Positions 1 through 64,000 of a DNA stretch of 64,000 nt are shown piece after piece. The notes beneath the pieces are model-generated. The model saw only the letters and a list, made by a program, of their open reading frames with translations, did not search any database and was not told where the DNA came from. Within the stretch, counting starts at the first letter, position 1. The number at the start of each line of letters is the position of its first letter. The stretch comes from Pseudosulfitobacter koreensis (lineage in GTDB: Bacteria; Pseudomonadota; Alphaproteobacteria; Rhodobacterales; Rhodobacteraceae), in assembly GCF_024733015.1 (NCBI RefSeq), contig NZ_JANKJG010000002.1:124001-188000 (forward strand), written 5' to 3'. A program made the position numbers and the translations under genes.

Positions 1-20
1 TCCCCCAAACCAAAATTAAG

Positions 21-935
21 TCAAGCGTGCGCCTCAAGCCGTGCCAGTTCCGTGCGAAGCCCCGCCACAAGGTCGTCGGCAAAGCGGGTCAGCCGCGCGT
101 TGTTGCGGTCATCGGCGTGGCGGATCAGGTAGAACGCGCGTGTCAGGCTGATCCGGTCGGTCAGGATGCGCCGCAGGCCCGGTGCTGCGGGCAGCGCAAA
201 GTCGTGCACGATCCCCACCCCGCCTCCTGCGCGCAGCAGGTTCAGCTGCACCGAGACCGAATTCGACGCCAGCGCCGTGCGCGGCAGGCCGATATCGGCA
301 AGGTAATCCAGCTCGCGGTCGAAAATCATGTCGGGAATATAGCCGACGATCCTGTGCCCCTGCAGATCCGCCGTGATCGAGATGTGCGGATGCCGCGCCA
401 GATAACTGTCGGCTGCGGCCAGATGCAGACGGTAATCGGTGATCTTCTGCACCGTCAGCCGTCCGGCTGTGGGCGCGCTGACCCCGATGGCCAGATCCGC
501 CTCGCGGCGCGACAGGTTGAACACGCGCGGCAGCGCCACGACCTGAATGTCCAGATCGGGGTGACGGTCGGCAAGATCCGCGCAGACCTGCGGCATCAGG
601 TAGTTGGCGCAACCGTCCGGTGCCCCGATACGCACCTGCCCCGTCAGCCGGTCCGACCCCGCCCCCGACAATGTGGATGTGGCCGCGCGCATCGCTGTCT
701 CGGCGGCTTCGGCCTTGTCCAGCAGGGTCACACCCGCCTCGGTCAGCGCATAGCCTTGGGGGGATTTCACGAACAACGTGGCCCCCAGCGACGCCTCAAG
801 CCGTACCATCCGGCGGCCCAGCGTCGCGGGGTCCAGCCGCAGCGTCTTGCCCGCAGCCGTCAGGCTGGCCTCGCGGGCGATGGCCAGAAACAGACGCAGA
901 TCGTCCCAATGGGTGTCCACGATACCCCCCTTCAT
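21..935 (-). CDS. LysR-family transcriptional regulator
   Basis: This is a DNA-binding regulator of the LysR type, about 304 residues long. The N-terminal winged helix (roughly residues 8-67) has the usual pattern, with LTAAGKTLRLDPATLGRRMV as the recognition region and SPQGYALTEAG as the wing. The rest is a periplasmic-binding-like effector domain. An in-frame ATG 57 bases upstream exists, but the start at 935 (MKGGIVDTHWDDL) places the helix-turn-helix where LysR proteins normally have it. The gene is divergent from mmsA with about 100 bp between the starts. By the usual LysR arrangement it probably controls the valine catabolic operon; that is inference. The effector is unknown. Confidence 0.9.
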   Translation of the reverse strand: MKGGIVDTHWDDLRLFLAIAREASLTAAGKTLRLDPATLGRRMVRLEASLGATLFVKSPQGYALTEAGVTLLDKAEAAETAMRAATSTLSGAGSDRLTGQVRIGAPDGCANYLMPQVCADLADRHPDLDIQVVALPRVFNLSRREADLAIGVSAPTAGRLTVQKITDYRLHLAAADSYLARHPHISITADLQGHRIVGYIPDMIFDRELDYLADIGLPRTALASNSVSVQLNLLRAGGGVGIVHDFALPAAPGLRRILTDRISLTRAFYLIRHADDRNNARLTRFADDLVAGLRTELARLEAHA

Positions 936-993
936 TTTGCAAAAACGCAAGACTGTTTTGGAAAGATGCGCCTTTTCCATGTGTTTTTGCAAG
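935..993. promoter_or_regulatory. Two TTTTGCAA-type sites between the LysR gene and mmsA
   Basis: The short divergent spacer holds TTTTGCAAAA at 935-944, touching the LysR start codon, and TTTTTGCAAG at 984-993, just upstream of mmsA. The two copies are one AT-rich island apart in otherwise GC-rich DNA. They could be half-sites for the adjacent LysR protein, but no binding motif is known to me for it. Confidence 0.3.
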
Positions 994-1036
994 GCTAGAC
1001 TGCGCGCAACGGAACACCAACCCCAAAGGACACCCC

Positions 1037-2536
1037 ATGCAAGAGATGACGCATTACCTCAACGGCGAACACGTCAAGGGCACATCCGGCCGCTTTGCCG
1101 ACGTGATGAACCCCGCCACCGGCGAAGTGCAGGCGCGTGTGCCGCTGGCCAATGGCGAAGAGCTGGACAAGGCCGTGCAATACGCCGCCGCCGCTCAGCC
1201 GAAATGGGCCGCCACCAACCCCCAGCGCCGCGCCCGCGTGCTGATGAAGTTCGTCGACCTGCTGAACCGCGACATGGACAAGCTGGCCGAAGCGCTGAGC
1301 CGCGAACACGGCAAGACCCTGCCCGACGCCGCCGGTGACGTGCAGCGCGGTCTGGAAGTGGTCGAATACTGCATCGGCGCGCCGCAATTGCTGAAAGGTG
1401 AATTCACTGACAGCGCAGGCCCCGGCATCGACATGTATTCGATGCGTCAGGCGCTTGGCGTCACGGCGGGCATCACCCCCTTCAACTTCCCCGCGATGAT
1501 CCCGATGTGGATGTTCGCCCCGGCCATTGCCTGCGGCAACGCGTTCATCCTCAAACCCTCCGAGCGTGACCCCTCGGTGCCGCTGATGCTGGCCGAATTG
1601 CTGGAAGAGGCAGGCCTGCCCAAGGGCATCATCCAGGTGGTGAACGGCGACAAGGAAGCAGTGGACGCGATCCTGCATCACGACGTGATCCAGTCGGTCG
1701 GCTTTGTCGGATCGACCCCGATCGCGGAATACATCTATGCCACCGGCTGCGCCAACGGCAAACGGGTGCAGTGCTTTGGCGGCGCCAAGAACCACATGAT
1801 CATCATGCCCGACGCCGACATGGACCAGGCCGCCGATGCGCTGATCGGTGCCGGTTTCGGTGCGGCAGGCGAACGCTGCATGGCAATCTCGGTCGCTGTT
1901 CCCGTGGGCGACGAAACCGCCGACCGCCTGATGGAAAAGCTGATCCCGCGTGTCGAAAAGCTGAAAGTCGGCCCCTACACGGCTGGCAATGACGTCGACT
2001 ACGGCCCGGTCGTGACCGCCGCCGCCAAGGCCAACATCGAACGTCTGGTGCAGACCGGCATCGACCAGGGCGCAAAGCTGGTCGTCGATGGCCGCGACTT
2101 CAAGCTGCAAGGCTACGAAGACGGTTATTTCATCGGCCCGCATCTTTTTGACCATGCCACCAAGGACATGGACATCTACACCCAGGAAATCTTTGGCCCC
2201 GTGCTGACCTGTGTGCGCGCCCAGGACTACGAAGAGGCCTTGGGTCTGGCGATGGACCACGAATACGGCAACGGCACCGCGATCTTCACCCGCGACGGCG
2301 ATGCCGCCCGTGATTTCGCCAACCGGATCAACGTCGGCATGGTCGGCATCAACGTCCCGATCCCCGTGCCGCTGGCCTATCACACCTTTGGCGGCTGGAA
2401 GAAATCGGTCTTTGGCGACCTGAACCAACACGGCCCCGACGCGTTCAAGTTCTACACGCGGACCAAGACGGTCACCGCCCGCTGGCCTTCGGGCATCAAG
2501 GAAGGTGGCGAATTCTCTATCCCCGTGATGGAATGA
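1037..2536 (+). CDS. mmsA: Methylmalonate-semialdehyde dehydrogenase (CoA-acylating)
   Basis: This 499-residue cytoplasmic enzyme oxidises (S)-methylmalonate semialdehyde to propionyl-CoA, the last step of valine degradation (also used in inositol and thymine breakdown). It has the aldehyde dehydrogenase fold: an N-terminal NAD-binding region with GITPFNFPAMIPMWM, then GFVGSTPIAEYIY, then the catalytic cysteine at about residue 281 in AAGERCMAIS. The length is normal for the family. The start at 1037 follows an AAAGGA ribosome site; the open frame extends further upstream, but that part overlaps the LysR gene and has no family similarity. It is the first gene of an operon with acyl-CoA dehydrogenase, HIBCH and mmsB. 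Confidence 0.96.
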   Translation: MQEMTHYLNGEHVKGTSGRFADVMNPATGEVQARVPLANGEELDKAVQYAAAAQPKWAATNPQRRARVLMKFVDLLNRDMDKLAEALSREHGKTLPDAAGDVQRGLEVVEYCIGAPQLLKGEFTDSAGPGIDMYSMRQALGVTAGITPFNFPAMIPMWMFAPAIACGNAFILKPSERDPSVPLMLAELLEEAGLPKGIIQVVNGDKEAVDAILHHDVIQSVGFVGSTPIAEYIYATGCANGKRVQCFGGAKNHMIIMPDADMDQAADALIGAGFGAAGERCMAISVAVPVGDETADRLMEKLIPRVEKLKVGPYTAGNDVDYGPVVTAAAKANIERLVQTGIDQGAKLVVDGRDFKLQGYEDGYFIGPHLFDHATKDMDIYTQEIFGPVLTCVRAQDYEEALGLAMDHEYGNGTAIFTRDGDAARDFANRINVGMVGINVPIPVPLAYHTFGGWKKSVFGDLNQHGPDAFKFYTRTKTVTARWPSGIKEGGEFSIPVME

Positions 2537-2547
2537 TTTAGCCCGGT

Positions 2548-2640
2548 GCGGGCAGGTCATCGTGACCTGCCGCACCGCCAATCCTGAGGGGGCGGGCAGG
2601 TCATCGTGCCCTGCCCCCACCGCCAATCCTGAGGGGGCCT
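2548..2640. repeat. 44-bp tandem repeat with hairpins between mmsA and ybdK
   Basis: Two copies of a 44-bp unit lie head to tail (2548-2591 and 2592-2635), followed by the start of a third. Each copy contains an inverted repeat around GGCAGGTCATCGTG that can form a strong stem-loop; in copy 1 the stem extends to both sides of TCATCGTGA. Each copy ends in CCAATCCTGAGGGGG. The GAGGGGG of the second copy lies seven bases before the GTG start of the next gene and looks like its Shine-Dalgarno sequence. Confidence 0.85.
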
Positions 2641-2644
2641 GCCC

Positions 2645-3754
2645 GTGCAATCCGACTTTACCATCGGCATCGAAGAAGAATATCTGATGGTCGATTGCGA
2701 CAGCCTGCGCCTGTCCGACACACCTCAGGCGCTGATGGACGCCTGCCGCGAAGAATTGCAGGATCAGGTCTCGCATGAATTTCTGCAATGCCAGATCGAG
2801 GTCGGCACCAAGGTCTGCCGCACTACATCCGAGGCGCGCGACGACCTGCGCCGCCTGCGCAGCTGCATCGCCAAACATGCCCGCGACCACAACCTTGCCC
2901 CCCTCGCCGTGTCCTGCCACCCGTTTTCGGACTGGAAGAACCAGGAACACACCAGCAAGGCGCGCTATAGCGACCTGAAGCAGGACTACGAAGCCGTCGC
3001 GCGCCGCATGTTGATCTGCGGGATGCACGTGCATGTGGGCATCGACGACGAAAACCAGCGCATAGACCTGATGCCGCAGCTTTCCTATTTCCTGCCGCAC
3101 CTGCTGGCGCTGTCCACCTCATCGCCGTTCTGGCAGGGCGACGACACCGGCCTTGCGTCCTACCGGCTGTCGGTGTTCGACAACATGCCGCGCTCGGGCC
3201 TGCCTCCGAAATTTTCCAGCTGGGCCGAGTACACGCGCACCACTGGCACGCTGATTGAACTGGGCCTGATCGAAGACACCAGCAAGATCTGGTGGGATCT
3301 GCGCCCGTCGGACAAGTATCCCACGCTCGAGGCGCGCATCTGCGACGTCCAGCCACGGTTGCGCGATACCATCGCACTGGCCGGACTGACGCAGGCGCTG
3401 GTGCGAATGTTGACCCGGCTGCGCGACGCCAACCTGCGCTGGCGTGAATACGACCGTTTCCTGATCGCCGAAAACCGCTGGCGCGCGCAGCGCTATGGCG
3501 TGACCGAGGGGCTGATCGACTTCGGCGACCGCTCGATCAAACCGTTTCACGCCTTGCTGGACGAGTTGATTGCATTGGTCGCCGAGGATGCCGAGGCTCT
3601 GGGCGCGCTTGACGATATCGTGCGGCTGCGCGATGTCGTGACGCATGGGACAAGCGCCAGCCGCCAGCGCGCGGTGTTCGACGCCGCCCCCGAAGGTGAA
3701 GGTGGCGACGCCGTCGTGCGCCACCTGATCGAAGAATTTCATGAAGATCTGTAA
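2645..3754 (+). CDS. YbdK-family carboxylate-amine ligase (glutamate-cysteine ligase 2 type)
   Basis: This 369-residue protein belongs to the GCS2 family of ATP-dependent carboxylate-amine ligases; E. coli YbdK has weak glutamate-cysteine ligase activity. The N-terminal [12 protein letters not shown] signature with its acidic cluster, HVHVGID near residue 125 and the conserved RICDVQ region are present, and the length is typical. The start is GTG, with the ribosome site GAGGGGG supplied by a tandem repeat. It lies between mmsA and the acyl-CoA dehydrogenase, all on one strand, so it is probably co-transcribed with valine catabolism genes. Its real substrate is unknown, and a link to valine breakdown is only suggested by position. 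Confidence 0.88.
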
Positions 3755-3823
3755 GGTGACGAGAAGCGCCAGACAGACAATGCAGACCACATGCGCCATC
3801 GCGCGCATCCGGGAGGAGACCCA

Positions 3824-4966
3824 ATGGATTTCGCACTGACAGAAGAACAATCGGCCATCTTCGACATGGCCTACGGCTTTGGCCAGGACGCCATCGCCCC
3901 CCACGCCCGCACATGGGAAGCCCAAGGCACCATTCCCAAGGAGCTGTGGCCGCAAGTGGGCGAACTGGGCTTCGGCGGGCTCTACGTCTCCGAAGAATCC
4001 GGCGGCGCGGGGCTCGGCCGTCTCGACGCCACGCTGGTATTCGAGGCGCTCAGCATGGCCTGCCCGTCGGTCGCGGCGTTCCTGTCGATCCACAACATGT
4101 GCGCGCGGATGATCGACAGCTTTGCCAGCGACGACTTCAAGGCGCGGGTGCTGCCCGACGTGCTGACGATGCAGACCGTGCTCAGCTATTGCCTGACCGA
4201 ACCGGGATCAGGCTCGGACGCCGTGGCGCTGAAAACGCGCGCGGAGCGCACCAACGAAGGCTATGCCCTGAACGGCACCAAGGCGTTCATCTCGGGCGGC
4301 GGCTATTCCGACGCCTACGTCTGCATGGTGCGCACCGGCGACGCAGGCGCGGGCGGCGTCAGCACCGTCTACGTCGAGGACGGCACCGAGGGGCTGTCGT
4401 TCGGCGCGCTCGAGGACAAGATGGGCTGGCGGTCGCAACCCACGGCGCAGGTGCAGTTCGACAACTGCAACATCTCCGCCGACAACCTGATCGGTGAAGA
4501 AGGCAAGGGTTTCAAATACGCGATGATGGGTCTGGACGGCGGCCGCCTGAACATCGCCGCCTGTTCACTGGGGGCCGCGCAGACCGCGCTGACCTCGACA
4601 CTGAACTACATGGGCGAGCGCAAGGCATTCGGCCAGCCGATTGACCAGTTCCAGGGCCTGCAATGGCGGCTGGCCGACATGGAGATCGAACTTCAGGCCG
4701 CGCGGGTGTTCCTGCGGCAGGCCGCGTGGAAACTGGACCAGGGCGCGCCCGATGCGACCAAGTTCTGCGCGATGGCCAAGAAGTTCGTGACCGAAGCCGG
4801 GTCTAAGGTCGTCGACCAATGCCTGCAACTGCACGGCGGCTATGGCTATCTGGCCGACTACGGCATCGAAAAGCTGGTCCGCGATCTGCGGGTTCACCAG
4901 ATCCTCGAAGGCACCAACGAGATCATGCGCGTGATCGTCGCCCGCGACATGTTGAAAAACCGATGA
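3824..4966 (+). CDS. Acyl-CoA dehydrogenase, probably isobutyryl-CoA dehydrogenase
   Basis: This 380-residue FAD enzyme would oxidise isobutyryl-CoA to methacrylyl-CoA in valine degradation. Family signatures are CLTEPGSGSDA (the first acyl-CoA dehydrogenase signature), QLHGGYGYLADYGIEKLVRD near the C terminus, and the GTNEIMR tail. The start at 3824 (MDFALTEEQ) follows a clear GGGAGGA ribosome site; an ATG 33 bases earlier lies upstream of that site. The stop overlaps the ATG of the next gene (ATGA). Assignment to isobutyryl-CoA rather than another short branched acyl-CoA rests on the mmsA/HIBCH/mmsB neighbours. Confidence 0.92.
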   Translation: MDFALTEEQSAIFDMAYGFGQDAIAPHARTWEAQGTIPKELWPQVGELGFGGLYVSEESGGAGLGRLDATLVFEALSMACPSVAAFLSIHNMCARMIDSFASDDFKARVLPDVLTMQTVLSYCLTEPGSGSDAVALKTRAERTNEGYALNGTKAFISGGGYSDAYVCMVRTGDAGAGGVSTVYVEDGTEGLSFGALEDKMGWRSQPTAQVQFDNCNISADNLIGEEGKGFKYAMMGLDGGRLNIAACSLGAAQTALTSTLNYMGERKAFGQPIDQFQGLQWRLADMEIELQAARVFLRQAAWKLDQGAPDATKFCAMAKKFVTEAGSKVVDQCLQLHGGYGYLADYGIEKLVRDLRVHQILEGTNEIMRVIVARDMLKNR

Positions 4967-6015
4967 GCGATATTTCGATCAGAACGGTCGGCGTCGCCGG
5001 GCGCATCACCCTCACCCGCCCCAAGGCGCTGAACGCCGTGACCTACGAGATGTGTCTGGCCATCGAAGACGCCCTTGACCGCTGGCGCGACGACGCTGCG
5101 GTGCAATTGGTCATCATCGACGCCGAAGGCGACCGCGCGTTCTGTGCCGGTGGCGACATCGCCGATCTATACGCATCCGGCCGCAAGGGCGATTTCGCCT
5201 ATGGCCGAAAGTTCTGGGCTGACGAATACCGTCTGAACGCCAAGATTTTCACCTATCCCAAGCCTGTGGTCAGCTTCCTGCAAGGCTTCGTGATGGGTGG
5301 CGGTGTCGGCATTGGCTGCCACGGCTCGCACCGGATCGTCGGCGAAAGCAGCCAGATCGCCATGCCGGAGGTCGGCATCGGCCTGATCCCGGACGTGGGC
5401 GGCACGCTGATGCTGGCGCTGGCACCGGGGCGTGTGGGCGAATATCTGGGAACCACCGCCGCGCGCATGGGGGCGTCGGATGCAATTTTTGCAGGCTTTG
5501 CAGACACCTACATCTCGGAGTTGAAGTGGCCTGAATTGATCGCGGAGCTGGAATCCAGCGGCGATATCACCCTGCTGGACGCCGCTGCGGAAAAACCGGA
5601 TGCGGGACCAGTCGAAGCGCAGCAGAACGACATCGACCGGCATTTCGGCGGCGAAGCCTTGGGCGATATCCTGCGGTCGTTGCGCTCCGAAGACAGCGAG
5701 TTCGCCCGCGATACGCTGAAATCACTGAACCGTAACAGCCCGCTGTCGATGGCCTGCACCATCGAGGCGCTGCACCGGTTGCGCGGCCCGTCCCTGACCA
5801 TCGAAAAAGCGCTGGACCTGGAATATCGCTTTACCGCCCGCGCGATGGAGCACGGCGATTTCCTTGAAGGTATCCGCGCCGCGATCATCGACAAGGACCG
5901 CAGCCCGAACTGGCAATATGCGGACACGGACGTGCCGCCAAGTGCTGTCAGCAAGATGCTGCGCCCCTTGGCAGACACGGCACTGAAACTGGGCTTTGAA
6001 ACTGGGAGGAACTGA
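4963..6015 (+). CDS. 3-hydroxyisobutyryl-CoA hydrolase (enoyl-CoA hydratase/isomerase family)
   Basis: This 350-residue member of the crotonase superfamily is longer than a simple enoyl-CoA hydratase (about 260) and matches 3-hydroxyisobutyryl-CoA hydrolases in length. It has FCAGGDIADLYASG (CoA-binding/oxyanion hole), GGGVGIGCHGSHRI, and MPEVGIGLIPDVGGT, the HIBCH-like pattern with the catalytic glutamate. It would release 3-hydroxyisobutyrate from its CoA ester in valine degradation. It overlaps the upstream dehydrogenase by four bases, so the two are translationally coupled, and mmsB follows after three bases. A separate enoyl-CoA hydratase for methacrylyl-CoA is not seen in this operon and must be encoded elsewhere. 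Confidence 0.9.
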   Translation: MSDISIRTVGVAGRITLTRPKALNAVTYEMCLAIEDALDRWRDDAAVQLVIIDAEGDRAFCAGGDIADLYASGRKGDFAYGRKFWADEYRLNAKIFTYPKPVVSFLQGFVMGGGVGIGCHGSHRIVGESSQIAMPEVGIGLIPDVGGTLMLALAPGRVGEYLGTTAARMGASDAIFAGFADTYISELKWPELIAELESSGDITLLDAAAEKPDAGPVEAQQNDIDRHFGGEALGDILRSLRSEDSEFARDTLKSLNRNSPLSMACTIEALHRLRGPSLTIEKALDLEYRFTARAMEHGDFLEGIRAAIIDKDRSPNWQYADTDVPPSAVSKMLRPLADTALKLGFETGRN

Positions 6016-6018
6016 GCA

Positions 6019-6891
6019 ATGAAGATCGGATTTATCGGCCTTGGCAACATGGGCGCGCCGATGGCGGCCAATCTGGCCAAAGCGGGCCACGAGGTCACGG
6101 GCTTTGACGTGGCGGGCACCACCGCCGAAGGGGCGGCGATTGCAAACACCATCGACGCCGCCGCGACAGGCATGGACGTGGTTATCACCATGCTGCCCAA
6201 CGGGGCGATCCTGCGCGATGTGGCGGGCCAGATCATCCCGCTGATGTCCAAGGGCGCCTGCTTCATCGACTGCTCGACCGTAGACGTCGACAGCGCCCGC
6301 GCCGTCGCGAAAGACGCTGAAAACGCGGGGCTTCTGGCTGTCGATGCACCAGTTTCGGGCGGCATCGGCGGCGCGTCGGGGGGCACGTTGACCTTCATGG
6401 CGGGCGGCAGCGTCGCGGCCTTCGAGAAGGCCAGGCCGCTCTTCGACATCATGGGCCAGAAGGCCGTGCACTGCGGCGAAGCGGGTGCCGGTCAGGCCGC
6501 CAAGATCTGCAACAACATGATCCTGGGCGCGACCATGATCGCCACCTGCGAGGCCTTTGCACTGGCCGACAAGCTGGGGCTGGAACGGCAAAAGATGTTC
6601 GACGTGGTCAGCACCTCGTCGGGGTACTCGTGGAGCATGAACGCCTATTGCCCTGCGCCCGGCGTCGGGCCGCAATCGCCTGCGGACAATGACTATAAAC
6701 CGGGGTTCGCAGCCGAATTGATGCTGAAGGACCTGGGGCTGAGCCAGCAAGCCGCCGAAGCTGCCGATGCGGACACGCCCATGGGCAAGCTGGCCCTGTC
6801 GCTCTACAAGGGTTTTGTCGAGGATGAAGACGGAAAAGGCAAGGATTTCAGTGCCATGCTTCCCCGTTTTGCGGCGCGGGGCCGTGGCTGA
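6019..6891 (+). CDS. mmsB: 3-hydroxyisobutyrate dehydrogenase
   Basis: This 290-residue NAD-dependent enzyme oxidises 3-hydroxyisobutyrate to methylmalonate semialdehyde, the substrate of MmsA. The N terminus has the dinucleotide signature FIGLGNMGAPMAANLAKAGH, followed by the substrate-site pattern DAPVSGGIGGASGGTLTFM and the catalytic lysine region GAGQAAKICNNM. The length is normal. It is preceded by GGGAGGAACTGAGCA, which holds the ribosome site and the stop of the upstream hydrolase gene. It is the last gene of the valine operon. Confidence 0.96.
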   Translation: MKIGFIGLGNMGAPMAANLAKAGHEVTGFDVAGTTAEGAAIANTIDAAATGMDVVITMLPNGAILRDVAGQIIPLMSKGACFIDCSTVDVDSARAVAKDAENAGLLAVDAPVSGGIGGASGGTLTFMAGGSVAAFEKARPLFDIMGQKAVHCGEAGAGQAAKICNNMILGATMIATCEAFALADKLGLERQKMFDVVSTSSGYSWSMNAYCPAPGVGPQSPADNDYKPGFAAELMLKDLGLSQQAAEAADADTPMGKLALSLYKGFVEDEDGKGKDFSAMLPRFAARGRG

Positions 6892-6963
6892 AATTTTTCG
6901 CGGAACCAATAGCCGTGCAAGTGCGTTGTTCCCCAGACCAGACGTCCGGGGGACACCAAAATC

Positions 6964-8094
6964 ATGAACCAAAAATCAGTGGCTCTGCCGCTCATCGGGA
7001 TATTCCTGATCCTGTTGACCTATGGTCTGGTTCATGCAGCGTCCTTCCTGATCCCCGTCACCGCCGCCATTCTGGCTTACTTCGTGCTCAGCCGTCCGCG
7101 ACGCGGGCTTGAGCGGCTGGGTGTGCCGAGCGGGCTGGTCGCCTTCGGCTTTACCGCGCTGATCATCACCCTGATCGCGCTTTCAATGCTCTATTTCTCG
7201 TCGCCCGTCAGCAAGATGGTGCGCGACGTTCCTGCGGTGGTCGAAGACCTGCAAGACCGGATCGGCACGGCAGAGAACGGCACGCTCAAGGCAGTGGCGG
7301 AGGCTGCTGAAGCCGTCGATGAGATGATGGAGAATGACGACGACCCGACAGAGCAGGAAGCGATGGAGGTGGAAGTCGTCGAAAAAACGACACCCGCGCG
7401 TCACATCCTGACCCTTGCGCCGCAACTGCTGAGCCAGCTTTTGTTTGCAGTGCTGCTGCTGTTCTTCCTGCTCAGTTCCGGCGATTTTTTCCTGCAACGC
7501 GCCATCGAGAACATCGCCCGCACCGAAGACAAGAACCGCGCGCTGGAGATCGTGGCCACCATCGAGCGCAGGCTGGGCCGCTATCTGGGCGGCATCACCC
7601 TGATCAACGCAGGTCTGGGGCTGACTGTCGGGGCCGCGATGTATGCGATGGGGCTGAACCAGTATATCGCGATCGGGGTCATGGCCTTTGCGCTGAACTT
7701 CATCCCCTATTTCGGCGGCTTGGCCGGGGCCTGTATCGCGGCGCTGATCGCGTCCTCGCAATTCGGGGCGATCTGGTCGCCGCTGCTGGTGTTCGCGGTC
7801 TACATGGCCTGCACCGGCGTCGAGGGGCAGTTGGTCACGCCGCTCCTGATCTCGCGCCGGATGCATCTGAACGCGCCGGTGCTGTTTCTGGTGGTCGCCT
7901 TCTTTGCATATATCTGGTCGGTGATCGGGATGATCGTGGCGGTGCCGCTGCTGATCGTCGCCAAGATCATCCTGGACGAGATCGAGCCGATGCGTCATCT
8001 GGGCCGGTTCCTGGGCGATGCGCAGGACGCCCAGTCGGCGGACGAGGTCAAGGCGGACATCAAGATCCTGAAACGCGGCGCGAAGGTCAGATAG
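6964..8094 (+). CDS. AI-2E family (PerM-like) membrane transporter
   Basis: This 376-residue inner-membrane protein belongs to the AI-2E/PerM permease family. It has two hydrophobic segments near residues 6-38 and one near 55-75. A charged, partly acidic soluble loop (about 90-145, rich in Glu and Asp) follows, then four or five membrane segments to the C terminus, including the family region ALNFIPYFGGLAGACIAAL. The start ATG follows a weak purine stretch. It stands alone, downstream of mmsB by about 70 bp and convergent with uvrA. What it transports cannot be read from the sequence; the family name derives from one member that exports autoinducer-2. Confidence 0.88.
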   Translation: MNQKSVALPLIGIFLILLTYGLVHAASFLIPVTAAILAYFVLSRPRRGLERLGVPSGLVAFGFTALIITLIALSMLYFSSPVSKMVRDVPAVVEDLQDRIGTAENGTLKAVAEAAEAVDEMMENDDDPTEQEAMEVEVVEKTTPARHILTLAPQLLSQLLFAVLLLFFLLSSGDFFLQRAIENIARTEDKNRALEIVATIERRLGRYLGGITLINAGLGLTVGAAMYAMGLNQYIAIGVMAFALNFIPYFGGLAGACIAALIASSQFGAIWSPLLVFAVYMACTGVEGQLVTPLLISRRMHLNAPVLFLVVAFFAYIWSVIGMIVAVPLLIVAKIILDEIEPMRHLGRFLGDAQDAQSADEVKADIKILKRGAKVR

Positions 8095-8128
8095 GCCCCC
8101 GCGCCGACTTTTTGCTGATGCAACCGCC

Positions 8129-11008
8129 CTACTCGGCGGCGACCTTGCGCGCCTGCAACATCGGTTTCAGATAACGGCCCGTGTGGCTGGCCGCGACTTC
8201 GGCGACCTCTTCGGGCGTACCGGTGGCCACCACATGCCCGCCGCCATCGCCGCCCTCGGGGCCGATGTCGATCAGGTGGTCGGCGGTTTTCACCACGTCC
8301 AGGTTATGCTCGATCACCACGACCGAATTGCCCTGATCCACCAGTTCATGCAGCACTTCCAACAGCTTGCGGACGTCCTCAAAGTGCAGGCCGGTGGTCG
8401 GCTCGTCGAGGATATAGAGCGTGCGGCCCGTGGACCGGCGCGCCAGTTCCTTCGACAGCTTGACCCGCTGCGCCTCGCCGCCCGACAGGGTCGTCGCCTG
8501 CTGCCCGACCTTGATATAGCCCAGACCCACGCGCATCAGCGCGTCCATCTTCTCGCGGATCGACGGCACCGCCTGAAAGAACGTCTGCGCGTCTTCCACG
8601 GTCATGTCCAGCACGTCGGCAATCGACTTGCCCTTGAACGTGACCTCAAGCGTTTCGCGGTTATAGCGCTTGCCCTTGCAGGTTTCGCATTCGACATAGA
8701 CGTCGGGCAGGAAGTGCATCTCGATCTTGATGACGCCGTCGCCCTGGCACGCCTCGCAGCGTCCGCCCTTGACGTTGAAGCTGAAACGCCCCGGTTTGTA
8801 ACCGCGCGCCTTGGATTCCGGCAGGCCAGCGAACCAGTCGCGGATCGGGGTGAAGGCCCCGGTGTAAGTCGCTGGATTTGAACGCGGAGTCCGTCCAATC
8901 GGCCGCTGGTCGATGTCGATGACCTTGTCCAGATGCTCAAGCCCCTTGATCGTCTCGCAGGGGGCCGGTGTCTGGCGCGCGCCATTCAAGCGCATCGAGG
9001 CGGTCTTGAACAGCGTCTCGATGGTCAGCGTGGACTTGCCGCCGCCCGACACACCGGTGACGCAGACGAATTTGCCCAGCGGAAAATCGACAGTGATGTC
9101 GTGCAGATTGTTGCCAGACGCCTTGACCACCTTCACCGACTTTTTCTTGCCCTTGCGCCGGGTCGTGGGCACGGGGATCTCGCGCACACCGGTCAGATAC
9201 TGGCCGGTGATGCTGTCGGGGTTGGCGGCGATCTGGTCGGGTGTGCCGTGGGCCACAACGCGCCCTCCGTGCACCCCTGCACCCGGACCGATGTCAAAGA
9301 CGTAATCCGCCTCGCGGATTGCTTCCTCGTCATGTTCGACCACGATTACGGTGTTGCCCTGATCGCGCAGGTTTTTCAGCGTGCCAAGCAGCCGGTCGTT
9401 GTCGCGCTGGTGCAGACCGATGGACGGCTCGTCCAGCACATATAGAACGCCGGTTAGGCCGGAGCCGATCTGGCTGGCCAGCCGGATACGCTGGCTTTCG
9501 CCACCCGACAGCGTGCCGCTGTTGCGGCTGAGGGTCAGGTACTCAAGGCCCACGTTGTTCAGGAACCCCAGCCGCTCGCGGATCTCCTTGAGGATGGCGC
9601 GGGCGATCTCGTTCTTCTGGGCGCTGAGGTTCTCAGGCACGGTTTCGCACCAGGCAAAGGCCTCGCGGATCGACATCTCGACCACCTGCCCCGCATGCAG
9701 CAATTCGTCGGGCTTTTCGGACGGGCCGATCTTCACCGCCAGCGCCTCGGCGCGCAGACGGTAGCCGTTGCAGGTGCCGCAAGGGCGGTTGTTCTGATAG
9801 CGCTCGAACTCTTCGCGGACCCAGTTGCTGTCGGTCTCGCGGTAGCGGCGTTCCATGTTGGGAATGACGCCCTCGAACGTCCGGGTCACCGAATAGACGC
9901 GCCCGCCCTCGTCATAGCGGAAGGGGATTTCGTCCTTGCCAGAGCCGAACAGGAACACCTGTTTGACGTGCTCGTCCAGGTCTTTCCACTTGGTCTGCGC
10001 GTCAAATTCGTAATGCTTTGCAATGGCTTCGATGGTCTGCATGAAATAGGGCGACTTGCCCTTGCGCCACGGTGCCAGCGCGCCGTCATAAACCTTGAGG
10101 TTCTGATCCGGCACCACCAGCCGTTCATCAAAGAACAGCTCGACACCCAGGCCGTCGCAATCGGGGCACGCACCGAACGGCGCGTTGAACGAGAACAGGC
10201 GCGGCTCGATCTCGGGGATGGTGAAGCCGCTGACGGGGCAGGCAAATTTCTCGGAAAACGTCATGCGCTCGGGCTCGCCCTCGGCCGGGGCGGTTTCCAG
10301 AATGGCGATGCCGTCGGCCAGATCAAGCGCGGTGCGCAGGCTGTCGGCCAGTCGCGTCTCCAGCCCTTCGCGGACCACGATACGGTCGACGACCACATCG
10401 ATGTCATGGCGAAATTTCTTGTCCAGCGTCGGCGGTTCGTCCAGATCGTAGAACGCGCCATCGACCTTGACCCGCTGAAAGCCCTGCTTGCGCAACTCGA
10501 CGAATTCCTTGCGGTATTCGCCTTTGCGGTCGCGGATAATCGGCGCCAGAAGATAGGCGCGCGTGCCCTCCTCCATCGTCATGGTGCGATCGACCATGTC
10601 CTGCACCTGCTGCGCCTCGATGGGCTTGCCGGTGGCGGGCGAATAGGGCGTGCCGACACGCGCGAACAGCAGCCGCATGTAGTCATAGATCTCGGTCACG
10701 GTGCCCACGGTCGAACGCGGGTTCTTCGACGTGGTTTTCTGTTCAATGGAGATGGCAGGCGACAGGCCACTGATGTGGTCCACGTCGGGTTTCTGCATCA
10801 TATCAAGGAATTGGCGCGCATAGGCAGACAGCGATTCTACATAGCGGCGCTGCCCTTCGGCATAGATGGTGTCGAACGCCAGCGACGACTTGCCAGACCC
10901 CGACAGCCCGGTGATCACCACCAGCTGGTCGCGCGGAATGTCCACGTCGATGGATTTCAGATTGTGCTCGCGCGCGCCGCGCACTTCGATGTGTTTCTGC
11001 TCAGCCAT
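8129..11008 (-). CDS. uvrA: Excinuclease ABC subunit A
   Basis: UvrA is the damage-recognition ATPase of nucleotide excision repair, working with UvrB and UvrC. The 959 residues hold two ABC ATPase modules: Walker [11 protein letters not shown] near residue 31 and [10 protein letters not shown] near residue 650, each with an LSGGE(S/A)QR signature. Two CxxC...CxxC zinc modules are visible (CPVSGF...CPDCDGLG and CEACQGDG...CETCKG). The start at 11008 ([12 protein letters not shown]) is chosen because the frame upstream of it runs through the promoter and has no family similarity. A LexA-type box lies 65 bp upstream, so SOS induction is expected. Confidence 0.98.
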
Positions 11009-11073
11009 ATCCGCCCCAAGGGTTAACGATCTGTACATAGGTGGCCTTGGTGGATTCTCCAATGCTTAAAACG

Positions 11074-11088
11074 GAACCAATCGGGAAC
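11074..11088 (-). promoter_or_regulatory. LexA (SOS) box upstream of uvrA
   Basis: On the uvrA strand the sequence reads GTTC-CCGATTG-GTTC. This is the exact GTTC-N7-GTTC direct repeat known as the LexA operator in alphaproteobacteria, where uvrA is a classical SOS gene. It is 65 bp upstream of the uvrA start codon. Confidence 0.85.
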
Positions 11089-11224
11089 ATGGCCGCATTG
11101 CTGACAGGATTTGTCAGCAAGCGCCCTGAATGACGGGAACGGCATCAGGGGGTAGACCTGTTCAAAGATGCGTGATCTGCTTGACGCATATTGAACGGTA
11201 CATTTTCCCAAGGGGGGTTTGAAC

Positions 11225-13666
11225 ATGCGGTATCTGCTCGCGGTCATCTCATTTGTGGGTCTGCTTGCGCAGCCGGTTCTGGCGCAGGATCGCCCAAACA
11301 CCATTCTGGTTCTGGACGGATCGGGCTCGATGTGGGGGCAGATCGACACGCTCGCCAAGATCACCATCGCGCAGGATGTCGTGACCGGCCTCTTGTCCAC
11401 GATCCCGCCAGAGCAGCAGTTGGGGCTGGCAGTCTATGGCCACCGCACGCGCGGTGATTGCACCGACATCGAGGTCATCGTGACCCCCGGCCCCGACACC
11501 CGCGCGGCCATCGGGGACGCCGTGCGCGCGATCAAGCCGCTGGGCAAAACGCCGATGACCGACGCGGTAATCGCCGCCGCCGAGGCCCTGCGCTATACCG
11601 AGGAAAAGGCCACCGTCATCCTGGTCTCGGACGGGATCGAGACCTGCAACCCCGACCCCTGTGCCGCCGCGCGCCTGCTGGAAGAGGCAGGGATTGATTT
11701 CACCGCCCATGTGATCGGCTTCGACGTGACCGACGCCGAGGCACTGGCGCAGATGCAATGCCTCGCCGAAGAGACCGGCGGCACCTTCCTGACCGCCGCC
11801 AATGCCGACGAGCTGACGGCAGCGCTGACCACGGTTGCAGCGACGCCCGAGCCGGAACCTGTGCCGGTGCCTGCACTCCTGCGTGCGGTTGAGGGAGACG
11901 CCGACGCGCCGCTGCTGGATGACCCGGTGCTGTGGACCGTGACCGGACCGGACGGCACCGCCGTGACGACAGACCAGCAGGCGAACCCGCTTGAATTGGA
12001 CCTGCTGCCCGGTGCTTATCAAATCATCGCCTACCGCGTGCAGGCCGAAGCCGAGAAAGAGGCGCAGTTGCAGGTGGTCGCGGGCGCGGATGCCACGCTG
12101 ACCGTGGTATTCGAGAAACCCGCCGTGACGGCGACGCTGGACGCCGCTGAAACGGCTGCGATGGGCGACACCATTCCGGTCACATGGAACGGCCCCGACA
12201 GCGAAAGCGACTATATCGGCGTCGGTGACCCGCAGGCCGACAGTGACCGGCCCGTCACCTACAGCTATGTGCGCGACGGCAATCCCGTCGAATTGCAGAT
12301 GCCGCCCAGCGAGGGCGCATACGAGTTGCGCTATTACCAGAAAGACGGCACCATCATCGGGACGCGGCCCATCACGGTCACGCCCGTGGCGGCCACGCTT
12401 GATGCATCCGAAACCGCAGCAGCCGGATCAACGCTCGACGTGGCGTGGAACGGGCCGGATTACAAAAACGACTTCATCGCGATCGGTGCACCGGGCGAAA
12501 CCTACATCAACTACACGTACACCCGCGAGGGCATGCCCGCACCTCTCGTCATGCCGACCGAGCCCGGCACCTACGAGCTGCGCTATGTGATGAACCAGGA
12601 CCGCACCGTTCTGGTCACCCGCAAGATCGACGTGGTCGAGGTGATGGCCAGCGTGACACCCCCATCCGAGGCTGTCGCGGGCGCGGTGGTGCCGGTGCCG
12701 TGGCAGGGACCGGATTACAAGAACGACTTCATCGCCGTGGGCAAACCCGGTGAAAAGTACACCAGCTATGAATACACCCGAAACGGCACGCCCGCGCAGT
12801 TGCGGATGCCGACGGAACCGGGCGACTATGAGGTCCGCTATGTCCTGAACCAGGACCGCGAGGTGATCGCCACCGCGATGATCACCCTGACGGACGTGGC
12901 GGCCAGCGTGTCGCCCCCATCCGAGGCTGTCGCGGGCGCGGTGGTGCCGGTGCCGTGGCAGGGACCGGACTACAAGAACGACTTCATCGCCGTGGGCAAA
13001 CCGGGCGAGAACTACACCAGCTATGAATACACCCGTAACGGCACGCCCGCGCAGTTGCGGATGCCGACGGAACCGGGCGACTACGAGGTCCGCTATGTCC
13101 TCAACCAGGACCGCGAGGTGATCGCGACTGCGATGATCACCCTCGAAGCGGTCGAGGCACAGTTAACCGCGCCGCAGGATGCGCGTGTGGGGGCCACCCT
13201 GCCCGTCCCATGGGAGGGCCCGGATTACAAAAACGATTTCATCGCCATCGGCGCGCCGGGGGAGAAATATACAGGCTACACCTACACCCGCGATGGCAGC
13301 CCTGCTCAGGTGCGGATGCCGTCGCTGCCCGGCACCTACGAGTTGCGCTATGTGCTGGATCAGGGGCGCCGCGTGATTGCGACCTTACCGGTCACCGTCT
13401 CGGACATCACCGTGACCCTGAATGCGCCGATCAACGGACAGGCGGGCACCACGGTTGCGATCCCCTTCGATGGGCCGGGCTATGCGCGTGACTATATCGG
13501 CATCGGCGCGCCGGGGTCGGACGATTATGTAACCTATGTCTATGCGAAAAAGGGCGAGGTTGCGCAGTTGAAGCTGCCCGATGTTCCCGGCGCATACGAG
13601 CTGTTTTACGTGATGGACGCAGACAGGCGGGTGATGGCCCGCCAGCCCTTCACCGTCACGCCGTAG
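11225..13666 (+). CDS. Secreted von Willebrand A-domain protein with six tandem C-terminal repeats
   Basis: An 813-residue exported protein. It starts with a signal peptide (residues 1-22, ending LAQ). A von Willebrand A domain follows, with an intact metal-ion-dependent adhesion site DGSGSMWG near residue 32 and later a TPMTDA motif. After a linker and one more beta-rich segment, six repeats of 85-87 residues run to the C terminus. Each has the pattern WxGPxYKNDFIAIGxPG, then Y(T/V)R(N/D)GxPAQ, then MPxxPGxYELRYV. The ATG at 11225 follows AGGGGGG; a TTG two codons earlier is less likely. The role is unknown; adhesion, binding or metal sensing are possible. It shares the uvrA spacer and overlaps the convergent MFS gene by 11 bases at its end. 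Confidence 0.85.
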   Translation: MRYLLAVISFVGLLAQPVLAQDRPNTILVLDGSGSMWGQIDTLAKITIAQDVVTGLLSTIPPEQQLGLAVYGHRTRGDCTDIEVIVTPGPDTRAAIGDAVRAIKPLGKTPMTDAVIAAAEALRYTEEKATVILVSDGIETCNPDPCAAARLLEEAGIDFTAHVIGFDVTDAEALAQMQCLAEETGGTFLTAANADELTAALTTVAATPEPEPVPVPALLRAVEGDADAPLLDDPVLWTVTGPDGTAVTTDQQANPLELDLLPGAYQIIAYRVQAEAEKEAQLQVVAGADATLTVVFEKPAVTATLDAAETAAMGDTIPVTWNGPDSESDYIGVGDPQADSDRPVTYSYVRDGNPVELQMPPSEGAYELRYYQKDGTIIGTRPITVTPVAATLDASETAAAGSTLDVAWNGPDYKNDFIAIGAPGETYINYTYTREGMPAPLVMPTEPGTYELRYVMNQDRTVLVTRKIDVVEVMASVTPPSEAVAGAVVPVPWQGPDYKNDFIAVGKPGEKYTSYEYTRNGTPAQLRMPTEPGDYEVRYVLNQDREVIATAMITLTDVAASVSPPSEAVAGAVVPVPWQGPDYKNDFIAVGKPGENYTSYEYTRNGTPAQLRMPTEPGDYEVRYVLNQDREVIATAMITLEAVEAQLTAPQDARVGATLPVPWEGPDYKNDFIAIGAPGEKYTGYTYTRDGSPAQVRMPSLPGTYELRYVLDQGRRVIATLPVTVSDITVTLNAPINGQAGTTVAIPFDGPGYARDYIGIGAPGSDDYVTYVYAKKGEVAQLKLPDVPGAYELFYVMDADRRVMARQPFTVTP
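12125..13663 (+). repeat. Six tandem domain-coding repeats of about 255 bp
   Basis: The units run 12125-12385, 12386-12640, 12641-12895, 12896-13150, 13151-13405 and 13406-13663. The middle four are exactly 255 bp. Units 3 and 4 differ at only about 20 positions by eye, mostly third codon positions and the unit ends, so one is a recent copy of the other. The outer units have diverged much further. Confidence 0.9.
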
Positions 13667-14825
13667 CCGTATTGCGCTGTGCCGCCAGCGTCAGGTGCAG
13701 CAGCAATCCGGCCAGAAACGCCGCCCCTGCCAGCACCGGCAGGGCGGTGTAGCCCATACCCGCCAATGCCGCCGCCATCACCGGCGTGCCCAGCGTGTTG
13801 CCCAGATTGCCCATCTGCGCCATCGCGCCGTTTGATTGCGCCTGGGTCTCTGCCGTGTCGTTCAACTGCGGTACGGCGGCAAAGGTCGCACCCTGGATCA
13901 GCCCCATCGCAGCCGCCAGCGCCAGACAGGCCACAGGCAGGCCCGGTTGCAGCCACAGCCAGCCGATCGCCAGCACGCTGGTGCCAAAGCCCAGACAGAC
14001 CACCCAGACCGCACTGCGATGCGCCAGCAACCACACGCCCAGCGTCATCGACACCACAATCGACATCAGCGGCATCGCCCCCATCACCAGCGCGCGCATC
14101 TCGGCGGGGATATAGGGCGGCAGAACCGTCAGGATCGACACGAAACAAAACGTATAGAACAGCCAGCCCAGCCCCGGTGCCGAAATGCGCGCCGAGCGGT
14201 AGATGGTCACGTGGTCGCGCAGCACCTGTCCCAGCGACAGCGGCGTGTCCGGCCCCTGCCCCGGCAGCTTGCGCAGCCAGACCATCAGCACCAGCGCAAA
14301 CCCCGCCAGATAAAGGCTATGTGCCACGAAGAGCGCAGGCACGCCCCACGCGGCCACCAGCGGCAGCCCGCCCCATGTCAGCACCGCGAAGGCCACGCCA
14401 AAGAACGTGCCCCACAGGGTCAGCGCCCAACCGCGATCCTTGGGGGCGGTGATCTGCGCGATCAAGGTGGGAATGGCGACGACCAGCCCCAGATGCGACA
14501 ACCCCTCGATGGCGCGCAAGGCCAGAAACCAGTGGAACGACGGCATCGTCGCCTGCACCACCGAGACCACGGCCCCCAGCCACAGCGACAGCAGCAGCGC
14601 ACGACGATAGCGGATGCGCGCCACCACGATGCCCGCCACAACGCCGAAGATGATGCCGAGCAAGCCCACCAGAGACACGGCCCAGCCTACCGCAGCGCCC
14701 GCATCGGGGTAGATCTGCGGCAGCTGGTCGAAGATCACGCTGATCTTGCCGTATTGCGCCGCAGCCCCCAGCCCCGCGCCCCACAGGGCAAGGACAAGGG
14801 CGACGGGGGTGCGGGTGCTGGTCAT
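13656..14825 (-). CDS. MFS transporter
   Basis: A 389-residue major facilitator superfamily permease with about 12 hydrophobic segments. The short basic loop between segments 2 and 3 (ARIRYRR) is in the expected place, and so is the ALRAIEGLSHLGLVVAIPT region of helices 4-5. The start at 14825 (MTSTRTPVAL) is chosen because the upstream extension is Arg-rich and has no membrane character. The substrate is not predictable. Its 3' end overlaps that of the vWA gene by 11 bases. Confidence 0.85.
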   Translation of the reverse strand: MTSTRTPVALVLALWGAGLGAAAQYGKISVIFDQLPQIYPDAGAAVGWAVSLVGLLGIIFGVVAGIVVARIRYRRALLLSLWLGAVVSVVQATMPSFHWFLALRAIEGLSHLGLVVAIPTLIAQITAPKDRGWALTLWGTFFGVAFAVLTWGGLPLVAAWGVPALFVAHSLYLAGFALVLMVWLRKLPGQGPDTPLSLGQVLRDHVTIYRSARISAPGLGWLFYTFCFVSILTVLPPYIPAEMRALVMGAMPLMSIVVSMTLGVWLLAHRSAVWVVCLGFGTSVLAIGWLWLQPGLPVACLALAAAMGLIQGATFAAVPQLNDTAETQAQSNGAMAQMGNLGNTLGTPVMAAALAGMGYTALPVLAGAAFLAGLLLHLTLAAQRNTATA

Positions 14826-14919
14826 GAAGCGCGCTTTCGCAAGGACTGGAACGCGACCGTTCTGACAGAGAGCGAGGGGCCGGGAAAGGGGTTTGAGCCT
14901 GCGCCGCCCACGACCCGTC

Positions 14920-14960
14920 AAAAACGCGAAACCGCCCGCAGTGGTCGGCTGCGGACGGTT
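14920..14960 (-). terminator. Rho-independent terminator of lpdA
   Basis: A 12-bp stem (AACCGTCCGCAG pairing with CTGCGGGCGGTT on the lpdA strand, one G-U pair) with a 7-base loop is followed, after a few bases, by TTTTT. It begins 27 bases past the lpdA stop codon. Confidence 0.75.
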
Positions 14961-14986
14961 CAGTTGCCGCCGGGCATGGCCCAGCC

Positions 14987-16381
14987 TTACATGTGGATCA
15001 CACGCCCGTAAGCGTCGAGCACGCTTTCGTGCATCATCTCGCTAAGCGTCGGGTGCGGGAAAACGGTGTTCATCAGGTCTTCCTCGGTGGTCTCCAACTG
15101 ACGGCCCACGACATAGCCCTGGATCAGTTCGGTCACTTCCGCGCCGATCATGTGCGCACCCAGCAGTTCCCCGGTCTTGGCGTCGAAAACGGTTTTGACC
15201 ATCCCCTCGGCCTCGCCCAGGGCAATCGCCTTGCCGTTGCCGATGAACGGAAAGCGCCCGACCTTGACGTCATAGCCCAGTTCCTTGGCCTTGGCCTCGG
15301 TATAGCCCACCGATGCGATCTGAGGATGGCAATAGGTACAGCCCGCGATGCTTTCGGGTTTCACTGGGTGCGGGTGCATGCCTGCCATCAGTTCGGCCAC
15401 CATCACGCCCTCGTGGCTGGCCTTGTGCGCAAGCCAGGGCGCGCCCGCAATGTCACCGATGGCATAAAGCCCCTCGACCCCGGTGCGGCAATATTCGTCC
15501 GTCACGACATGGGTGCGGTCGATCTTGACGCCCAGTTCTTCCAGCCCCAGGTTTTCGACGTTGCCGACGATCCCCACGGCGGAAATCACCGTGTCGAACT
15601 CTTGCGTCTCGACCTTGCCGCCGACTTCGATATGGGCGGTCACCTTGCCCTTGGCACGGTCCAGCTTATTGACCATGCCCTTCTGGATGATCTTCATGCC
15701 CTGCTTTTCAAACTGCTTCTTGGCGAACTTCGAGATTTCCTCGTCCTCGACCGGCAGCACGCGGTCCATCACCTCGACGACGGTCGTGTCGGCCCCCAGC
15801 GTATTGTAGAAGCTGGCGAATTCGATGCCGATGGCGCCCGAGCCGATCACCAGCAGCTTCTTCGGCATCCGCTTGGGATCCAGCGCGTGGCGATAGGTCC
15901 AGACCAGATCGCCGTCGGCTTCCAGACCGGGCAGTTGCCGCGCGCGCGCACCTGTGGCCAGAACGATGTTCTTGGCGGCAAGCTCCAGCGTGTCCTTGTC
16001 GGTCTTGACCTTCACCTTGCCCTTGGCGGGCAATGTCGCCTCGCCCATGAACACCGTGATCTTGTTCTTTTTCATCAGATGGCCGATGCCGCCCGACAGT
16101 TGCCCCGCCACCTGACGCGAGCGTTTGACCACGGCAGGCAGATCGAAACCGACATTCTCGGCCTTCAGCCCGAACTCCTTGGCGCGGTGCATCAGGTGGA
16201 AGACCTCGGACGTGCGCAACAGCGCCTTGGTCGGGATGCAGCCCCAGTTCAGACAGATGCCGCCCAAGTTCTCACGCTCGATGATGGCCACTTTCATGCC
16301 CAGCTGTGCGCCACGGATCGCGGCGACATACCCGCCGGGGCCTGCGCCAATCACGATCAGATCAAAGGATGTCTCGGCCAT
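14987..16381 (-). CDS. lpdA: Dihydrolipoyl dehydrogenase (E3)
   Basis: This 464-residue FAD enzyme re-oxidises dihydrolipoamide in 2-oxoacid dehydrogenase complexes. It shows the FAD site VIGAGPGGYVAAIRGAQLG, the redox-active pair Cys43 and Cys48 in GGICLNWGCIPTKAL, the NAD site GSGAIGIEFASFYNTLGAD, and the C-terminal HPTLSEMMHE with the catalytic His-Glu pair. It lies 15 kb from pdhABC and on the other strand. However, it carries the same palindromic element upstream as pdhA, so it is probably the E3 of the pyruvate dehydrogenase complex. Many alphaproteobacteria have several lpd genes, so use by other complexes cannot be excluded. Confidence 0.96.
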   Translation of the reverse strand: MAETSFDLIVIGAGPGGYVAAIRGAQLGMKVAIIERENLGGICLNWGCIPTKALLRTSEVFHLMHRAKEFGLKAENVGFDLPAVVKRSRQVAGQLSGGIGHLMKKNKITVFMGEATLPAKGKVKVKTDKDTLELAAKNIVLATGARARQLPGLEADGDLVWTYRHALDPKRMPKKLLVIGSGAIGIEFASFYNTLGADTTVVEVMDRVLPVEDEEISKFAKKQFEKQGMKIIQKGMVNKLDRAKGKVTAHIEVGGKVETQEFDTVISAVGIVGNVENLGLEELGVKIDRTHVVTDEYCRTGVEGLYAIGDIAGAPWLAHKASHEGVMVAELMAGMHPHPVKPESIAGCTYCHPQIASVGYTEAKAKELGYDVKVGRFPFIGNGKAIALGEAEGMVKTVFDAKTGELLGAHMIGAEVTELIQGYVVGRQLETTEEDLMNTVFPHPTLSEMMHESVLDAYGRVIHM

Positions 16382-16404
16382 GTGGGTCCTCGCTTGGCTG
16401 CGCT

Positions 16405-16438
16405 ATGGGATATAGTTTAGCGTTAAACCATATCCCAT
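16405..16438. promoter_or_regulatory. 34-bp palindromic operator upstream of lpdA
   Basis: The 34 bases are an almost perfect inverted repeat (30 of 34 positions symmetric), with arms beginning ATGGGATAT and ending ATATCCCAT. The core on the lpdA coding strand is GTTTAACGCTAAACTAT (16412-16428), ending 30 bases before the start codon. The same 17 bases, in the same orientation to the gene, precede pdhA. It is most likely a repressor or activator site shared by the PDH genes; the regulator is not identified. Confidence 0.75.
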
Positions 16439-16485
16439 CATGTCACAACCGCAAGGTTCCGCTTCGCCGGGTCTTCAGGCGGCCC

Positions 16486-17082
16486 TCAGGCGGCCTCGGT
16501 CTGTTCAAGCCCGCGCACCGTGCTGCTGTAACCGCCATCTTTCATATAGGACGCCTCAAGCGCGGTCGAACTGCGGCCAAGCGCTTCGTTGCGATAGGGA
16601 AAACGGCCGAACTTGCGGATCACTTCGCGGTGCGCGCGGGCGTGCAGCAGGTTGCTGTCGCCATTGCCCATCCGTTCGCACATCAGACGCACGCAGCGGT
16701 CCTGATCGCACAGGTTTTCCGAATGCATCAGCGGCAGGTAGAAAAACTGCCGTGCGGGCGGATCAATGCGCAGATCCCAGCCCCTGTCGATGGCCGACTT
16801 GGCCGCCGCCTTGGCGATGCGGTCACTGGCAAAGGCCTTGCCCTCGCCCCGGAACATGTTGCGCGGGAACTGGTCGGCCAGAATGATATAGGCCAGCGTG
16901 CCGTTGGGATAGGTCAGCCAAAGCGAGAAGTGACCGGCGCAAAGGTTTTCCCATGCGTCGAGGAACCGGTCGCGGATGCGGGCATCTAGGTCTTCATCGA
17001 CCTTGTACCAGTCCGCGGGCGTGCATTCGTCCAACCAGAAATTCAGGACGTCGTCCGGCGTCACTTCGGTGTGCTGGGCCAT
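16486..17082 (-). CDS. DUF924 family protein
   Basis: A 198-residue soluble protein of the DUF924 family. Visible family features are an N-terminal VLNFWLDE, DRFLDAWENL, the central IILADQFPRNMFRG, and FFYLPLMHSE. No catalytic role is established for the family to my knowledge. There is no signal peptide. The gene stands alone upstream of lpdA on the same strand, with about 50 bp between its stop and the lpdA palindrome. Confidence 0.88.
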   Translation of the reverse strand: MAQHTEVTPDDVLNFWLDECTPADWYKVDEDLDARIRDRFLDAWENLCAGHFSLWLTYPNGTLAYIILADQFPRNMFRGEGKAFASDRIAKAAAKSAIDRGWDLRIDPPARQFFYLPLMHSENLCDQDRCVRLMCERMGNGDSNLLHARAHREVIRKFGRFPYRNEALGRSSTALEASYMKDGGYSSTVRGLEQTEAA

Positions 17083-17207
17083 GGGTTGCTCCGTTTGTGC
17101 CTGCTCTGCCGCATCACTGTTAAAGTTTTGTAACAGCGGTGCAATTCACGAAATGCGACAGCCGCGACATAAAAGCGGCAATGTTGTCCGGTTGCTCAGG
17201 TTTCGAC

Positions 17208-18494
17208 CTATACGATCTCCTGATTGTCGGCGTCTTCCTGCTGCTCCTGTGCCGCCTCGGCGGCCTCGATCGCCCATTCCTGCGCGAACTCCAGACCGAC
17301 GACGGTGGTGCCCGCAGGCGACATCGCGACGAACGATCCGGTCTCGTCCACCGGGATCGCCGCGCGCTGGGTCGAGCGGTAGATCGCATAGACCACCAGC
17401 GCCGCGAACAATACGGCGGTGAACAGATAGAACCCGCCCGGTCCGATCTGGTCCATGAGCCAGCCGGTGATCAACGGCCCCGCGACGGCCCCCAACCCGT
17501 TGATAAAGATCATGCCCCCCGATGCGGCGGCCATATCCTCGGGCTGCAAGAAGTCGTTGGTGTGCGCGATCAGCAGCGAATAGAGCGGGTTCGACATGCC
17601 CCCGACCACAAAGGCCGAGATCAGCAGCATGGTGAAATCCGCGCCCATGAGCATCCCCAGGATCGAGCCCGCGCCGCCGATGGCACTGACGCCCACGATC
17701 AACAGACGGCGGTCCATGCGGTCCGACATCCAGCCGATGGGATACTGCAGCACCACCGCGCCGACAAAGAACATCGCCACGAAGGTCGAGATCTGCGCGA
17801 TGCTCAGACCCGCCTGCGCGCCGTAAACCGACGCCATGCCGAACTGTGCCGAGAACACGCCGCCGAGCAGAAACATGCCGACGCAGCCCAGCGGCGAGAA
17901 GTTGACCAGCTCGCGCAGCGACATCGGCTTGGTGGTGTCAAAGGCCGGTGTCGGGCTGATCGACAGCAGAATCGGCGTGATGGCCAGGCTGACCAGCACC
18001 GACGGGATCACGAAAAGCACGTAGCCAGACGGGTCCGCCGTCACCAGCAGCGCCTGAGACGCCACGATGCCCAGCGTCTGCACGATCATGTAAAGCGACA
18101 GCGCCTGACCACGGTTCTCATTGGTCGCCGCATTGTTCAGCCAGCTTTCCGCCGTCACGTACACGGCCGAGAAACAGAACCCGATCAGCACCCGGCCCAG
18201 CGTCCAGGCCCAGGGTTCGGCCAGTGTCGGGTACATGATCATCACCGCCGAGATCATCGAGGCCAAGGCCGCGAACACGCGCACGTGTCCCACCCGCCGG
18301 ATCATGTTGGGGGCCATGCGGCTGCCGCCCAGGAACCCGACGAAATAGGCCGACATGACAATCGACATCTCAAGGGTCGAAAACCCTTCGATGGCCCCAC
18401 GGATACCCAGCAAGGTGCCCTGCATCCCGTTGCCGACCATCAACAGGCCCATACCGAACAAAAGCGCCCATGCACTGGAAAGAATTGAAATCAT
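17208..18494 (-). CDS. MFS transporter, YcaD-like
   Basis: A 428-residue major facilitator permease with about 12 membrane segments. The N terminus (MISILSSAWALLFGMGLLMVGN) runs straight into helix 1, and the loop GGSRMAPNMIRRVGHVRVF sits between helices 2 and 3. The sequence type resembles the YcaD-like branch of putative transporters. The last 50 residues form an acidic, Gln/Glu-rich cytoplasmic tail (EAAQEQQEDADNQE). The start at 18494 is preferred to the upstream frame because the extension is hydrophilic and Pro/His-rich. The substrate is unknown. Confidence 0.85.
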   Translation of the reverse strand: MISILSSAWALLFGMGLLMVGNGMQGTLLGIRGAIEGFSTLEMSIVMSAYFVGFLGGSRMAPNMIRRVGHVRVFAALASMISAVMIMYPTLAEPWAWTLGRVLIGFCFSAVYVTAESWLNNAATNENRGQALSLYMIVQTLGIVASQALLVTADPSGYVLFVIPSVLVSLAITPILLSISPTPAFDTTKPMSLRELVNFSPLGCVGMFLLGGVFSAQFGMASVYGAQAGLSIAQISTFVAMFFVGAVVLQYPIGWMSDRMDRRLLIVGVSAIGGAGSILGMLMGADFTMLLISAFVVGGMSNPLYSLLIAHTNDFLQPEDMAAASGGMIFINGLGAVAGPLITGWLMDQIGPGGFYLFTAVLFAALVVYAIYRSTQRAAIPVDETGSFVAMSPAGTTVVGLEFAQEWAIEAAEAAQEQQEDADNQEIV

Positions 18495-18597
18495 GATGCG
18501 CTCCGATTGATGTCGCGAGTGTGGCTGGTGCTGCGGTGGTGTGGAGTGTCGCCCCCCTGTCACACGCCGGGGTGGTGTCGTCGGGGCCGAAAACGAC

Positions 18598-19674
18598 TTA
18601 TTGCGGTCTATTTAGGGCGTCTGCCCCGAGGGGAAGCAAAAGCGACGCATCGCCATAGCTGAAAAAGCGATAATTTTCCGTTATCGCATGGGTGTAGATT
18701 TCGCGGATGCGCTGTTGCCCGATCAAGGCCGAGACCAGCATCATCAGCGTCGATTTCGGCAGGTGGAAATTGGTCATCAGACCGTCCGCCACCTGAAAGT
18801 CGAAACCGGGATAGATGAAGATGTCGGTCGTGCCCTCCCAGGGCTGCACGGCCCCATCGCGCGCGGCGCTCTCGATCAGGCGCAGCGCTGTGGTGCCCAC
18901 CGGGATCACGCGCCCGCCCGCCGCCTTGGTCGCGGCGATCTCGGCGGCGGCATCAGCGCTGACATGGCCCCATTCGGCGTGCATCTTGTGGGTGGTCACA
19001 TCGTCCACCTTGACCGGCAGGAAGGTGCCAGCGCCCACGTGCAACGTGACATGGGTGAACGTCACGCCCATCTCCGCCAGTTCCGCCAGCAGCGCGTCAT
19101 CGAAATGCAGCGAGGCGGTGGGGGCCGCAACGGCACCGGAATGGCGCGCCCAGACGGTCTGATAGTCCTCTTTGTCCTGCGCATCGGCGGGGCGTTTGGC
19201 GGCGATATAGGGCGGCAGCGGCATGGCACCCGCCTCGGCCAGTGCCGCGTCGAAATCGTCGCCCGTCAGATTGAACCGCAGATGGCCCTGTCCGTCCTCT
19301 GTGCCCTCCATCGTGGCGCTCAGCACGTCAGAAAACCGAACGACCTCGCCAATTTTCAGCTTTTTCAAGGGCTTGACCAGCGCCGACCAAGTGCCATCGG
19401 CGCGCGACTCCAGCAGCGTGACCTCGATCCGCGCCTCTGTCGCCCCCTGTGCCGAAACCCGCGCGCGTGTGCCCGACAGCCGCGCGGGGATCACCCGCGT
19501 GTCGTTCAGCACCAGCCGGTCGCCCGCGCGCAGCCATGCGCCCAGATCGGAAACATGCGCGTCGTGGATGTGGTCCGCATCGGCCACCAGCAGACGCGCC
19601 GAGGTGCGCGGCACCGCAGGCCGTGTCGCGATCAACGCGTCGGGCAGGTCAAAATCAAAGTCAGTCAGTTTCAT
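18598..19674 (-). CDS. queA: S-adenosylmethionine:tRNA ribosyltransferase-isomerase
   Basis: QueA (358 residues) transfers and rearranges the ribosyl group of S-adenosylmethionine onto 7-aminomethyl-7-deazaguanine in tRNA, making epoxyqueuosine at the wobble base. Signatures include [14 protein letters not shown] at the start, [26 protein letters not shown], and the C-terminal [19 protein letters not shown]. The length is normal with the start at 19674; a longer frame upstream enters the neighbouring gene. Only 10 bases separate it from the stop of the AsmA-like gene, so the two are very probably co-transcribed. Confidence 0.95.
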
Positions 19675-19684
19675 GACGCAGCCC

Positions 19685-22600
19685 TTAGCGTCCATAATTC
19701 GGGCTATCAAGGCGTTCTCGCCGCCGCTCCAACGGTGATACCTCGGTTTCGGGCGGGGCGAAGGCCTCGGGTGTGACACCCCCGCTCGGACCTGGGGCTG
19801 CCTCCACCTCCGGCAACTCGGGCGGCGGGCGGCGGAAGATTTCGCGAAACAGCCCCGGCGTCAGCGCCGACAACGGATTGACGCTGACCCTCGGTTTTGC
19901 CGCAGGGCCGGTCAGGGCATAGTTGAACCCGATCAGCCCCTCGCCCTTGCGGGTAAAAATCGCGCCGATCCCGTTCAGCAGATAGACGGGCGAGACCACG
20001 CCCTGCATGTCCAGGGTCTTGTCGTTCAGATTGTAAATGCCGTCCATCGAGATGCCCAGGGACGGGCCCGTGGCGCTGGCCTTGGTCAGGGTCATGCGGT
20101 TGGGGGTCAGGCGGAAAGACCCCTCGACGTTGTTGAAGACGATGCCATCGCCGCTGAGTTGCTCCAGCAGTCCGACAATCGAAATCGCCGCCAGCAGGTC
20201 TGCGATGGCTGGCGCATCCTTGACGCGGGTATTGCGGATGGTCAACTCACCGTCAAAGGCGCCATTTTGCCCGACGGGCAACAGCGTCAGGTTCAGATCG
20301 CCGCCGCGCGCGTTCTGGATGATCCCTGCCGACGCCACGACCCCGCCTGCGTCCTGCGATGTCACCCGCACCGCGCTGCGCCCCTTTTGCGGCACCACGC
20401 GGCCCGCGACCTCGGCACCGCCGTTGATCCTGCCGGTAAAGCTGCCGTCAAGACCGTTGGTGGTGGTGAACCGGCCCTGCATGCCGGTCAGCGCGATGGT
20501 GTCGGTGATCCGCAACTCGTTCAGGGCCAGGACCAACGGGCCCGCCGACTGGCCGCTGCCCCCCGCCCTGTCCGAGCCGAAGTCGGCGGTGCGCAGGTCG
20601 ATGGTGCCGCCAAGCACCCGGATTTCGGGTGCGACGTTGCGGCCACGGCCCACGATATCGACAGGGGCATTCATCCAGCCCCCCACCCTGACCTGCGAGA
20701 AACTGGCCCGCTCCAGGGTGCCTTGGGCGGTCAGCGTCACCCGGCCTGTGGCCTGCAACCCGGCGGCGTTCAAGGCGATCGAGGTGACTTCGGGCCGCGT
20801 GCCCAGCGTCGCCGCGACACGCAGGGTGCCCGGTGTCGCCGCCGCCTTCGACCAACCCAATGGCGCCAGCCGCATCGACAGCCCGCGCAGGTCCGACGTC
20901 AGCACCATGCGCGGCGCGCCGCCGCCCTTTGGCAGATCGACGACAATCTCGCCCACGCCCTTGCCCCGGATCGACCCCGGCGGCAGGGCGATATTGAACT
21001 CGTCCAGCGTGGCCTGCGATATCTCGACGGTGCCGCGCACCTGGCTGCCGCCCTTCGCCTCGACGCCCAAGGGCTGGTCCCAGGTCACGTCAAAAGGCAC
21101 GGCACCCAACAGACCCTGCCCCGCAACACGCACCCCGTCGGACGATGCGCTGAGGGTCAGAGCACTTGCCGAAAGCACTTCGTTGGGCACCAGCGCGTCG
21201 GTGCGCACATCGCGCAACTGACCGCTGACCGAGAATGTGACATCCCCCGGTTCCTGCTTTTTCTTCAGCGCAAGGTCGATGCTGCCCTCCAGCGCCACCC
21301 GCCCGTCCGCCAGCCCCACGGGCAGACCCGCCTTGCCCATCACCCGCAGCGGCTCCTGATCCAGCAGCGACAGGGCGGCGGTCACGGTGCTGTCCGTCTC
21401 CAGCCGCGCAATGGCGGGCGCGCCATCCTTGACTGTGACATCGGGAATGATGAACGACGACCCGCCCATGCCCACGCGCCCGCCTTCGGGGGCGGTGACA
21501 AAGCCATCGTCGATCGACGCCACGAACCGGTTGCCAAGCAGGCTGGCATGGCCCGAGGCAGAGCGGATCGGCGGCATCGTCTTCATGAACTGCACATCGG
21601 CATCGGCGAAATCGAAGCTCAAATAGCTTTCCATCCGCTCGTTCGGCACGCCGCGCAGGGACACGTCGACCTCTCGCAGCTCTCCGGCCAGCAGGTTCTG
21701 TTCCACCCAATCCCGCGTCTTCACGATCAGCTTTTCCGGCCAGAGCGCCAGCAGACGGTCGGGGGCCATCTCGTCCAATTGCGCATCCAGCGCGAACCGC
21801 CAGCCATCGCTTTCGGCGGCAAAATTGCCCTTGGCGCGCAGCCACTGCCCCTGATCCGACACCAGCATCTGCCCCAGCGTGATGCGGAACGGGTTCAGGT
21901 CCAGCCGGAAATCCAGATTGGCCCCGTCCAGCACCACCGGCGCGTCATAGAGATCACGCGGGTTGAACCGCAGGTCAGAGGCCGCGAACTGCCCGATCAG
22001 CGTGTCGACCTGCGCCCCTTCACCGTCCAGACCGCCGACGATGGCCTGACCTTCGGCGCGGGCGGTGATCCACTTGCTGACCACGCTCAGCTCGTCAAAG
22101 CGCAACACGCGCGAGGACGGATCGTAGTTGAAATAGGTCCGCGCCGACTGGAACGGGATCGGGCGGGTCTCGTTGTTGGGCTGCACCACGCCCTGCCCGA
22201 TGCGCAGGGTGGCACTGATCGGGGCCAGCGCGCCATTGGCCTGCACCCCCGACCGCAACGCGCCCGAAATAGGCGCGCGCAGGGCATCGAGCCAGGCAAA
22301 CGCAGGCCCCTGTGCCGCGATGTCGGCGGCGGCCACATCGGCCAGCGTCACGCCGAAGTCCGCAATGGAAGAACCCACGCGGCTGGCATAATTCGCCTCA
22401 AGCGTGGCAACACCCGTGCCCCCCGACAGCAGCGCCAGATCAGCCGAAGCCGTCAGTTCACCGCCCGTAACGGCCAGGCGCAACCGCCCGCCATCTGCCG
22501 TCCACGCACGGTCGGCGCGCGCATCTTCATAGCGCAGGGTCACGCCGTAGATATCCGCGCTGGTCAGCGCCTCAAGCTGGGGGGTGACCAATGCGTCATC

Positions 22601-23137
22601 CAGCGCGGCAATCAGCCCCGGCACCGAAAAGGCCCGCGCGTCGTCGGTGATGAACCCCTGCCCACCATAAAGCGTCACCTTGCCCTCGGCGTCGCGGCGC
22701 AGGGTGACGAACAGGCCGGACATCTCGATCGTCTTGGGCACCGCCTGCCCCGACAACAGCGGGCGCATGGCAAGGCTGGCCTCCAGCTCGGAAAAGCTGA
22801 CGATCTCGGCCCCGGTCGCGGTGCTCAGCGTCACATTGCGGATGCGCGCACGCGGGCGCCAGCCCTTGTTGACCACGATCTCGGCCTCGTCGAACGTCAG
22901 GCGCGGACCGCCCAGCACCGCGTTCACCCGCGTCTCGATCCGCTCTTCCAGCCAGACGGGGGCGGCAATCGGCTTGCCCACCAGCACGGTGATCAGGATC
23001 GCCGCAGCCACGCCAATCAGTCCCGCCAGCACAAGCGTGCCCAGCCCCACATGCTTGGCGATGCGGCGCTTGCGGCCCGTGCGTTTGACCTTTGGCAGGT
23101 CCGCCGGGTTGGAATTTGATGACTTGCTGTCGGTCAT
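19685..23137 (-). CDS. Large AsmA/YhdP-like protein (DUF3971 and AsmA-like C-terminal type)
   Basis: A 1150-residue protein with a basic, Ser/Asn-rich cytoplasmic N terminus, one membrane segment (about residues 30-53) and a very long periplasmic beta-rich region. The C-terminal section (roughly 700-1090), with [22 protein letters not shown] and [20 protein letters not shown], is typical of the AsmA-like C-terminal domain found in YhdP. Relatives in this superfamily (YhdP, TamB) bridge the inner and outer membranes and are implicated in phospholipid transport; that role is inferred here. The last 50 residues are Pro/Glu-rich and probably disordered. It is divergent from bcp and upstream of queA in one unit. 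Confidence 0.85.
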
Positions 23138-23218
23138 CTCTTTATTCTTGCTGCTCCAAAGCTACTATGACAGTCAGTTTCGCGCATGCCCAGCCGGGCC
23201 AGTATGACAAGGACCGTC

Positions 23219-23680
23219 ATGATAGAAGTAGCTTCCCCCGCCCCCGATTTCACCTTGCCGCAAACCGAAGGCCCGGATGTCACGCTGTCTGCCCTGCGTG
23301 GTGCCCCTGTGGTTCTGTTCTTTTATCCAAAGGACAATACGCCGGGCTGCACCAAGGAATCCATTGCCTTTTCCGAACACATGCAAGCCTTCGCCGACGC
23401 GGGCGCGCAGGTCTATGGCATTTCCAAGGACAGCCTGAAGAAACACGCCAATTTTACCGCAAAACACGACCTGACAGTGCCGCTGTTGTCGGATGAAAAC
23501 GGCACGGTTTGCGAAGATTACGGCGTGTGGAAGGAAAAACAGATGTATGGCAAGACATTTCTGGGGATCGAGCGGACCACGGTCCTGATCGCCGCCGATG
23601 GCACCATCGCGCGCATCTGGCCCAAGGTCAAAGTGCCCGGCCACGCCGAAGAGGTTCTGGAGGCGGTGAAGGCCCTGTGA
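23219..23680 (+). CDS. bcp: Thioredoxin-dependent peroxiredoxin, Bcp type
   Basis: This 153-residue peroxiredoxin reduces hydroperoxides. The N terminus (MIEVASPAPDFTLP) and the peroxidatic cysteine in FYPKDNTPGCTKES (near residue 45) are canonical. The resolving cysteine that E. coli Bcp has five residues later is absent (Ile instead). A later Cys in GTVCEDYG could serve, or it is a 1-Cys enzyme. The start at 23219 follows AAGGA; an in-frame ATG five codons earlier is possible. Its stop codon overlaps the GTG start of the DUF455 gene. Confidence 0.93.
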   Translation: MIEVASPAPDFTLPQTEGPDVTLSALRGAPVVLFFYPKDNTPGCTKESIAFSEHMQAFADAGAQVYGISKDSLKKHANFTAKHDLTVPLLSDENGTVCEDYGVWKEKQMYGKTFLGIERTTVLIAADGTIARIWPKVKVPGHAEEVLEAVKAL

Positions 23681-24501
23681 CGACCGCACAGATGATGCCG
23701 CTGGCGCATATGGCCGACGCAGTTCTGCGCTGCGGCGATGCGCGGGAAAAGACCGCCCTCTCGCGCAAGCTGGCCGCGCAGTGGCAAGCCGCGCGCGCCG
23801 CCGGGGAAACCCCGCAGATCGGCACCGCCAGCCCGCCGATGCAGCCTGCGCGGCCCGCGCGCCCCGAACTGCTGGCACCGCGCGACGTGCCCCACCGCAA
23901 ACCCGGCAGCCCCGAGGGGCGCATCGCCCTGCTGCACGCCGTCGCACATATCGAGCTGAACGCGGTCGACCTGCACTGGGACATCATCGCGCGGTTTTCG
24001 CACGTGCCGATGCCGATGGGGTTCTTTGACGACTGGGTCAAGGCTGCCGACGAAGAATCCAAGCATTTCAACCTGATGGCGGACTGTCTGGAAGAGTTGG
24101 GCAGCCACTATGGCGCTCTGCCCGCCCACGCAGGCATGTGGCGCGCCGCCGAAGACACCGCCGACGATCTGATGGGTCGTCTGGCCGTGGTGCCCATGGT
24201 GCTCGAGGCGCGGGGGCTGGACGTGACGCCCAACATGATCCGCATCTTCAAACAGGCCAAATCCGACAGCGCAGTTGCCGCACTCGAAACGATCTACGCC
24301 GAGGAAGTGGCCCATGTCGCCTATGGATCGAAGTGGTTTCACTTTCTGTGCGGACGCGAAAACGCCGACCCGAAGGAGGTGTTCCACAGCCTTGTGCAGC
24401 GCTATTTCCACGGCGCGCTGAAACCGCCCTTCAACGAGGAAAAGCGCGCCGAGGCAGGCATCCCGCCCGACTTTTACTGGCCCTTGGCGGTTTCTACCTG
24501 A
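23677..24501 (+). CDS. DUF455 family ferritin-like protein
   Basis: A 274-residue protein of the DUF455 family, which has a ferritin-like helical core. Likely metal ligands lie in AHIELNAVDLHWD, DEESKHFNLM and YAEEVAHVAYG, giving the Glu/His pattern of a di-metal site. The N-terminal 75 residues are Ala/Pro/Arg-rich. The start is GTG, overlapping the bcp stop (GTGA), so translation is coupled with the peroxiredoxin. That hints at a role in iron or peroxide handling, but the function is not known. Confidence 0.85.
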   Translation: MTTAQMMPLAHMADAVLRCGDAREKTALSRKLAAQWQAARAAGETPQIGTASPPMQPARPARPELLAPRDVPHRKPGSPEGRIALLHAVAHIELNAVDLHWDIIARFSHVPMPMGFFDDWVKAADEESKHFNLMADCLEELGSHYGALPAHAGMWRAAEDTADDLMGRLAVVPMVLEARGLDVTPNMIRIFKQAKSDSAVAALETIYAEEVAHVAYGSKWFHFLCGRENADPKEVFHSLVQRYFHGALKPPFNEEKRAEAGIPPDFYWPLAVST

Positions 24502-24650
24502 GGTATGCCAACCTGAGCCCCACCTGCTAAGTCGAAATATTTAAGCGGTTTTTTGCCCAATATTGCAACGAATCCCCACGAAAGCCCCAATCGTCGGCCA
24601 AAGCGGTTGCCCGATTGAACTGAGGTGTTTATGCAACGGCCCAAGGGCGT

Positions 24651-26033
24651 ATGTGTTGGGGAATGCCGCGCCTGTTTGGGATGGGAAAAAGGACGGGCAA
24701 CTTGCGCACACGTCTCGCAATCAAATTCGATGCCGCGCTCGAGCGGTGGTTTCCAGAGCGCAGGGTCTTCCTGAAGTCTGACACGGACACGCGTTTCATA
24801 CGCTTGCGTCCGGTGACGCAACTGGTCGCCTTCACCGGGTCGTCGCTTTTGGTGGCCTGGGCCATCATCGCCACCGCGATCATCCTGATGGACAGCATCG
24901 GGTCGGGCAACTTCCGCGAACAGGCCAAACGCGACCAGCGCACCTATCAGGCGCGGCTGAACGATCTGGCCGGTCAGCGCGATGTACGTGCCACCGAAGC
25001 CCATGCCGCACAGGAACGGTTCAACGCCGCCCTCACCCAGATTTCCGTGATGCAATCCGAACTGCTGGAAAGCGAAACGCGCCGCCGCGAGCTGGAGACC
25101 GGGATCGAAGTGATCCAGTCGACCCTGCGCGGCACGATGAAAGACCGCGAAGCCGCGCGCGACCAGGTCGTGGCCCTGACAGAACAGATGGGCACCGACG
25201 GCACCGGACTGGCGATGGCCGACAGCGGTGCAGGCGCGCCGATGGATTTTGTGGCAACGGCCCTGGCCGAAACCGCAGCCGAACGTGACCAGATCGCCCG
25301 CGACGCCGAAGACGCGCTGCTGGCCGCGGACGAGCTGACCGAACAGATCGCCCTGATGCGCGACCAGAACGACGCGATCTTCCGCCAGCTCGAGGATGCG
25401 ATGACCATTTCCGTGGCGCCCTTGGACAAGATGTTCCGCGCCGCCGGGATGCCGACCAAACAGATCATCGACCAGGTGCGCCGTGGCTATAACGGTCAGG
25501 GCGGCCCGCTGACGCCGCTGTCGTTCTCTACCCGTGGCGAAGAGCCCAGCCCCGACGCCCTGCGCGCCAACCGTCTGCTGAACCAGATGGACACGCTGAA
25601 CATGTACCGGATCGCCGCGCAAAAAGCGCCCTTCGCCACGCCGGTCAAGAATTCCTTCCGCTTCACATCCAGCTTCGGCTATCGCCGCGACCCCAAGACG
25701 GGCGGTCGCCGCATGCACAAGGGCGTCGATTTCGCCGCCCCCACCGGCACGCCGCTTTATGCGACCGCCGATGGCGTTGTCGTCCATTCGGGCTGGTCCT
25801 CGGGTTACGGCCGTCTGGTGAAAATCCAGCACGAGTTCGGAATCGAGACACGCTATGCCCACATGTCGAAACTTCGCGTCAAAGTTGGCCAAAGGGTCTC
25901 GCGCGGGGATCGTATCGGTGATATGGGAGCCTCTGGACGGGTGACCGGCACGCACCTGCATTACGAAGTCCGCGTTGGCGGCAAAGCTGTAAACCCCATG
26001 ATCTATATCAAGGCTGCAAACGATGTTTTCTAA
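24651..26033 (+). CDS. M23-family murein endopeptidase with coiled coil
   Basis: A 460-residue envelope protein. A short basic cytoplasmic part leads into one membrane segment (about residues 60-82). A long coiled coil (about 88-175) rich in Glu, Gln, Arg and Ala follows, and the C-terminal M23 (LytM) domain is last. The zinc site is intact: MHKGVDFAAP, then YAHMSKL and THLHYEV. It probably cleaves peptidoglycan cross-links. The start at 24651 has an AAGGG site; ATGs at 24663 and 24681 are alternatives. Its last 11 bases overlap the bactofilin gene, a pairing also known in other bacteria, where bactofilins position LytM peptidases. Confidence 0.9.
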   Translation: MCWGMPRLFGMGKRTGNLRTRLAIKFDAALERWFPERRVFLKSDTDTRFIRLRPVTQLVAFTGSSLLVAWAIIATAIILMDSIGSGNFREQAKRDQRTYQARLNDLAGQRDVRATEAHAAQERFNAALTQISVMQSELLESETRRRELETGIEVIQSTLRGTMKDREAARDQVVALTEQMGTDGTGLAMADSGAGAPMDFVATALAETAAERDQIARDAEDALLAADELTEQIALMRDQNDAIFRQLEDAMTISVAPLDKMFRAAGMPTKQIIDQVRRGYNGQGGPLTPLSFSTRGEEPSPDALRANRLLNQMDTLNMYRIAAQKAPFATPVKNSFRFTSSFGYRRDPKTGGRRMHKGVDFAAPTGTPLYATADGVVVHSGWSSGYGRLVKIQHEFGIETRYAHMSKLRVKVGQRVSRGDRIGDMGASGRVTGTHLHYEVRVGGKAVNPMIYIKAANDVF

Positions 26034-26544
26034 GAGCAAAATCAACGAACCCGGACCCAAGGACGACGCCGCCAAGCCCAGCAGCACTGCGGTTCCCGCA
26101 AAGCCTGCGTCCGGCACCGGCACCTCAAGCGAATTCAAGGCCAGCGCCCCCAAGGCAAAACCGCCCGCGTCGGTTCTGTCCGCTGACCTGCACATCACCG
26201 GCAATCTCAAGACCACCGGCGATATCCAGGTCGAGGGCACAGTGGAAGGCGACATTCGCGCCCACCTGCTGACCATCGGCGAAACCGCGACGATCAAGGG
26301 CGAAGTCACCGCCGACGACGTGGTGATCAATGGCCGCATCGTCGGTCGCGTCCGTGGCCTGAAGGTGCGTCTGACATCGACCGCGCGGGTCGAGGGCGAC
26401 ATCATCCACAAGACCATCGCAATCGAAAGCGGCGCGCATTTCGAAGGCTCAGTTCAGCGTCAGGACGACCCGCTGAACCCCGGTGGCAGCAAATCGGCAC
26501 CTGCCGCTGCTCAGGCCAAACCGCAAGGCCAGCCGCAGGAATAA
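26023..26544 (+). CDS. Bactofilin (polymer-forming cytoskeletal protein)
   Basis: A 173-residue bactofilin. A disordered Lys/Pro/Ser/Ala-rich N terminus (residues 1-50) precedes the beta-helix core. Typical repeats of the core are LHITGNLKTTGDIQVEGTVE, LTIGETATIKGEV, VVINGRIVGRVRG and ARVEGDIIHKTIAIESGA. A Pro/Ala/Gln tail ends it. Bactofilins self-assemble into filaments on the inner membrane and help set cell shape. The start lies inside the 3' end of the M23 peptidase gene (11-base overlap), so the two are made together, and a strong terminator follows. Confidence 0.93.
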   Translation: MFSKSKINEPGPKDDAAKPSSTAVPAKPASGTGTSSEFKASAPKAKPPASVLSADLHITGNLKTTGDIQVEGTVEGDIRAHLLTIGETATIKGEVTADDVVINGRIVGRVRGLKVRLTSTARVEGDIIHKTIAIESGAHFEGSVQRQDDPLNPGGSKSAPAAAQAKPQGQPQE

Positions 26545-26564
26545 GCCTTTCTGCACTAAACACC

Positions 26565-26600
26565 AACGGGCGTCCGGCACCTGCCGCGACGCCCGTTTTT
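26565..26600 (+). terminator. Rho-independent terminator after the bactofilin gene
   Basis: A perfect 10-bp stem AACGGGCGTC / GACGCCCGTT (26565-26574 with 26588-26597) is followed by a run of T. It closes the M23-bactofilin operon. Confidence 0.9.
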
Positions 26601-26620
26601 GTCTTGGGGGTGCAAGCGGT

Positions 26621-27715
26621 TCAGGCAAGGCCAGCGCTCTGCGCGCCCCACCCGATCACGTCGTTGCCGCCAAAGACCATCTGACGCACCGCCTGCGAGC
26701 CAAGCGACGCGGTAAAGCCATCGACAGGTTTGCTGGCCGCGTTCAGTCGGTTCATCTGGTCTTCACCAAGATGAAGATCAGCAGCCATGATGTTCCCGCT
26801 CAGCTGCGAAAGACTGCGCGCGCCGATCAAGGTGGACCCGACGCCGGGCCGTGCCATCGCCCAGGCAAGCGCGGCCTGTGCGGGTGCGCAGTCCAGTTCC
26901 GCCGCAACTTCGCGCAGCGTATCCAGAATATCCCAATTGCGGTCTGTAAACTTGCTGTCTCCGAAAGGGTTCGCGCCGCTCAGCCGCCCGGTGTCACGTA
27001 CATCCTCGCGCTTGTACTTGCCGGTCAGAAAGCCCCCGGCAAGCGGGCTCCATGGCATGACGCCCATGCCCGCCTCGCGCGCGGCGGGAAAATGCTCTTG
27101 CTCCACGTCGCGGGCGACCAGCGAATATTCGAGCTGCATGGCAATCGGTCCCGGCACCCGGCGTTCCGACGCGAGGGTCGCGGCTTTCATTGCGACCCAT
27201 GCAGGCATGTCCGAAAAGGCGTAATGCCGGATTTTGCCGGCACGCACCAGATCGCCCAGGGTCTGCACGATCTCTTCGACAGGCGTGACACCGTCCCAGA
27301 TGTGCATCCAGTAAAGGTCGATGTAATCGGTGTTCAAACGCTTGAGCGATGCGTGGAGGGCCCGGTGGATATTCTTGGCCCCTGCCCCACCCGCATGGGG
27401 ATTGCCCGTGCCGCCCGACGCTCCGGTCAGCGGGCTTGTCGATCCGTTGAAGCCGAACTTCGTCGCCAGAACGACCTCGTCACGGGATCGGGTCTCGGCG
27501 ATGAACTTGCCGACAAATTCCTCGCTGACGCCACCGGCGTAAATGTCCGCCGTGTCCACAAAATTGCCGCCAGCCTCGCGGTAGGCGTTGAATATCGCGC
27601 GCGCGCTGGCTTCGTCTGCGCCCCACGCGCCGGGGCCGAAAGTCATCGTGCCGAGACACAGAGGGCTTACGACAAGACCGGATCTTCCAAGGGTGCGGAA
27701 ATTCGAGAGGGACAT
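26621..27715 (-). CDS. Aldo/keto reductase
   Basis: A 364-residue NADPH-dependent oxidoreductase of the aldo/keto reductase superfamily (TIM barrel). Catalytic residues are readable: Asp and Tyr in FVDTADIYAGG, Lys in VLATKFGF, and His in LYWMHIWD. The cofactor-binding end has STLIGARSLSQLSGNI. The substrate is unknown. It is divergent from a TetR regulator, with an excellent operator in the 88-bp spacer starting 16 bp upstream of its start codon. It is therefore probably repressed by that regulator and induced by a toxic aldehyde, quinone or similar compound (inference). Confidence 0.93.
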   Translation of the reverse strand: MSLSNFRTLGRSGLVVSPLCLGTMTFGPGAWGADEASARAIFNAYREAGGNFVDTADIYAGGVSEEFVGKFIAETRSRDEVVLATKFGFNGSTSPLTGASGGTGNPHAGGAGAKNIHRALHASLKRLNTDYIDLYWMHIWDGVTPVEEIVQTLGDLVRAGKIRHYAFSDMPAWVAMKAATLASERRVPGPIAMQLEYSLVARDVEQEHFPAAREAGMGVMPWSPLAGGFLTGKYKREDVRDTGRLSGANPFGDSKFTDRNWDILDTLREVAAELDCAPAQAALAWAMARPGVGSTLIGARSLSQLSGNIMAADLHLGEDQMNRLNAASKPVDGFTASLGSQAVRQMVFGGNDVIGWGAQSAGLA

Positions 27716-27730
27716 GGGGCAGCTCCATAA

Positions 27731-27805
27731 TTACATAGTGATCGCTATGTAATAGTCATGGCTGGCTTGATCGCTGGGGTCAACCACTTTAATAGTCATC
27801 ACTAT
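27731..27805. promoter_or_regulatory. Operators between the aldo/keto reductase and TetR genes
   Basis: A near-perfect 22-bp inverted repeat, TTACATAG-N6-CTATGTAA, spans 27731-27752. A second, shorter one with the same ATAGT/ACTAT arms (27792-27805) runs into the start codon of the TetR gene. One site would silence the reductase, the other the regulator itself. Confidence 0.75.
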
Positions 27806-28442
27806 GAAAGAGCCGAACGCACCACGCCGGAAAACCGGTCGCCCCCTTTCGTTTGACCGCGATGCCGCGCTTGAAAAGGCGATGCTCGCGTTTTGGGAAA
27901 GCGGATACGAGACGACGTCGATCAGCGATCTGACCGCAGCGATGGGCGTGACCGCCCCCAGCATCTACGCGGCTTTCGGTGACAAGAAGCAATTGTTTCT
28001 CGAAGCGTTGAGGCGCTATGCGGGCGATCCTGCCGACCTTGAAGAAGCCTTTGCCAAGGCGCCGACAGCGCGTGACGCCGTGATCCGCATGATCGAGGGT
28101 GCCGCAAGGCTCTATACAGGCGAGGCAACCCCCAAGGGGTGTCTGCTGGCCAGTGCCGCAGCAACCGGATCGAAGGCGGCGACCGATGTGCGCAACGCAG
28201 CAACGCAAGAGCGGCGCGTGATCCGGGCGATCATGATACGGCGGATCGAAATCGACATCGAGGCGGGTCTGTTGGCACCAGGGACCAAACCGATGGTTCT
28301 GGCCGATATGGCGCTTGCGGTCACGCAAGGCATGTCCGTTCTTGCGCGCGACGGTGCCGACCAGAATGCACTGCTGGCGGTCGCCCACGCGGCGATGAAC
28401 GGATGGCCGGGGCCTTCTGCCGGTGACGCGACGGATGGCTAA
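27804..28442 (+). CDS. TetR-family transcriptional regulator
   Basis: A 212-residue repressor. The N-terminal helix-turn-helix is clear (FDRDAALEKAMLAFWESGYE, then TSISDLTAAMGVTAPSIYAAF). The C-terminal ligand domain contains GCLLASAAATGS, a pattern often seen in TetR proteins that govern oxidoreductases. The start codon lies within a half-operator, which suggests tight autoregulation. The divergent aldo/keto reductase gene is the obvious target. Confidence 0.93.
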   Translation: MKEPNAPRRKTGRPLSFDRDAALEKAMLAFWESGYETTSISDLTAAMGVTAPSIYAAFGDKKQLFLEALRRYAGDPADLEEAFAKAPTARDAVIRMIEGAARLYTGEATPKGCLLASAAATGSKAATDVRNAATQERRVIRAIMIRRIEIDIEAGLLAPGTKPMVLADMALAVTQGMSVLARDGADQNALLAVAHAAMNGWPGPSAGDATDG

Positions 28443-28450
28443 ACGGCGAA

Positions 28451-28478
28451 AGGCCCCCGCGTAGCAACGCGAGGGCCT
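28451..28478. terminator. Hairpin between convergent TetR and cyclophilin genes
   Basis: An 11-bp stem AGGCCCCCGCG / CGCGAGGGCCT with one mismatch and a 6-base loop lies between the two convergent stop codons. There is no T tract, so it may act in either direction only as a weak terminator or an mRNA-protecting hairpin. Confidence 0.5.
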
Positions 28479-28504
28479 GTCCAGATCCTGCGAAACCGCA
28501 CCGA

Positions 28505-29053
28505 TCAGTCGGTGACAGTCACCGATTTCATCACGTCATAGGCACCGTCGATGGCCCCTGACCGTGGGTTGCCCCGCTTGAGACTGTCCAGCACGTCCAG
28601 CCCATCGGTCACGCGGCCCACGACGGTATAACCGCCGTTCAGCGAAGGATATTGCGTGAACATGATGAAGAACTGGCTGTTGGCGCTGTCCGGGCTTTGC
28701 GAGCGGGCCATGCCCACGACGCCGCGCTCGTAGGGGATGTCCGAGAACTCCGCTTCGAGGTCGGGCATGTCCGATCCGCCCGTGCCTGCGCGCGACGTGT
28801 CGCCGCCGGATTGACCGAACTCCACGTCGCCGGTCTGCGCCATGAAGTCTTCGATCACGCGGTGGAATACGACGCCGTCATAGGCACCCGCCTCTGCCAG
28901 TTCCGTGATGCGCGCTACATGCGCGGGGGCCACGTCTTCCAGCAGGTCGATCTGGATCGTGCCCTGGGCGGTTTCGCCCTCGACCTCGATCGCAAGACCC
29001 GTGGCCAGCGCGGGGCTGGCCACGAACATCAGAGGGATCAGCAGCTTACGCAT
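28505..29053 (-). CDS. Periplasmic cyclophilin-type peptidyl-prolyl isomerase
   Basis: A 182-residue cyclophilin with a signal peptide (residues 1-17, ending ALA), so it acts in the periplasm. The fold signatures are VVFHRVIEDFMAQTGD (with the catalytic Arg), ANSQFFIMFTQYPSLNG and YTVVGRVTDGLDVLD. The tryptophan that gives cyclosporin sensitivity is absent, as is usual in bacteria. Its start codon lies inside the end of the cytosolic cyclophilin gene (8-base overlap), so the two isomerases are co-translated. Confidence 0.92.
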   Translation of the reverse strand: MRKLLIPLMFVASPALATGLAIEVEGETAQGTIQIDLLEDVAPAHVARITELAEAGAYDGVVFHRVIEDFMAQTGDVEFGQSGGDTSRAGTGGSDMPDLEAEFSDIPYERGVVGMARSQSPDSANSQFFIMFTQYPSLNGGYTVVGRVTDGLDVLDSLKRGNPRSGAIDGAYDVMKSVTVTD

Positions 29054-29552
29054 CGGCAGCCACCTTGACGCTGATCATCCGGTCGGGCTGCGCGGGCGGC
29101 TCGCCACGGGTCAGCGCATCGACATGCTCCATGCCCGAAATGACCTGTCCGTAAACGGTGTACTGACCGTTCAGGAAATCATTGTCCTTGAAGTTGATGA
29201 AGAACTGGCTGTTGGCGCTGTTGGGGTTGGCCGAACGCGCCGCACCGATAGAGCCGCGCGCATGCGGGATCTTCGAGAACTCGGCAGGCAGGTCGGGCTT
29301 GTCCGACCCACCGGTGCCGGCGGCGCGGATGTTAAAGCCGTCTTCCATGTCGCCGTTCTGCACATCGCCCGTCTGGGCCATAAAGCCTTCGATGACGCGG
29401 TGGAACGCGACATTGTCATATTCACCGGCGCGGGCCAGCTCTTTCATCCGTTCGACATGTTTGGGTGCGATGTCGGGCAGCAACTGGATGGTGACGGTGC
29501 CACCTTTCAGTTCCATCAGGATGGTGTTTTCCGGGTCTTTGATCTCGGCCAT
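29046..29552 (-). CDS. Cytosolic cyclophilin-type peptidyl-prolyl isomerase
   Basis: A 168-residue cyclophilin without a signal peptide. It carries NVAFHRVIEGFMAQTGDVQ, ANSQFFINFKDNDFLNGQ and YGQVISGMEHVD. The start at 29552 (MAEIKDPENT) follows an AGAGGAG ribosome site; the open frame reaches much further upstream but only by reading through the promoter region and antisense to pgk. It is the first gene of a two-gene unit and is divergent from pgk. Confidence 0.94.
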   Translation of the reverse strand: MAEIKDPENTILMELKGGTVTIQLLPDIAPKHVERMKELARAGEYDNVAFHRVIEGFMAQTGDVQNGDMEDGFNIRAAGTGGSDKPDLPAEFSKIPHARGSIGAARSANPNSANSQFFINFKDNDFLNGQYTVYGQVISGMEHVDALTRGEPPAQPDRMISVKVAADA

Positions 29553-29685
29553 TGTCGGCTCCTCTGTCTTGATATTGCATGGATACCTAAGGGGTGGGCC
29601 GACTTTTGCCAAGGCACCGCATTGACCTGACCCGCAAATCCCGCGAAACACCGCCCAACGAATTGAGTTAAAGGGATTGATTGCG

Positions 29686-30876
29686 ATGGCGTGGAAGACA
29701 CTGGACGACATGGACCTGAACGGCAAACGCGTGCTGTGCCGCGTGGACATCAACGTACCGGTCGAAAACGGGCGCGTCACCGACGCCACCCGCATCGAGC
29801 GGATCGTGCCGACGGTGCAATACATCCTGGAACAGGGCGGCACGCCGATCCTGATCGCCCACTTTGGCCGCCCCAAGGGCAAGGTGGTGCTGGACCTGAG
29901 CCTGCGGGTCGTGGTCCCTGCCCTGTCCGAGGCGCTGGGGCGCAAGGTGCGCCTGATCGAGACGCTGGACGCCGCCGAGGCAGGCACCGACGAAATCGCA
30001 GGCGCCGACGTGCTGCTGCTCGAAAACATCCGGTTCTATCCCGGCGAGGAAAAGAACGATACGGCGCTGGCGCAGCGGCTGGCCGGCTTGGGCGATATCT
30101 ATTGCAACGATGCGTTCTCCGCCGCCCACCGTGCCCATGCCAGCACCGAAGCGCTGGCGCGTCTGCTGCCCGCATGTGCGGGCCGCCTGATGCAGGCGGA
30201 ACTGCAAGCCCTGGAAACTGCGCTGAGCGTGCCGGAACGCCCCGTGGGTGCCGTCGTGGGCGGTGCCAAGGTATCGACCAAGATCGACCTGCTGCAAAAT
30301 CTCGTGCAGAAACTGGATGTTCTGGTGATCGGCGGCGGCATGGCCAACACGTTCTTGGCCGCGATGGGCGCCAACATGGGCGCGTCCCTGCGCGAGGATG
30401 ATCTGCTCGACACCGCCCGCGCCATTCTGGACGAGGCCAAGACACGCGGCTGCCGCGTGATCCTGCCCGTCGATGGCCGTGTGGCGCGCGAATTCGCCGC
30501 CGGTGCGCCCTATGACGTGATCTCGCTGACGGCGAATACCGTGCTCGAGGCCGACCAGATGGTGCTGGACGCAGGTGACGCCGCCGTGGTCGAGATCGTC
30601 GCGGCCTTCGAGACGCTGAAGACGCTGATCTGGAACGGCCCGCTTGGCGCCTTTGAAATCGCCCCCTTCGACACGGCCACGGTCGCTGCCGCGCAGGCTG
30701 CGGCCAAGCTGACCCGCGAGGGTGCTCTGGTCACAGTCGCGGGCGGCGGCGACACGGTGTCGGCACTGAACCAGGCGGGTGCGGCGGATGACTTTACCTA
30801 TATCTCCACCGCTGGGGGGGCTTTCCTCGAATGGATGGAAGGCAAGGAATTGCCCGGAGTTGCAGCGCTGTCCTGA
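29686..30876 (+). CDS. pgk: Phosphoglycerate kinase
   Basis: A 396-residue glycolytic/gluconeogenic kinase interconverting 1,3-bisphosphoglycerate plus ADP with 3-phosphoglycerate plus ATP. It has [13 protein letters not shown] at the N terminus, [19 protein letters not shown], the hinge [13 protein letters not shown], and the nucleotide-binding end [13 protein letters not shown]...[15 protein letters not shown]. The length matches the family. The ATG at 29686 is preferred; a TTG three codons earlier is possible. It stands alone. Confidence 0.97.
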
Positions 30877-31101
30877 GACGGCCCTTTCGGGTGATCGCCG
30901 CACGTGCCCTGCCCTGCTCGCCGGGGCGCGGCGGCAAATCTGCACGGGTCCGATGCCGCGCGCACCAAAGGTGTTGCGCGAACGGATCACCGCCGGGCAA
31001 TTGTGATCAAAAGGCGTGCATCGGGGGATTCCCATTGCGAATCATCTGTGTCATTGTGACCTCATCGCCCGTTCAAGAGGCGGCACTAAAAGGCAGCAGT
31101 C

Positions 31102-31401
31102 ATGACCCGCATCGCGCGCCCCGCATTTGGTAGATTTCTCTTTTTCGCCGTGGCCTTTGCCCTGTGCGCCTATTTTACCTTTGCCGCCGTTCAGGGTGAC
31201 TTTGGCCTGTTCCAGCGCGCCCAGATCGACGCCGAGGCGCGCCTTCTGACCACGCAGCTTGCCGATGTGCGCGCCGAGGTGGCCCGCATGGAGAACCTGA
31301 CGCTGCGTCTGTCCGATGACTATCTCGACCTCGACCTGCTGGACGAACAGGCGCGCAGCATCCTGGGACTGGTGCGCGCGGATGAAATCGTCATCCGCTG
31401 A
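31102..31401 (+). CDS. FtsB/DivIC-like septum formation initiator
   Basis: A 99-residue bitopic membrane protein. A short cytoplasmic N terminus is followed by one membrane helix (about residues 12-31) and a coiled coil (about 38-72: RAQIDAEARLLTTQLADVRA). The C-terminal part LDLLDEQARSILGLVR is typical of FtsB/DivIC proteins, which join the divisome with FtsL and FtsQ. Its place just upstream of pdhA is common in alphaproteobacteria. About 150 bp separate it from pdhA, including the palindromic site, so the pdh genes probably have their own promoter. Confidence 0.88.
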   Translation: MTRIARPAFGRFLFFAVAFALCAYFTFAAVQGDFGLFQRAQIDAEARLLTTQLADVRAEVARMENLTLRLSDDYLDLDLLDEQARSILGLVRADEIVIR

Positions 31402-31509
31402 GGCGCGGCCCATCTGCCTGAAAACAGACCATTGTCCCTTCCATACCGGGGCGGATGGTCTTTTGCCCATATAACCTCTCGCATGACAGCGCCGAATCCG
31501 ATAAAAGAT

Positions 31510-31528
31510 AGTTTAACGCTAAACTATT
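31510..31528. promoter_or_regulatory. Palindromic operator upstream of pdhA
   Basis: The core GTTTAACGCTAAACTAT (31511-31527) is identical, in the same orientation to the gene, to the core upstream of lpdA. With its flanks (ATAGTTTA...TAAACTAT) it is symmetric at 18 of 20 positions. It ends about 21 bases before the pdhA start codon, so a bound protein would overlap the ribosome site and probably the transcription start. Confidence 0.75.
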
Positions 31529-31548
31529 AACGTCAGGGAGGGTCGCGC

Positions 31549-32559
31549 ATGGCCGCCAGAAAGACCACCAGCAAGCCGAATGTTTCGGCAGAGGAGCTCA
31601 AGGCCTACTACCACGACATGCTGCTGATCCGGCGTTTCGAGGAAAAGGCAGGTCAGCTTTACGGCATGGGACTGATCGGCGGCTTTTGTCACCTCTACAT
31701 CGGTCAGGAGGCCGTCGTGGTCGGCCTGGAAGCCACCGCCAAGGAAGGCGACAGCCGCATCACCACCTACCGCGACCACGGTCACATGCTGGCCTGCGGC
31801 ATGGACCCCAACGGCGTCATGGCCGAGCTTACGGGCCGCGAGGACGGCTATTCCAAGGGCAAGGGCGGCTCGATGCACATGTTCTCCAAGGACAAGCGGT
31901 TCTATGGCGGGCACGGCATCGTCGGCGCCAACGTGCCCTTGGGCGCGGGTCTGGCCTTTGCCGACAAGTACAAGGGCAATGACGCCGTCACCTTCACCTA
32001 CTTCGGCGATGGTGCCGCGAACCAGGGCCAGGTCTACGAGACCTTTAACATGGCGGCCCTGTGGCAACTGCCCTGCATCTTCATCATCGAGAACAACCAG
32101 TATGCGATGGGCACGTCGCAGCAGCGCTCGACCTCCAGCGCCGAGATCTGGGAGCGCGGCAAGGCGTTCGGCATTCCGGGCGAGGCCGTGGACGGCATGG
32201 ACGTGCTGGCGGTGAAGGCCGCAGGCGAAACCGCCGTGGCCCACTGCCGCGCAGGCAAGGGCCCCTATATTCTGGAGATCAAGACCTATCGCTATCGCGG
32301 CCACTCGATGTCGGACCCGGCCAAGTACCGGACCCGCGAGGAAGTGCAAAAGATGCGCGACGAGCGTGACCCCATCGAGGCTGTGCGCACGCTGCTGCTG
32401 CAAGGCGAGCACGCGACCGAGGAGGATCTGAAAGCCATCGACAAGAAGATCAAGGACGTGGTCAACGAAAGCGCCGAGTTCGCCAAGAACAGCCCCGAAC
32501 CCGCGCTCGACGAGCTGTGGACCGACATCTACGCAACCGAAATTCCGCAGGAGGCTTGA
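31549..32559 (+). CDS. pdhA: Pyruvate dehydrogenase E1 component, alpha subunit
   Basis: A 336-residue subunit which, with PdhB, forms the thiamine-diphosphate E1 that decarboxylates pyruvate. The thiamine-diphosphate motif GDGAANQGQVYE...NNQYAMGT is intact, as is the phosphorylation-loop-like YRYRGHSMSDPAKYRTREE. The N terminus has a short Lys/Thr-rich lead (MAARKTTSKPN). It starts the pdhA-pdhB-pdhC operon: pdhB follows after three bases, with GGAGG before its ATG. A palindromic site shared with lpdA lies just upstream. Confidence 0.96.
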   Translation: MAARKTTSKPNVSAEELKAYYHDMLLIRRFEEKAGQLYGMGLIGGFCHLYIGQEAVVVGLEATAKEGDSRITTYRDHGHMLACGMDPNGVMAELTGREDGYSKGKGGSMHMFSKDKRFYGGHGIVGANVPLGAGLAFADKYKGNDAVTFTYFGDGAANQGQVYETFNMAALWQLPCIFIIENNQYAMGTSQQRSTSSAEIWERGKAFGIPGEAVDGMDVLAVKAAGETAVAHCRAGKGPYILEIKTYRYRGHSMSDPAKYRTREEVQKMRDERDPIEAVRTLLLQGEHATEEDLKAIDKKIKDVVNESAEFAKNSPEPALDELWTDIYATEIPQEA

Positions 32560-32562
32560 TCC

Positions 32563-33948
<1,386 letters not shown>

Positions 33949-33960
33949 GGAGCGCGCGCT

Positions 33961-35277
33961 ATGCCCATTGAAATTCTCATGCCCGCTCTTTCGCCCACGA
34001 TGGAAGAGGGCACATTGGCCAAATGGCTGGTGAAGGAAGGCGATACCGTCAGCTCGGGCGACCTGCTGGCCGAAATCGAGACCGACAAGGCAACGATGGA
34101 ATTCGAAGCCGTGGACGAAGGCGTGATCGGCAAAATCATGGTCGCGGAAGGCAGCGAAGGGGTCAAGGTGAACACCGTGATCGCCGTGCTGCTGGAAGAC
34201 GGCGAAAGTGCCGACGACATCGGGGCGTCGACAGCGGCGCTTGATGACGCCGGCGCCAAGGCCGAGGAGAAACCAACAGCCGAAAAGACCCCGGAGGCGA
34301 AAACCTCCGAGGCTGCAGCCGCCCCGCCCGCGCCCAAGGACGACGACGGCAAACGCATCTTCGCCTCGCCCCTCGCGCGCCGCATCGCGGCGGACAAGGG
34401 CGTGGATCTGGCGGGCGTCAAAGGCTCCGGCCCGCATGGCCGCATCGTCAAGGCCGACATCGAGGGGCTGTCCGCCTCCGACACGCCCAAGGCCGCAGCG
34501 TCAAAACCTGCAGCCGAGGAAGCGCCCAAAGCAGCCATGGCCAGCGGCCCCTCTGCCAGCGCTGTCGCCAAGATGTACGAAGACCGCGACTACGAGGAAA
34601 TCAAGCTCGACGGCATGCGCAAGACCATCGCCGCCCGCCTGACCGAAGCCAAGCAGACCGTGCCGCACTTCTACCTGCGCCGCGACATCCAGCTGGACGA
34701 ACTGCTGGCCTTCCGGGGCACGCTGAACAAGCAGCTCGAAGGGCGCGGCATCAAGCTGTCGGTCAACGACTTCATCATCAAGGCCTGCGCCATCGCGCTG
34801 CAACAGGTGCCCGATGCCAATGCCGTCTGGGCCGGGGATCGCATCCTGAAACTGACGCCATCGGACGTGGCCGTGGCCGTGGCGATCGAGGGCGGGCTGT
34901 TCACACCCGTCCTGAAGGATGCGCATCACAAGTCGCTGTCGGCCCTGTCGTCGGAAATGAAGGATCTGGCGGGCCGCGCCCGTGATCGCAAGCTTGCCCC
35001 GCACGAGTATCAGGGCGGCAGCTTCGCGGTCTCGAACCTTGGCATGTTCGGCATCGACAACTTCGACGCGGTGATCAACCCGCCACACGGCGCGATCCTG
35101 GCCGTGGGTGCGGGCGTCAAGAAACCCGTCGTGGGCAAGGACGGCGAACTGGCCGTGGCGACAGTGATGTCGGTAACGCTGTCGGTCGATCACCGTGTGA
35201 TCGACGGCGCGCTGGGTGCGGAATTGCTGAACGCGATCAAGGACAACCTTGAGAACCCGATGGCGATGCTGGCCTGA
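33961..35277 (+). CDS. pdhC: Dihydrolipoamide acetyltransferase (pyruvate dehydrogenase E2)
   Basis: A 438-residue core enzyme of the complex, moving the acetyl group from lipoamide to CoA. In order it has: a lipoyl domain (residues 1-78, [11 protein letters not shown]); an Ala/Pro/Lys linker; a peripheral-subunit-binding domain (about 132-168, [29 protein letters not shown]); a second linker; and the catalytic domain ending in [14 protein letters not shown] with the active-site His and Asp. The length is typical. A strong terminator follows. Confidence 0.97.
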
Positions 35278-35311
35278 GCCTGCCGGGCACCTTTCCAAGC
35301 GCGCAAAACAA

Positions 35312-35337
35312 AAAGCCGGGGCAGATGCCCCGGCTTT
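35312..35337. terminator. Terminator between pdhC and cysE
   Basis: A perfect 12-bp stem AAAGCCGGGGCA / TGCCCCGGCTTT with a 2-base apex lies 34 bp past the pdhC stop. It carries a short run of A on one side and T on the other, so it can serve both convergent genes. Confidence 0.85.
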
Positions 35338-35361
35338 CATCGTTCAAAGCTGGAAAACAGC

Positions 35362-36177
35362 CTACAAGTCGTCGTTCTTACCCAGCATGTGGTTCATCGA
35401 AATCGCCGGCTGATCACAGCCCGCCTCGCCCACGATGCGCGCGGGAATACCCGCGACGGTCTTGCAGGGCGGCACCGATTCCAGCACGACGGACCCTGCG
35501 GCAATCCGGCTGCAATGGCCGATGGTGATGTTGCCCAGCACCTTGGCCCCTGCCCCGATCAGCACGCCATCGCCGATCTTGGGGTGGCGGTCCTGCTCTT
35601 CCTTGCCGGTCCCGCCCAGCGTCACCGAATGCAGCATCGACACGTTGTCACCCACCACCGCCGTCTCACCGATCACCACGGAATGCGCGTGGTCGATCAT
35701 GATGCCCTGTCCGATCCGTGCGGCGGGGTGAATGTCCACGCCGAAAATCTCGCTGACACGCATCTGAAAGAAATAGGCCAGATCGCGGTGCCCCTGTTCC
35801 CACAGGAAATGCCCGACACGGTAGGCCTGAACCGCCTGATAGCCCTTGAAATACAGGATCGGCTGCAACAGCCGGTGGCAAGCCGGATCGCGCTCGTATA
35901 CCGCCACCAGATCGGCACGCGCCGCGTCAATCAGCTCGGGCGATGCGGCATAGGCCTCTTCGACAATCTCGCGCACCACAACCATCGACATCTCGTTCGA
36001 CGCAAGCTTCGCGGCGATCCGGTAGCTCAGCGCCTTGTCAAAGGTCTTGTGATGCAGGATACACGCGTGCACGAAACCACCCACCAGCGGTTCGTCCTGC
36101 ACCGCCAGCCGGGCCTCGTCCGAGATCTGGTCCCACACCGGGTCCATCGCAGAGACGTTCGTTCGCAATTCAGCCAT
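35362..36177 (-). CDS. cysE: Serine O-acetyltransferase
   Basis: A 271-residue enzyme making O-acetylserine for cysteine synthesis. It has the N-terminal helical domain (up to about residue 140) and the left-handed beta helix with DIHPAARIGQGIMIDHAHSV, GDNVSMLHSVTLGGTGKE and KIGDGVLIGAGAKVLGNITI. The catalytic His-Asp residues are present. It is the gene next to the end of the GTA locus, a neighbour I recall for GTA clusters of Rhodobacterales. Confidence 0.96.
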   Translation of the reverse strand: MAELRTNVSAMDPVWDQISDEARLAVQDEPLVGGFVHACILHHKTFDKALSYRIAAKLASNEMSMVVVREIVEEAYAASPELIDAARADLVAVYERDPACHRLLQPILYFKGYQAVQAYRVGHFLWEQGHRDLAYFFQMRVSEIFGVDIHPAARIGQGIMIDHAHSVVIGETAVVGDNVSMLHSVTLGGTGKEEQDRHPKIGDGVLIGAGAKVLGNITIGHCSRIAAGSVVLESVPPCKTVAGIPARIVGEAGCDQPAISMNHMLGKNDDL

Positions 36178-36285
36178 GTCACCTGTCCTTTCACGCTTCT
36201 TGATAGCGCAATAGCGGTTAAATGGCCAAACGCAAACCTGTGATTGTCCTCATTCGCAATGGCGATGGATGCGCGCAGGTGCGGA

Positions 36286-36585
36286 TCAAAGGGGCGGATC
36301 AACTCGGCCCGGACGGTCACGCAAGCCCAGCAAAACCAGCGTCAGACAGTCGCAATAGCCCGCATCATCCAAGGTCGGCTCGGTCGCCAGCACCCGTTTT
36401 CGCGCCGCATCCGACAGGGTGCCATTGCCCCAAAGCGGGTGCGCGCGTCCGGTCCGACGGACGTGAAGATCGGCCCAGATCGCTTCGTTTATCATCCGGG
36501 CACTCAAGCCCGGGCGCTCTGACGCGGGCTGCGCCAAAAGCGCCCGCGCCGCATCGCGCAGGTCGGTCAGCAGCACCGCGCGCAT
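36286..36585 (-). CDS. Small GTA-locus protein (DUF7742-like)
   Basis: A 99-residue protein whose ATG overlaps the stop codon of the GTA fusion gene (TGATG). Features are RDAARALLAQPASERPGLSA, the motif RRTGRAHPLWGNGTLSDAA, and a Cys pair region DDAGYCDCLTLVL. I recall small proteins of this type downstream of the tail/host-specificity gene in GTA clusters of Rhodobacterales. Its function is unknown. It appears intact. Confidence 0.7.
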   Translation of the reverse strand: MRAVLLTDLRDAARALLAQPASERPGLSARMINEAIWADLHVRRTGRAHPLWGNGTLSDAARKRVLATEPTLDDAGYCDCLTLVLLGLRDRPGRVDPPL

Positions 36586-39056
36586 CACAGCGTAACCGCA
36601 ATGCGTCCTGCCAATCCCGCCCCATACCGCGCCGAGATCTGCGCGACCTCCAGCGTCAGGCCGCCCAGCGCCGCATCTGCGGCCTGTTCCGCCGCGCCAT
36701 AGGTCCACGCGGGCGCGCCGACCGTCTGTTCGCGCAGCACGGCACCCTCCCGCAGCACCCGCACACGGTAGCTTTCCACGTCTTCGCCCAAGGGCACCTC
36801 GGGCGTATCCCACCCGTCTCCGTCGATGCGCGTGCGCCTGATCCAGGTCAGCACCACATCGCCCGTGCCCAGCGCCTCGGCCCGCAGATGCACCGGCGCA
36901 TAGGGCCGCAGCCCGTTGCCGTCAAAGGCCTGCACCTGTGCCACAAAGCTGGGGTCGTCCAGACTGCGCCGTGCAGGACCAATCCGGTAATGTTGCGCCA
37001 CGCGCCGCATGCTGGCGGCCATCTCGATCTGCGTGGGCGTGCCGTTCATCAGCACCACCCAGGACCCCACAGGCCAGGCATCGGGCATCAGCGCGTCGGT
37101 GCCCAACTGCCCGCGCAACCGGTGGCGCAGCAGATATGTATCCGGCCCGATCAGTTCTGCGTCCCGAAACTGAAACAGCTCCCAATTGTCGCTGCTGCCA
37201 TCCCCGATCGCACACAGGTTGCGCCCGTTCAGCACCGCGGTTTCGGTCACCGCCGACAGTGTGCCATGCAGCAAGCGCACCTCAAGTGCTGCCCCCTCAT
37301 CCCAGATCCCCGGCGCATGGCAAACCAGCGTCGATTGCGCAAGGCCGATGACGGCCTCTTGCGCCACGACGGTGTTCAGCGCGAAATCCTCCTCGGTCGG
37401 CGCGCTGTAGACGGCCACCGATCCGGGCCAGGGCCGGGCCGTGATCGCCAGATGCGGCGCATGCGGAACCTCGTCGCCGGTCATCATCGGCAGGTCCAGA
37501 AAGAACGGCGACACCGGCACCGGCGGGACAAAGCCCCGCACCGTCGCCAGCAGGTCCTGCATGTCCGAGGGCGTATAGACCCCCGGTTCAATCCGCACCG
37601 CCTCAAGCATCTGCATCGCGCCCTGTTCCACCCGGTCCACGCGATATTGCCCCGTGCTGCCTTCGGCATCGGCCAGGGCGATCACATCCCCCGCACCGAC
37701 AGCCATCCACGACGGCGGCAGCGCCACACGCACCGTGTCGCGGGCCACCCGCGCCTCGATCAGCCAGCGCTCGGCCACCTGCCGCCCTTCGGCGCGCGTC
37801 ATCGCCAGAGCGATGTCCGAAGTGGCCACCGCCTGCGTTGCCTCGTCGGGCAACACCGCCTCTTCCGCGATGGTCTCAAAGTTGCCATCGGCCTGCACGA
37901 ACCGCAGACGCACACGCCCCACCATTTCGGCCTCGGCCTCGCGGATCTGCTCCAGCGTGCCTTCCATCTCTTCGCTCATGGCGAACTCGGGCGCAGGCAC
38001 ATCCGCCGTCACCAACCCGTCACGCGTTCGAAAGGTCAAAACCCCGTCCCGCTCGACCGCGTCAAAGCCATAGCGCAGCATCAGCGGCTGCAACGATGCA
38101 CGTGCATCGGCAACCTCGCCCACCACATAGCCGCGCACATACCCGTGCAAGGCCGAGGTGTCATAGGCCAAGAGCCCCGCCGCCGTGCAGATTTCCCCCA
38201 CCACAGACGCCAGCGTGCGCGCACCCGTGCGTCCGTTGATCCAGTGTCCACGGGTGTAATTGTCACCGTCGCTCCATTGCACGGTGTTGTTGGGAAAGAA
38301 CGGATAGGGCCGCATATCCCAGGCCCACACGAAACTGCGCGACAGATCCAGCATCGGCGCATTGTATTCAATCGACACCGGATTGCGCTCTGCCTGCCCC
38401 CAGTAGGAATAGATCGCCCGCAGGTATTGCTTCTGGATCAGATCGTCGCGCGCGCCGTTCGAATAATGCGGCAGATCGCTTTCCGATGATTTCGCGTCCA
38501 GAAACGTGTTGGGCTGGTTCGTGCCCTTGTCCACAGCGGCACAGCCCAGTTCATCCACCCAGGCCGCATCGAACTGCGGCCCGCGCAGCCCTTCGGGGTC
38601 ATGCGCGGAATGCACCGTCGCCACCGCCCCATTGGGCCACTCCAGCCGCTTGCGTGTGCCAACCCACTTGGGGCGGCGGTCGGGCGGCGAACAGGCCATG
38701 ATCCCGCTGTCGCCAAAGATCATCACCTCGCGCACCTGATCCTGCGTCTCGCCCACCAGCGCGACCCGTGTGCAGGCACCCGCATCAAAGGGCCGCGCGC
38801 CCTCGACCTTGCTGCGCACCCATTCGGCCCCCGCACGCGTCTTGCCCGCACCGCGCCCCCCCAGGATCACCCAGGCCCGCCAGTCGCCCTTGGGTGGCAA
38901 CTGATGCGGCATCGCCCAGAACTCGAACAAAAAAGGGAGGGCACGAAGCCCCCCCCTTCCGATTTCGTTAAGAAAAGTCTCTCGCTCTTGAACAGTGGCG
39001 CAAGCGATCAAGTCTGCACCCGATCTCAGTCCTTGCGGCGTCGAGGTCAAGAGCAT
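36585..39056 (-). CDS. Chimeric GTA gene: terminase large subunit ATPase half fused to tail/host-specificity protein C-terminal half
   Basis: With the ATG at 39056 the product has 823 residues. Residues 1-168 match the start of a GTA terminase large subunit: LPFLFEFWAMPHQLPP, Walker A GGRGAGKTRAGAEWVR (about 66-81), and GLRGPQFDAAWVDEL with Walker B. At about residues 168-172 (nt 38541-38560) it switches to the end of the GTA TIM-barrel region of the tail/host-specificity protein (GCAAVDKGTNQPN, DAKSSESDLPHYSNGARDD). It then continues without a break through the phage-tail and C-terminal domains. The terminase nuclease domain, portal, protease, capsid, head-tail and most tail genes are gone. 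The start is uncertain (TTG at 39011 possible). Best read as the in-frame scar of a deletion of roughly 11 kb; activity is unlikely. Confidence 0.85.
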   Translation of the reverse strand: MLLTSTPQGLRSGADLIACATVQERETFLNEIGRGGLRALPFLFEFWAMPHQLPPKGDWRAWVILGGRGAGKTRAGAEWVRSKVEGARPFDAGACTRVALVGETQDQVREVMIFGDSGIMACSPPDRRPKWVGTRKRLEWPNGAVATVHSAHDPEGLRGPQFDAAWVDELGCAAVDKGTNQPNTFLDAKSSESDLPHYSNGARDDLIQKQYLRAIYSYWGQAERNPVSIEYNAPMLDLSRSFVWAWDMRPYPFFPNNTVQWSDGDNYTRGHWINGRTGARTLASVVGEICTAAGLLAYDTSALHGYVRGYVVGEVADARASLQPLMLRYGFDAVERDGVLTFRTRDGLVTADVPAPEFAMSEEMEGTLEQIREAEAEMVGRVRLRFVQADGNFETIAEEAVLPDEATQAVATSDIALAMTRAEGRQVAERWLIEARVARDTVRVALPPSWMAVGAGDVIALADAEGSTGQYRVDRVEQGAMQMLEAVRIEPGVYTPSDMQDLLATVRGFVPPVPVSPFFLDLPMMTGDEVPHAPHLAITARPWPGSVAVYSAPTEEDFALNTVVAQEAVIGLAQSTLVCHAPGIWDEGAALEVRLLHGTLSAVTETAVLNGRNLCAIGDGSSDNWELFQFRDAELIGPDTYLLRHRLRGQLGTDALMPDAWPVGSWVVLMNGTPTQIEMAASMRRVAQHYRIGPARRSLDDPSFVAQVQAFDGNGLRPYAPVHLRAEALGTGDVVLTWIRRTRIDGDGWDTPEVPLGEDVESYRVRVLREGAVLREQTVGAPAWTYGAAEQAADAALGGLTLEVAQISARYGAGLAGRIAVTL

Positions 39057-39309
39057 AGCCACCCTGCGCGATGAGGGATTGTTTCCGACGACATTCTGCA
39101 ACTTGTGTCTCCAGTTTCATACAGGTCTCAAGCGACGATCGCAGCGAGGCAACCGTCGCCTTTACATCTTTTGCATCCGCATCCCCCCCGTTCCGCGCCT
39201 CCTCTTTCAAGAAAACGAGCTGCTCACGAAGCTCTCCGAGCTCACGGTAAACCGTGGCCAATGCCTGTTGGATCTGCTCGGCATCCTCTTCCGGGGTTAT
39301 GATGATCAT
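38968..39309 (-). CDS. GTA first gene, probable small terminase subunit
   Basis: A 113-residue protein at the head of the GTA remnant. It is mostly helical with a likely coiled coil (EQIQQALATVYRELGELREQ). The C-terminal ALDLDAARTEIGCRLDRLR resembles the conserved end of GTA gene 1 products as I remember them. In R. capsulatus gene 1 encodes the small terminase. The gene overlaps the start of the fusion gene by up to 89 bases. It appears intact, so the cluster's left end survived the deletion. Confidence 0.65.
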   Translation of the reverse strand: MIIITPEEDAEQIQQALATVYRELGELREQLVFLKEEARNGGDADAKDVKATVASLRSSLETCMKLETQVAECRRKQSLIAQGGYALDLDAARTEIGCRLDRLRHCSRARDFS

Positions 39310-39358
39310 TCCGGGTCGTTCACCTCTCTTCGGTTAGGGTCCCCCGTATGACAGAGCA

Positions 39359-39395
39359 CGAAAAAACGGCCGCCGAGGTCACCCTCGGGGCCGTT
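39359..39395 (-). terminator. Rho-independent terminator of mltG
   Basis: Read on the mltG strand, the stem AAACGGCC...GGCCGTTT, extended by CGAG/CTCG pairs and with a small loop, is followed by a run of T. It lies about 130 bp past the mltG stop and separates the fab-mltG genes from the GTA remnant. Confidence 0.8.
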
Positions 39396-39521
39396 TGCCC
39401 ATGTCTTCCAGCATGTCACAGTGCCTACATGAAACCGCGCGCAAAGTCAAGCTTCACGCCCCGCAAACCACCGCCCAACCGTCCGTTATCATTACGAAAA
39501 CTTAACGATTTGGCCCGCGGA

Positions 39522-40682
39522 TCAGTTCTCCTGCGCAGGTTGGCGCGCCTCGATCTCACGCCATCTGGCGACGTTGCGGTTGTGCTCGTCCAGCGTTGTG
39601 GCAAAGGCATGGCCACCGGTGCCATCGGCCACGAAGAACACGAACTCGGTGCTGTCGGGCCGCGCCGCCGCTTCCAGACTTGCGCGTCCGGGGTTGGCAA
39701 TCGGCGTCGGCGGCAAGCCTTCGATCACATAGGTGTTCCACGGCGTGGCCCCCCGCAGTTCCGACTGCCGCAGGCCACGGCCCAGCACGCCCTCACCCTT
39801 GGTGATGCCATAGATCACCGTGGGGTCGGTCTGCAGCCGCATGCCCTGATTGAGCCGATTGACGAATACGCTCGCGACCTGACGCCGCTCTTCGGGCACG
39901 CCGGTTTCCTTTTCGATGATCGACGCAAGGATCAGAAGCTCCTCGGGTGTGCTCACAGGCAGATTGTCGTCGCGCCCTTCCCAGGCCGCCGCCACCAGAA
40001 CCTCCTGCGCCGCTTCCATACGCGCCAGAATGGCCGCACGGTCGTCGCCGGGCCGCACTTCATAACTGTCAGGGGCCAATGCACCCTCGGCAGGCACCTC
40101 CGGCACCTCGCCCTCCAGCAGGTCGATCCCGCGCAGCGCCTCGGTCACCTGCCAGCTTGTCACACCTTCGGCGACCGCCACCCGGAACCGCGTATCGGCC
40201 TTGGCCTTCACGTCCGTATAGATTTCCGGTGTCTCGTCGACACCCTGATCGAACTCGGCCCGCTCCACGAACGCGCTGGTTGCAGGGTCCAGTTCGCGCA
40301 CCTGAACCGACACCCGGTTCACACCGACGCGGTACACCACTTCGGTGCCGCAGGTGCTGGCCCCGCCACGGGTGACCACATCCACGATCTGCTCCATCGA
40401 CGCGCCCGGCTCCACCAGAAAGCTGCCGGCCTTCAACAGATCGGTCTTCTCGGCGTAATCCGCACCGATGCGCAGGATCGGGCCGCTGGTCACAGCCCCC
40501 TGATCCACCAGCGACGCGCTCACACGATCAAAGTTCGTCCCACGCGGCACTTCAACGCAAATGGCATCCGTCAGCGGCCCAGCGGCCTGATACTGCCCCT
40601 TGCCCCACAAGATTACGCCGCCCAGCAAGAACATGGCCAGCAACAGGAACGTCAGCGCGTTCGACGCGATATGCCGCCACAT
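39522..40682 (-). CDS. mltG: Endolytic murein transglycosylase
   Basis: A 386-residue inner-membrane enzyme that cleaves nascent glycan strands. It has one membrane helix (about residues 8-27) and the YceG-like fold with the catalytic Glu in ILASIIEKETGVPEERR. Family motifs LQTDPTVIYGIT and TPWNTYVIEGLPPTPIANPG are also present. The start overlaps the fabF stop (TGATG), so translation is coupled to fatty acid synthesis genes. Confidence 0.95.
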   Translation of the reverse strand: MWRHIASNALTFLLLAMFLLGGVILWGKGQYQAAGPLTDAICVEVPRGTNFDRVSASLVDQGAVTSGPILRIGADYAEKTDLLKAGSFLVEPGASMEQIVDVVTRGGASTCGTEVVYRVGVNRVSVQVRELDPATSAFVERAEFDQGVDETPEIYTDVKAKADTRFRVAVAEGVTSWQVTEALRGIDLLEGEVPEVPAEGALAPDSYEVRPGDDRAAILARMEAAQEVLVAAAWEGRDDNLPVSTPEELLILASIIEKETGVPEERRQVASVFVNRLNQGMRLQTDPTVIYGITKGEGVLGRGLRQSELRGATPWNTYVIEGLPPTPIANPGRASLEAAARPDSTEFVFFVADGTGGHAFATTLDEHNRNVARWREIEARQPAQEN

Positions 40683-41941
40683 CAGTCGACCTTTCCGAAG
40701 ATCACCGATGCATTGGTCCCACCAAAGCCAAAGGAGTTCGACAACACGATATTCACCTCACGTTCGCGCTTGGCGTTGGGCGCAAGGTCCACCGCCGTCT
40801 CGACCGCAGGATTGTCCAGGTTGATCGTCGGCGGGCACACCTGATCGCGGATCGCCAGAATGCCAAAGATCGCCTCGATTGCCCCCGCAGCACCCAAGAG
40901 GTGCCCGGTCGCGGATTTCGTCGACGACATGGTGACCTTGCTCGCATGATCGCCCAGCATCCGCTCGACCGCACCCAGCTCGATGGTGTCGGCCATGGTG
41001 CTCGTGCCATGCGCGTTGATGTAATCAATGTCCGACGGCTGCAAACCGGCATTGCGCAGCGCCGCGCGCATCGCACGCTCGCCGCCTTCGCCGGTCTCCG
41101 AAGGTGCGGTGATGTGATAGGCATCGCCCGACAGGCCATAGCCCTTGACCTCGGCATAGATCTTCGCCCCACGCGCCTTGGCGTGCTCGTATTCTTCCAG
41201 CACCACGATGCCGGCCCCCTCGCCCATCACGAAACCGTCGCGGTCCACGTCATAGGGGCGGCTCGCCTTCTTGGGGTCATCGGCAAACTTGGTCGACAGC
41301 GCCTTGCACGCGTTGAAGCCCGCAATCCCGATCTTGCAGATCGCGGCCTCGGCCCCGCCTGCGATCATCACGTCCGCGTCGCCATGCTGGATCAGACGGC
41401 TGGCGTCGCCAATCGCATGCGCCCCGGTCGAACAGGCCGTCACAACCGAATGGTTCGGCCCCTTGAACCCATAGCGGATGCTGACCTGACCGCTGATCAG
41501 GTTGATCAACGCACCGGGCACAAAGAACGGGCTCACGCGGCGCGGGCCCTTTTCTTCCATCATCACGGCGGTGTTGGCAATGCTGTTCAGCCCGCCGATG
41601 CCCGACCCCATCAACACGCCCGTGCGCTCGAAATCCTCGTCGCTCTGCGGTTTCCAGCCGGAATCCTCCACCGCCTGCTGCGCTGCGGCCATGCCGAACA
41701 GGATAAAGGTATCGACCTTGCGCTGTTCCTTCGGCTCCATATACTTGTCGGCGTTGAACGTGCCGTCGCTGCCATCGCCCAAAGGCACTTCGCAGGCATA
41801 GGTCGTGACCAGCCCTTCGGTGTCAAAACCCTTGATCGGTCCCGCACCCGACTGACCGTCCAGAATACGGCTCCACGTCGCCTCGACCCCGTCGGCCAAT
41901 GGCGTCACCAATCCCAATCCCGTCACAACAACTCTGCGCAT
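40682..41941 (-). CDS. fabF: 3-oxoacyl-ACP synthase II
   Basis: A 419-residue condensing enzyme of fatty acid elongation. The catalytic cysteine lies in VVTACSTGAHAIGDA (near residue 168). The two histidines are in NAHGTSTMADTIE and SATGHLLGAAGAIE, and the C-terminal NSFGFGGTNAS completes the fold. It is one base overlapped with mltG. acpP, fabG and fabD lie upstream on the same strand, with a GNAT gene in between. Confidence 0.97.
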   Translation of the reverse strand: MRRVVVTGLGLVTPLADGVEATWSRILDGQSGAGPIKGFDTEGLVTTYACEVPLGDGSDGTFNADKYMEPKEQRKVDTFILFGMAAAQQAVEDSGWKPQSDEDFERTGVLMGSGIGGLNSIANTAVMMEEKGPRRVSPFFVPGALINLISGQVSIRYGFKGPNHSVVTACSTGAHAIGDASRLIQHGDADVMIAGGAEAAICKIGIAGFNACKALSTKFADDPKKASRPYDVDRDGFVMGEGAGIVVLEEYEHAKARGAKIYAEVKGYGLSGDAYHITAPSETGEGGERAMRAALRNAGLQPSDIDYINAHGTSTMADTIELGAVERMLGDHASKVTMSSTKSATGHLLGAAGAIEAIFGILAIRDQVCPPTINLDNPAVETAVDLAPNAKREREVNIVLSNSFGFGGTNASVIFGKVD

Positions 41942-42072
41942 TGAAATGCCCCTTTGTCTCGTTTTGACGCTAATAGCCCGTCAAAGCCCGCGTGTTCAAG
42001 TCCAACGCGACATCCCCCAAAGTCATCGGGCGCGCCGCATCGCCGCAATATTGGCCGATTTTCGCCGGCCAA

Positions 42073-42603
42073 TCAGGGTGGAGATTTTCGTATCATCAAA
42101 TCCACTGCCGCGCCATCCACCTCGGTGCGGCGCAGCGGTTTGTACCCAAGCGTACCGGCCAGCCGCAGCGACACCGCGTTGTCGGGGCTGATGCGGCAGA
42201 CCAGCGGGCCGGTCACCACCCGATCGAACCAGTCATGCGCCGCCTGTGCCGCCTGCCGCCCCAGCCCGCGCCCCTGCACATCGGGGCTCAGCACCCAGGC
42301 CGCCTCGGGATAGATGTCGAAATCTGCGCCCAGTCCCCGCACCCCATAGGAAAAGCCGGTCTGCCCGACCAGCGACTTGGTGCCCTGCGCCTCGATGGCC
42401 CATTGGCCAAATCCGGTCATCTGCCAATGCCCCGCATTGCGCAGGAACGAATCCCACGCCTGGCTGCGGCTCCACGGCGCACCGCCGATATGACAGGTAA
42501 CGTCGGCCATCGCCCAAATCTCGGCATAGCGGTCGAAATCATCGGGCCGAAGCGCGCGCAGCGTCAGTCCCTTGGTGTTGATGGTCGGAATTACACGCGA
42601 CAT
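42073..42603 (-). CDS. GNAT-family N-acetyltransferase (RimJ/RimL-like)
   Basis: A 176-residue acetyltransferase. It opens with IPTINTKGLTLRALRPDDFD, typical of the RimJ/RimL branch that modifies N-terminal or amino groups. The acetyl-CoA loop is VQGRGLGRQAAQAAHDW. The start at 42603 (MSRVIPTINT) is chosen over an upstream ATG because the extra 41 residues are Arg-rich and unlike the family. It interrupts the fab gene string on the same strand. Confidence 0.88.
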   Translation of the reverse strand: MSRVIPTINTKGLTLRALRPDDFDRYAEIWAMADVTCHIGGAPWSRSQAWDSFLRNAGHWQMTGFGQWAIEAQGTKSLVGQTGFSYGVRGLGADFDIYPEAAWVLSPDVQGRGLGRQAAQAAHDWFDRVVTGPLVCRISPDNAVSLRLAGTLGYKPLRRTEVDGAAVDLMIRKSPP

Positions 42604-42731
42604 GGGGGCACGCGACTTGAGGGCGATAGATGCATTGTAACGGGTCCTGCTGCGGCCTTTGTTGACCAAGGCTCTGCCCCGACACTGTCCCCATGCGCGC
42701 CCCCGCGCAACGAACTTCTCTTCCAAAACGC

Positions 42732-42765
42732 AAAAACGGCGCCTTTCCGCAAGGAAAGACGCCGC
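42732..42765 (-). terminator. Rho-independent terminator of acpP
   Basis: On the acpP strand the stem GCGGCGTCTTTCC pairs with GGAAAGGCGCCG (one mismatch/bulge) around a 4-base loop and is followed by TTTTT. It sits 27 bp past the acpP stop. Confidence 0.88.
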
Positions 42766-42791
42766 TTCAACTGCTTGAAAGCAGCGTGGAC

Positions 42792-43025
42792 TTAGGATGC
42801 TTCGGAAATGAATTTCACTGCATCGCCGAAAGTCTGAATCGTTTCCGCCGCGTCGTCGGGGATCTCGATGCCGAATTCTTCTTCGAACGCCATCACCAGT
42901 TCAACGGTGTCCAGGCTGTCCGCGCCCAGGTCATCAATGAACGATGCGTTCTCGACAACCTTGTCTTCTTCAACACCCAGGTGCTCTACAACGATCTTTC
43001 TTACGCGGTCTGCGATGTCGCTCAT
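42792..43025 (-). CDS. acpP: Acyl carrier protein
   Basis: A 77-residue acidic protein that carries the growing acyl chain. The phosphopantetheine attachment Ser is in [20 protein letters not shown]. The length and composition are canonical. It has its own terminator and a 183-bp upstream spacer from fabG, so it is probably also transcribed on its own at high level. Confidence 0.98.
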
Positions 43026-43208
43026 TTCTAAGTCCTCATTCCAACAGGCAAATATCTTGCCCTTCAGTGGTGCCGCCCCTGCTGGTGCGACATGGTCGTG
43101 CCCCCCCAGGGGGGCGGCTATTCCAAAAGCGCGTCTCCGCGTTCCCGGTTCAAATCTGCGCCGCCTATAGCATATCCCGAAAAGATGGCAAGGCTTCTGG
43201 CGCGGCCC

Positions 43209-43946
43209 TTACAACATGGCCATACCGCCGTTCACGTGCAAGGTCGTTCCTGTGACATAACCCGCATCCGCACTGGCAAGATAGGCCACAGCGGCGGCAA
43301 TCTCGCGCGCCTCTCCCATCCGACCGGCGGGAATTTGCGACAACAGGTTGGTTTTCTGGTCATCCGTCAGCTTGTCGGTCATCGGCGTGGTGATGAACCC
43401 CGGTGCCACGGCGTTGACGGTGATCCCGCGACTGGCCACCTCATAGGCCAGACTTTTCGACATCGCGATCATCCCCGCCTTGCTCGCGGCATAGTTCGCC
43501 TGACCGGGGTTGCCGATGGCCCCCACGATCGAGCTGATGTTGATGATCCGGCCCCAGCGCGCCTTCATCATGCCGCGCAGAACGCCCCGGCACAGCTTCA
43601 TCGTCGCGGTCAGGTTAACGTCCAGCACGCTGTTCCACTCGTCATCCGACATCCGCATGAACAGGTTGTCGCGGGTGATGCCTGCGTTGTTCACCAGCAC
43701 ATCGACACGCCCCATCGCCTCCACGGCCTGTTTGGGCAGCGCATCGACTGCCGCCGCATCGCTCAGGTTGCACGGCAGCACATGCACCCGCTCCCCCAGT
43801 TCCGAAGCCAGCGCCTCCAGCGGCTCGGTCCGCGTCCCCGAAATCGCAACCGTCGCCCCGGCCTTGTGCAGCACCCGCGCGATCTCCGCGCCGATCCCAC
43901 CCGAAGCACCGGTGACCAGCGCCGTCTTGTCCGTCAAATCCAACAT
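43209..43946 (-). CDS. fabG: 3-oxoacyl-ACP reductase
   Basis: A 245-residue short-chain dehydrogenase that reduces 3-oxoacyl-ACP with NADPH. It shows VTGASGGIGAEIARVLHKAG (cofactor), NNAGITRDNLFMRMSDDEW, and the catalytic Ser-Tyr-Lys set in INISSIVG and YAASKAGMIAMSK. The length is exact for FabG. It is 13 bases downstream of fabD. Confidence 0.97.
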   Translation of the reverse strand: MLDLTDKTALVTGASGGIGAEIARVLHKAGATVAISGTRTEPLEALASELGERVHVLPCNLSDAAAVDALPKQAVEAMGRVDVLVNNAGITRDNLFMRMSDDEWNSVLDVNLTATMKLCRGVLRGMMKARWGRIINISSIVGAIGNPGQANYAASKAGMIAMSKSLAYEVASRGITVNAVAPGFITTPMTDKLTDDQKTNLLSQIPAGRMGEAREIAAAVAYLASADAGYVTGTTLHVNGGMAML

Positions 43947-43959
43947 GTTCTGTTCCTTC

Positions 43960-44895
43960 TCAATCGTTTTGCTTCAACGCGGCAATGTCTGCGCCCACGC
44001 CGATGTTGCGCGTGGCAATATCGCGGTCGATCCGACGGATCATCCCGCTCAACGCCTTGCCCGCGCCGATTTCCCACATCTCTGTCACACCCTGCGCGGC
44101 CATCCACATCACACTCTCGCGCCAGCGCACCGACCCCGTGACCTGCTCCACCAGCAGATCGCGAATGACCGACGCATCGCTGACCGCCTCCGCCCGCACG
44201 TTGGCAACCAGCGGCACCGCAGGTGCGCCGATCTCCACCTTGTCCAGCGCCTCGGCCATCTTGTGCGCCGCAGGCTCCATCAACGCGCAATGAAACGGCG
44301 CACTCACCGGCAGCAACAGCGCCCGCTTGGCGCCCTTGGCCTTGGCAATCTCGATGGCGCGTTCCACAGCCGCCTTGTGCCCCGACACGACCACCTGTGC
44401 CGGATCGTTGTCATTGGCCGCCTGACAGACCTCGCCTTGCGCAGCCTCGGCCGCAACTTGCGTCGCCGTGGCGAAATCCAGCCCCAGCAAGGCCGCCATG
44501 GCACCCACGCCCACCGGCACGGCCTCCTGCATCGCAGCACCACGCACCCGCAGCAGCCGCGCCGTGTCCGCCACCGAAATCGCACCGGCAGCCGCCAGCG
44601 CCGAATACTCGCCCAGCGAATGCCCCGCCACATAGGACGCAACCGACATGCCAAACCCTTCGGCCTCCAGCACGCGCAGCGCCGCCAGCGACGTGGCCAT
44701 CAGCGCAGGCTGCGCGTTCTGCGTCAGGGTCAGCGTCTCGATGTCGCCCTCCCAGATCAACGCGCTCAGCTTTTCGCCTAGGGCCTCGTCAACCTCGTCG
44801 AAAACAGCCTGCGCCACCGGATAGGCCTCCGCCAGATCGCGGCCCATGCCGATGGTCTGCGCGCCCTGTCCGGGAAATACAAATGCTATGCTCAT
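43960..44895 (-). CDS. fabD: Malonyl-CoA:ACP transacylase
   Basis: A 311-residue transacylase that loads malonate onto ACP. It has FVFPGQGAQTIGMGRDLAE at the N terminus, the nucleophile in VAGHSLGEYSALAAAGA, and the catalytic His in SAPFHCALM. It is the first gene of the fabD-fabG-acpP-fabF series and divergent from the cytochrome b561 gene. Confidence 0.97.
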   Translation of the reverse strand: MSIAFVFPGQGAQTIGMGRDLAEAYPVAQAVFDEVDEALGEKLSALIWEGDIETLTLTQNAQPALMATSLAALRVLEAEGFGMSVASYVAGHSLGEYSALAAAGAISVADTARLLRVRGAAMQEAVPVGVGAMAALLGLDFATATQVAAEAAQGEVCQAANDNDPAQVVVSGHKAAVERAIEIAKAKGAKRALLLPVSAPFHCALMEPAAHKMAEALDKVEIGAPAVPLVANVRAEAVSDASVIRDLLVEQVTGSVRWRESVMWMAAQGVTEMWEIGAGKALSGMIRRIDRDIATRNIGVGADIAALKQND

Positions 44896-44995
44896 GGGCC
44901 CATGCCCTCCCTCTTTGTCGTTCCGCGCGGTTTAGAGAGCCTGCGCCCCCTGCACAAGCCGCCCTACACTCTGCGCACTGCCGCTGTGCGACAAT

Positions 44996-45023
44996 TTGCA
45001 GTTACAAAGACCTGTCTTATACA
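44996..45023 (+). promoter_or_regulatory. Possible promoter of the cytochrome b561-YceI gene
   Basis: TTGCAG and TATACA are 16 bases apart in an AT-rich patch of the fabD-cytochrome spacer, about 70 bp upstream of the start codon. The match to the sigma-70 consensus is moderate. A TACA/TGTA inverted repeat lies at its downstream edge. Confidence 0.35.
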
Positions 45024-45090
45024 TCACATTGTACATCGACCAAGCCCGCCGCAGGGCAAACCTTCATCCGCCAGCCCCCCGGAGACAGAC

Positions 45091-46290
45091 ATGCCCCTGA
45101 CCAACGCCCGCGACCGCTACGGTGCCGTCACCAAGACATTTCACTGGCTGATCGCGCTGCTGATCCTCACCCTGATCCCGCTGGGCCTGATCGCCAATTA
45201 CCTCCCCTACGAGACATCCGAGCAGCTCGCGACCAAGGCATGGCTGTTTTCCCTGCACAAGACGCTGGGCGTCACCGCCTTCGCCGTGGCCGTCGCCCGC
45301 ATCCTCTGGGCCGTGACCCAGACCAAACCCACGCACCTGCACCCGGAACGCAAGCTTGAAACCTTCGCCGCCGAAACCGTGCACTGGCTGCTCTACGCCA
45401 GCCTCGTCATCGTGCCGCTCTCGGGCTGGATACACCACGCCGCGGCCTCGGGCTTTGCCCCGATGTGGCTGCCCATCGGCCAGGACCTGCCGCTGGTGCC
45501 CAAATCCGAAAGCCTCAGCCACGTCTTCGCGCAAATTCACGAAATCGCCACGCACGTGCTGGAAGCCGCACTTGCCCTGCACATCCTCGGCGCGCTCAAA
45601 CACCACTTCATCGACCGCGACAGCACCCTGCGCCGCATGTGGTTCGGCACCACGACCGCGACGTCGCCGGGCGGCGCACCTGTCGCCCACCGCTCCGCCC
45701 TCGCCGCCACCGCGATCTGGGCCGTGGCCATCGCATTCGGCGCAGGCCTTGGCCTCTCCGCAGGCGAAGACGCCCGCCCCGGCACCCCCGCAGCCCTCGC
45801 CGACGTGCAATCCGACTGGCAGGTCCAGGACGGCACGCTCTCCATCGTGGTCAACCAGTTCGGCTCCGACGTCACCGGCAGCTTCGCCGACTGGACCGCC
45901 GACATCACCTTTGACGAGACCGTGCAAAACGGCATCTCCGGCGCGGTCGAGGCGACGATCTCCATCGGCTCGCTCACCCTGGGCTCCGTCACCAATCAGG
46001 CCATGGGCCCCGACTTCTTCAACGTCGACGCCTTCCCCACCGCCACCTACATCGCCGAAATCACCAGCACCTCGGAAACCACCGTGGCCCGCGGCACCCT
46101 CACGATCAAGGACCAGTCCGTCCCGCTCGACCTGCCCTTCGACCTCACCATCGACGGCATGACCGCCGTGATGCGCGGCAGCACCACGCTCGACCGCCGC
46201 GATTTCAACATCGGCGACACCATGAACGACGAAAGCAGCCTCAAATTTCCCGTCGACGTCCAGATCGAACTGACCGCCACGCGAAACTGA
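45091..46290 (+). CDS. Cytochrome b561 fused to a YceI domain
   Basis: A 399-residue membrane protein. Residues 1-180 form a cytochrome b561-type di-heme module with four membrane helices. Likely heme histidines are in TKTFHWLIAL, SLHKTLGV, ETVHWLLYA and EAALALHILGALKHH. A fifth hydrophobic segment (about 210-230) anchors a C-terminal YceI beta-barrel (about 240-399), which in other proteins binds isoprenoid lipids such as ubiquinone homologues. The start at 45091 follows GGAGA. The fusion suggests electron exchange between the heme module and a quinone-like ligand held by YceI (inference). A separate YceI gene lies just beyond, convergent. Confidence 0.9.
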   Translation: MPLTNARDRYGAVTKTFHWLIALLILTLIPLGLIANYLPYETSEQLATKAWLFSLHKTLGVTAFAVAVARILWAVTQTKPTHLHPERKLETFAAETVHWLLYASLVIVPLSGWIHHAAASGFAPMWLPIGQDLPLVPKSESLSHVFAQIHEIATHVLEAALALHILGALKHHFIDRDSTLRRMWFGTTTATSPGGAPVAHRSALAATAIWAVAIAFGAGLGLSAGEDARPGTPAALADVQSDWQVQDGTLSIVVNQFGSDVTGSFADWTADITFDETVQNGISGAVEATISIGSLTLGSVTNQAMGPDFFNVDAFPTATYIAEITSTSETTVARGTLTIKDQSVPLDLPFDLTIDGMTAVMRGSTTLDRRDFNIGDTMNDESSLKFPVDVQIELTATRN

Positions 46291-46356
46291 TTTCTTCTGG
46301 CCTTAAATATCCCCGCCGGAGGCGTCTCTTCCTCTTGCGACCCCTCGAACACGCAA

Positions 46357-46386
46357 AAAGGCCGCCGGATCACTCCGGCGGCCTTT
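46357..46386. terminator. Bidirectional terminator between the two YceI-containing genes
   Basis: A perfect 13-bp stem AAAGGCCGCCGGA / TCCGGCGGCCTTT with a 4-base loop lies between convergent stop codons. It has A-rich and T-rich flanks on opposite sides. Confidence 0.88.
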
Positions 46387-46409
46387 CTACCTTCACGTAA
46401 AGTGTACGC

Positions 46410-46979
46410 TTATTCGGCCTTCATCGCCTCGACCGAGATCATGATCTGAACTTCGTCGCTGACGAAGGGCGCGAACATGCCCATGTCGAACTCCGACCGC
46501 AGCACGGTTGTCGTCGCGCTGAACCCGGCCCAAGGCTTGCCCGCTTGCGGGTGTTCACCGACCTGGTTCAGCGTCGCGTCCAGCACCACCGACTTGGTGA
46601 TGTCATTGATCGTCAGATCGCCGGTGATCATCGCCGTGTCGTCGCCCGTCACTTCGATGCCGGTGGATGCAAAGCTGATCGTGTCGCTGTCTTCGGCGCC
46701 AAAGAAATCACCGGTCATGAAGTGTTCGAAACGCGGGTCCCAGCCGGTGATCAGGCTGTTGGCCGGAAACGACACCGACACGGACGATTGCGCGGGGTCT
46801 TCCTGGTCAAAGCTGATGTCGCCCTCGAACCCGGAATACATGCCATAGGTGGTCGAGAAACCAAGGTGCTCATAGCTGAACACGATCTGGCTGTGGCTGG
46901 GGTCAAGCGTATAGCTCTCTGCCGCAAGGGACATGGTGGCTGCGGTGGAAAGCGCTGTGGCAAGCAGAAGGGATTTCAT
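46410..46979 (-). CDS. YceI-family periplasmic lipid-binding protein
   Basis: A 189-residue secreted protein with a signal peptide (residues 1-19, ending SLAA). It has the YceI fold: YTLDPSHSQIVFSYEHLGFS, FEGDISFDQEDP, GDLTINDITKSVVLDATLNQ and GFSATTTVLRSEFDMG. Members bind polyisoprenoids and are often induced by acid or osmotic stress. The start at 46979 matches the signal peptide; the upstream frame does not. It is convergent with the cytochrome b561-YceI gene and may work with it. Confidence 0.92.
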   Translation of the reverse strand: MKSLLLATALSTAATMSLAAESYTLDPSHSQIVFSYEHLGFSTTYGMYSGFEGDISFDQEDPAQSSVSVSFPANSLITGWDPRFEHFMTGDFFGAEDSDTISFASTGIEVTGDDTAMITGDLTINDITKSVVLDATLNQVGEHPQAGKPWAGFSATTTVLRSEFDMGMFAPFVSDEVQIMISVEAMKAE

Positions 46980-47138
46980 GATCGGTGATACTCCGTGTTG
47001 ATTGAACTCTGCCCCACCATGTCGCACTTTCGGGCACGCGATCAACTCGGCACAGATCAACACCTCGTGCGCGCAACTGAACACTGGACCTGTGCGGGCC
47101 CGCAACCTTGCGTTCCGGCGGGCGCAGACATCACCCTG

Positions 47139-47642
47139 TTACAGCTTGCCCGCGTCGCGCAGACCCGCCACCAGGAACCGCAGCGTGCCGGGGTCCGCAG
47201 GGGCCACTTCCGCCAGCAGCCTGCCGCCCGCATCCCACAGCGTCACCGTGTCGTCGCGCCGCTCCACTCGGCCCAGTTCGGCAAAGCTGCACTCGTGCAG
47301 CACCTGCGCACGCCCACGCCCGCGCCGCACCAGCCGCACGCGGCTGCGCATCACGTCGATCTCTGCCTCGGGCGCATCGGGTGTCGCCCAGCACTGGATC
47401 AGCGCAAGACCGACAAACCCCGCCACCAGCGACAAGACCAGCTTGATCAGCGCCAGATCCGCCGTCATCCCGCCACCGGGTGAAATCCAAAGCCCCGCAG
47501 CCGCCAGAACCAGTCCCGCGCCCACGATCCGCAACAGCATCCGCGCCACCATGCAGGCCCCGTCCAATGATCGGATCGGTGCGTTCAGGATCGCGCGGCT
47601 TGTCTCGGAATGGTTGCACAGATAGTCGGGTGTTGCGGTCAT
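47139..47642 (-). CDS. Membrane protein of unknown function
   Basis: A 167-residue protein I do not recognise. It has a 30-residue soluble lead and two hydrophobic segments (about 34-53 and 63-84). A C-terminal soluble domain of about 80 residues (VRLVRRGRGRAQVLHECSFA, VTLWDAGGRLLAEV) could be a small beta fold. An internal ATG at codon 31 would start right before the first helix and is a possible alternative. The rpsF operon is divergent upstream. Confidence 0.6.
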   Translation of the reverse strand: MTATPDYLCNHSETSRAILNAPIRSLDGACMVARMLLRIVGAGLVLAAAGLWISPGGGMTADLALIKLVLSLVAGFVGLALIQCWATPDAPEAEIDVMRSRVRLVRRGRGRAQVLHECSFAELGRVERRDDTVTLWDAGGRLLAEVAPADPGTLRFLVAGLRDAGKL

Positions 47643-47981
47643 GATAGGCCCTGCTGCTGTCAGGACATGATTTGCCCCGCCTCATCTGTGTGCTGCGAAG
47701 TGGGCAGCAATGCGGCACGGACCGGACCAGCGCAGGGCAATCTGGCGATCAGCCTGACGATCCGGCGCAATGCGCCCTGTACCGCCCGGCGCCCTGCGCC
47801 CTGTACCGACGCAGCCGCCCCCCCCCTGCACAGGACCGCGCCGCTTGCGCCCCCGCCCAAACCGTGTATATGGGCACTTCCTTTTGCACCTCATCTGAAC
47901 CGCGCAGACTCTCGTGCCGAAGCCGCAAAGGGACTTGAACGCTTCGTCTATGAAATGCGCCTTGATATAAATGGAGCATAC
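47643..47981. other. Spacer upstream of rpsF with 14-bp direct repeats
   Basis: This 339-bp gap has no convincing gene. TGCGCCCTGTACCG occurs twice, at 47771-47784 and 47795-47808, 24 bp apart. The last 100 bp (from the CGTGTATATGGGCA patch near 47860) should hold the rpsF promoter and leader. Many bacteria have an S6:S18-binding leader RNA here; I could not fold one convincingly by eye. Confidence 0.5.
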
Positions 47982-48335
47982 ATGCCTTTCTACGAGCATG
48001 TCATGATCGCACGCCAGGACTTGTCGAACACACAAGCCGAAGGCCTGATCGAACATTTTGGCACCGTCCTCGCCGACAACGGCGGCACCCTGGTTGAAAA
48101 CGAATACTGGGGCGTCAAGACGATGGCGTACAAGATCAACAAGAACCGCAAAGGCCACTACGCCTTCATGCGCACCGACGCACCGGCCTCTGCCGTGCAA
48201 GAGATGGAACGCCTGATGCGTCTGCACGACGACGTCATGCGCGTGCTGACCATCAAGGTCGACGCGCACCAGGAAGGCCCGTCGGTCCAGATGCAGAAAC
48301 GTGACGAACGCGACACCCGTCGCGAACGCCGCTGA
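47982..48335 (+). CDS. rpsF: 30S ribosomal protein S6
   Basis: A 117-residue ribosomal protein that pairs with S18 on the platform of the small subunit. It starts MPFYEHVMIARQDLSNTQAE and contains YWGVKTMAYKINKNRKGHYAFM, the conserved core. A basic/acidic tail (QKRDERDTRRERR) ends it. GGAG lies before the ATG at 47982. It is first in the rpsF-rpsR-rplI operon. Confidence 0.98.
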   Translation: MPFYEHVMIARQDLSNTQAEGLIEHFGTVLADNGGTLVENEYWGVKTMAYKINKNRKGHYAFMRTDAPASAVQEMERLMRLHDDVMRVLTIKVDAHQEGPSVQMQKRDERDTRRERR

Positions 48336-48361
48336 ACCCCGAGCAAAAGAGGAGCTAACCC

Positions 48362-48589
48362 ATGGCTGCAAAACCATTTTTCCGCCGTCGCAAAGTGTGC
48401 CCTTTCTCGGGTGAGAACGCGCCCGCGATCGACTACAAGGACACGCGTCTGCTGCAACGCTACATTTCCGAGCGCGGCAAGATCGTGCCCTCGCGCATCA
48501 CCGCCGTTTCGGCCAAGAAGCAACGCGAACTGGCCCGTGCCATCAAACGCGCCCGCTTCCTCGCCCTGCTGCCCTACGCAGTGAAATAA
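48362..48589 (+). CDS. rpsR: 30S ribosomal protein S18
   Basis: A 75-residue basic protein of normal length: [38 protein letters not shown] and the C-terminal [13 protein letters not shown]. It forms the S6:S18 heterodimer with the product of the gene 26 bp upstream. An AGAGGAG ribosome site precedes it. Confidence 0.98.
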
Positions 48590-48601
48590 GGAGCCAAGCA
48601 C

Positions 48602-49234
48602 ATGCAACTGATCCTTCTCGAACGCGTGGCCAAACTGGGCCAGATGGGCGACGTCGTCGACGTCAAAGCCGGTTTCGCGCGCAACTACCTTCTGCCCCAG
48701 GGCAAGGCGCTGTCCGCTTCCGAGCGTAACATCGCAGACTTCGAAGCCCGCAAGGTCGTCCTCGAAGCGCAGAACCTTGAGACCAAGAAAGAAGCCGAAG
48801 CGCTTGGCAACAAACTCAACGGACAGCAGTTCGTCGTGATTCGCCAGGCGTCGGACGGCGGCAACCTCTACGGTTCGGTCACCACCCGTGACGCAGCCGA
48901 AGCCGCCAGCGCCGAAGGTTTCTCGCTGGACCGCAAACAGGTCGTCATCGTTCAGCCGATCAAACAGCTGGGCCTGCACGAAGTCCAGGTGACCCTGCAC
49001 CCCGAAGTCGAAGTGACAATCGAGCTGAACGTCGCACGTTCGGTCGAAGAAGCTGAACTTCAGGCCTCGGGCAAGTCGATCCAGGAACTGGCAGCGGAAG
49101 AAGAAGCCGCAGCCGATTTCGAAATCTCCGAGCTGTTCGAAGACATCGGTGCCGCGGCATCCGACGACGACGATCTGGCAGAATCCGTCTCCAACGACGC
49201 CTCCGAAGGCGACGACGAGACCGCTTCCAACTGA
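48602..49234 (+). CDS. rplI: 50S ribosomal protein L9
   Basis: A 210-residue L9. Residues 1-150 are the usual two-domain protein ([34 protein letters not shown], the connecting helix, and the C-terminal RNA-binding domain). The last 50 residues are an added tail rich in Glu, Asp and Ala ([21 protein letters not shown]), which is common in alphaproteobacterial L9. GGAG precedes the ATG, 12 bp after rpsR, and a terminator follows. Confidence 0.97.
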
Positions 49235-49265
49235 TCGCGCCACCCGCGCACAGCACAGCACACAA

Positions 49266-49292
49266 GGCCGCCCTCCGGGGCGGTCTTTTTTT
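49266..49292 (+). terminator. Rho-independent terminator of rpsF-rpsR-rplI
   Basis: An 8-bp stem GGCCGCCC / GGGCGGTC with loop TCCG is followed directly by seven T. It starts 31 bp past the rplI stop. Confidence 0.93.
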
Positions 49293-49436
49293 ATGGCCAC
49301 ATGTCCCCTTTGGCGGGCCCCCCGCGCCTCTCCGCCGCCCCATAGGCGCCTTCGCGCGCATCCCGGGCCAAGCCTATGGCCTGAATCACGCAGACGGGTC
49401 TACATCACCGGCAGATTAACTGTTCACGGTATAAAC

Positions 49437-49922
49437 ATGCCTTCACTCACACGCCGCACCGCCTTGATGATGCTGCTCTGCACCCCCGCCCTGTCGGCCT
49501 GCAGCGCGGGCACTCCGGACCCCAAAGCCCCCGGTTTCATGGAGCCGCCGCTCTACCCCAACGAGACGCCCCAGCTGCGCCGCCTGATCAACCAGTACGC
49601 CGACACCTACGAAGTCCCGCGCCCGCTGGTCCACCGCCTCGCCATCCGCGAAAGCACCCACCGCCCCGGCGCACGAAACGGCCCCTATTACGGCCTGTTG
49701 CAGATCCTGCCTGCCACAGCCCGCAGCATGGGCCACAAGGGGTCCGCCAGCGACCTTCTGGACCCGGAAACCAACCTCAAATACGGCGTCAAATACCTGC
49801 GCGGCGCGTGGCTTTTGTCCGACGGCGACATGAGCACCGCAATCCACTGGTACGCCCGTGGCTACTACTACGAAGCCAAGAAGCGCGGCATGCTGGTCGA
49901 GACTGGTTTGCGCAAGGGCTGA
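49437..49922 (+). CDS. Lytic transglycosylase lipoprotein (SLT family)
   Basis: A 161-residue outer-envelope lipoprotein. The signal peptide ends in the lipobox LSAC (Cys near residue 21). The rest is a compact lysozyme-like SLT domain. The catalytic Glu lies in LAIRESTHRPGARNG, followed by YYGLLQILPATARSMG, NLKYGVKYLRGA and IHWYARGY. It cleaves peptidoglycan to 1,6-anhydro products. The start at 49437 is chosen for the signal peptide; the frame is open for 288 bases before it, but that part is Arg/Pro-rich and overlaps the rplI terminator. Confidence 0.9.
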   Translation: MPSLTRRTALMMLLCTPALSACSAGTPDPKAPGFMEPPLYPNETPQLRRLINQYADTYEVPRPLVHRLAIRESTHRPGARNGPYYGLLQILPATARSMGHKGSASDLLDPETNLKYGVKYLRGAWLLSDGDMSTAIHWYARGYYYEAKKRGMLVETGLRKG

Positions 49923-50128
49923 GAAAACAGCACCAAAGCCCGGAATCAAGGTGCGTAGCACCGCCGGGCAGCGCCCGACCGCCCCATGGGCGGGCGCTTT
50001 CTCACCGCATTGCACCTCTTCATCCGCACGCCAAAGCGGCGACATAAAGTGGCACGAACGAACGTATAGGCGCCCCCCCGCGGTCAGGCGCTGCCCTGTG
50101 TGGTGATCTGAGCGTCACCCCAAAAGCA

Positions 50129-50156
50129 AAAAGGCCGCCCCGAAAGGCGGCCTTTT
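50129..50156. terminator. Terminator of tig (also facing the transglycosylase gene)
   Basis: A perfect 11-bp stem AAAAGGCCGCC / GGCGGCCTTTT with a 6-base loop lies 35 bp past the tig stop. Its A and T flanks allow it to work from both sides. Confidence 0.88.
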
Positions 50157-50190
50157 CCAATTCCAGACCCCGAAAGGCCCCGCGAAAGAC

Positions 50191-51522
50191 TTATTCGTCT
50201 TCCAGCTTCTCGACGGCTTTCTGCAACTCGTCCTTCGAGATTTCCTTCTCGGTGACCGACGCCTTGTCGAACACGTAATCGACGACCTTGTCCTCGAACA
50301 GCGGCGCGCGCAGCTGCTGCTGCATCTGCGGGTTCTGCTGCACGAATTCAAAGAACTGGCGTTCCTGACCGGGGTACTGACGCGCCTGGTTCATCACCGC
50401 CTGGCTCATCTCGGCATCGGTCACTTCGACCTCGGCCTTCTGACCCAGATCGGCCAGCAACAGGCCCAGACGCACGCGGCGCTCTGCCAGTGCCTTGTGC
50501 TCGTCCGTGGGCGTCACGTCGGGGTGATCGTGGCCTTCGACGTCGGGGTTTTCCTCGTGCCACAGCTGGTGCGCGATCTGACCGGCTTCGGCATCCACCA
50601 GCGACGGCGGCAGATCAAAGCTCACGGCCTTGTCCAGTTCGTCCAGCAGGCCACGCTTCATCACCGCACGTGCGGCTCCGGCGTATTCGGCTTCCAGACG
50701 CTCGGCGATCTGACCTTTCAGCGCGTCCAGATCCTCGGCACCGAATTTCTTCGCCATCTCGTCGTTGATCTCGGCTTTCGCAGGCTCCTTGACGGCTTTG
50801 ATCGTGCAATCGAACACGGCCTCTTTGCCTGCCAGGTTTTCGGCCTGATAATCCTCGGGGAAGGAGACCGTCACGGCTTTCTCTTCGCCTTCCTTCACGC
50901 CGACCAGCTGATCCTCGAAACCGGGGATAAAGCTGTTGGAGCCCAGAACCAGCGGGTAATCTTCGGCAGAACCGCCTTCGAACGCTTCGCCGTCAACCTT
51001 GCCGACGAAATCCATCACGACCTGATCGCCGTCCTTGGCTTTCGAGCCCTTCTTGCGGTCTTTGAAATCCTGCGCGGTTTCGGCCAGGTTGCCCAGTGCC
51101 TCGTCCACAGCCGCGTCGTCCGATTTCACCACCAGCTTTTCCAGCTTGATCGTGCTCAGGTCCACTTCGGGGATTTCGGGCAGCTTTTCATAGGACATCT
51201 CGACGTTGACGTCGTCGCCCTCTTTCCAGTTCTCGTTGGTCATCTTGACCTCGGGCTGCATCGCAGGACGATCGCCGCTGTCTTCAAAATGCTTGGCCAT
51301 CGCGCCGTCGACGCTTTCCTGCATGACTTCGCCCATGATGCGCGGGCCGAACTGCTTTTTCAGCAGCGCCATCGGAACCTTGCCTTTGCGAAAGCCCTTC
51401 ATTTCGACTTCGGGCTGCGCCTCGGCCAGTTTCTCGTTCACTTTGGCTTCGATCTCGGCCGCAGTGATCGTGATGGCATAGCCGCGTTTCAAACCTTCGT
51501 TCAGCGTCTCGGTGACCTGCAT
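50191..51522 (-). CDS. tig: Trigger factor
   Basis: A 443-residue ribosome-bound chaperone and prolyl isomerase. The N-terminal domain has the ribosome-binding signature [17 protein letters not shown]. The FKBP-type domain (about residues 160-245) has [20 protein letters not shown] and [20 protein letters not shown]. The C-terminal helical arms follow, ending in a Glu/Lys-rich tail. The length is typical. It has its own terminator and probably its own promoter. Confidence 0.98.
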
Positions 51523-51622
51523 GTGTGCTCCATAGCATATTCGCCCCCCGGTGTGGGGTGCGTGGCAAAATTTGCGCCGTTCTATTGGCCCATCGGACCG
51601 GGCGCAAGGGGTTGAGGGTGCA

Positions 51623-51654
51623 AATCCGCGCAGCCCGACAGAGCTGCGCGGATT
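51623..51654 (-). terminator. Hairpin downstream of dctM
   Basis: A 12-bp stem AATCCGCGCAGC / GCTGCGCGGATT with an 8-base loop lies 31 bp past the dctM stop. Only a short T run follows, so termination may be partial. Confidence 0.65.
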
Positions 51655-51684
51655 AAAGTGATCTGAGGCGCGCCCGCGCCGCGA

Positions 51685-52998
51685 TCAGTTGTAAAACAGG
51701 TTCGGCAGATAAAGCGCGATGTTCGGGAACAGGATGATCAGGAAGACCCCCACCAGCGTCACGATCACATAAGGGATCACCGACACATAGATATCGCCCA
51801 TCGTCACGCCCGCCGGTGCCACCCCCTTGAGGTAAAAGAGGTTGAACCCGAAGGGCGGCGTCATATAACCCACTTCCATCATGATGATGAACAAGATACC
51901 GAACCAGATCGGATCGAACCCTGCTTGCTGCACCACCGGCAGGAACACCGGCAGCGTGATCAGCATGATCCCCACAGGGTCCAGCACCATCCCGAAGAAG
52001 AACAGCACCACCAGCATGAACGCCAGCGCCCCCCAGCGACCGCCCGGAATATAGGACATCAGATCGCCGATCAGGCTGCTTGCCCCCAGCGCCGTATAGG
52101 CCGTGGAAAACGCATGAGCCGCGAACAGGATCCAGATGATCAGCGCCGTCAGCTTCAGCGTGGCAATCGACGCCTCGTGGATCACCTTCCACGACAGCTG
52201 CCGGTTCACACCCGTGGCAAACAGCGCGCCGAACACACCGATGGCCGCAGCCTCGGTCGCCGTGGCGAACCCGCCAAAGATCGCGCCCAGAACGATCGTC
52301 ACGATCAGGATCGGCAGGATCACCGCGCGCAGCGACCGGAACTTCTGCCCCCAGCTCGCCCGCTCCTCGGGCGGCAGCGCCGGGCCCAGGTCAGGCTGCA
52401 ACCAGCAGCGGATGCCGATATAAAGCGACACCAGCACGAACAGCGTCAGGCCCGGCCCCACACCGGCGGCGAACAGACGCCCCACCGACACCTCGGTCAG
52501 CAACGCATAAAGCACCATCAGGATCGACGGCGGGATCAGGATGCCCCAGCCCCCGCCCGCGTTGATCGCCCCCAACGCCAGCTTCTTGTCGTACCCCCGC
52601 TCCAGCATCTTGGGCAGCGCAATGGTGCCCATCGTCACCACCGCAGCTCCCGAAATGCCGGACATCGCGGCGAAGATCACGCAGATCAGCACCGTGCCGA
52701 TGGCCAGACCGCCGCGCAGCCCACCCCACCACTGGTGCATCATATCGTAAAGATCATTTGCAACCCCCGACTTTTCCAACAGGATCGCCATGAACACGAA
52801 CAGCGGAATCGCCATCAGCGTGGGGTTCTGCATCGTCTCCCACATCTTCGAGGCCAGCAGGTAAAACCCGATATCGCCCATCTCGAAATACAGGAACACC
52901 ACCGAAACACCGCCCAGCACAAAGGCCAGCGGCGTGCCCAGCAGCAAAAAGACCAGCAGGCTGCCGAAAAACAGCAGGGTCAGAAGTTCGACGCTCAT
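51685..52998 (-). CDS. dctM: TRAP transporter large permease (DctM)
   Basis: A 437-residue, highly hydrophobic protein with about 12 membrane segments, the sodium-coupled transport subunit of a tripartite ATP-independent periplasmic transporter. Typical motifs are GTPLAFVLGGVSV, AMSGISGAAVVTMGTIALPKML, AGGGWGILIPPSILMVLYA and GVFGALFATGVNR. It overlaps dctQ by four bases. The substrate cannot be told from this subunit. Confidence 0.95.
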   Translation of the reverse strand: MSVELLTLLFFGSLLVFLLLGTPLAFVLGGVSVVFLYFEMGDIGFYLLASKMWETMQNPTLMAIPLFVFMAILLEKSGVANDLYDMMHQWWGGLRGGLAIGTVLICVIFAAMSGISGAAVVTMGTIALPKMLERGYDKKLALGAINAGGGWGILIPPSILMVLYALLTEVSVGRLFAAGVGPGLTLFVLVSLYIGIRCWLQPDLGPALPPEERASWGQKFRSLRAVILPILIVTIVLGAIFGGFATATEAAAIGVFGALFATGVNRQLSWKVIHEASIATLKLTALIIWILFAAHAFSTAYTALGASSLIGDLMSYIPGGRWGALAFMLVVLFFFGMVLDPVGIMLITLPVFLPVVQQAGFDPIWFGILFIIMMEVGYMTPPFGFNLFYLKGVAPAGVTMGDIYVSVIPYVIVTLVGVFLIILFPNIALYLPNLFYN

Positions 52999-53561
52999 CG
53001 CTGCATCTCCTTGGCATCTTCGTGATCGGGGTCAGGTGCGCCGGGCTTGCCGAACACGTCGTCGGGCACCGGCAGGCCGCGCACCACGCGAATGTCGGAC
53101 CAAAGCCGGATAAAACCCTGCAACAGCAGCAGTGCCGCCGCCACCGGGATCATGATCTTGGTCGGCCACAGCGGCGCGCGCCACATCGACTGCGACCGCT
53201 CCCAATCCTCCACCGCTTCGGCGGCGATGTCATAGCCCTGCCACAGCAGCACCCCGACAAACAGCGCGAACAGCGGCCAGGTCAGAATGTCCAGCATCGC
53301 ACGCCGCCGCAGGCTTTGCGCGCCATAGATGATGTCGACATTGACGTGCCCACGCTCGATCAGCAGGTAGCCACCGCCGATGACGGCATAGACGCCAAAG
53401 ATCAGCGTCGCCAGCTCCGCGGTCCAGATCGCCGGACTGCCGACCAGATAGCGCATGACCACATCGGCCAGCAGCAGGGCAAAGATCACCAGAACGGCCA
53501 GCGAGGCCCACTTCCCGATAAACCTGTTCACGCGCGTGACGGCGCGGGCCAGTTGAAACAT
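52995..53561 (-). CDS. dctQ: TRAP transporter small permease (DctQ)
   Basis: A 188-residue membrane subunit with four helices. The helix 3 start region RRRAMLDILTWPLFALFVG and WRAPLWPTKIMIPVAAALLL are typical DctQ features. The last 30 residues form a charged cytoplasmic tail. It overlaps dctM by four bases and is separated from dctP by 120 bp with a strong hairpin. Confidence 0.92.
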   Translation of the reverse strand: MFQLARAVTRVNRFIGKWASLAVLVIFALLLADVVMRYLVGSPAIWTAELATLIFGVYAVIGGGYLLIERGHVNVDIIYGAQSLRRRAMLDILTWPLFALFVGVLLWQGYDIAAEAVEDWERSQSMWRAPLWPTKIMIPVAAALLLLQGFIRLWSDIRVVRGLPVPDDVFGKPGAPDPDHEDAKEMQR

Positions 53562-53589
53562 GTCACTGTCTCCTGATTGGGGGGCAAAG

Positions 53590-53621
53590 CGCCTGCGCCG
53601 CCGATCAGGGCAGCGCAGGCG
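53590..53621 (-). promoter_or_regulatory. Hairpin between dctP and dctQ
   Basis: A 9-bp GC-rich stem (CGCCTGCGC / GCGCAGGCG) with a 14-base loop sits in the dctP-dctQ gap and has no T tract. Such hairpins between binding-protein and permease genes often stabilise the upstream mRNA or reduce read-through, giving more binding protein than permease. Confidence 0.55.
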
Positions 53622-53681
53622 TCATGAGATCGGACGCCCGGCAGAGGTCAAAGAACCCTCGGGCATCCGCAAAGCTTTGAT

Positions 53682-54719
53682 TTAGGCGTAGCCCAGATCC
53701 GACATCAGCGTGCGATAGATATCAGCCGCCTTGGCTGCTCTTTCGCCCTTCTGGCCTTCTTCCTCAAGAATACGCGCCGACGCTTCGGCCAGCATGTCCA
53801 GCACGTCCTGCGGCAGCTGCATCACTTCGACGCCATTGTTGGCCACGCCTTCGGACAGCGCGATGGCTTCCTTGTGCTGGTACTCGGCCGAGCGCAGGAA
53901 GAAACGGTTCTGCACCAGATCGACCAGCGCCGTGCGCAGCTCGTCCGGCAGTTCCGCCAGCGCATCCTCGTTCATGATGAACGCATCGGTGGTCTGCGCC
54001 AGCACTGGCTTGTAGTGATATTTGCAGACTTCCCACAACGACATCGACTGCGCGCCGATGGCCGCACCCCAATGCGCGCCGTCCACAACGCCCGAGGACA
54101 GGGATTGATAGAGCTCCGATCCGGGCACGAACTGCGGTGCTGCACCGGCAGCGGCCAGGTAATCCAGCATCTTGCCCGACGAGCGGATCTTCAGACCCTG
54201 GAAATCGGCGGCGGATTCGATCTTTTTCGACACGACCATCTCGGTCGGCAGAACCTTTTCCGACATCAGACGCACGCCGTCCGACGCCAGATCCTCGTTC
54301 ACCAGATCCTCGATCCCGAGGTTCTTGATCGCATGTTCCATTTCCCATGCTTGGCGCAGCGTGCCGGGAATGCCATAGGCAAAGGACGCCGCCTGGGCAT
54401 TGTCCAGAATGTACGACGGGCTGATCGTGCCCATCGGCACCACGCCCTTGCGCACGATGTTATAGATGTCGGGGCCCTTGGCAAACTCGCCCGCACCCAG
54501 CAGTTCCAGCTTGAACGCGCCTTCGGTGCGCTCTTCCAGCGCCGTGGCGATCACGCCCAGGCTGTCGGTAAACGAGCTCGACGCCTTGGGCCAGTGTGCC
54601 TGGACGCGCCAGGTGACTTCGCCTTGCGCGATCCCCTTGCCCACCAGCGCGGGTGTGGCAACAGCAGCGACAGCGGCTCCGCGCAACATGGCGCGGCGAT
54701 TCATACCTTGTGATTTCAT
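53682..54719 (-). CDS. dctP: TRAP transporter substrate-binding protein (DctP)
   Basis: A 345-residue periplasmic solute-binding protein. The N terminus has a twin-arginine-like signal (MNRRAMLRGAAVAAVATPAL), so export may use the Tat route. The mature part has VTWRVQAHWPKASSSFTDSL, LPTEMVVSKKIESAADFQGL with KIRSSGKMLDYLAAAGA (the usual Arg ligand region), and VVDGAHWGAAIGAQSMSLWE. The last of these suggests an organic acid ligand; the exact substrate is unknown. GGGAGGA precedes two candidate starts, at 54725 and 54719; I use the second for better spacing. It is first of the dctPQM operon. Confidence 0.93.
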   Translation of the reverse strand: MKSQGMNRRAMLRGAAVAAVATPALVGKGIAQGEVTWRVQAHWPKASSSFTDSLGVIATALEERTEGAFKLELLGAGEFAKGPDIYNIVRKGVVPMGTISPSYILDNAQAASFAYGIPGTLRQAWEMEHAIKNLGIEDLVNEDLASDGVRLMSEKVLPTEMVVSKKIESAADFQGLKIRSSGKMLDYLAAAGAAPQFVPGSELYQSLSSGVVDGAHWGAAIGAQSMSLWEVCKYHYKPVLAQTTDAFIMNEDALAELPDELRTALVDLVQNRFFLRSAEYQHKEAIALSEGVANNGVEVMQLPQDVLDMLAEASARILEEEGQKGERAAKAADIYRTLMSDLGYA

Positions 54720-54926
54720 CGTCATCTTCCTCCCAAAAGAATGGCTTCGGCGTTCCTTGCAGACCTTGCAGATCAACCGATATCGCGCACCTTTTCCGGG
54801 CGCGTTCCTGAAGCCCAAGTGTGGCTTGGAAAGCCCCGCCGCTCAACCGTTCTTTTTGATCGCGACCTAACGTCGAAAGGACGAAATCAACTTGAAGTAT
54901 ACGATATCCCCCTTGCTGCAGACCCA

Positions 54927-55793
54927 TCACCGTTTGACATAGCTTGCCACGACGTGATCCGACGCCCTGAGCAGATCATCCCCGAACGCGGCGACCCGTT
55001 GCAAATCGGCGGGGTCCAGATCAGCGCCCGAAACCGCAGTGCGCAGGATCGGCGACAGCCGCTCCCAGATGCCGCGCAGCCGTGCCAGACGGCTTTCAGC
55101 CCGAGAATTGGGCGGCGGCAGCACGCCCTGCGCATCACTTCCCGTCTCCAACAGGGCCAATGTGCTCTCGAAAAGATCAATCGTCTCGACCAGACGCGCC
55201 TGCTGACGCGCGGTGTCCACTTTCAGAAAGACATAGCAGAACTCCTTGAGCACCTTTTGCGACAACACGCTTTGCCGCCCCGCAATGTCGATGGTGTGAC
55301 CCAGCGCCTCGCCCTGCGCGCCCGGCGGAACCCGCCCCGCGATGCCCGCCAGGGTCAGGTTCAGCTGCTCCAGCAATGGCAGATCCAGATCAACGACCTG
55401 CGCCACGACAACGGATTGCAGGTCCGAATGGCTGACCTGCAAGACTGCCGGGCCGAAGGTGGCGATGGTCTGGTCCGCCCCGTCCAGAAGCCGCAGAACA
55501 TCGGGATCGCGCGCAGGTTCAAGGCCGCCCCCGGCGTCTCCAACCCGCAAGGCCAGCTGTCTTGTGATCAGCATGTCATGGGCTTCGACCGCGACACCGG
55601 CATTGGCGCGCGCATCAATGTCGCCCATGACAAAACACGCAGCCATCGCCATGCGCTGCGCCAGCATCCGCTGCTGCCCCGCGACATCAATGCGCCTGGC
55701 CAGCGCCCGACCGTCAACCGCGCCCGCGCCCGTTGCCGCAAACACCGTAACCCAGCCACACAAAAACAGCATCAAGGCGCGCACTACATTCAT
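54927..55793 (-). CDS. Periplasmic protein with two PilJ-type N-terminal sensor repeats
   Basis: A 288-residue exported protein with a signal peptide (residues 1-25, ending AGA). It holds two copies of the helical motif of the type IV pili methyl-accepting N-terminal domain: RRIDVAGQQRMLAQRMAMAA near residue 33 and HTIDIAGRQSVLSQKVLKEF near residue 166. In NarX and PilJ this helix binds nitrate/nitrite or other ligands. No membrane helix, kinase or methyl-accepting domain follows, so the protein is a free periplasmic binder. It lies upstream of dctP on the same strand, about 200 bp away. The function is unknown. Confidence 0.75.
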   Translation of the reverse strand: MNVVRALMLFLCGWVTVFAATGAGAVDGRALARRIDVAGQQRMLAQRMAMAACFVMGDIDARANAGVAVEAHDMLITRQLALRVGDAGGGLEPARDPDVLRLLDGADQTIATFGPAVLQVSHSDLQSVVVAQVVDLDLPLLEQLNLTLAGIAGRVPPGAQGEALGHTIDIAGRQSVLSQKVLKEFCYVFLKVDTARQQARLVETIDLFESTLALLETGSDAQGVLPPPNSRAESRLARLRGIWERLSPILRTAVSGADLDPADLQRVAAFGDDLLRASDHVVASYVKR

Positions 55794-55871
55794 TCCAGGC
55801 CTTCGGCGATCAATCCCGAGAGGGTCTTAGCGCGAAAGATGTGAAAGCGAGGTTAATCTCGGGTGGGAAAA

Positions 55872-55955
55872 TGGTGCGGGTGAAGGGACTCGAACCCCCA
55901 CGCCAAAGGCGCCAGAACCTAAATCTGGTGCGTCTACCAATTCCGCCACACCCGC
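55872..55955 (-). tRNA. tRNA-Leu (anticodon UAG)
   Basis: The minus strand folds as a class II tRNA: acceptor GCGGGTG / CACCCGC with discriminator A and an encoded CCA; D arm TGGCGGAATTGGTAGACGC; anticodon stem CCAGA / TCTGG around loop TTTAGGT (anticodon at 55919-55921); long variable arm CGCCTTTGGCG; and T loop TTCGAGT. It reads CUN leucine codons. Confidence 0.95.
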
Positions 55956-56135
55956 ACGCGCGCCCTGCTTCGCAAGACGCTGGCGCGTCAGATACCAAAG
56001 CCCTGCGGATTAGGCGAGACCAAAATCACCACAAAAGTCGCGTAAAATTGTCAGGGCATTATTTTGGCGACATTAACGGTTTGTTGGGGTACATTGTGTC
56101 AACCTTGAGGCAGGTTGTGTAAAAGAGAGACGCCC

Positions 56136-56639
56136 ATGAAACCGAAAACGGTCGGGCGCGTCGAAAGCGGGAATATACCGCAGTTGCGCGCAGAAATAAT
56201 TCATGTCGGCCTTGTTGCCGGCACCATCCTTCTGACATCCGATGGTGAAATTCCGGTGGAATATCTGTCCGCCGGTGACCGGATCATCACCCGTAACGCG
56301 GGTCTGGTCACGCTGAAGGCCGTCGCCACCACGCAGATCAGATCCGCCGCCGTGGCCATCGCCGCGGGCTCTCTGGGCCAACGACGCCCCGAGACGAACG
56401 TGATCCTGCCCGCCGCCCACCAGGTGCTGATCCGCGATTGGCGCGCCCGCGCACTGGCCGGTGCCGCGCAGGCGGTATTGCCTGCCGGATGCCTGATCGA
56501 CGGCGAATTCATCACCGATCTGGGCGTGCGCACCATGACGCTGATCCAGCTGGGCTTTGACGCACCGCATGTGATCTACGCAGACGGATTGGAACTGTCG
56601 GTGCCCGCCATGGTGACCGTGCGCGAACTGGCCGCCTAA
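56136..56639 (+). CDS. Hint-domain protein lacking the usual nucleophile
   Basis: A 167-residue protein with a Hint (hedgehog/intein) fold, a type frequent in Rhodobacteraceae. Block A is GLVAGTILLTSDGEIPVEYL with SAGDRIITRN, and the block B histidine is in LPAAHQVLIRDWRARALA. In self-processing Hint domains the first residue of block A is Cys or Ser; here that position is Gly or Val, so cleavage is unlikely. There is no signal peptide or other domain. An upstream in-frame TTG (56115) is an alternative start. Its stop codon overlaps that of the NAD(P)HX dehydratase gene. Confidence 0.8.
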   Translation: MKPKTVGRVESGNIPQLRAEIIHVGLVAGTILLTSDGEIPVEYLSAGDRIITRNAGLVTLKAVATTQIRSAAVAIAAGSLGQRRPETNVILPAAHQVLIRDWRARALAGAAQAVLPAGCLIDGEFITDLGVRTMTLIQLGFDAPHVIYADGLELSVPAMVTVRELAA

Positions 56640-57490
56640 GGCCCAAGCTCTCGCAGCACCGCCGGAAGGGTTTCCGGCAAATCCTCGGCAATCAGGCCGG
56701 GGCCAAAGTGCAGCGCACAAGATACATGCAACCACGTCGCGGCCTTTGCCGCCTCGATGGGATCAAACCCGCGCGCCAAAAGCCCGGTGATGATCCCCGC
56801 CAGCACATCCCCCGCCCCAGCCGTGGCCATCCATGGAACTGCACGCTCTCCCGTCGCCGCGTGCAGCGCAGAGCGCCCGTCCGGATGGGCGATCAGGGTC
56901 TCGGGCCCCTTGAACAGAACCACAGCCCCCGACCGCGCCGCCGCCGCACGGGTCGCCTCGGCCTTGGCCTCCACGGCTGGGTCAGCGCCCAGATCATCCG
57001 CAATCCCCGGAAACAGCCGGGCAAATTCGCCGCCGTGCGGGGTCAGGACACAGCCCGCGTGCAGGGCGTCCATCAGGGAATTGTCCCGCGCAATCAACGT
57101 CAAGGCATCGCCGTCCAGCACGCAAGCGCGCCCACTTTGCACGACCACCCGCACCTTTTGGGCCGCATCGTCATCCAGCCCCAGCCCCGGCCCCGCGCAA
57201 AGCGCGTTCAGACGGTCATCCTCCAGCAGCGCGCGCAAGCCCGCACCATCGCCTGCGCGCCGCAACATGATCGCCGTGACCTGCGTCGCAACCTCAAGCT
57301 GTGCCGCGGGCGGCACCCCCAGCGTCACCAGCCCGGCCCCCACCCGCAACGCGCCGCGTGCCGCCATGCGCGCGGCACCTGTGCGCCCCGGCCCGCCACT
57401 CAGCACCAGCGCGTGGCCTGCGTCGAACTTGTGCCCCAGGGCTTTGCCAAGGTCGGGCAAGCTGTCGCGGGTGATGGTCTGGATTGTCAT
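56636..57490 (-). CDS. nnrD: ADP-dependent (S)-NAD(P)H-hydrate dehydratase, single domain
   Basis: This enzyme repairs hydrated NAD(P)H. The 284 residues form only the ribokinase-like dehydratase domain: HALVLSGGPGRTGAARMAAR, LCAGPGLGLDDDA, VLTPHGGEFARLFPG, LFKGPETLIAHPDG and TAGAGDVLAGIITGLLARG. In many bacteria it is fused behind an NnrE epimerase domain of about 220 residues, which is missing here. Nothing resembling it is found upstream. It is convergent with the Hint gene, overlapping by four bases. Confidence 0.9.
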   Translation of the reverse strand: MTIQTITRDSLPDLGKALGHKFDAGHALVLSGGPGRTGAARMAARGALRVGAGLVTLGVPPAAQLEVATQVTAIMLRRAGDGAGLRALLEDDRLNALCAGPGLGLDDDAAQKVRVVVQSGRACVLDGDALTLIARDNSLMDALHAGCVLTPHGGEFARLFPGIADDLGADPAVEAKAEATRAAAARSGAVVLFKGPETLIAHPDGRSALHAATGERAVPWMATAGAGDVLAGIITGLLARGFDPIEAAKAATWLHVSCALHFGPGLIAEDLPETLPAVLRELGP

Positions 57491-57557
57491 GGTCGGAGCC
57501 TCCGGCGGGGATATTTTTGGCCAAAAGAAATCAGGCGCGCGTTCGCCAAATACGTAA

Positions 57558-58085
<528 letters not shown>

Positions 58086-58118
58086 ACGTACAACACTGCA
58101 CAAGAAGGACAGACACTC

Positions 58119-59522
58119 ATGGGAAACAAAGTTCTCGACATGATGAAGGATGAGGGCGCCGAATACGTCGACATCCGCTTTACCGACCCGCGTGGCAAAT
58201 TGCAGCACGTGACCCTGATCGCCGATCAGGTTGACGAGGACTTCCTCGAAGAAGGCTTCATGTTCGACGGCTCGTCGATCGAAGGCTGGAAGTCGATCGA
58301 AGCATCGGACATGAAACTGATGATCGACCTCGACAGCGCCTACGTCGATCCCTTCTACGCCGAGAAAACCATCTGCGTGCACTGCTCGGTGGTCGAGCCC
58401 GACACCGGCGAAGCCTACGAGCGCGACCCGCGCGGCACCGCCCAGAAGGCCGAGGCCTACCTGAAATCGACCGGCATCGGCGACGTGGCCTACATGGGCC
58501 CCGAGGCGGAATTCTTCCTCTTCGACGACGTCCGCTACCAGGTCTCGATGAACAAGGTCTCCTACCAGGTCGACGCATCCGACGCAGCCTGGAACACCGA
58601 CACCGAATATGAGATGGGCAACATGGGCCACCGTCCCGGCGTCAAGGGCGGCTATTTCCCCGTGAACCCCACGGACGAGGCGCAGGACCTGCGGTCGGAA
58701 ATGCTGTCGACGATGAAACGTCTGGGCATGAAGGTCGACAAGCACCACCACGAGGTCGCGTCGTGCCAGCACGAGCTGGGCCTGATCTTCGACACGCTGA
58801 CCAAACAGGCCGACGAGCTGCAGAAATACAAATACGTGATCCACAACGTGGCCCACGCCTACGGCAAGACCGCCACCTTCATGCCCAAGCCCATCGCGGG
58901 TGACAACGGCACCGGCATGCACGTGAACATGTCGATCTGGAAAGACGGCAAGCCCCTGTTCGCAGGCGACAAATACGCCGACCTCAGCCAGGAAGCGCTG
59001 TATTTCATCGGCGGTATCCTGTCCCACGCCAAGGCGCTCAACGCCTTCACCAACCCCGGCACCAACAGCTACAAGCGTCTGATCCCCGGCTTCGAAGCCC
59101 CCGTTCTGCGCGCCTATTCGGCCCGCAACCGGTCGGGTTGCGTGCGTATCCCGTGGACAGAAAGCCCCAAGGCCAAGCGCGTCGAAGCCCGCTTCCCCGA
59201 TCCCTCGGCGAACCCCTACCTGTGCTTCTCCGCCCTGCTGATGGCCGGCCTCGACGGCATCCAGAACAAGATCGACCCAGGCGAAGCCATGGACAAGAAC
59301 CTCTATGACCTGCCCGCCGAAGAGCTCGAAGGCATCCCCACAGTGTGCGGATCGCTGCGCGAAGCACTGGACGAGCTGCAAAAGGACATGGACTTCCTGC
59401 TGGCAGGCGACGTGTTCACCCGCGACCAGATCGCAGGCTATGTCGCGCTGAAGATGGAAGAAGTGCACCGTTACGAACACACGCCCCACCCGGTCGAGTT
59501 CGCAATGTACTATTCCTGCTGA
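58119..59522 (+). CDS. glnA: Glutamine synthetase type I
   Basis: A 467-residue enzyme joining ammonia to glutamate. It shows [19 protein letters not shown], the metal and substrate sites in [11 protein letters not shown] and [13 protein letters not shown], the ATP site [16 protein letters not shown], and [10 protein letters not shown]. The adenylylation Tyr is in [10 protein letters not shown]. The length is that of GSI-beta enzymes, which are controlled by GlnE adenylylation and P-II. It is in one operon with glnB and has a strong terminator. Confidence 0.98.
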
Positions 59523-59561
59523 TCCGGGCTGCGGGCTTCGGCCCGCACCCGACAAGACCGC

Positions 59562-59592
59562 AAAAGGCACCCTTTCGAGGGTGCCTTTTTTC
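59562..59592 (+). terminator. Rho-independent terminator of glnBA
   Basis: The stem AAAAGGCACCCT / AGGGTGCCTTTT with the loop TTCG runs into a T tract. A second small hairpin, GCGGGC-TTCG-GCCCGC, lies just before it (59531-59546). Confidence 0.93.
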
Positions 59593-59697
59593 GTTTCCAC
59601 TCCCGTCGATTCGCAAAATCACACCGTCTCTGCCCTAATCTTGCCGTTTCTCCATGCCATCACAGGTAGAAGCGACAACAGCCCCGCCGGAGTTCAC

Positions 59698-60876
59698 ATG
59701 GTCGAGACCCTGCCCCTGCATGCCGATGTGCCAGCATGTGCCCACGCGCTCAGCGCGCGCGGCCTGCGTCCCGACCTTGCCGAACTTTGCACCCGCGTGA
59801 ACGCCGCAATCCGCGACACCGGCATGACCCTGACAAAGACCGGCAACCAGCGGCGCGGGCATATCCTGTTCAGCCATCCGCAGTTGCATCTGTCGATCAC
59901 CAGCCAACGGCGCAGACTGCCGCGCGGCATCATCGCCGGGGCGATGGCCAGCCCGATCACCAAGGCGCGCACCCCCGATTACGACAGGCTCTATGACGAC
60001 CACCGCTATACGACCACGTTGACCGTGGGCCACGGGGCCACGCCGGACACACCCCCTACGGCCCCGCTGCCGCTGGTCCTGCGTCTGCGCGTCCTCAAGG
60101 CCGCACTGGATGCGCTGATCGATCTTGCCCCGGTCACGCTGCTGCACTGGCGACAATCGGACATGGTCTTTGCCCCGTCCGAGCTTGCGCTGTGGCGCGG
60201 CAACGACCTGCCGTTCGCGCTGGTGATGCACCCGCTGCCCCTGCCCGCGCGCCCCGAACCCGACGGCACGGCGCGTCTGGGCATGATCGCGGTCCATTCC
60301 GAACATCTGCTGGGCAAGACCCTGCAACTGGACCCGATGCCACGCGATCAGGCTGCGGGGTTTCGTCAGCTGGCGTCGATGCTGAAGGAACACCACCAGG
60401 GCCGTATCCAGCTGGACCATGGCGACAGCCTCGAGCTGACCGATGGCACTGTCCTCCATGTGCGGCACGAAAAGCCTGCCTCTGCCGACAAACCCGGTCG
60501 CATCTGCGTGGGGCCGAACCCGCCGCACAAGCGCGTTCCACCGACGACAGACGCTGCGGGGTTCAATGACCGGATATCGCGGCTGAAGGGCAATGCGAAC
60601 CACACACCCAAGCTCGCCACCGAGATCGGGGACAAGGTCAACGCCGACGCCGGCCCTCGCAGGCGCAGCGCTTCGGGTCACCGCAACTCGGGCCTCAACA
60701 CGCCGCTGGTGGCAATGGCCGTTGGCCTGCCCCTCGTGCTGCTGGTCACCTATCTGACCTCAAGCATCACCACGACGATGAACAGCATGGAAGGCTACCT
60801 GCCCCGCGTCGAGATGGTGCAACAAACCAGCATCCCCGCCGCCACGACCCCCACGCAAGGAACCGCGCAGGACTGA
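59698..60876 (+). CDS. Membrane-anchored protein of unknown function
   Basis: A 392-residue protein I do not recognise. Most of it (residues 1-310) is soluble, with LSITSQRRRLPRGIIAGAMA, a helix VLRLRVLKAALDALIDLAPV followed by LLHWRQSDMVFAPSE, and LGMIAVHSEHLLGKTLQL. A basic, Asn/Arg-rich linker (about 315-338) leads to one membrane helix (about 340-362) and a 30-residue C-terminal tail. With no signal peptide, the large domain should face the cytoplasm. The start at 59698 follows CCGGAG. It stands alone between glnA and an MltB-like gene. Confidence 0.65.
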   Translation: MVETLPLHADVPACAHALSARGLRPDLAELCTRVNAAIRDTGMTLTKTGNQRRGHILFSHPQLHLSITSQRRRLPRGIIAGAMASPITKARTPDYDRLYDDHRYTTTLTVGHGATPDTPPTAPLPLVLRLRVLKAALDALIDLAPVTLLHWRQSDMVFAPSELALWRGNDLPFALVMHPLPLPARPEPDGTARLGMIAVHSEHLLGKTLQLDPMPRDQAAGFRQLASMLKEHHQGRIQLDHGDSLELTDGTVLHVRHEKPASADKPGRICVGPNPPHKRVPPTTDAAGFNDRISRLKGNANHTPKLATEIGDKVNADAGPRRRSASGHRNSGLNTPLVAMAVGLPLVLLVTYLTSSITTTMNSMEGYLPRVEMVQQTSIPAATTPTQGTAQD

Positions 60877-60958
60877 ACGCTGCCCAAGGCTCGCACTTTA
60901 CCAGCCCCTCGATTGACGCAATACTGGGATGTCTTTTGTCGTTTTCGGGAAGCCACAC

Positions 60959-61780
60959 ATGTCAGTTCGCCGCATCGCCCAATCCCTCGTCCGCCCATTC
61001 ATCCTGTCCCTGACCGCCTTCGCCGTGGTCCCTGCGGCCCACGCGGCCAGTTGCGGCAATACCGGCGCGGGGTTCGATGCCTGGAAACGCGAATTTGCCG
61101 CCGAGGCGCAGCGCGCAGGCGTCAGACAGCCCGGTCTGAACGCGTTGGCGCAGGCCCGCTATGCCACATCGACCATCTCGGCGGACCGCAACCAAAAGTC
61201 GTTCCGGTATTCCCTGCCGAAGTTCATGCAGATCCGCGGTGCCGACACGATCGTGGCCCAGGGGCGCAAGCGCAAGGCGGCCAGCCCCGCATTCTACCAG
61301 GCGCTCGAGCGGCAATACGGCGTGCCCGCTGGCGTGCTGATCGCCATTCACGGCATGGAAACCGCCTTCGGCAGCTTCATGGGCAACACCTCGGTCGTGT
61401 CGGCGATCACCACGCTGACCTATGATTGCCGCCGCTCCGCGTTTTTCCAGCCTCACGCCATCGGCGCGCTGATGCTGGTGGATCAGGGTGCCATCACCGG
61501 TGCCACCCAAGGGGCCAAGCACGGCGAGCTTGGGCACACCCAGTTCCTGCCCGGCAACGCGCTGCGCTACGGCATCGACGCCAACGGCGACGGGCGTGTG
61601 GATTTCTACAACCAGACCGACGCGCTGGCCTCGACCGCGAATTACCTGCGCTCGAAGGGCTGGCAGCCCGGTCAGGGCTATCAGGAAGGCCAGCCCAACT
61701 TTGCGGTGATCAAGGAATGGAACGCCGCGACCGTCTATCAGCAGGCCATCGCGATCATGGGCGCGCGCATCGACGGGTGA
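60959..61780 (+). CDS. MltB-like lytic murein transglycosylase
   Basis: A 273-residue periplasmic enzyme with a signal peptide (residues 1-29, ending AHA). The SLT_2 (MltB) domain has FDAWKREFAAEAQRAGV, VLIAIHGMETAFGSFMGNTS with the catalytic Glu, TGATQGAKHGELGHTQFLPG, and ANGDGRVDFYNQTDALASTA. The C-terminal peptidoglycan-binding domain found in longer relatives is absent. The start at 60959 fits the signal peptide; an ATG 30 bases earlier is possible. Confidence 0.92.
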   Translation: MSVRRIAQSLVRPFILSLTAFAVVPAAHAASCGNTGAGFDAWKREFAAEAQRAGVRQPGLNALAQARYATSTISADRNQKSFRYSLPKFMQIRGADTIVAQGRKRKAASPAFYQALERQYGVPAGVLIAIHGMETAFGSFMGNTSVVSAITTLTYDCRRSAFFQPHAIGALMLVDQGAITGATQGAKHGELGHTQFLPGNALRYGIDANGDGRVDFYNQTDALASTANYLRSKGWQPGQGYQEGQPNFAVIKEWNAATVYQQAIAIMGARIDG

Positions 61781-62019
61781 TATTGACGGTGATATCGACG
61801 GGTGATGCAGCGATGCCGCACCCCAGCGGCACCTCTGCCTGCGTCTCTTGAACCGAACCGAAACCTGCGCCATATGCACGCCCAAGGGTCCAGAGCCCCT
61901 GCCGCCTGCATAGGGTGAAGCTCTGGCGCGACAGTCCCGTCTGATCCCCTCTTGATCGCACCGGACCCCGGCAATGCAGGCACCCGGCACCCCCTTGCGA
62001 TCCTGACAGGATTGAAGAC

Positions 62020-62451
62020 ATGGAACACGCCCTACCCTCACGCGACACCCTCAAGGCACAGGCCAAACGCCTGCGCGCCGACCTTGCGGCCCGTGGCACG
62101 CCGATCACCCACGCCCAGGCCCTCGAAACCCTTGCCCATCAATGGGGCATGCGCGACTGGAACACGCTCTCTGCCCGATTGGGCAATGACGCGCCCACAG
62201 GCTTCGCCCCCGGCATGGCCGTCACCGGCCGCTATCTCGGTCACCGCTTCACCGCCGAGGTCACCGCCGCGCGCAAGATGGCACAGGGTCACTGGCAGCT
62301 GACCTTGCGTTTCGACCGCGCCATCGACGTGGTAACGTCGAAGCATTTCAGCAACTTCCGCCGACAGGTGAACTGCACCGTGGATGCGTGCGGCAACAGC
62401 CCGCACAAATTCGCAGGCGGTCAGCCCCAGATGGTGATTGACCCAAGCTGA
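62020..62451 (+). CDS. Small protein of the glyoxalase-superfamily-associated type (Glyoxalase_8-like)
   Basis: A 143-residue protein. The N-terminal 55 residues have the pattern LKAQAKRLRADLAARG, ITHAQALETLAHQWG and DWNTLSARLG. I recognise this from proteins annotated as glyoxalase superfamily (PF20066-like) and from small helical modules of toxin-like proteins. The remaining 80 residues are beta-rich (VTGRYLGHRFTAEVTAARKM, WQLTLRFDRAIDVV). No metal-binding glyoxalase site is evident, so enzymatic activity is doubtful. Confidence 0.65.
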   Translation: MEHALPSRDTLKAQAKRLRADLAARGTPITHAQALETLAHQWGMRDWNTLSARLGNDAPTGFAPGMAVTGRYLGHRFTAEVTAARKMAQGHWQLTLRFDRAIDVVTSKHFSNFRRQVNCTVDACGNSPHKFAGGQPQMVIDPS

Positions 62452-62478
62452 TCCGCCCCACTGCCCCAGGCAAACGAA

Positions 62479-62511
62479 AAAGGGCGCGCACCCTCATGGT
62501 ACGCGCCCTTT
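62479..62511. terminator. Terminator between convergent genes (before bioY end)
   Basis: A 10-bp stem AAAGGGCGCG / CGCGCCCTTT with a 13-base loop lies between the stop codons of the glyoxalase-like gene and bioY. It has A-rich and T-rich ends. Confidence 0.8.
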
Positions 62512-62531
62512 GAAATCATATCGCCTGCAGA

Positions 62532-63131
62532 TCAGCCGCGTGCGCGATCCAGCAGCTTCCAGATGCCCGGCAGCAGCAATGCCGCCAGCGCCAGCTTGAC
62601 CGCGTCGCCCACCAGGAACGGCGTCACGCCCCATGCCAGGATCGGTTGATCCCAACCGTAAAGCTGACCCAGCCACGCAAGACCCGGCACATAGATCGCC
62701 ACGTTGCCGATCACCATCGCCAGCGCCATCCAGCCGATCGACCGGTCCCAGCCGCGCTGCGCCAGCAGGCCCAGGATCACGGTCGCCAGAACATAGCCCA
62801 CCAGATACCCGCCGGTGCCGCCCATCATATAGCTCAGCCCGTTGGCCTCCGCCGAAGAGCCCGCAAAGACGTCCATGCCCAATGCGCCGACCAGCATATA
62901 GCCCAGGATCGTCACCAGACCCAGACGCGCGCCATAGGCGGCCCCCACCGTCAGCACGGCGAACGTGCCCATCGTGATCGGAACCGGCCACATCGGCACC
63001 CGGATTTTTGCGGCAACTGCAAGCAACAGAATGCCTGCGGCCACCATGATCACCTGACGCACGCGCAGGGTCAGTTGATCTTCCGAGTTAAGAAGGTCGC
63101 CCAACACTCTGTTTTGCATTGTCTTATCCAC
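62532..63131 (-). CDS. bioY: Biotin transporter BioY
   Basis: A 199-residue S component of an energy-coupling factor biotin transporter, with six membrane helices. Family signatures are VPMWPVPITMGTFAVLTVGA, YGARLGLVTILGYMLVGALG and MMGGTGGYLVGYVLATVILG. The start is either GTG at 63131 (with GGAG about ten bases upstream) or ATG at 63119. No bioM/bioN genes lie next to it. A 23-bp inverted repeat covers the ribosome site. Confidence 0.94.
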   Translation of the reverse strand: MDKTMQNRVLGDLLNSEDQLTLRVRQVIMVAAGILLLAVAAKIRVPMWPVPITMGTFAVLTVGAAYGARLGLVTILGYMLVGALGMDVFAGSSAEANGLSYMMGGTGGYLVGYVLATVILGLLAQRGWDRSIGWMALAMVIGNVAIYVPGLAWLGQLYGWDQPILAWGVTPFLVGDAVKLALAALLLPGIWKLLDRARG

Positions 63132-63154
63132 TTAGCATCTCCGTTCGTTGCTAA
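63132..63154 (-). promoter_or_regulatory. Inverted repeat at the bioY start
   Basis: TTAGCA-N11-TGCTAA, six matching bases in each arm, lies directly upstream of the bioY start and covers its GGAG ribosome site. It does not match the TTAT(A/C)(G/T)ATAA BioR operator known from alphaproteobacteria. Confidence 0.45.
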
Positions 63155-63229
63155 AAATTTCAGCACCAATGGTGCCAAGCCGGGGCGTTTTCCGCAAGTG
63201 CGAAATGCGGCTCAACGGCCCTGTTACCG

Positions 63230-63655
63230 CTAAAGCGGGGAATAGCGGCTGACCATCCGATAGGCCTTGCGCGGGCCACGCACCGACCATGTCACCACAA
63301 ACGCGGGCCACGCGGCGAAATCATAGCGCCCGTCATACTGGTCGGGATCGCACCAGTGGCCGGTGTCTCCGCCCTCGGGCGGCACCTGATGAAACAGCCG
63401 CCCATCCTCGAAAAACACCTGCAACGCCGCGTCCCACAGATACACCCGCTGCCCCACCATCGGCGCACTTTCCCCGATTCGCATCGTGCCTTCCTCGATA
63501 CAGCGCAGGAAACCGCCCTCGGGCTGCCAGACCGCCGTGCCGGAAAACTGCGCCTGCATCCCGTCGTCATGCACGATCTCGCGCTCCAGCCGCCAACGGC
63601 CTTCGAAATCGCTCAAGGTACGTGCTCGAATGTCGGTCATGGCAGCTTCGTTCAT
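63230..63655 (-). CDS. DUF6314 family protein
   Basis: A 141-residue protein of the DUF6314 type, probably a small beta-barrel. Conserved parts are GRWRLEREIVHDDGMQAQFS, LFHQVPPEGGDTGHWCDPDQ, YDFAAWPAFVVTWSVRGPRK and the C-terminal YRMVSRYSP. The function is unknown. An internal ATG at 63640 (MTDIRARTL) is as good a start as 63655. It is divergent from purB with 75 bp between. Confidence 0.75.
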   Translation of the reverse strand: MNEAAMTDIRARTLSDFEGRWRLEREIVHDDGMQAQFSGTAVWQPEGGFLRCIEEGTMRIGESAPMVGQRVYLWDAALQVFFEDGRLFHQVPPEGGDTGHWCDPDQYDGRYDFAAWPAFVVTWSVRGPRKAYRMVSRYSPL

Positions 63656-63730
63656 TCCAAAGGTTGTGGTGCATCGCCGCGCAGTTTATGAGCCGCAGCA
63701 ACTGCTGAACAGCCATGAAAAGGTGCGCCC

Positions 63731-64000
63731 ATGATCCCCCGCTATTCCCGTCCCGATATGGTTGCGATCTGGGAACCAGCCACCAAGTTCAAGATCTGGT
63801 ACGAGATCGAAGCCCACGCTTGCGACGCGATGGCCGATCTGGGGGTGATCCCGCGCGAAAACGCCGATGCGGTGTGGAAGGCCAAGGACGTCGAGTTCGA
63901 CGTCGCCCGCATCGACGAGATCGAAGCGGTGACCAAACATGACGTCATCGCGTTCCTGACGCATCTGGCGGAACACGTCGGCAGCGACGAGGCGCGCTTC
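63731..64000 (+). CDS. purB: Adenylosuccinate lyase, 5' part
   Basis: The first 90 codons of purB run off the right edge of the window. The sequence MIPRYSRPDMVAIWEPATKF, then KIWYEIEAHACDAMADLG and HDVIAFLTHLAEHVG, is the N-terminal domain of adenylosuccinate lyase, which acts twice in purine synthesis. The ATG at 63731 follows AAAGG. Confidence 0.96.
   Translation, partial: MIPRYSRPDMVAIWEPATKFKIWYEIEAHACDAMADLGVIPRENADAVWKAKDVEFDVARIDEIEAVTKHDVIAFLTHLAEHVGSDEARF

Follow-up and report, generated by a model that had tools for sequence, protein, structure and literature searches.

What is left of a gene transfer agent (GTA) once its particle genes are gone, and why should the remnant be joined at one and the same codon boundary in genus after genus? 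The question is raised by a locus in the window, the 64,000-nucleotide stretch of the Pseudosulfitobacter koreensis genome analysed here (contig NZ_JANKJG010000002.1, positions 124,001 to 188,000), in which the large terminase subunit (TerL) runs in frame into the tail protein known as megatron. Pseudogenisation and complete loss of GTAs have been published together with the cheater hypothesis (PMC10883770), and how GTAs hold out against cheaters is an unsolved question (PMC6209664; PMC10883770), which the fused allele described below makes concrete and assayable. In the literature on truncated or cheater GTAs and on terminase fusions no prior description of a recurrent, codon-exact terminase-megatron fusion was found, and the novelty claimed in a preliminary description of this DNA thus holds for the literature searched.

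Structure of the locus

On the minus strand the locus reads mltG, g1, a long fused frame, a gp15.1-like gene and cysE (Table 1), which bears out the earlier view of a collapsed GTA locus between cysE and mltG that retains g1, a TerL-megatron fusion and gp15.1 and has lost the particle genes. The long open frame spans 36585-39101, and its best start, the ATG at 39056, gives a protein of 823 aa, the stop of which overlaps the start of the gp15.1-like gene (TGATG). Searches with Pfam and NCBIfam find Terminase_6N at residues 79-185 (counted on a version 15 residues longer than the 823-aa protein), followed by the end of GTA_TIM, Phage-tail_3 and Rcc01698_C. The TerL half carries Walker A (GGRGAGKT) and Walker B (WVDE, its last Glu at the junction) and stops there, the nuclease half being absent. 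The megatron half, matched by the NF048004 "GTA_megatron" profile of 1299 positions, covers the end of the TIM barrel, the hub domain, the Rcc01698_C domain and the C-terminal domains; it resembles chain 8A of the RcGTA particle (6tba) both in fold (55% identity in the aligned part) and in sequence (E 7e-237). An in-frame terminase-tail fusion with Walker A and B kept and the nuclease lost, as well as the homology of the residues after the junction to GTA tail proteins, had both been proposed and are confirmed by the frame, the profile matches and the position of the junction.

Table 1. Features of the GTA site, with their positions in the window
Feature	Position	Strand	Remarks
mltG	39522..40682	-	upstream flank of GTA site; same neighbour at fused and intact loci
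g1, GTA small terminase (TerS), 113 aa	38968..39309	-	85% against g1 from intact clusters
TerL (g2) N-terminal ATPase half of fusion, 168 codons	38553..39056	-	Terminase_6N; 82-85% identity to TerL of congeners
junction GAT|GAA	38550..38555	-	Asp supplied by TerL, Glu codon by megatron; crossover inside shared GA
megatron (gp15) C-terminal half of fusion, 655 codons + stop	36585..38552	-	NF048004 640-1297; PF13547/PF13550/PF23666
gp15.1-like last gene (DUF7742)	36286..36585	-	PF24891
cysE	35362..36177	-	downstream flank of GTA site; same neighbour at fused and intact loci

When placed against the intact terminase and megatron of three congeners (G005, G003 and G001), the junction falls at 38553|38552 (WVD|ELGC). 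Where the cluster is intact in congeners, 11.3 kb separate the two joined sites; the deletion starts directly behind the Walker B Glu of TerL and reaches the corresponding Glu in the TIM barrel of megatron, both swapped segments ending in Trp-x-x-Glu. A search of the whole window genome (3.48 Mb) returned a single terminase match, no second megatron copy and no GTA capsid, so that the capsid which might have been sought elsewhere in the genome did not turn up. Of the features of a functional RcGTA-like cluster, the mltG-cysE site with g1 in first place is present, the capsid and a complete TerL with nuclease are absent. The locus cannot make particles, since all head genes and most tail genes are missing, and the strain is presumably a GTA non-producer.

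Recurrence of the junction

The same junction is found in another species of the genus (G002, record JAGXHE010000170.1, the MAG Sulfitobacter sp. LH_M55), the sequence of which matches that of the window at 88.9% identity over 14 kb, straight across the junction. As the two species are 11% apart in DNA, the idea of a very recent deletion private to the strain does not survive. The remaining four species of the genus are unfused, three of them with the terminase-megatron spacing kept and one (G004) with a different, smaller deletion. In the latter (L033, 5220-5879) TerL runs from its residue 161 into the prohead protease near residue 137, with loss of portal and capsid and retention of the whole tail module, including a full megatron.

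A first hint of wider occurrence came from a contig search, in which the terminase and megatron pieces of six further loci were separated by six to ten bases, as they are in the window. With a 67-aa junction query the fusion was detected in 17 genera out of the 394 sampled in the family and, within Sulfitobacter, in 4 of 62 species, in searchable collections that hold one genome per species. Altogether, the search of relatives for the same scar gives at least 24 fused genomes in at least 17 genera, about 4% of the genera of the family. In other families of the class no fusion was seen among 385 genomes, only a few dozen of which carry the megatron site, and IMG/VR returned unfused GTA relatives only, with no exact match to the junction pattern. 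One megatron match in a 1.7-Mb genome (G531:C1:1672948-1673097) lies in an open frame of 32,612 codons, which is probably a stretch of N.

Across the 24 genomes the junction is identical codon for codon, without indels. It reads xDE|xGC in every case; the second x varies among Leu, Tyr, Phe, Ile, Met and Thr and is mostly that of related megatrons. The fused loci sit in the native GTA site wherever the flanks are present, and g1 stands in front in 24 of 24, while gp15.1 is often absent or undetected in fused and intact loci alike. Among the 23 complete fused frames 20 are open, and all 20 have invariant Walker A and B motifs, save for the residue before DE; three genes are broken by a frameshift or stop (L154, L063 and L168), and one further gene is cut by a contig end (L163). 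The GTA capsid gene was found in none of the 18 fused genomes tested, four of which have prophage-like matches at no more than 34% identity, and a GTA body relocated elsewhere in the fused genomes was looked for and not found. This recurrence in G002 and 22 further genomes excludes chance for the junction. An assembly or binning artefact, which the 20 contigs and 90% completeness of the window genome might have suggested, can be dismissed, given that there is no homology to cause a misjoin and that independent assemblies have the same junction, from the sister species to single-contig or near-closed genomes of other genera (among them the 4.19-Mb chromosome contig of G084/G473).

Distribution on trees

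The fused genomes are interspersed with relatives having intact clusters, often as singletons. The fused label requires 17 changes on the tree built from the megatron part, and supported branches force 13 of them; the corresponding figures are 15 and 14 for terminase plus megatron, and 20 and 15 for the flanking genes. Simple vertical inheritance of one deletion is excluded by this scatter. Sulfitobacter CW3 (L051), for instance, is fused and nests with the intact locus of S. marinus (L239), its sequence being native on either side of the breakpoint. In fused genomes the GTA core agrees with the flanking genes to about the same degree as in intact ones. In the Sulfitobacter loci L051, L239 and L224, the g1 region (g1 and the start of TerL) is 89-99% identical, the neighbouring genes mostly 80-90%, a local pattern that suggests recombination around the start of the GTA.

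Selection on the retained parts

Comparison of the window with G002 gave dN/dS values of 0.173 for the terminase part, 0.135 for the megatron part, 0.104 for g1 and 0.137 for gp15.1 (0.158 overall); the values for the fusion fall in the range of pairs without a fused member, which give 0.05-0.17 for the terminase part and 0.106-0.153 for the megatron part. The window fusion thus has neither the broken frame nor the relaxed selection of a decaying remnant. In 14 triples of a fused, an intact and an outgroup sequence, the fused lineages were in no domain faster than their intact sisters at the p<0.05 level, with 73 against 82 changes in the ATPase core and 208 against 226 in the hub; the largest excess in fused lineages, 45 against 29, lies in the stretch directly behind the junction (p 0.08). 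Where sites are otherwise invariant, excess deviation comes mainly from the L156/L159 pair, around which the genera were sampled with one genome each, and from a few divergent lineages.

Equal constraint in fused and intact sequences leaves three possibilities: the fusions arose recently, they have a function, or recombination with intact alleles preserves them. The open frame and the dN/dS of 0.13-0.17 are compatible with the earlier proposal of a fusion kept under selection, and they stop short of establishing it, since continued recombination between the remnant and intact alleles should leave the very same signature.

Why one codon boundary

Several local causes of the exact junction were considered and set aside. 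The microhomology suspected at the outset amounts, in many lineages, to GA or GAR only (2-3 bp), and the local similarity of the two sites is outranked by about 100 to 5000 of the roughly 5400 diagonals between the two genes, which leaves no homology hot spot. Conserved recognition DNA, sought at both sites by synonymous constraint, was not found (relative synonymous entropy 0.88 and 0.92 near the two sites, 0.83 and 0.87 farther off), and no dyad or repeat was noticed by eye; a conserved recombinase site is accordingly not supported. The AlphaFold model, built on an alignment of 20 sequences only, is confident in the ATPase half (about residues 70-168), disordered after the junction (pLDDT <50 at 170-208 and 240-278) and mostly confident in the tail part, which matches megatron and other tail-tip proteins; exactness imposed by the fold is not supported on this basis. 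Horizontal import of a junction tract likewise found no support: there is no foreign sequence at the breakpoint, the fusions have no common haplotype even within 15 bp of the junction, and discordance of flanks and core shows no clear excess over intact genomes.

Other deletions of GTA clusters have junctions that all differ from each other and are mostly out of frame, which makes the repeated junction exceptional. Decaying clusters were seen at L037, L038, L073, L087, L107 and L118. At L073 (11517-13650) and L107 (9339-11638) the portal is joined to megatron (at 745 and 759, respectively) out of frame, with TerL complete. A terminase-megatron fusion at L042 (G023, 8558-10219) is in frame and has an open frame of 615 aa, but its junction is another one, from about position 67 of TerL to about 800 of megatron.

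Origin of the fused allele

When breakpoints coincide in the absence of homology, identity by descent is the usual cause, and for this reason the reading preferred here, tentatively and with somewhat less than even confidence, is that the junction stems from one old deletion and spreads or persists as a GTA-null allele, recombination keeping its flanks native. A single loss of some 11.3 kb between the Walker B Glu of TerL and the TIM barrel Glu of megatron, for which a GARCTGG microhomology may have served, would have made the fusion one time only in the family, and the fused allele would then have persisted as a minor allele or moved between lineages, its carriers being non-producers among producers. 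DNA taken up by the cell, some of it carried by GTAs in pieces smaller than the cluster, may overwrite the flanks of the remnant up to the breakpoint and would be unable to restore the missing 11 kb, so that the 2.5-kb frame could stay open, with native flanks, even if the fusion protein had no function. Functional GTA fragments may reach GTA-negative cells or mutants, and the particle capacity is below the size of the cluster (PMC6209664); it is this delivery of fragments by producers that makes repair by recombination attractive. The exact junction in 24 genomes, the differing junctions of other GTA deletions, the scatter on trees, the failure of microhomology to account for recurrence, the lack of a conserved recombinase site and a constraint equal to that of intact sisters speak for this reading. 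Against it, homogenisation would have to be complete within 15 bp of the junction, the GTA core follows the flanks without a trace of introgression, and persistence across the whole family is a strong demand.

A live but more doubtful rival holds that selection has created the fusion many times, as a TerS plus TerL-ATPase/megatron-C module with a function of its own, for example a poison subunit that attaches to the terminase and tail components of RcGTA-like phages entering the cell, only those junctions being retained that keep WxDE/xGC. A separate function is possible, as the kept pair consists of gp1 and its TerL ATPase partner, to which gp1 binds (PMC6854486), in a domain cut short after Walker B. 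The constant presence of g1, the proportion of open frames, the invariant Walker motifs, purifying selection on all retained parts, the common Trp-x-x-Glu end of the swapped segments and the open frames of the deep sister fusions L156/L159 are all in line with it. However, the model has no folded chimeric domain at the junction, so the fold does not demand exactness to the codon, and yet shifted junctions are not seen; constraint identical to that of an intact GTA in every domain would be odd for a new function, and three fused genes are broken. In its strongest form, in which the g1-fusion pair is a functional module made repeatedly at one codon and acts as a terminase/tail poison subunit that renders the locus GTA-null and phage-interfering, the proposal appears unlikely.

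Recurrent precise excision, by some site-specific mechanism that cuts at GAY^GAR and ACS^GAR and repeatedly yields young, identical deletions, is a live rival of lower probability still. It would account for a junction exact to the nucleotide around a core of 2-3 bp (GA/GAR), for native sequence up to the breakpoint and for scattered singletons, most fused lineages showing no sign of age, but neither site has a conserved DNA signature, no recombinase is known in the cluster and no relocated GTA body turned up in the fused genomes. Still less credible is ordinary decay, in which the fusion is a random deletion scar on the way to complete loss, with no common cause. Alphaproteobacteria commonly lose their GTAs or carry them as pseudogenes (PMC10883770) and decaying clusters do occur, as listed above, but random scars would neither recur at one codon boundary amid intact lineages nor stay open and constrained; recurrence together with the absence of a homology hot spot largely refutes this explanation.

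The fusion may be an ancient producer/non-producer polymorphism kept legible through GTA-borne repair, or a repeatedly selected new protein, or the product of a precise excision mechanism, and any of these would be surprising if true.

Comparison with known systems

The window locus is homologous to the RcGTA-like structural gene cluster of Rhodobacterales in its mltG-cysE site, gene order, g1, the N-terminal half of TerL, the C-terminal half of megatron and gp15.1, and differs from it by the lack of about 11.3 kb, from the C-terminal half of TerL to the N-terminal half of megatron, with portal, protease, capsid, tape-measure and other tail genes. With RcGTA TerL (g2) and gp1 it has in common the ATPase core with Walker A and B and the adjacent TerS; the fusion, however, has neither the nuclease domain nor the remainder of the ATPase domain, and its C-terminus is tail sequence. 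Relative to the megatron (gp15) baseplate protein (6tba, 8gtc), the fusion retains the hub and C-terminal domains, whereas the first half is missing and the TIM barrel is cut to its last third. Finally, the "cheater" lineages with pseudogenised or lost GTAs (PMC10883770) have reached the same non-producer state from a GTA-positive ancestor, but the fused loci, unlike theirs, are undecayed and consist of one open, constrained frame with the same junction in at least 17 genera.
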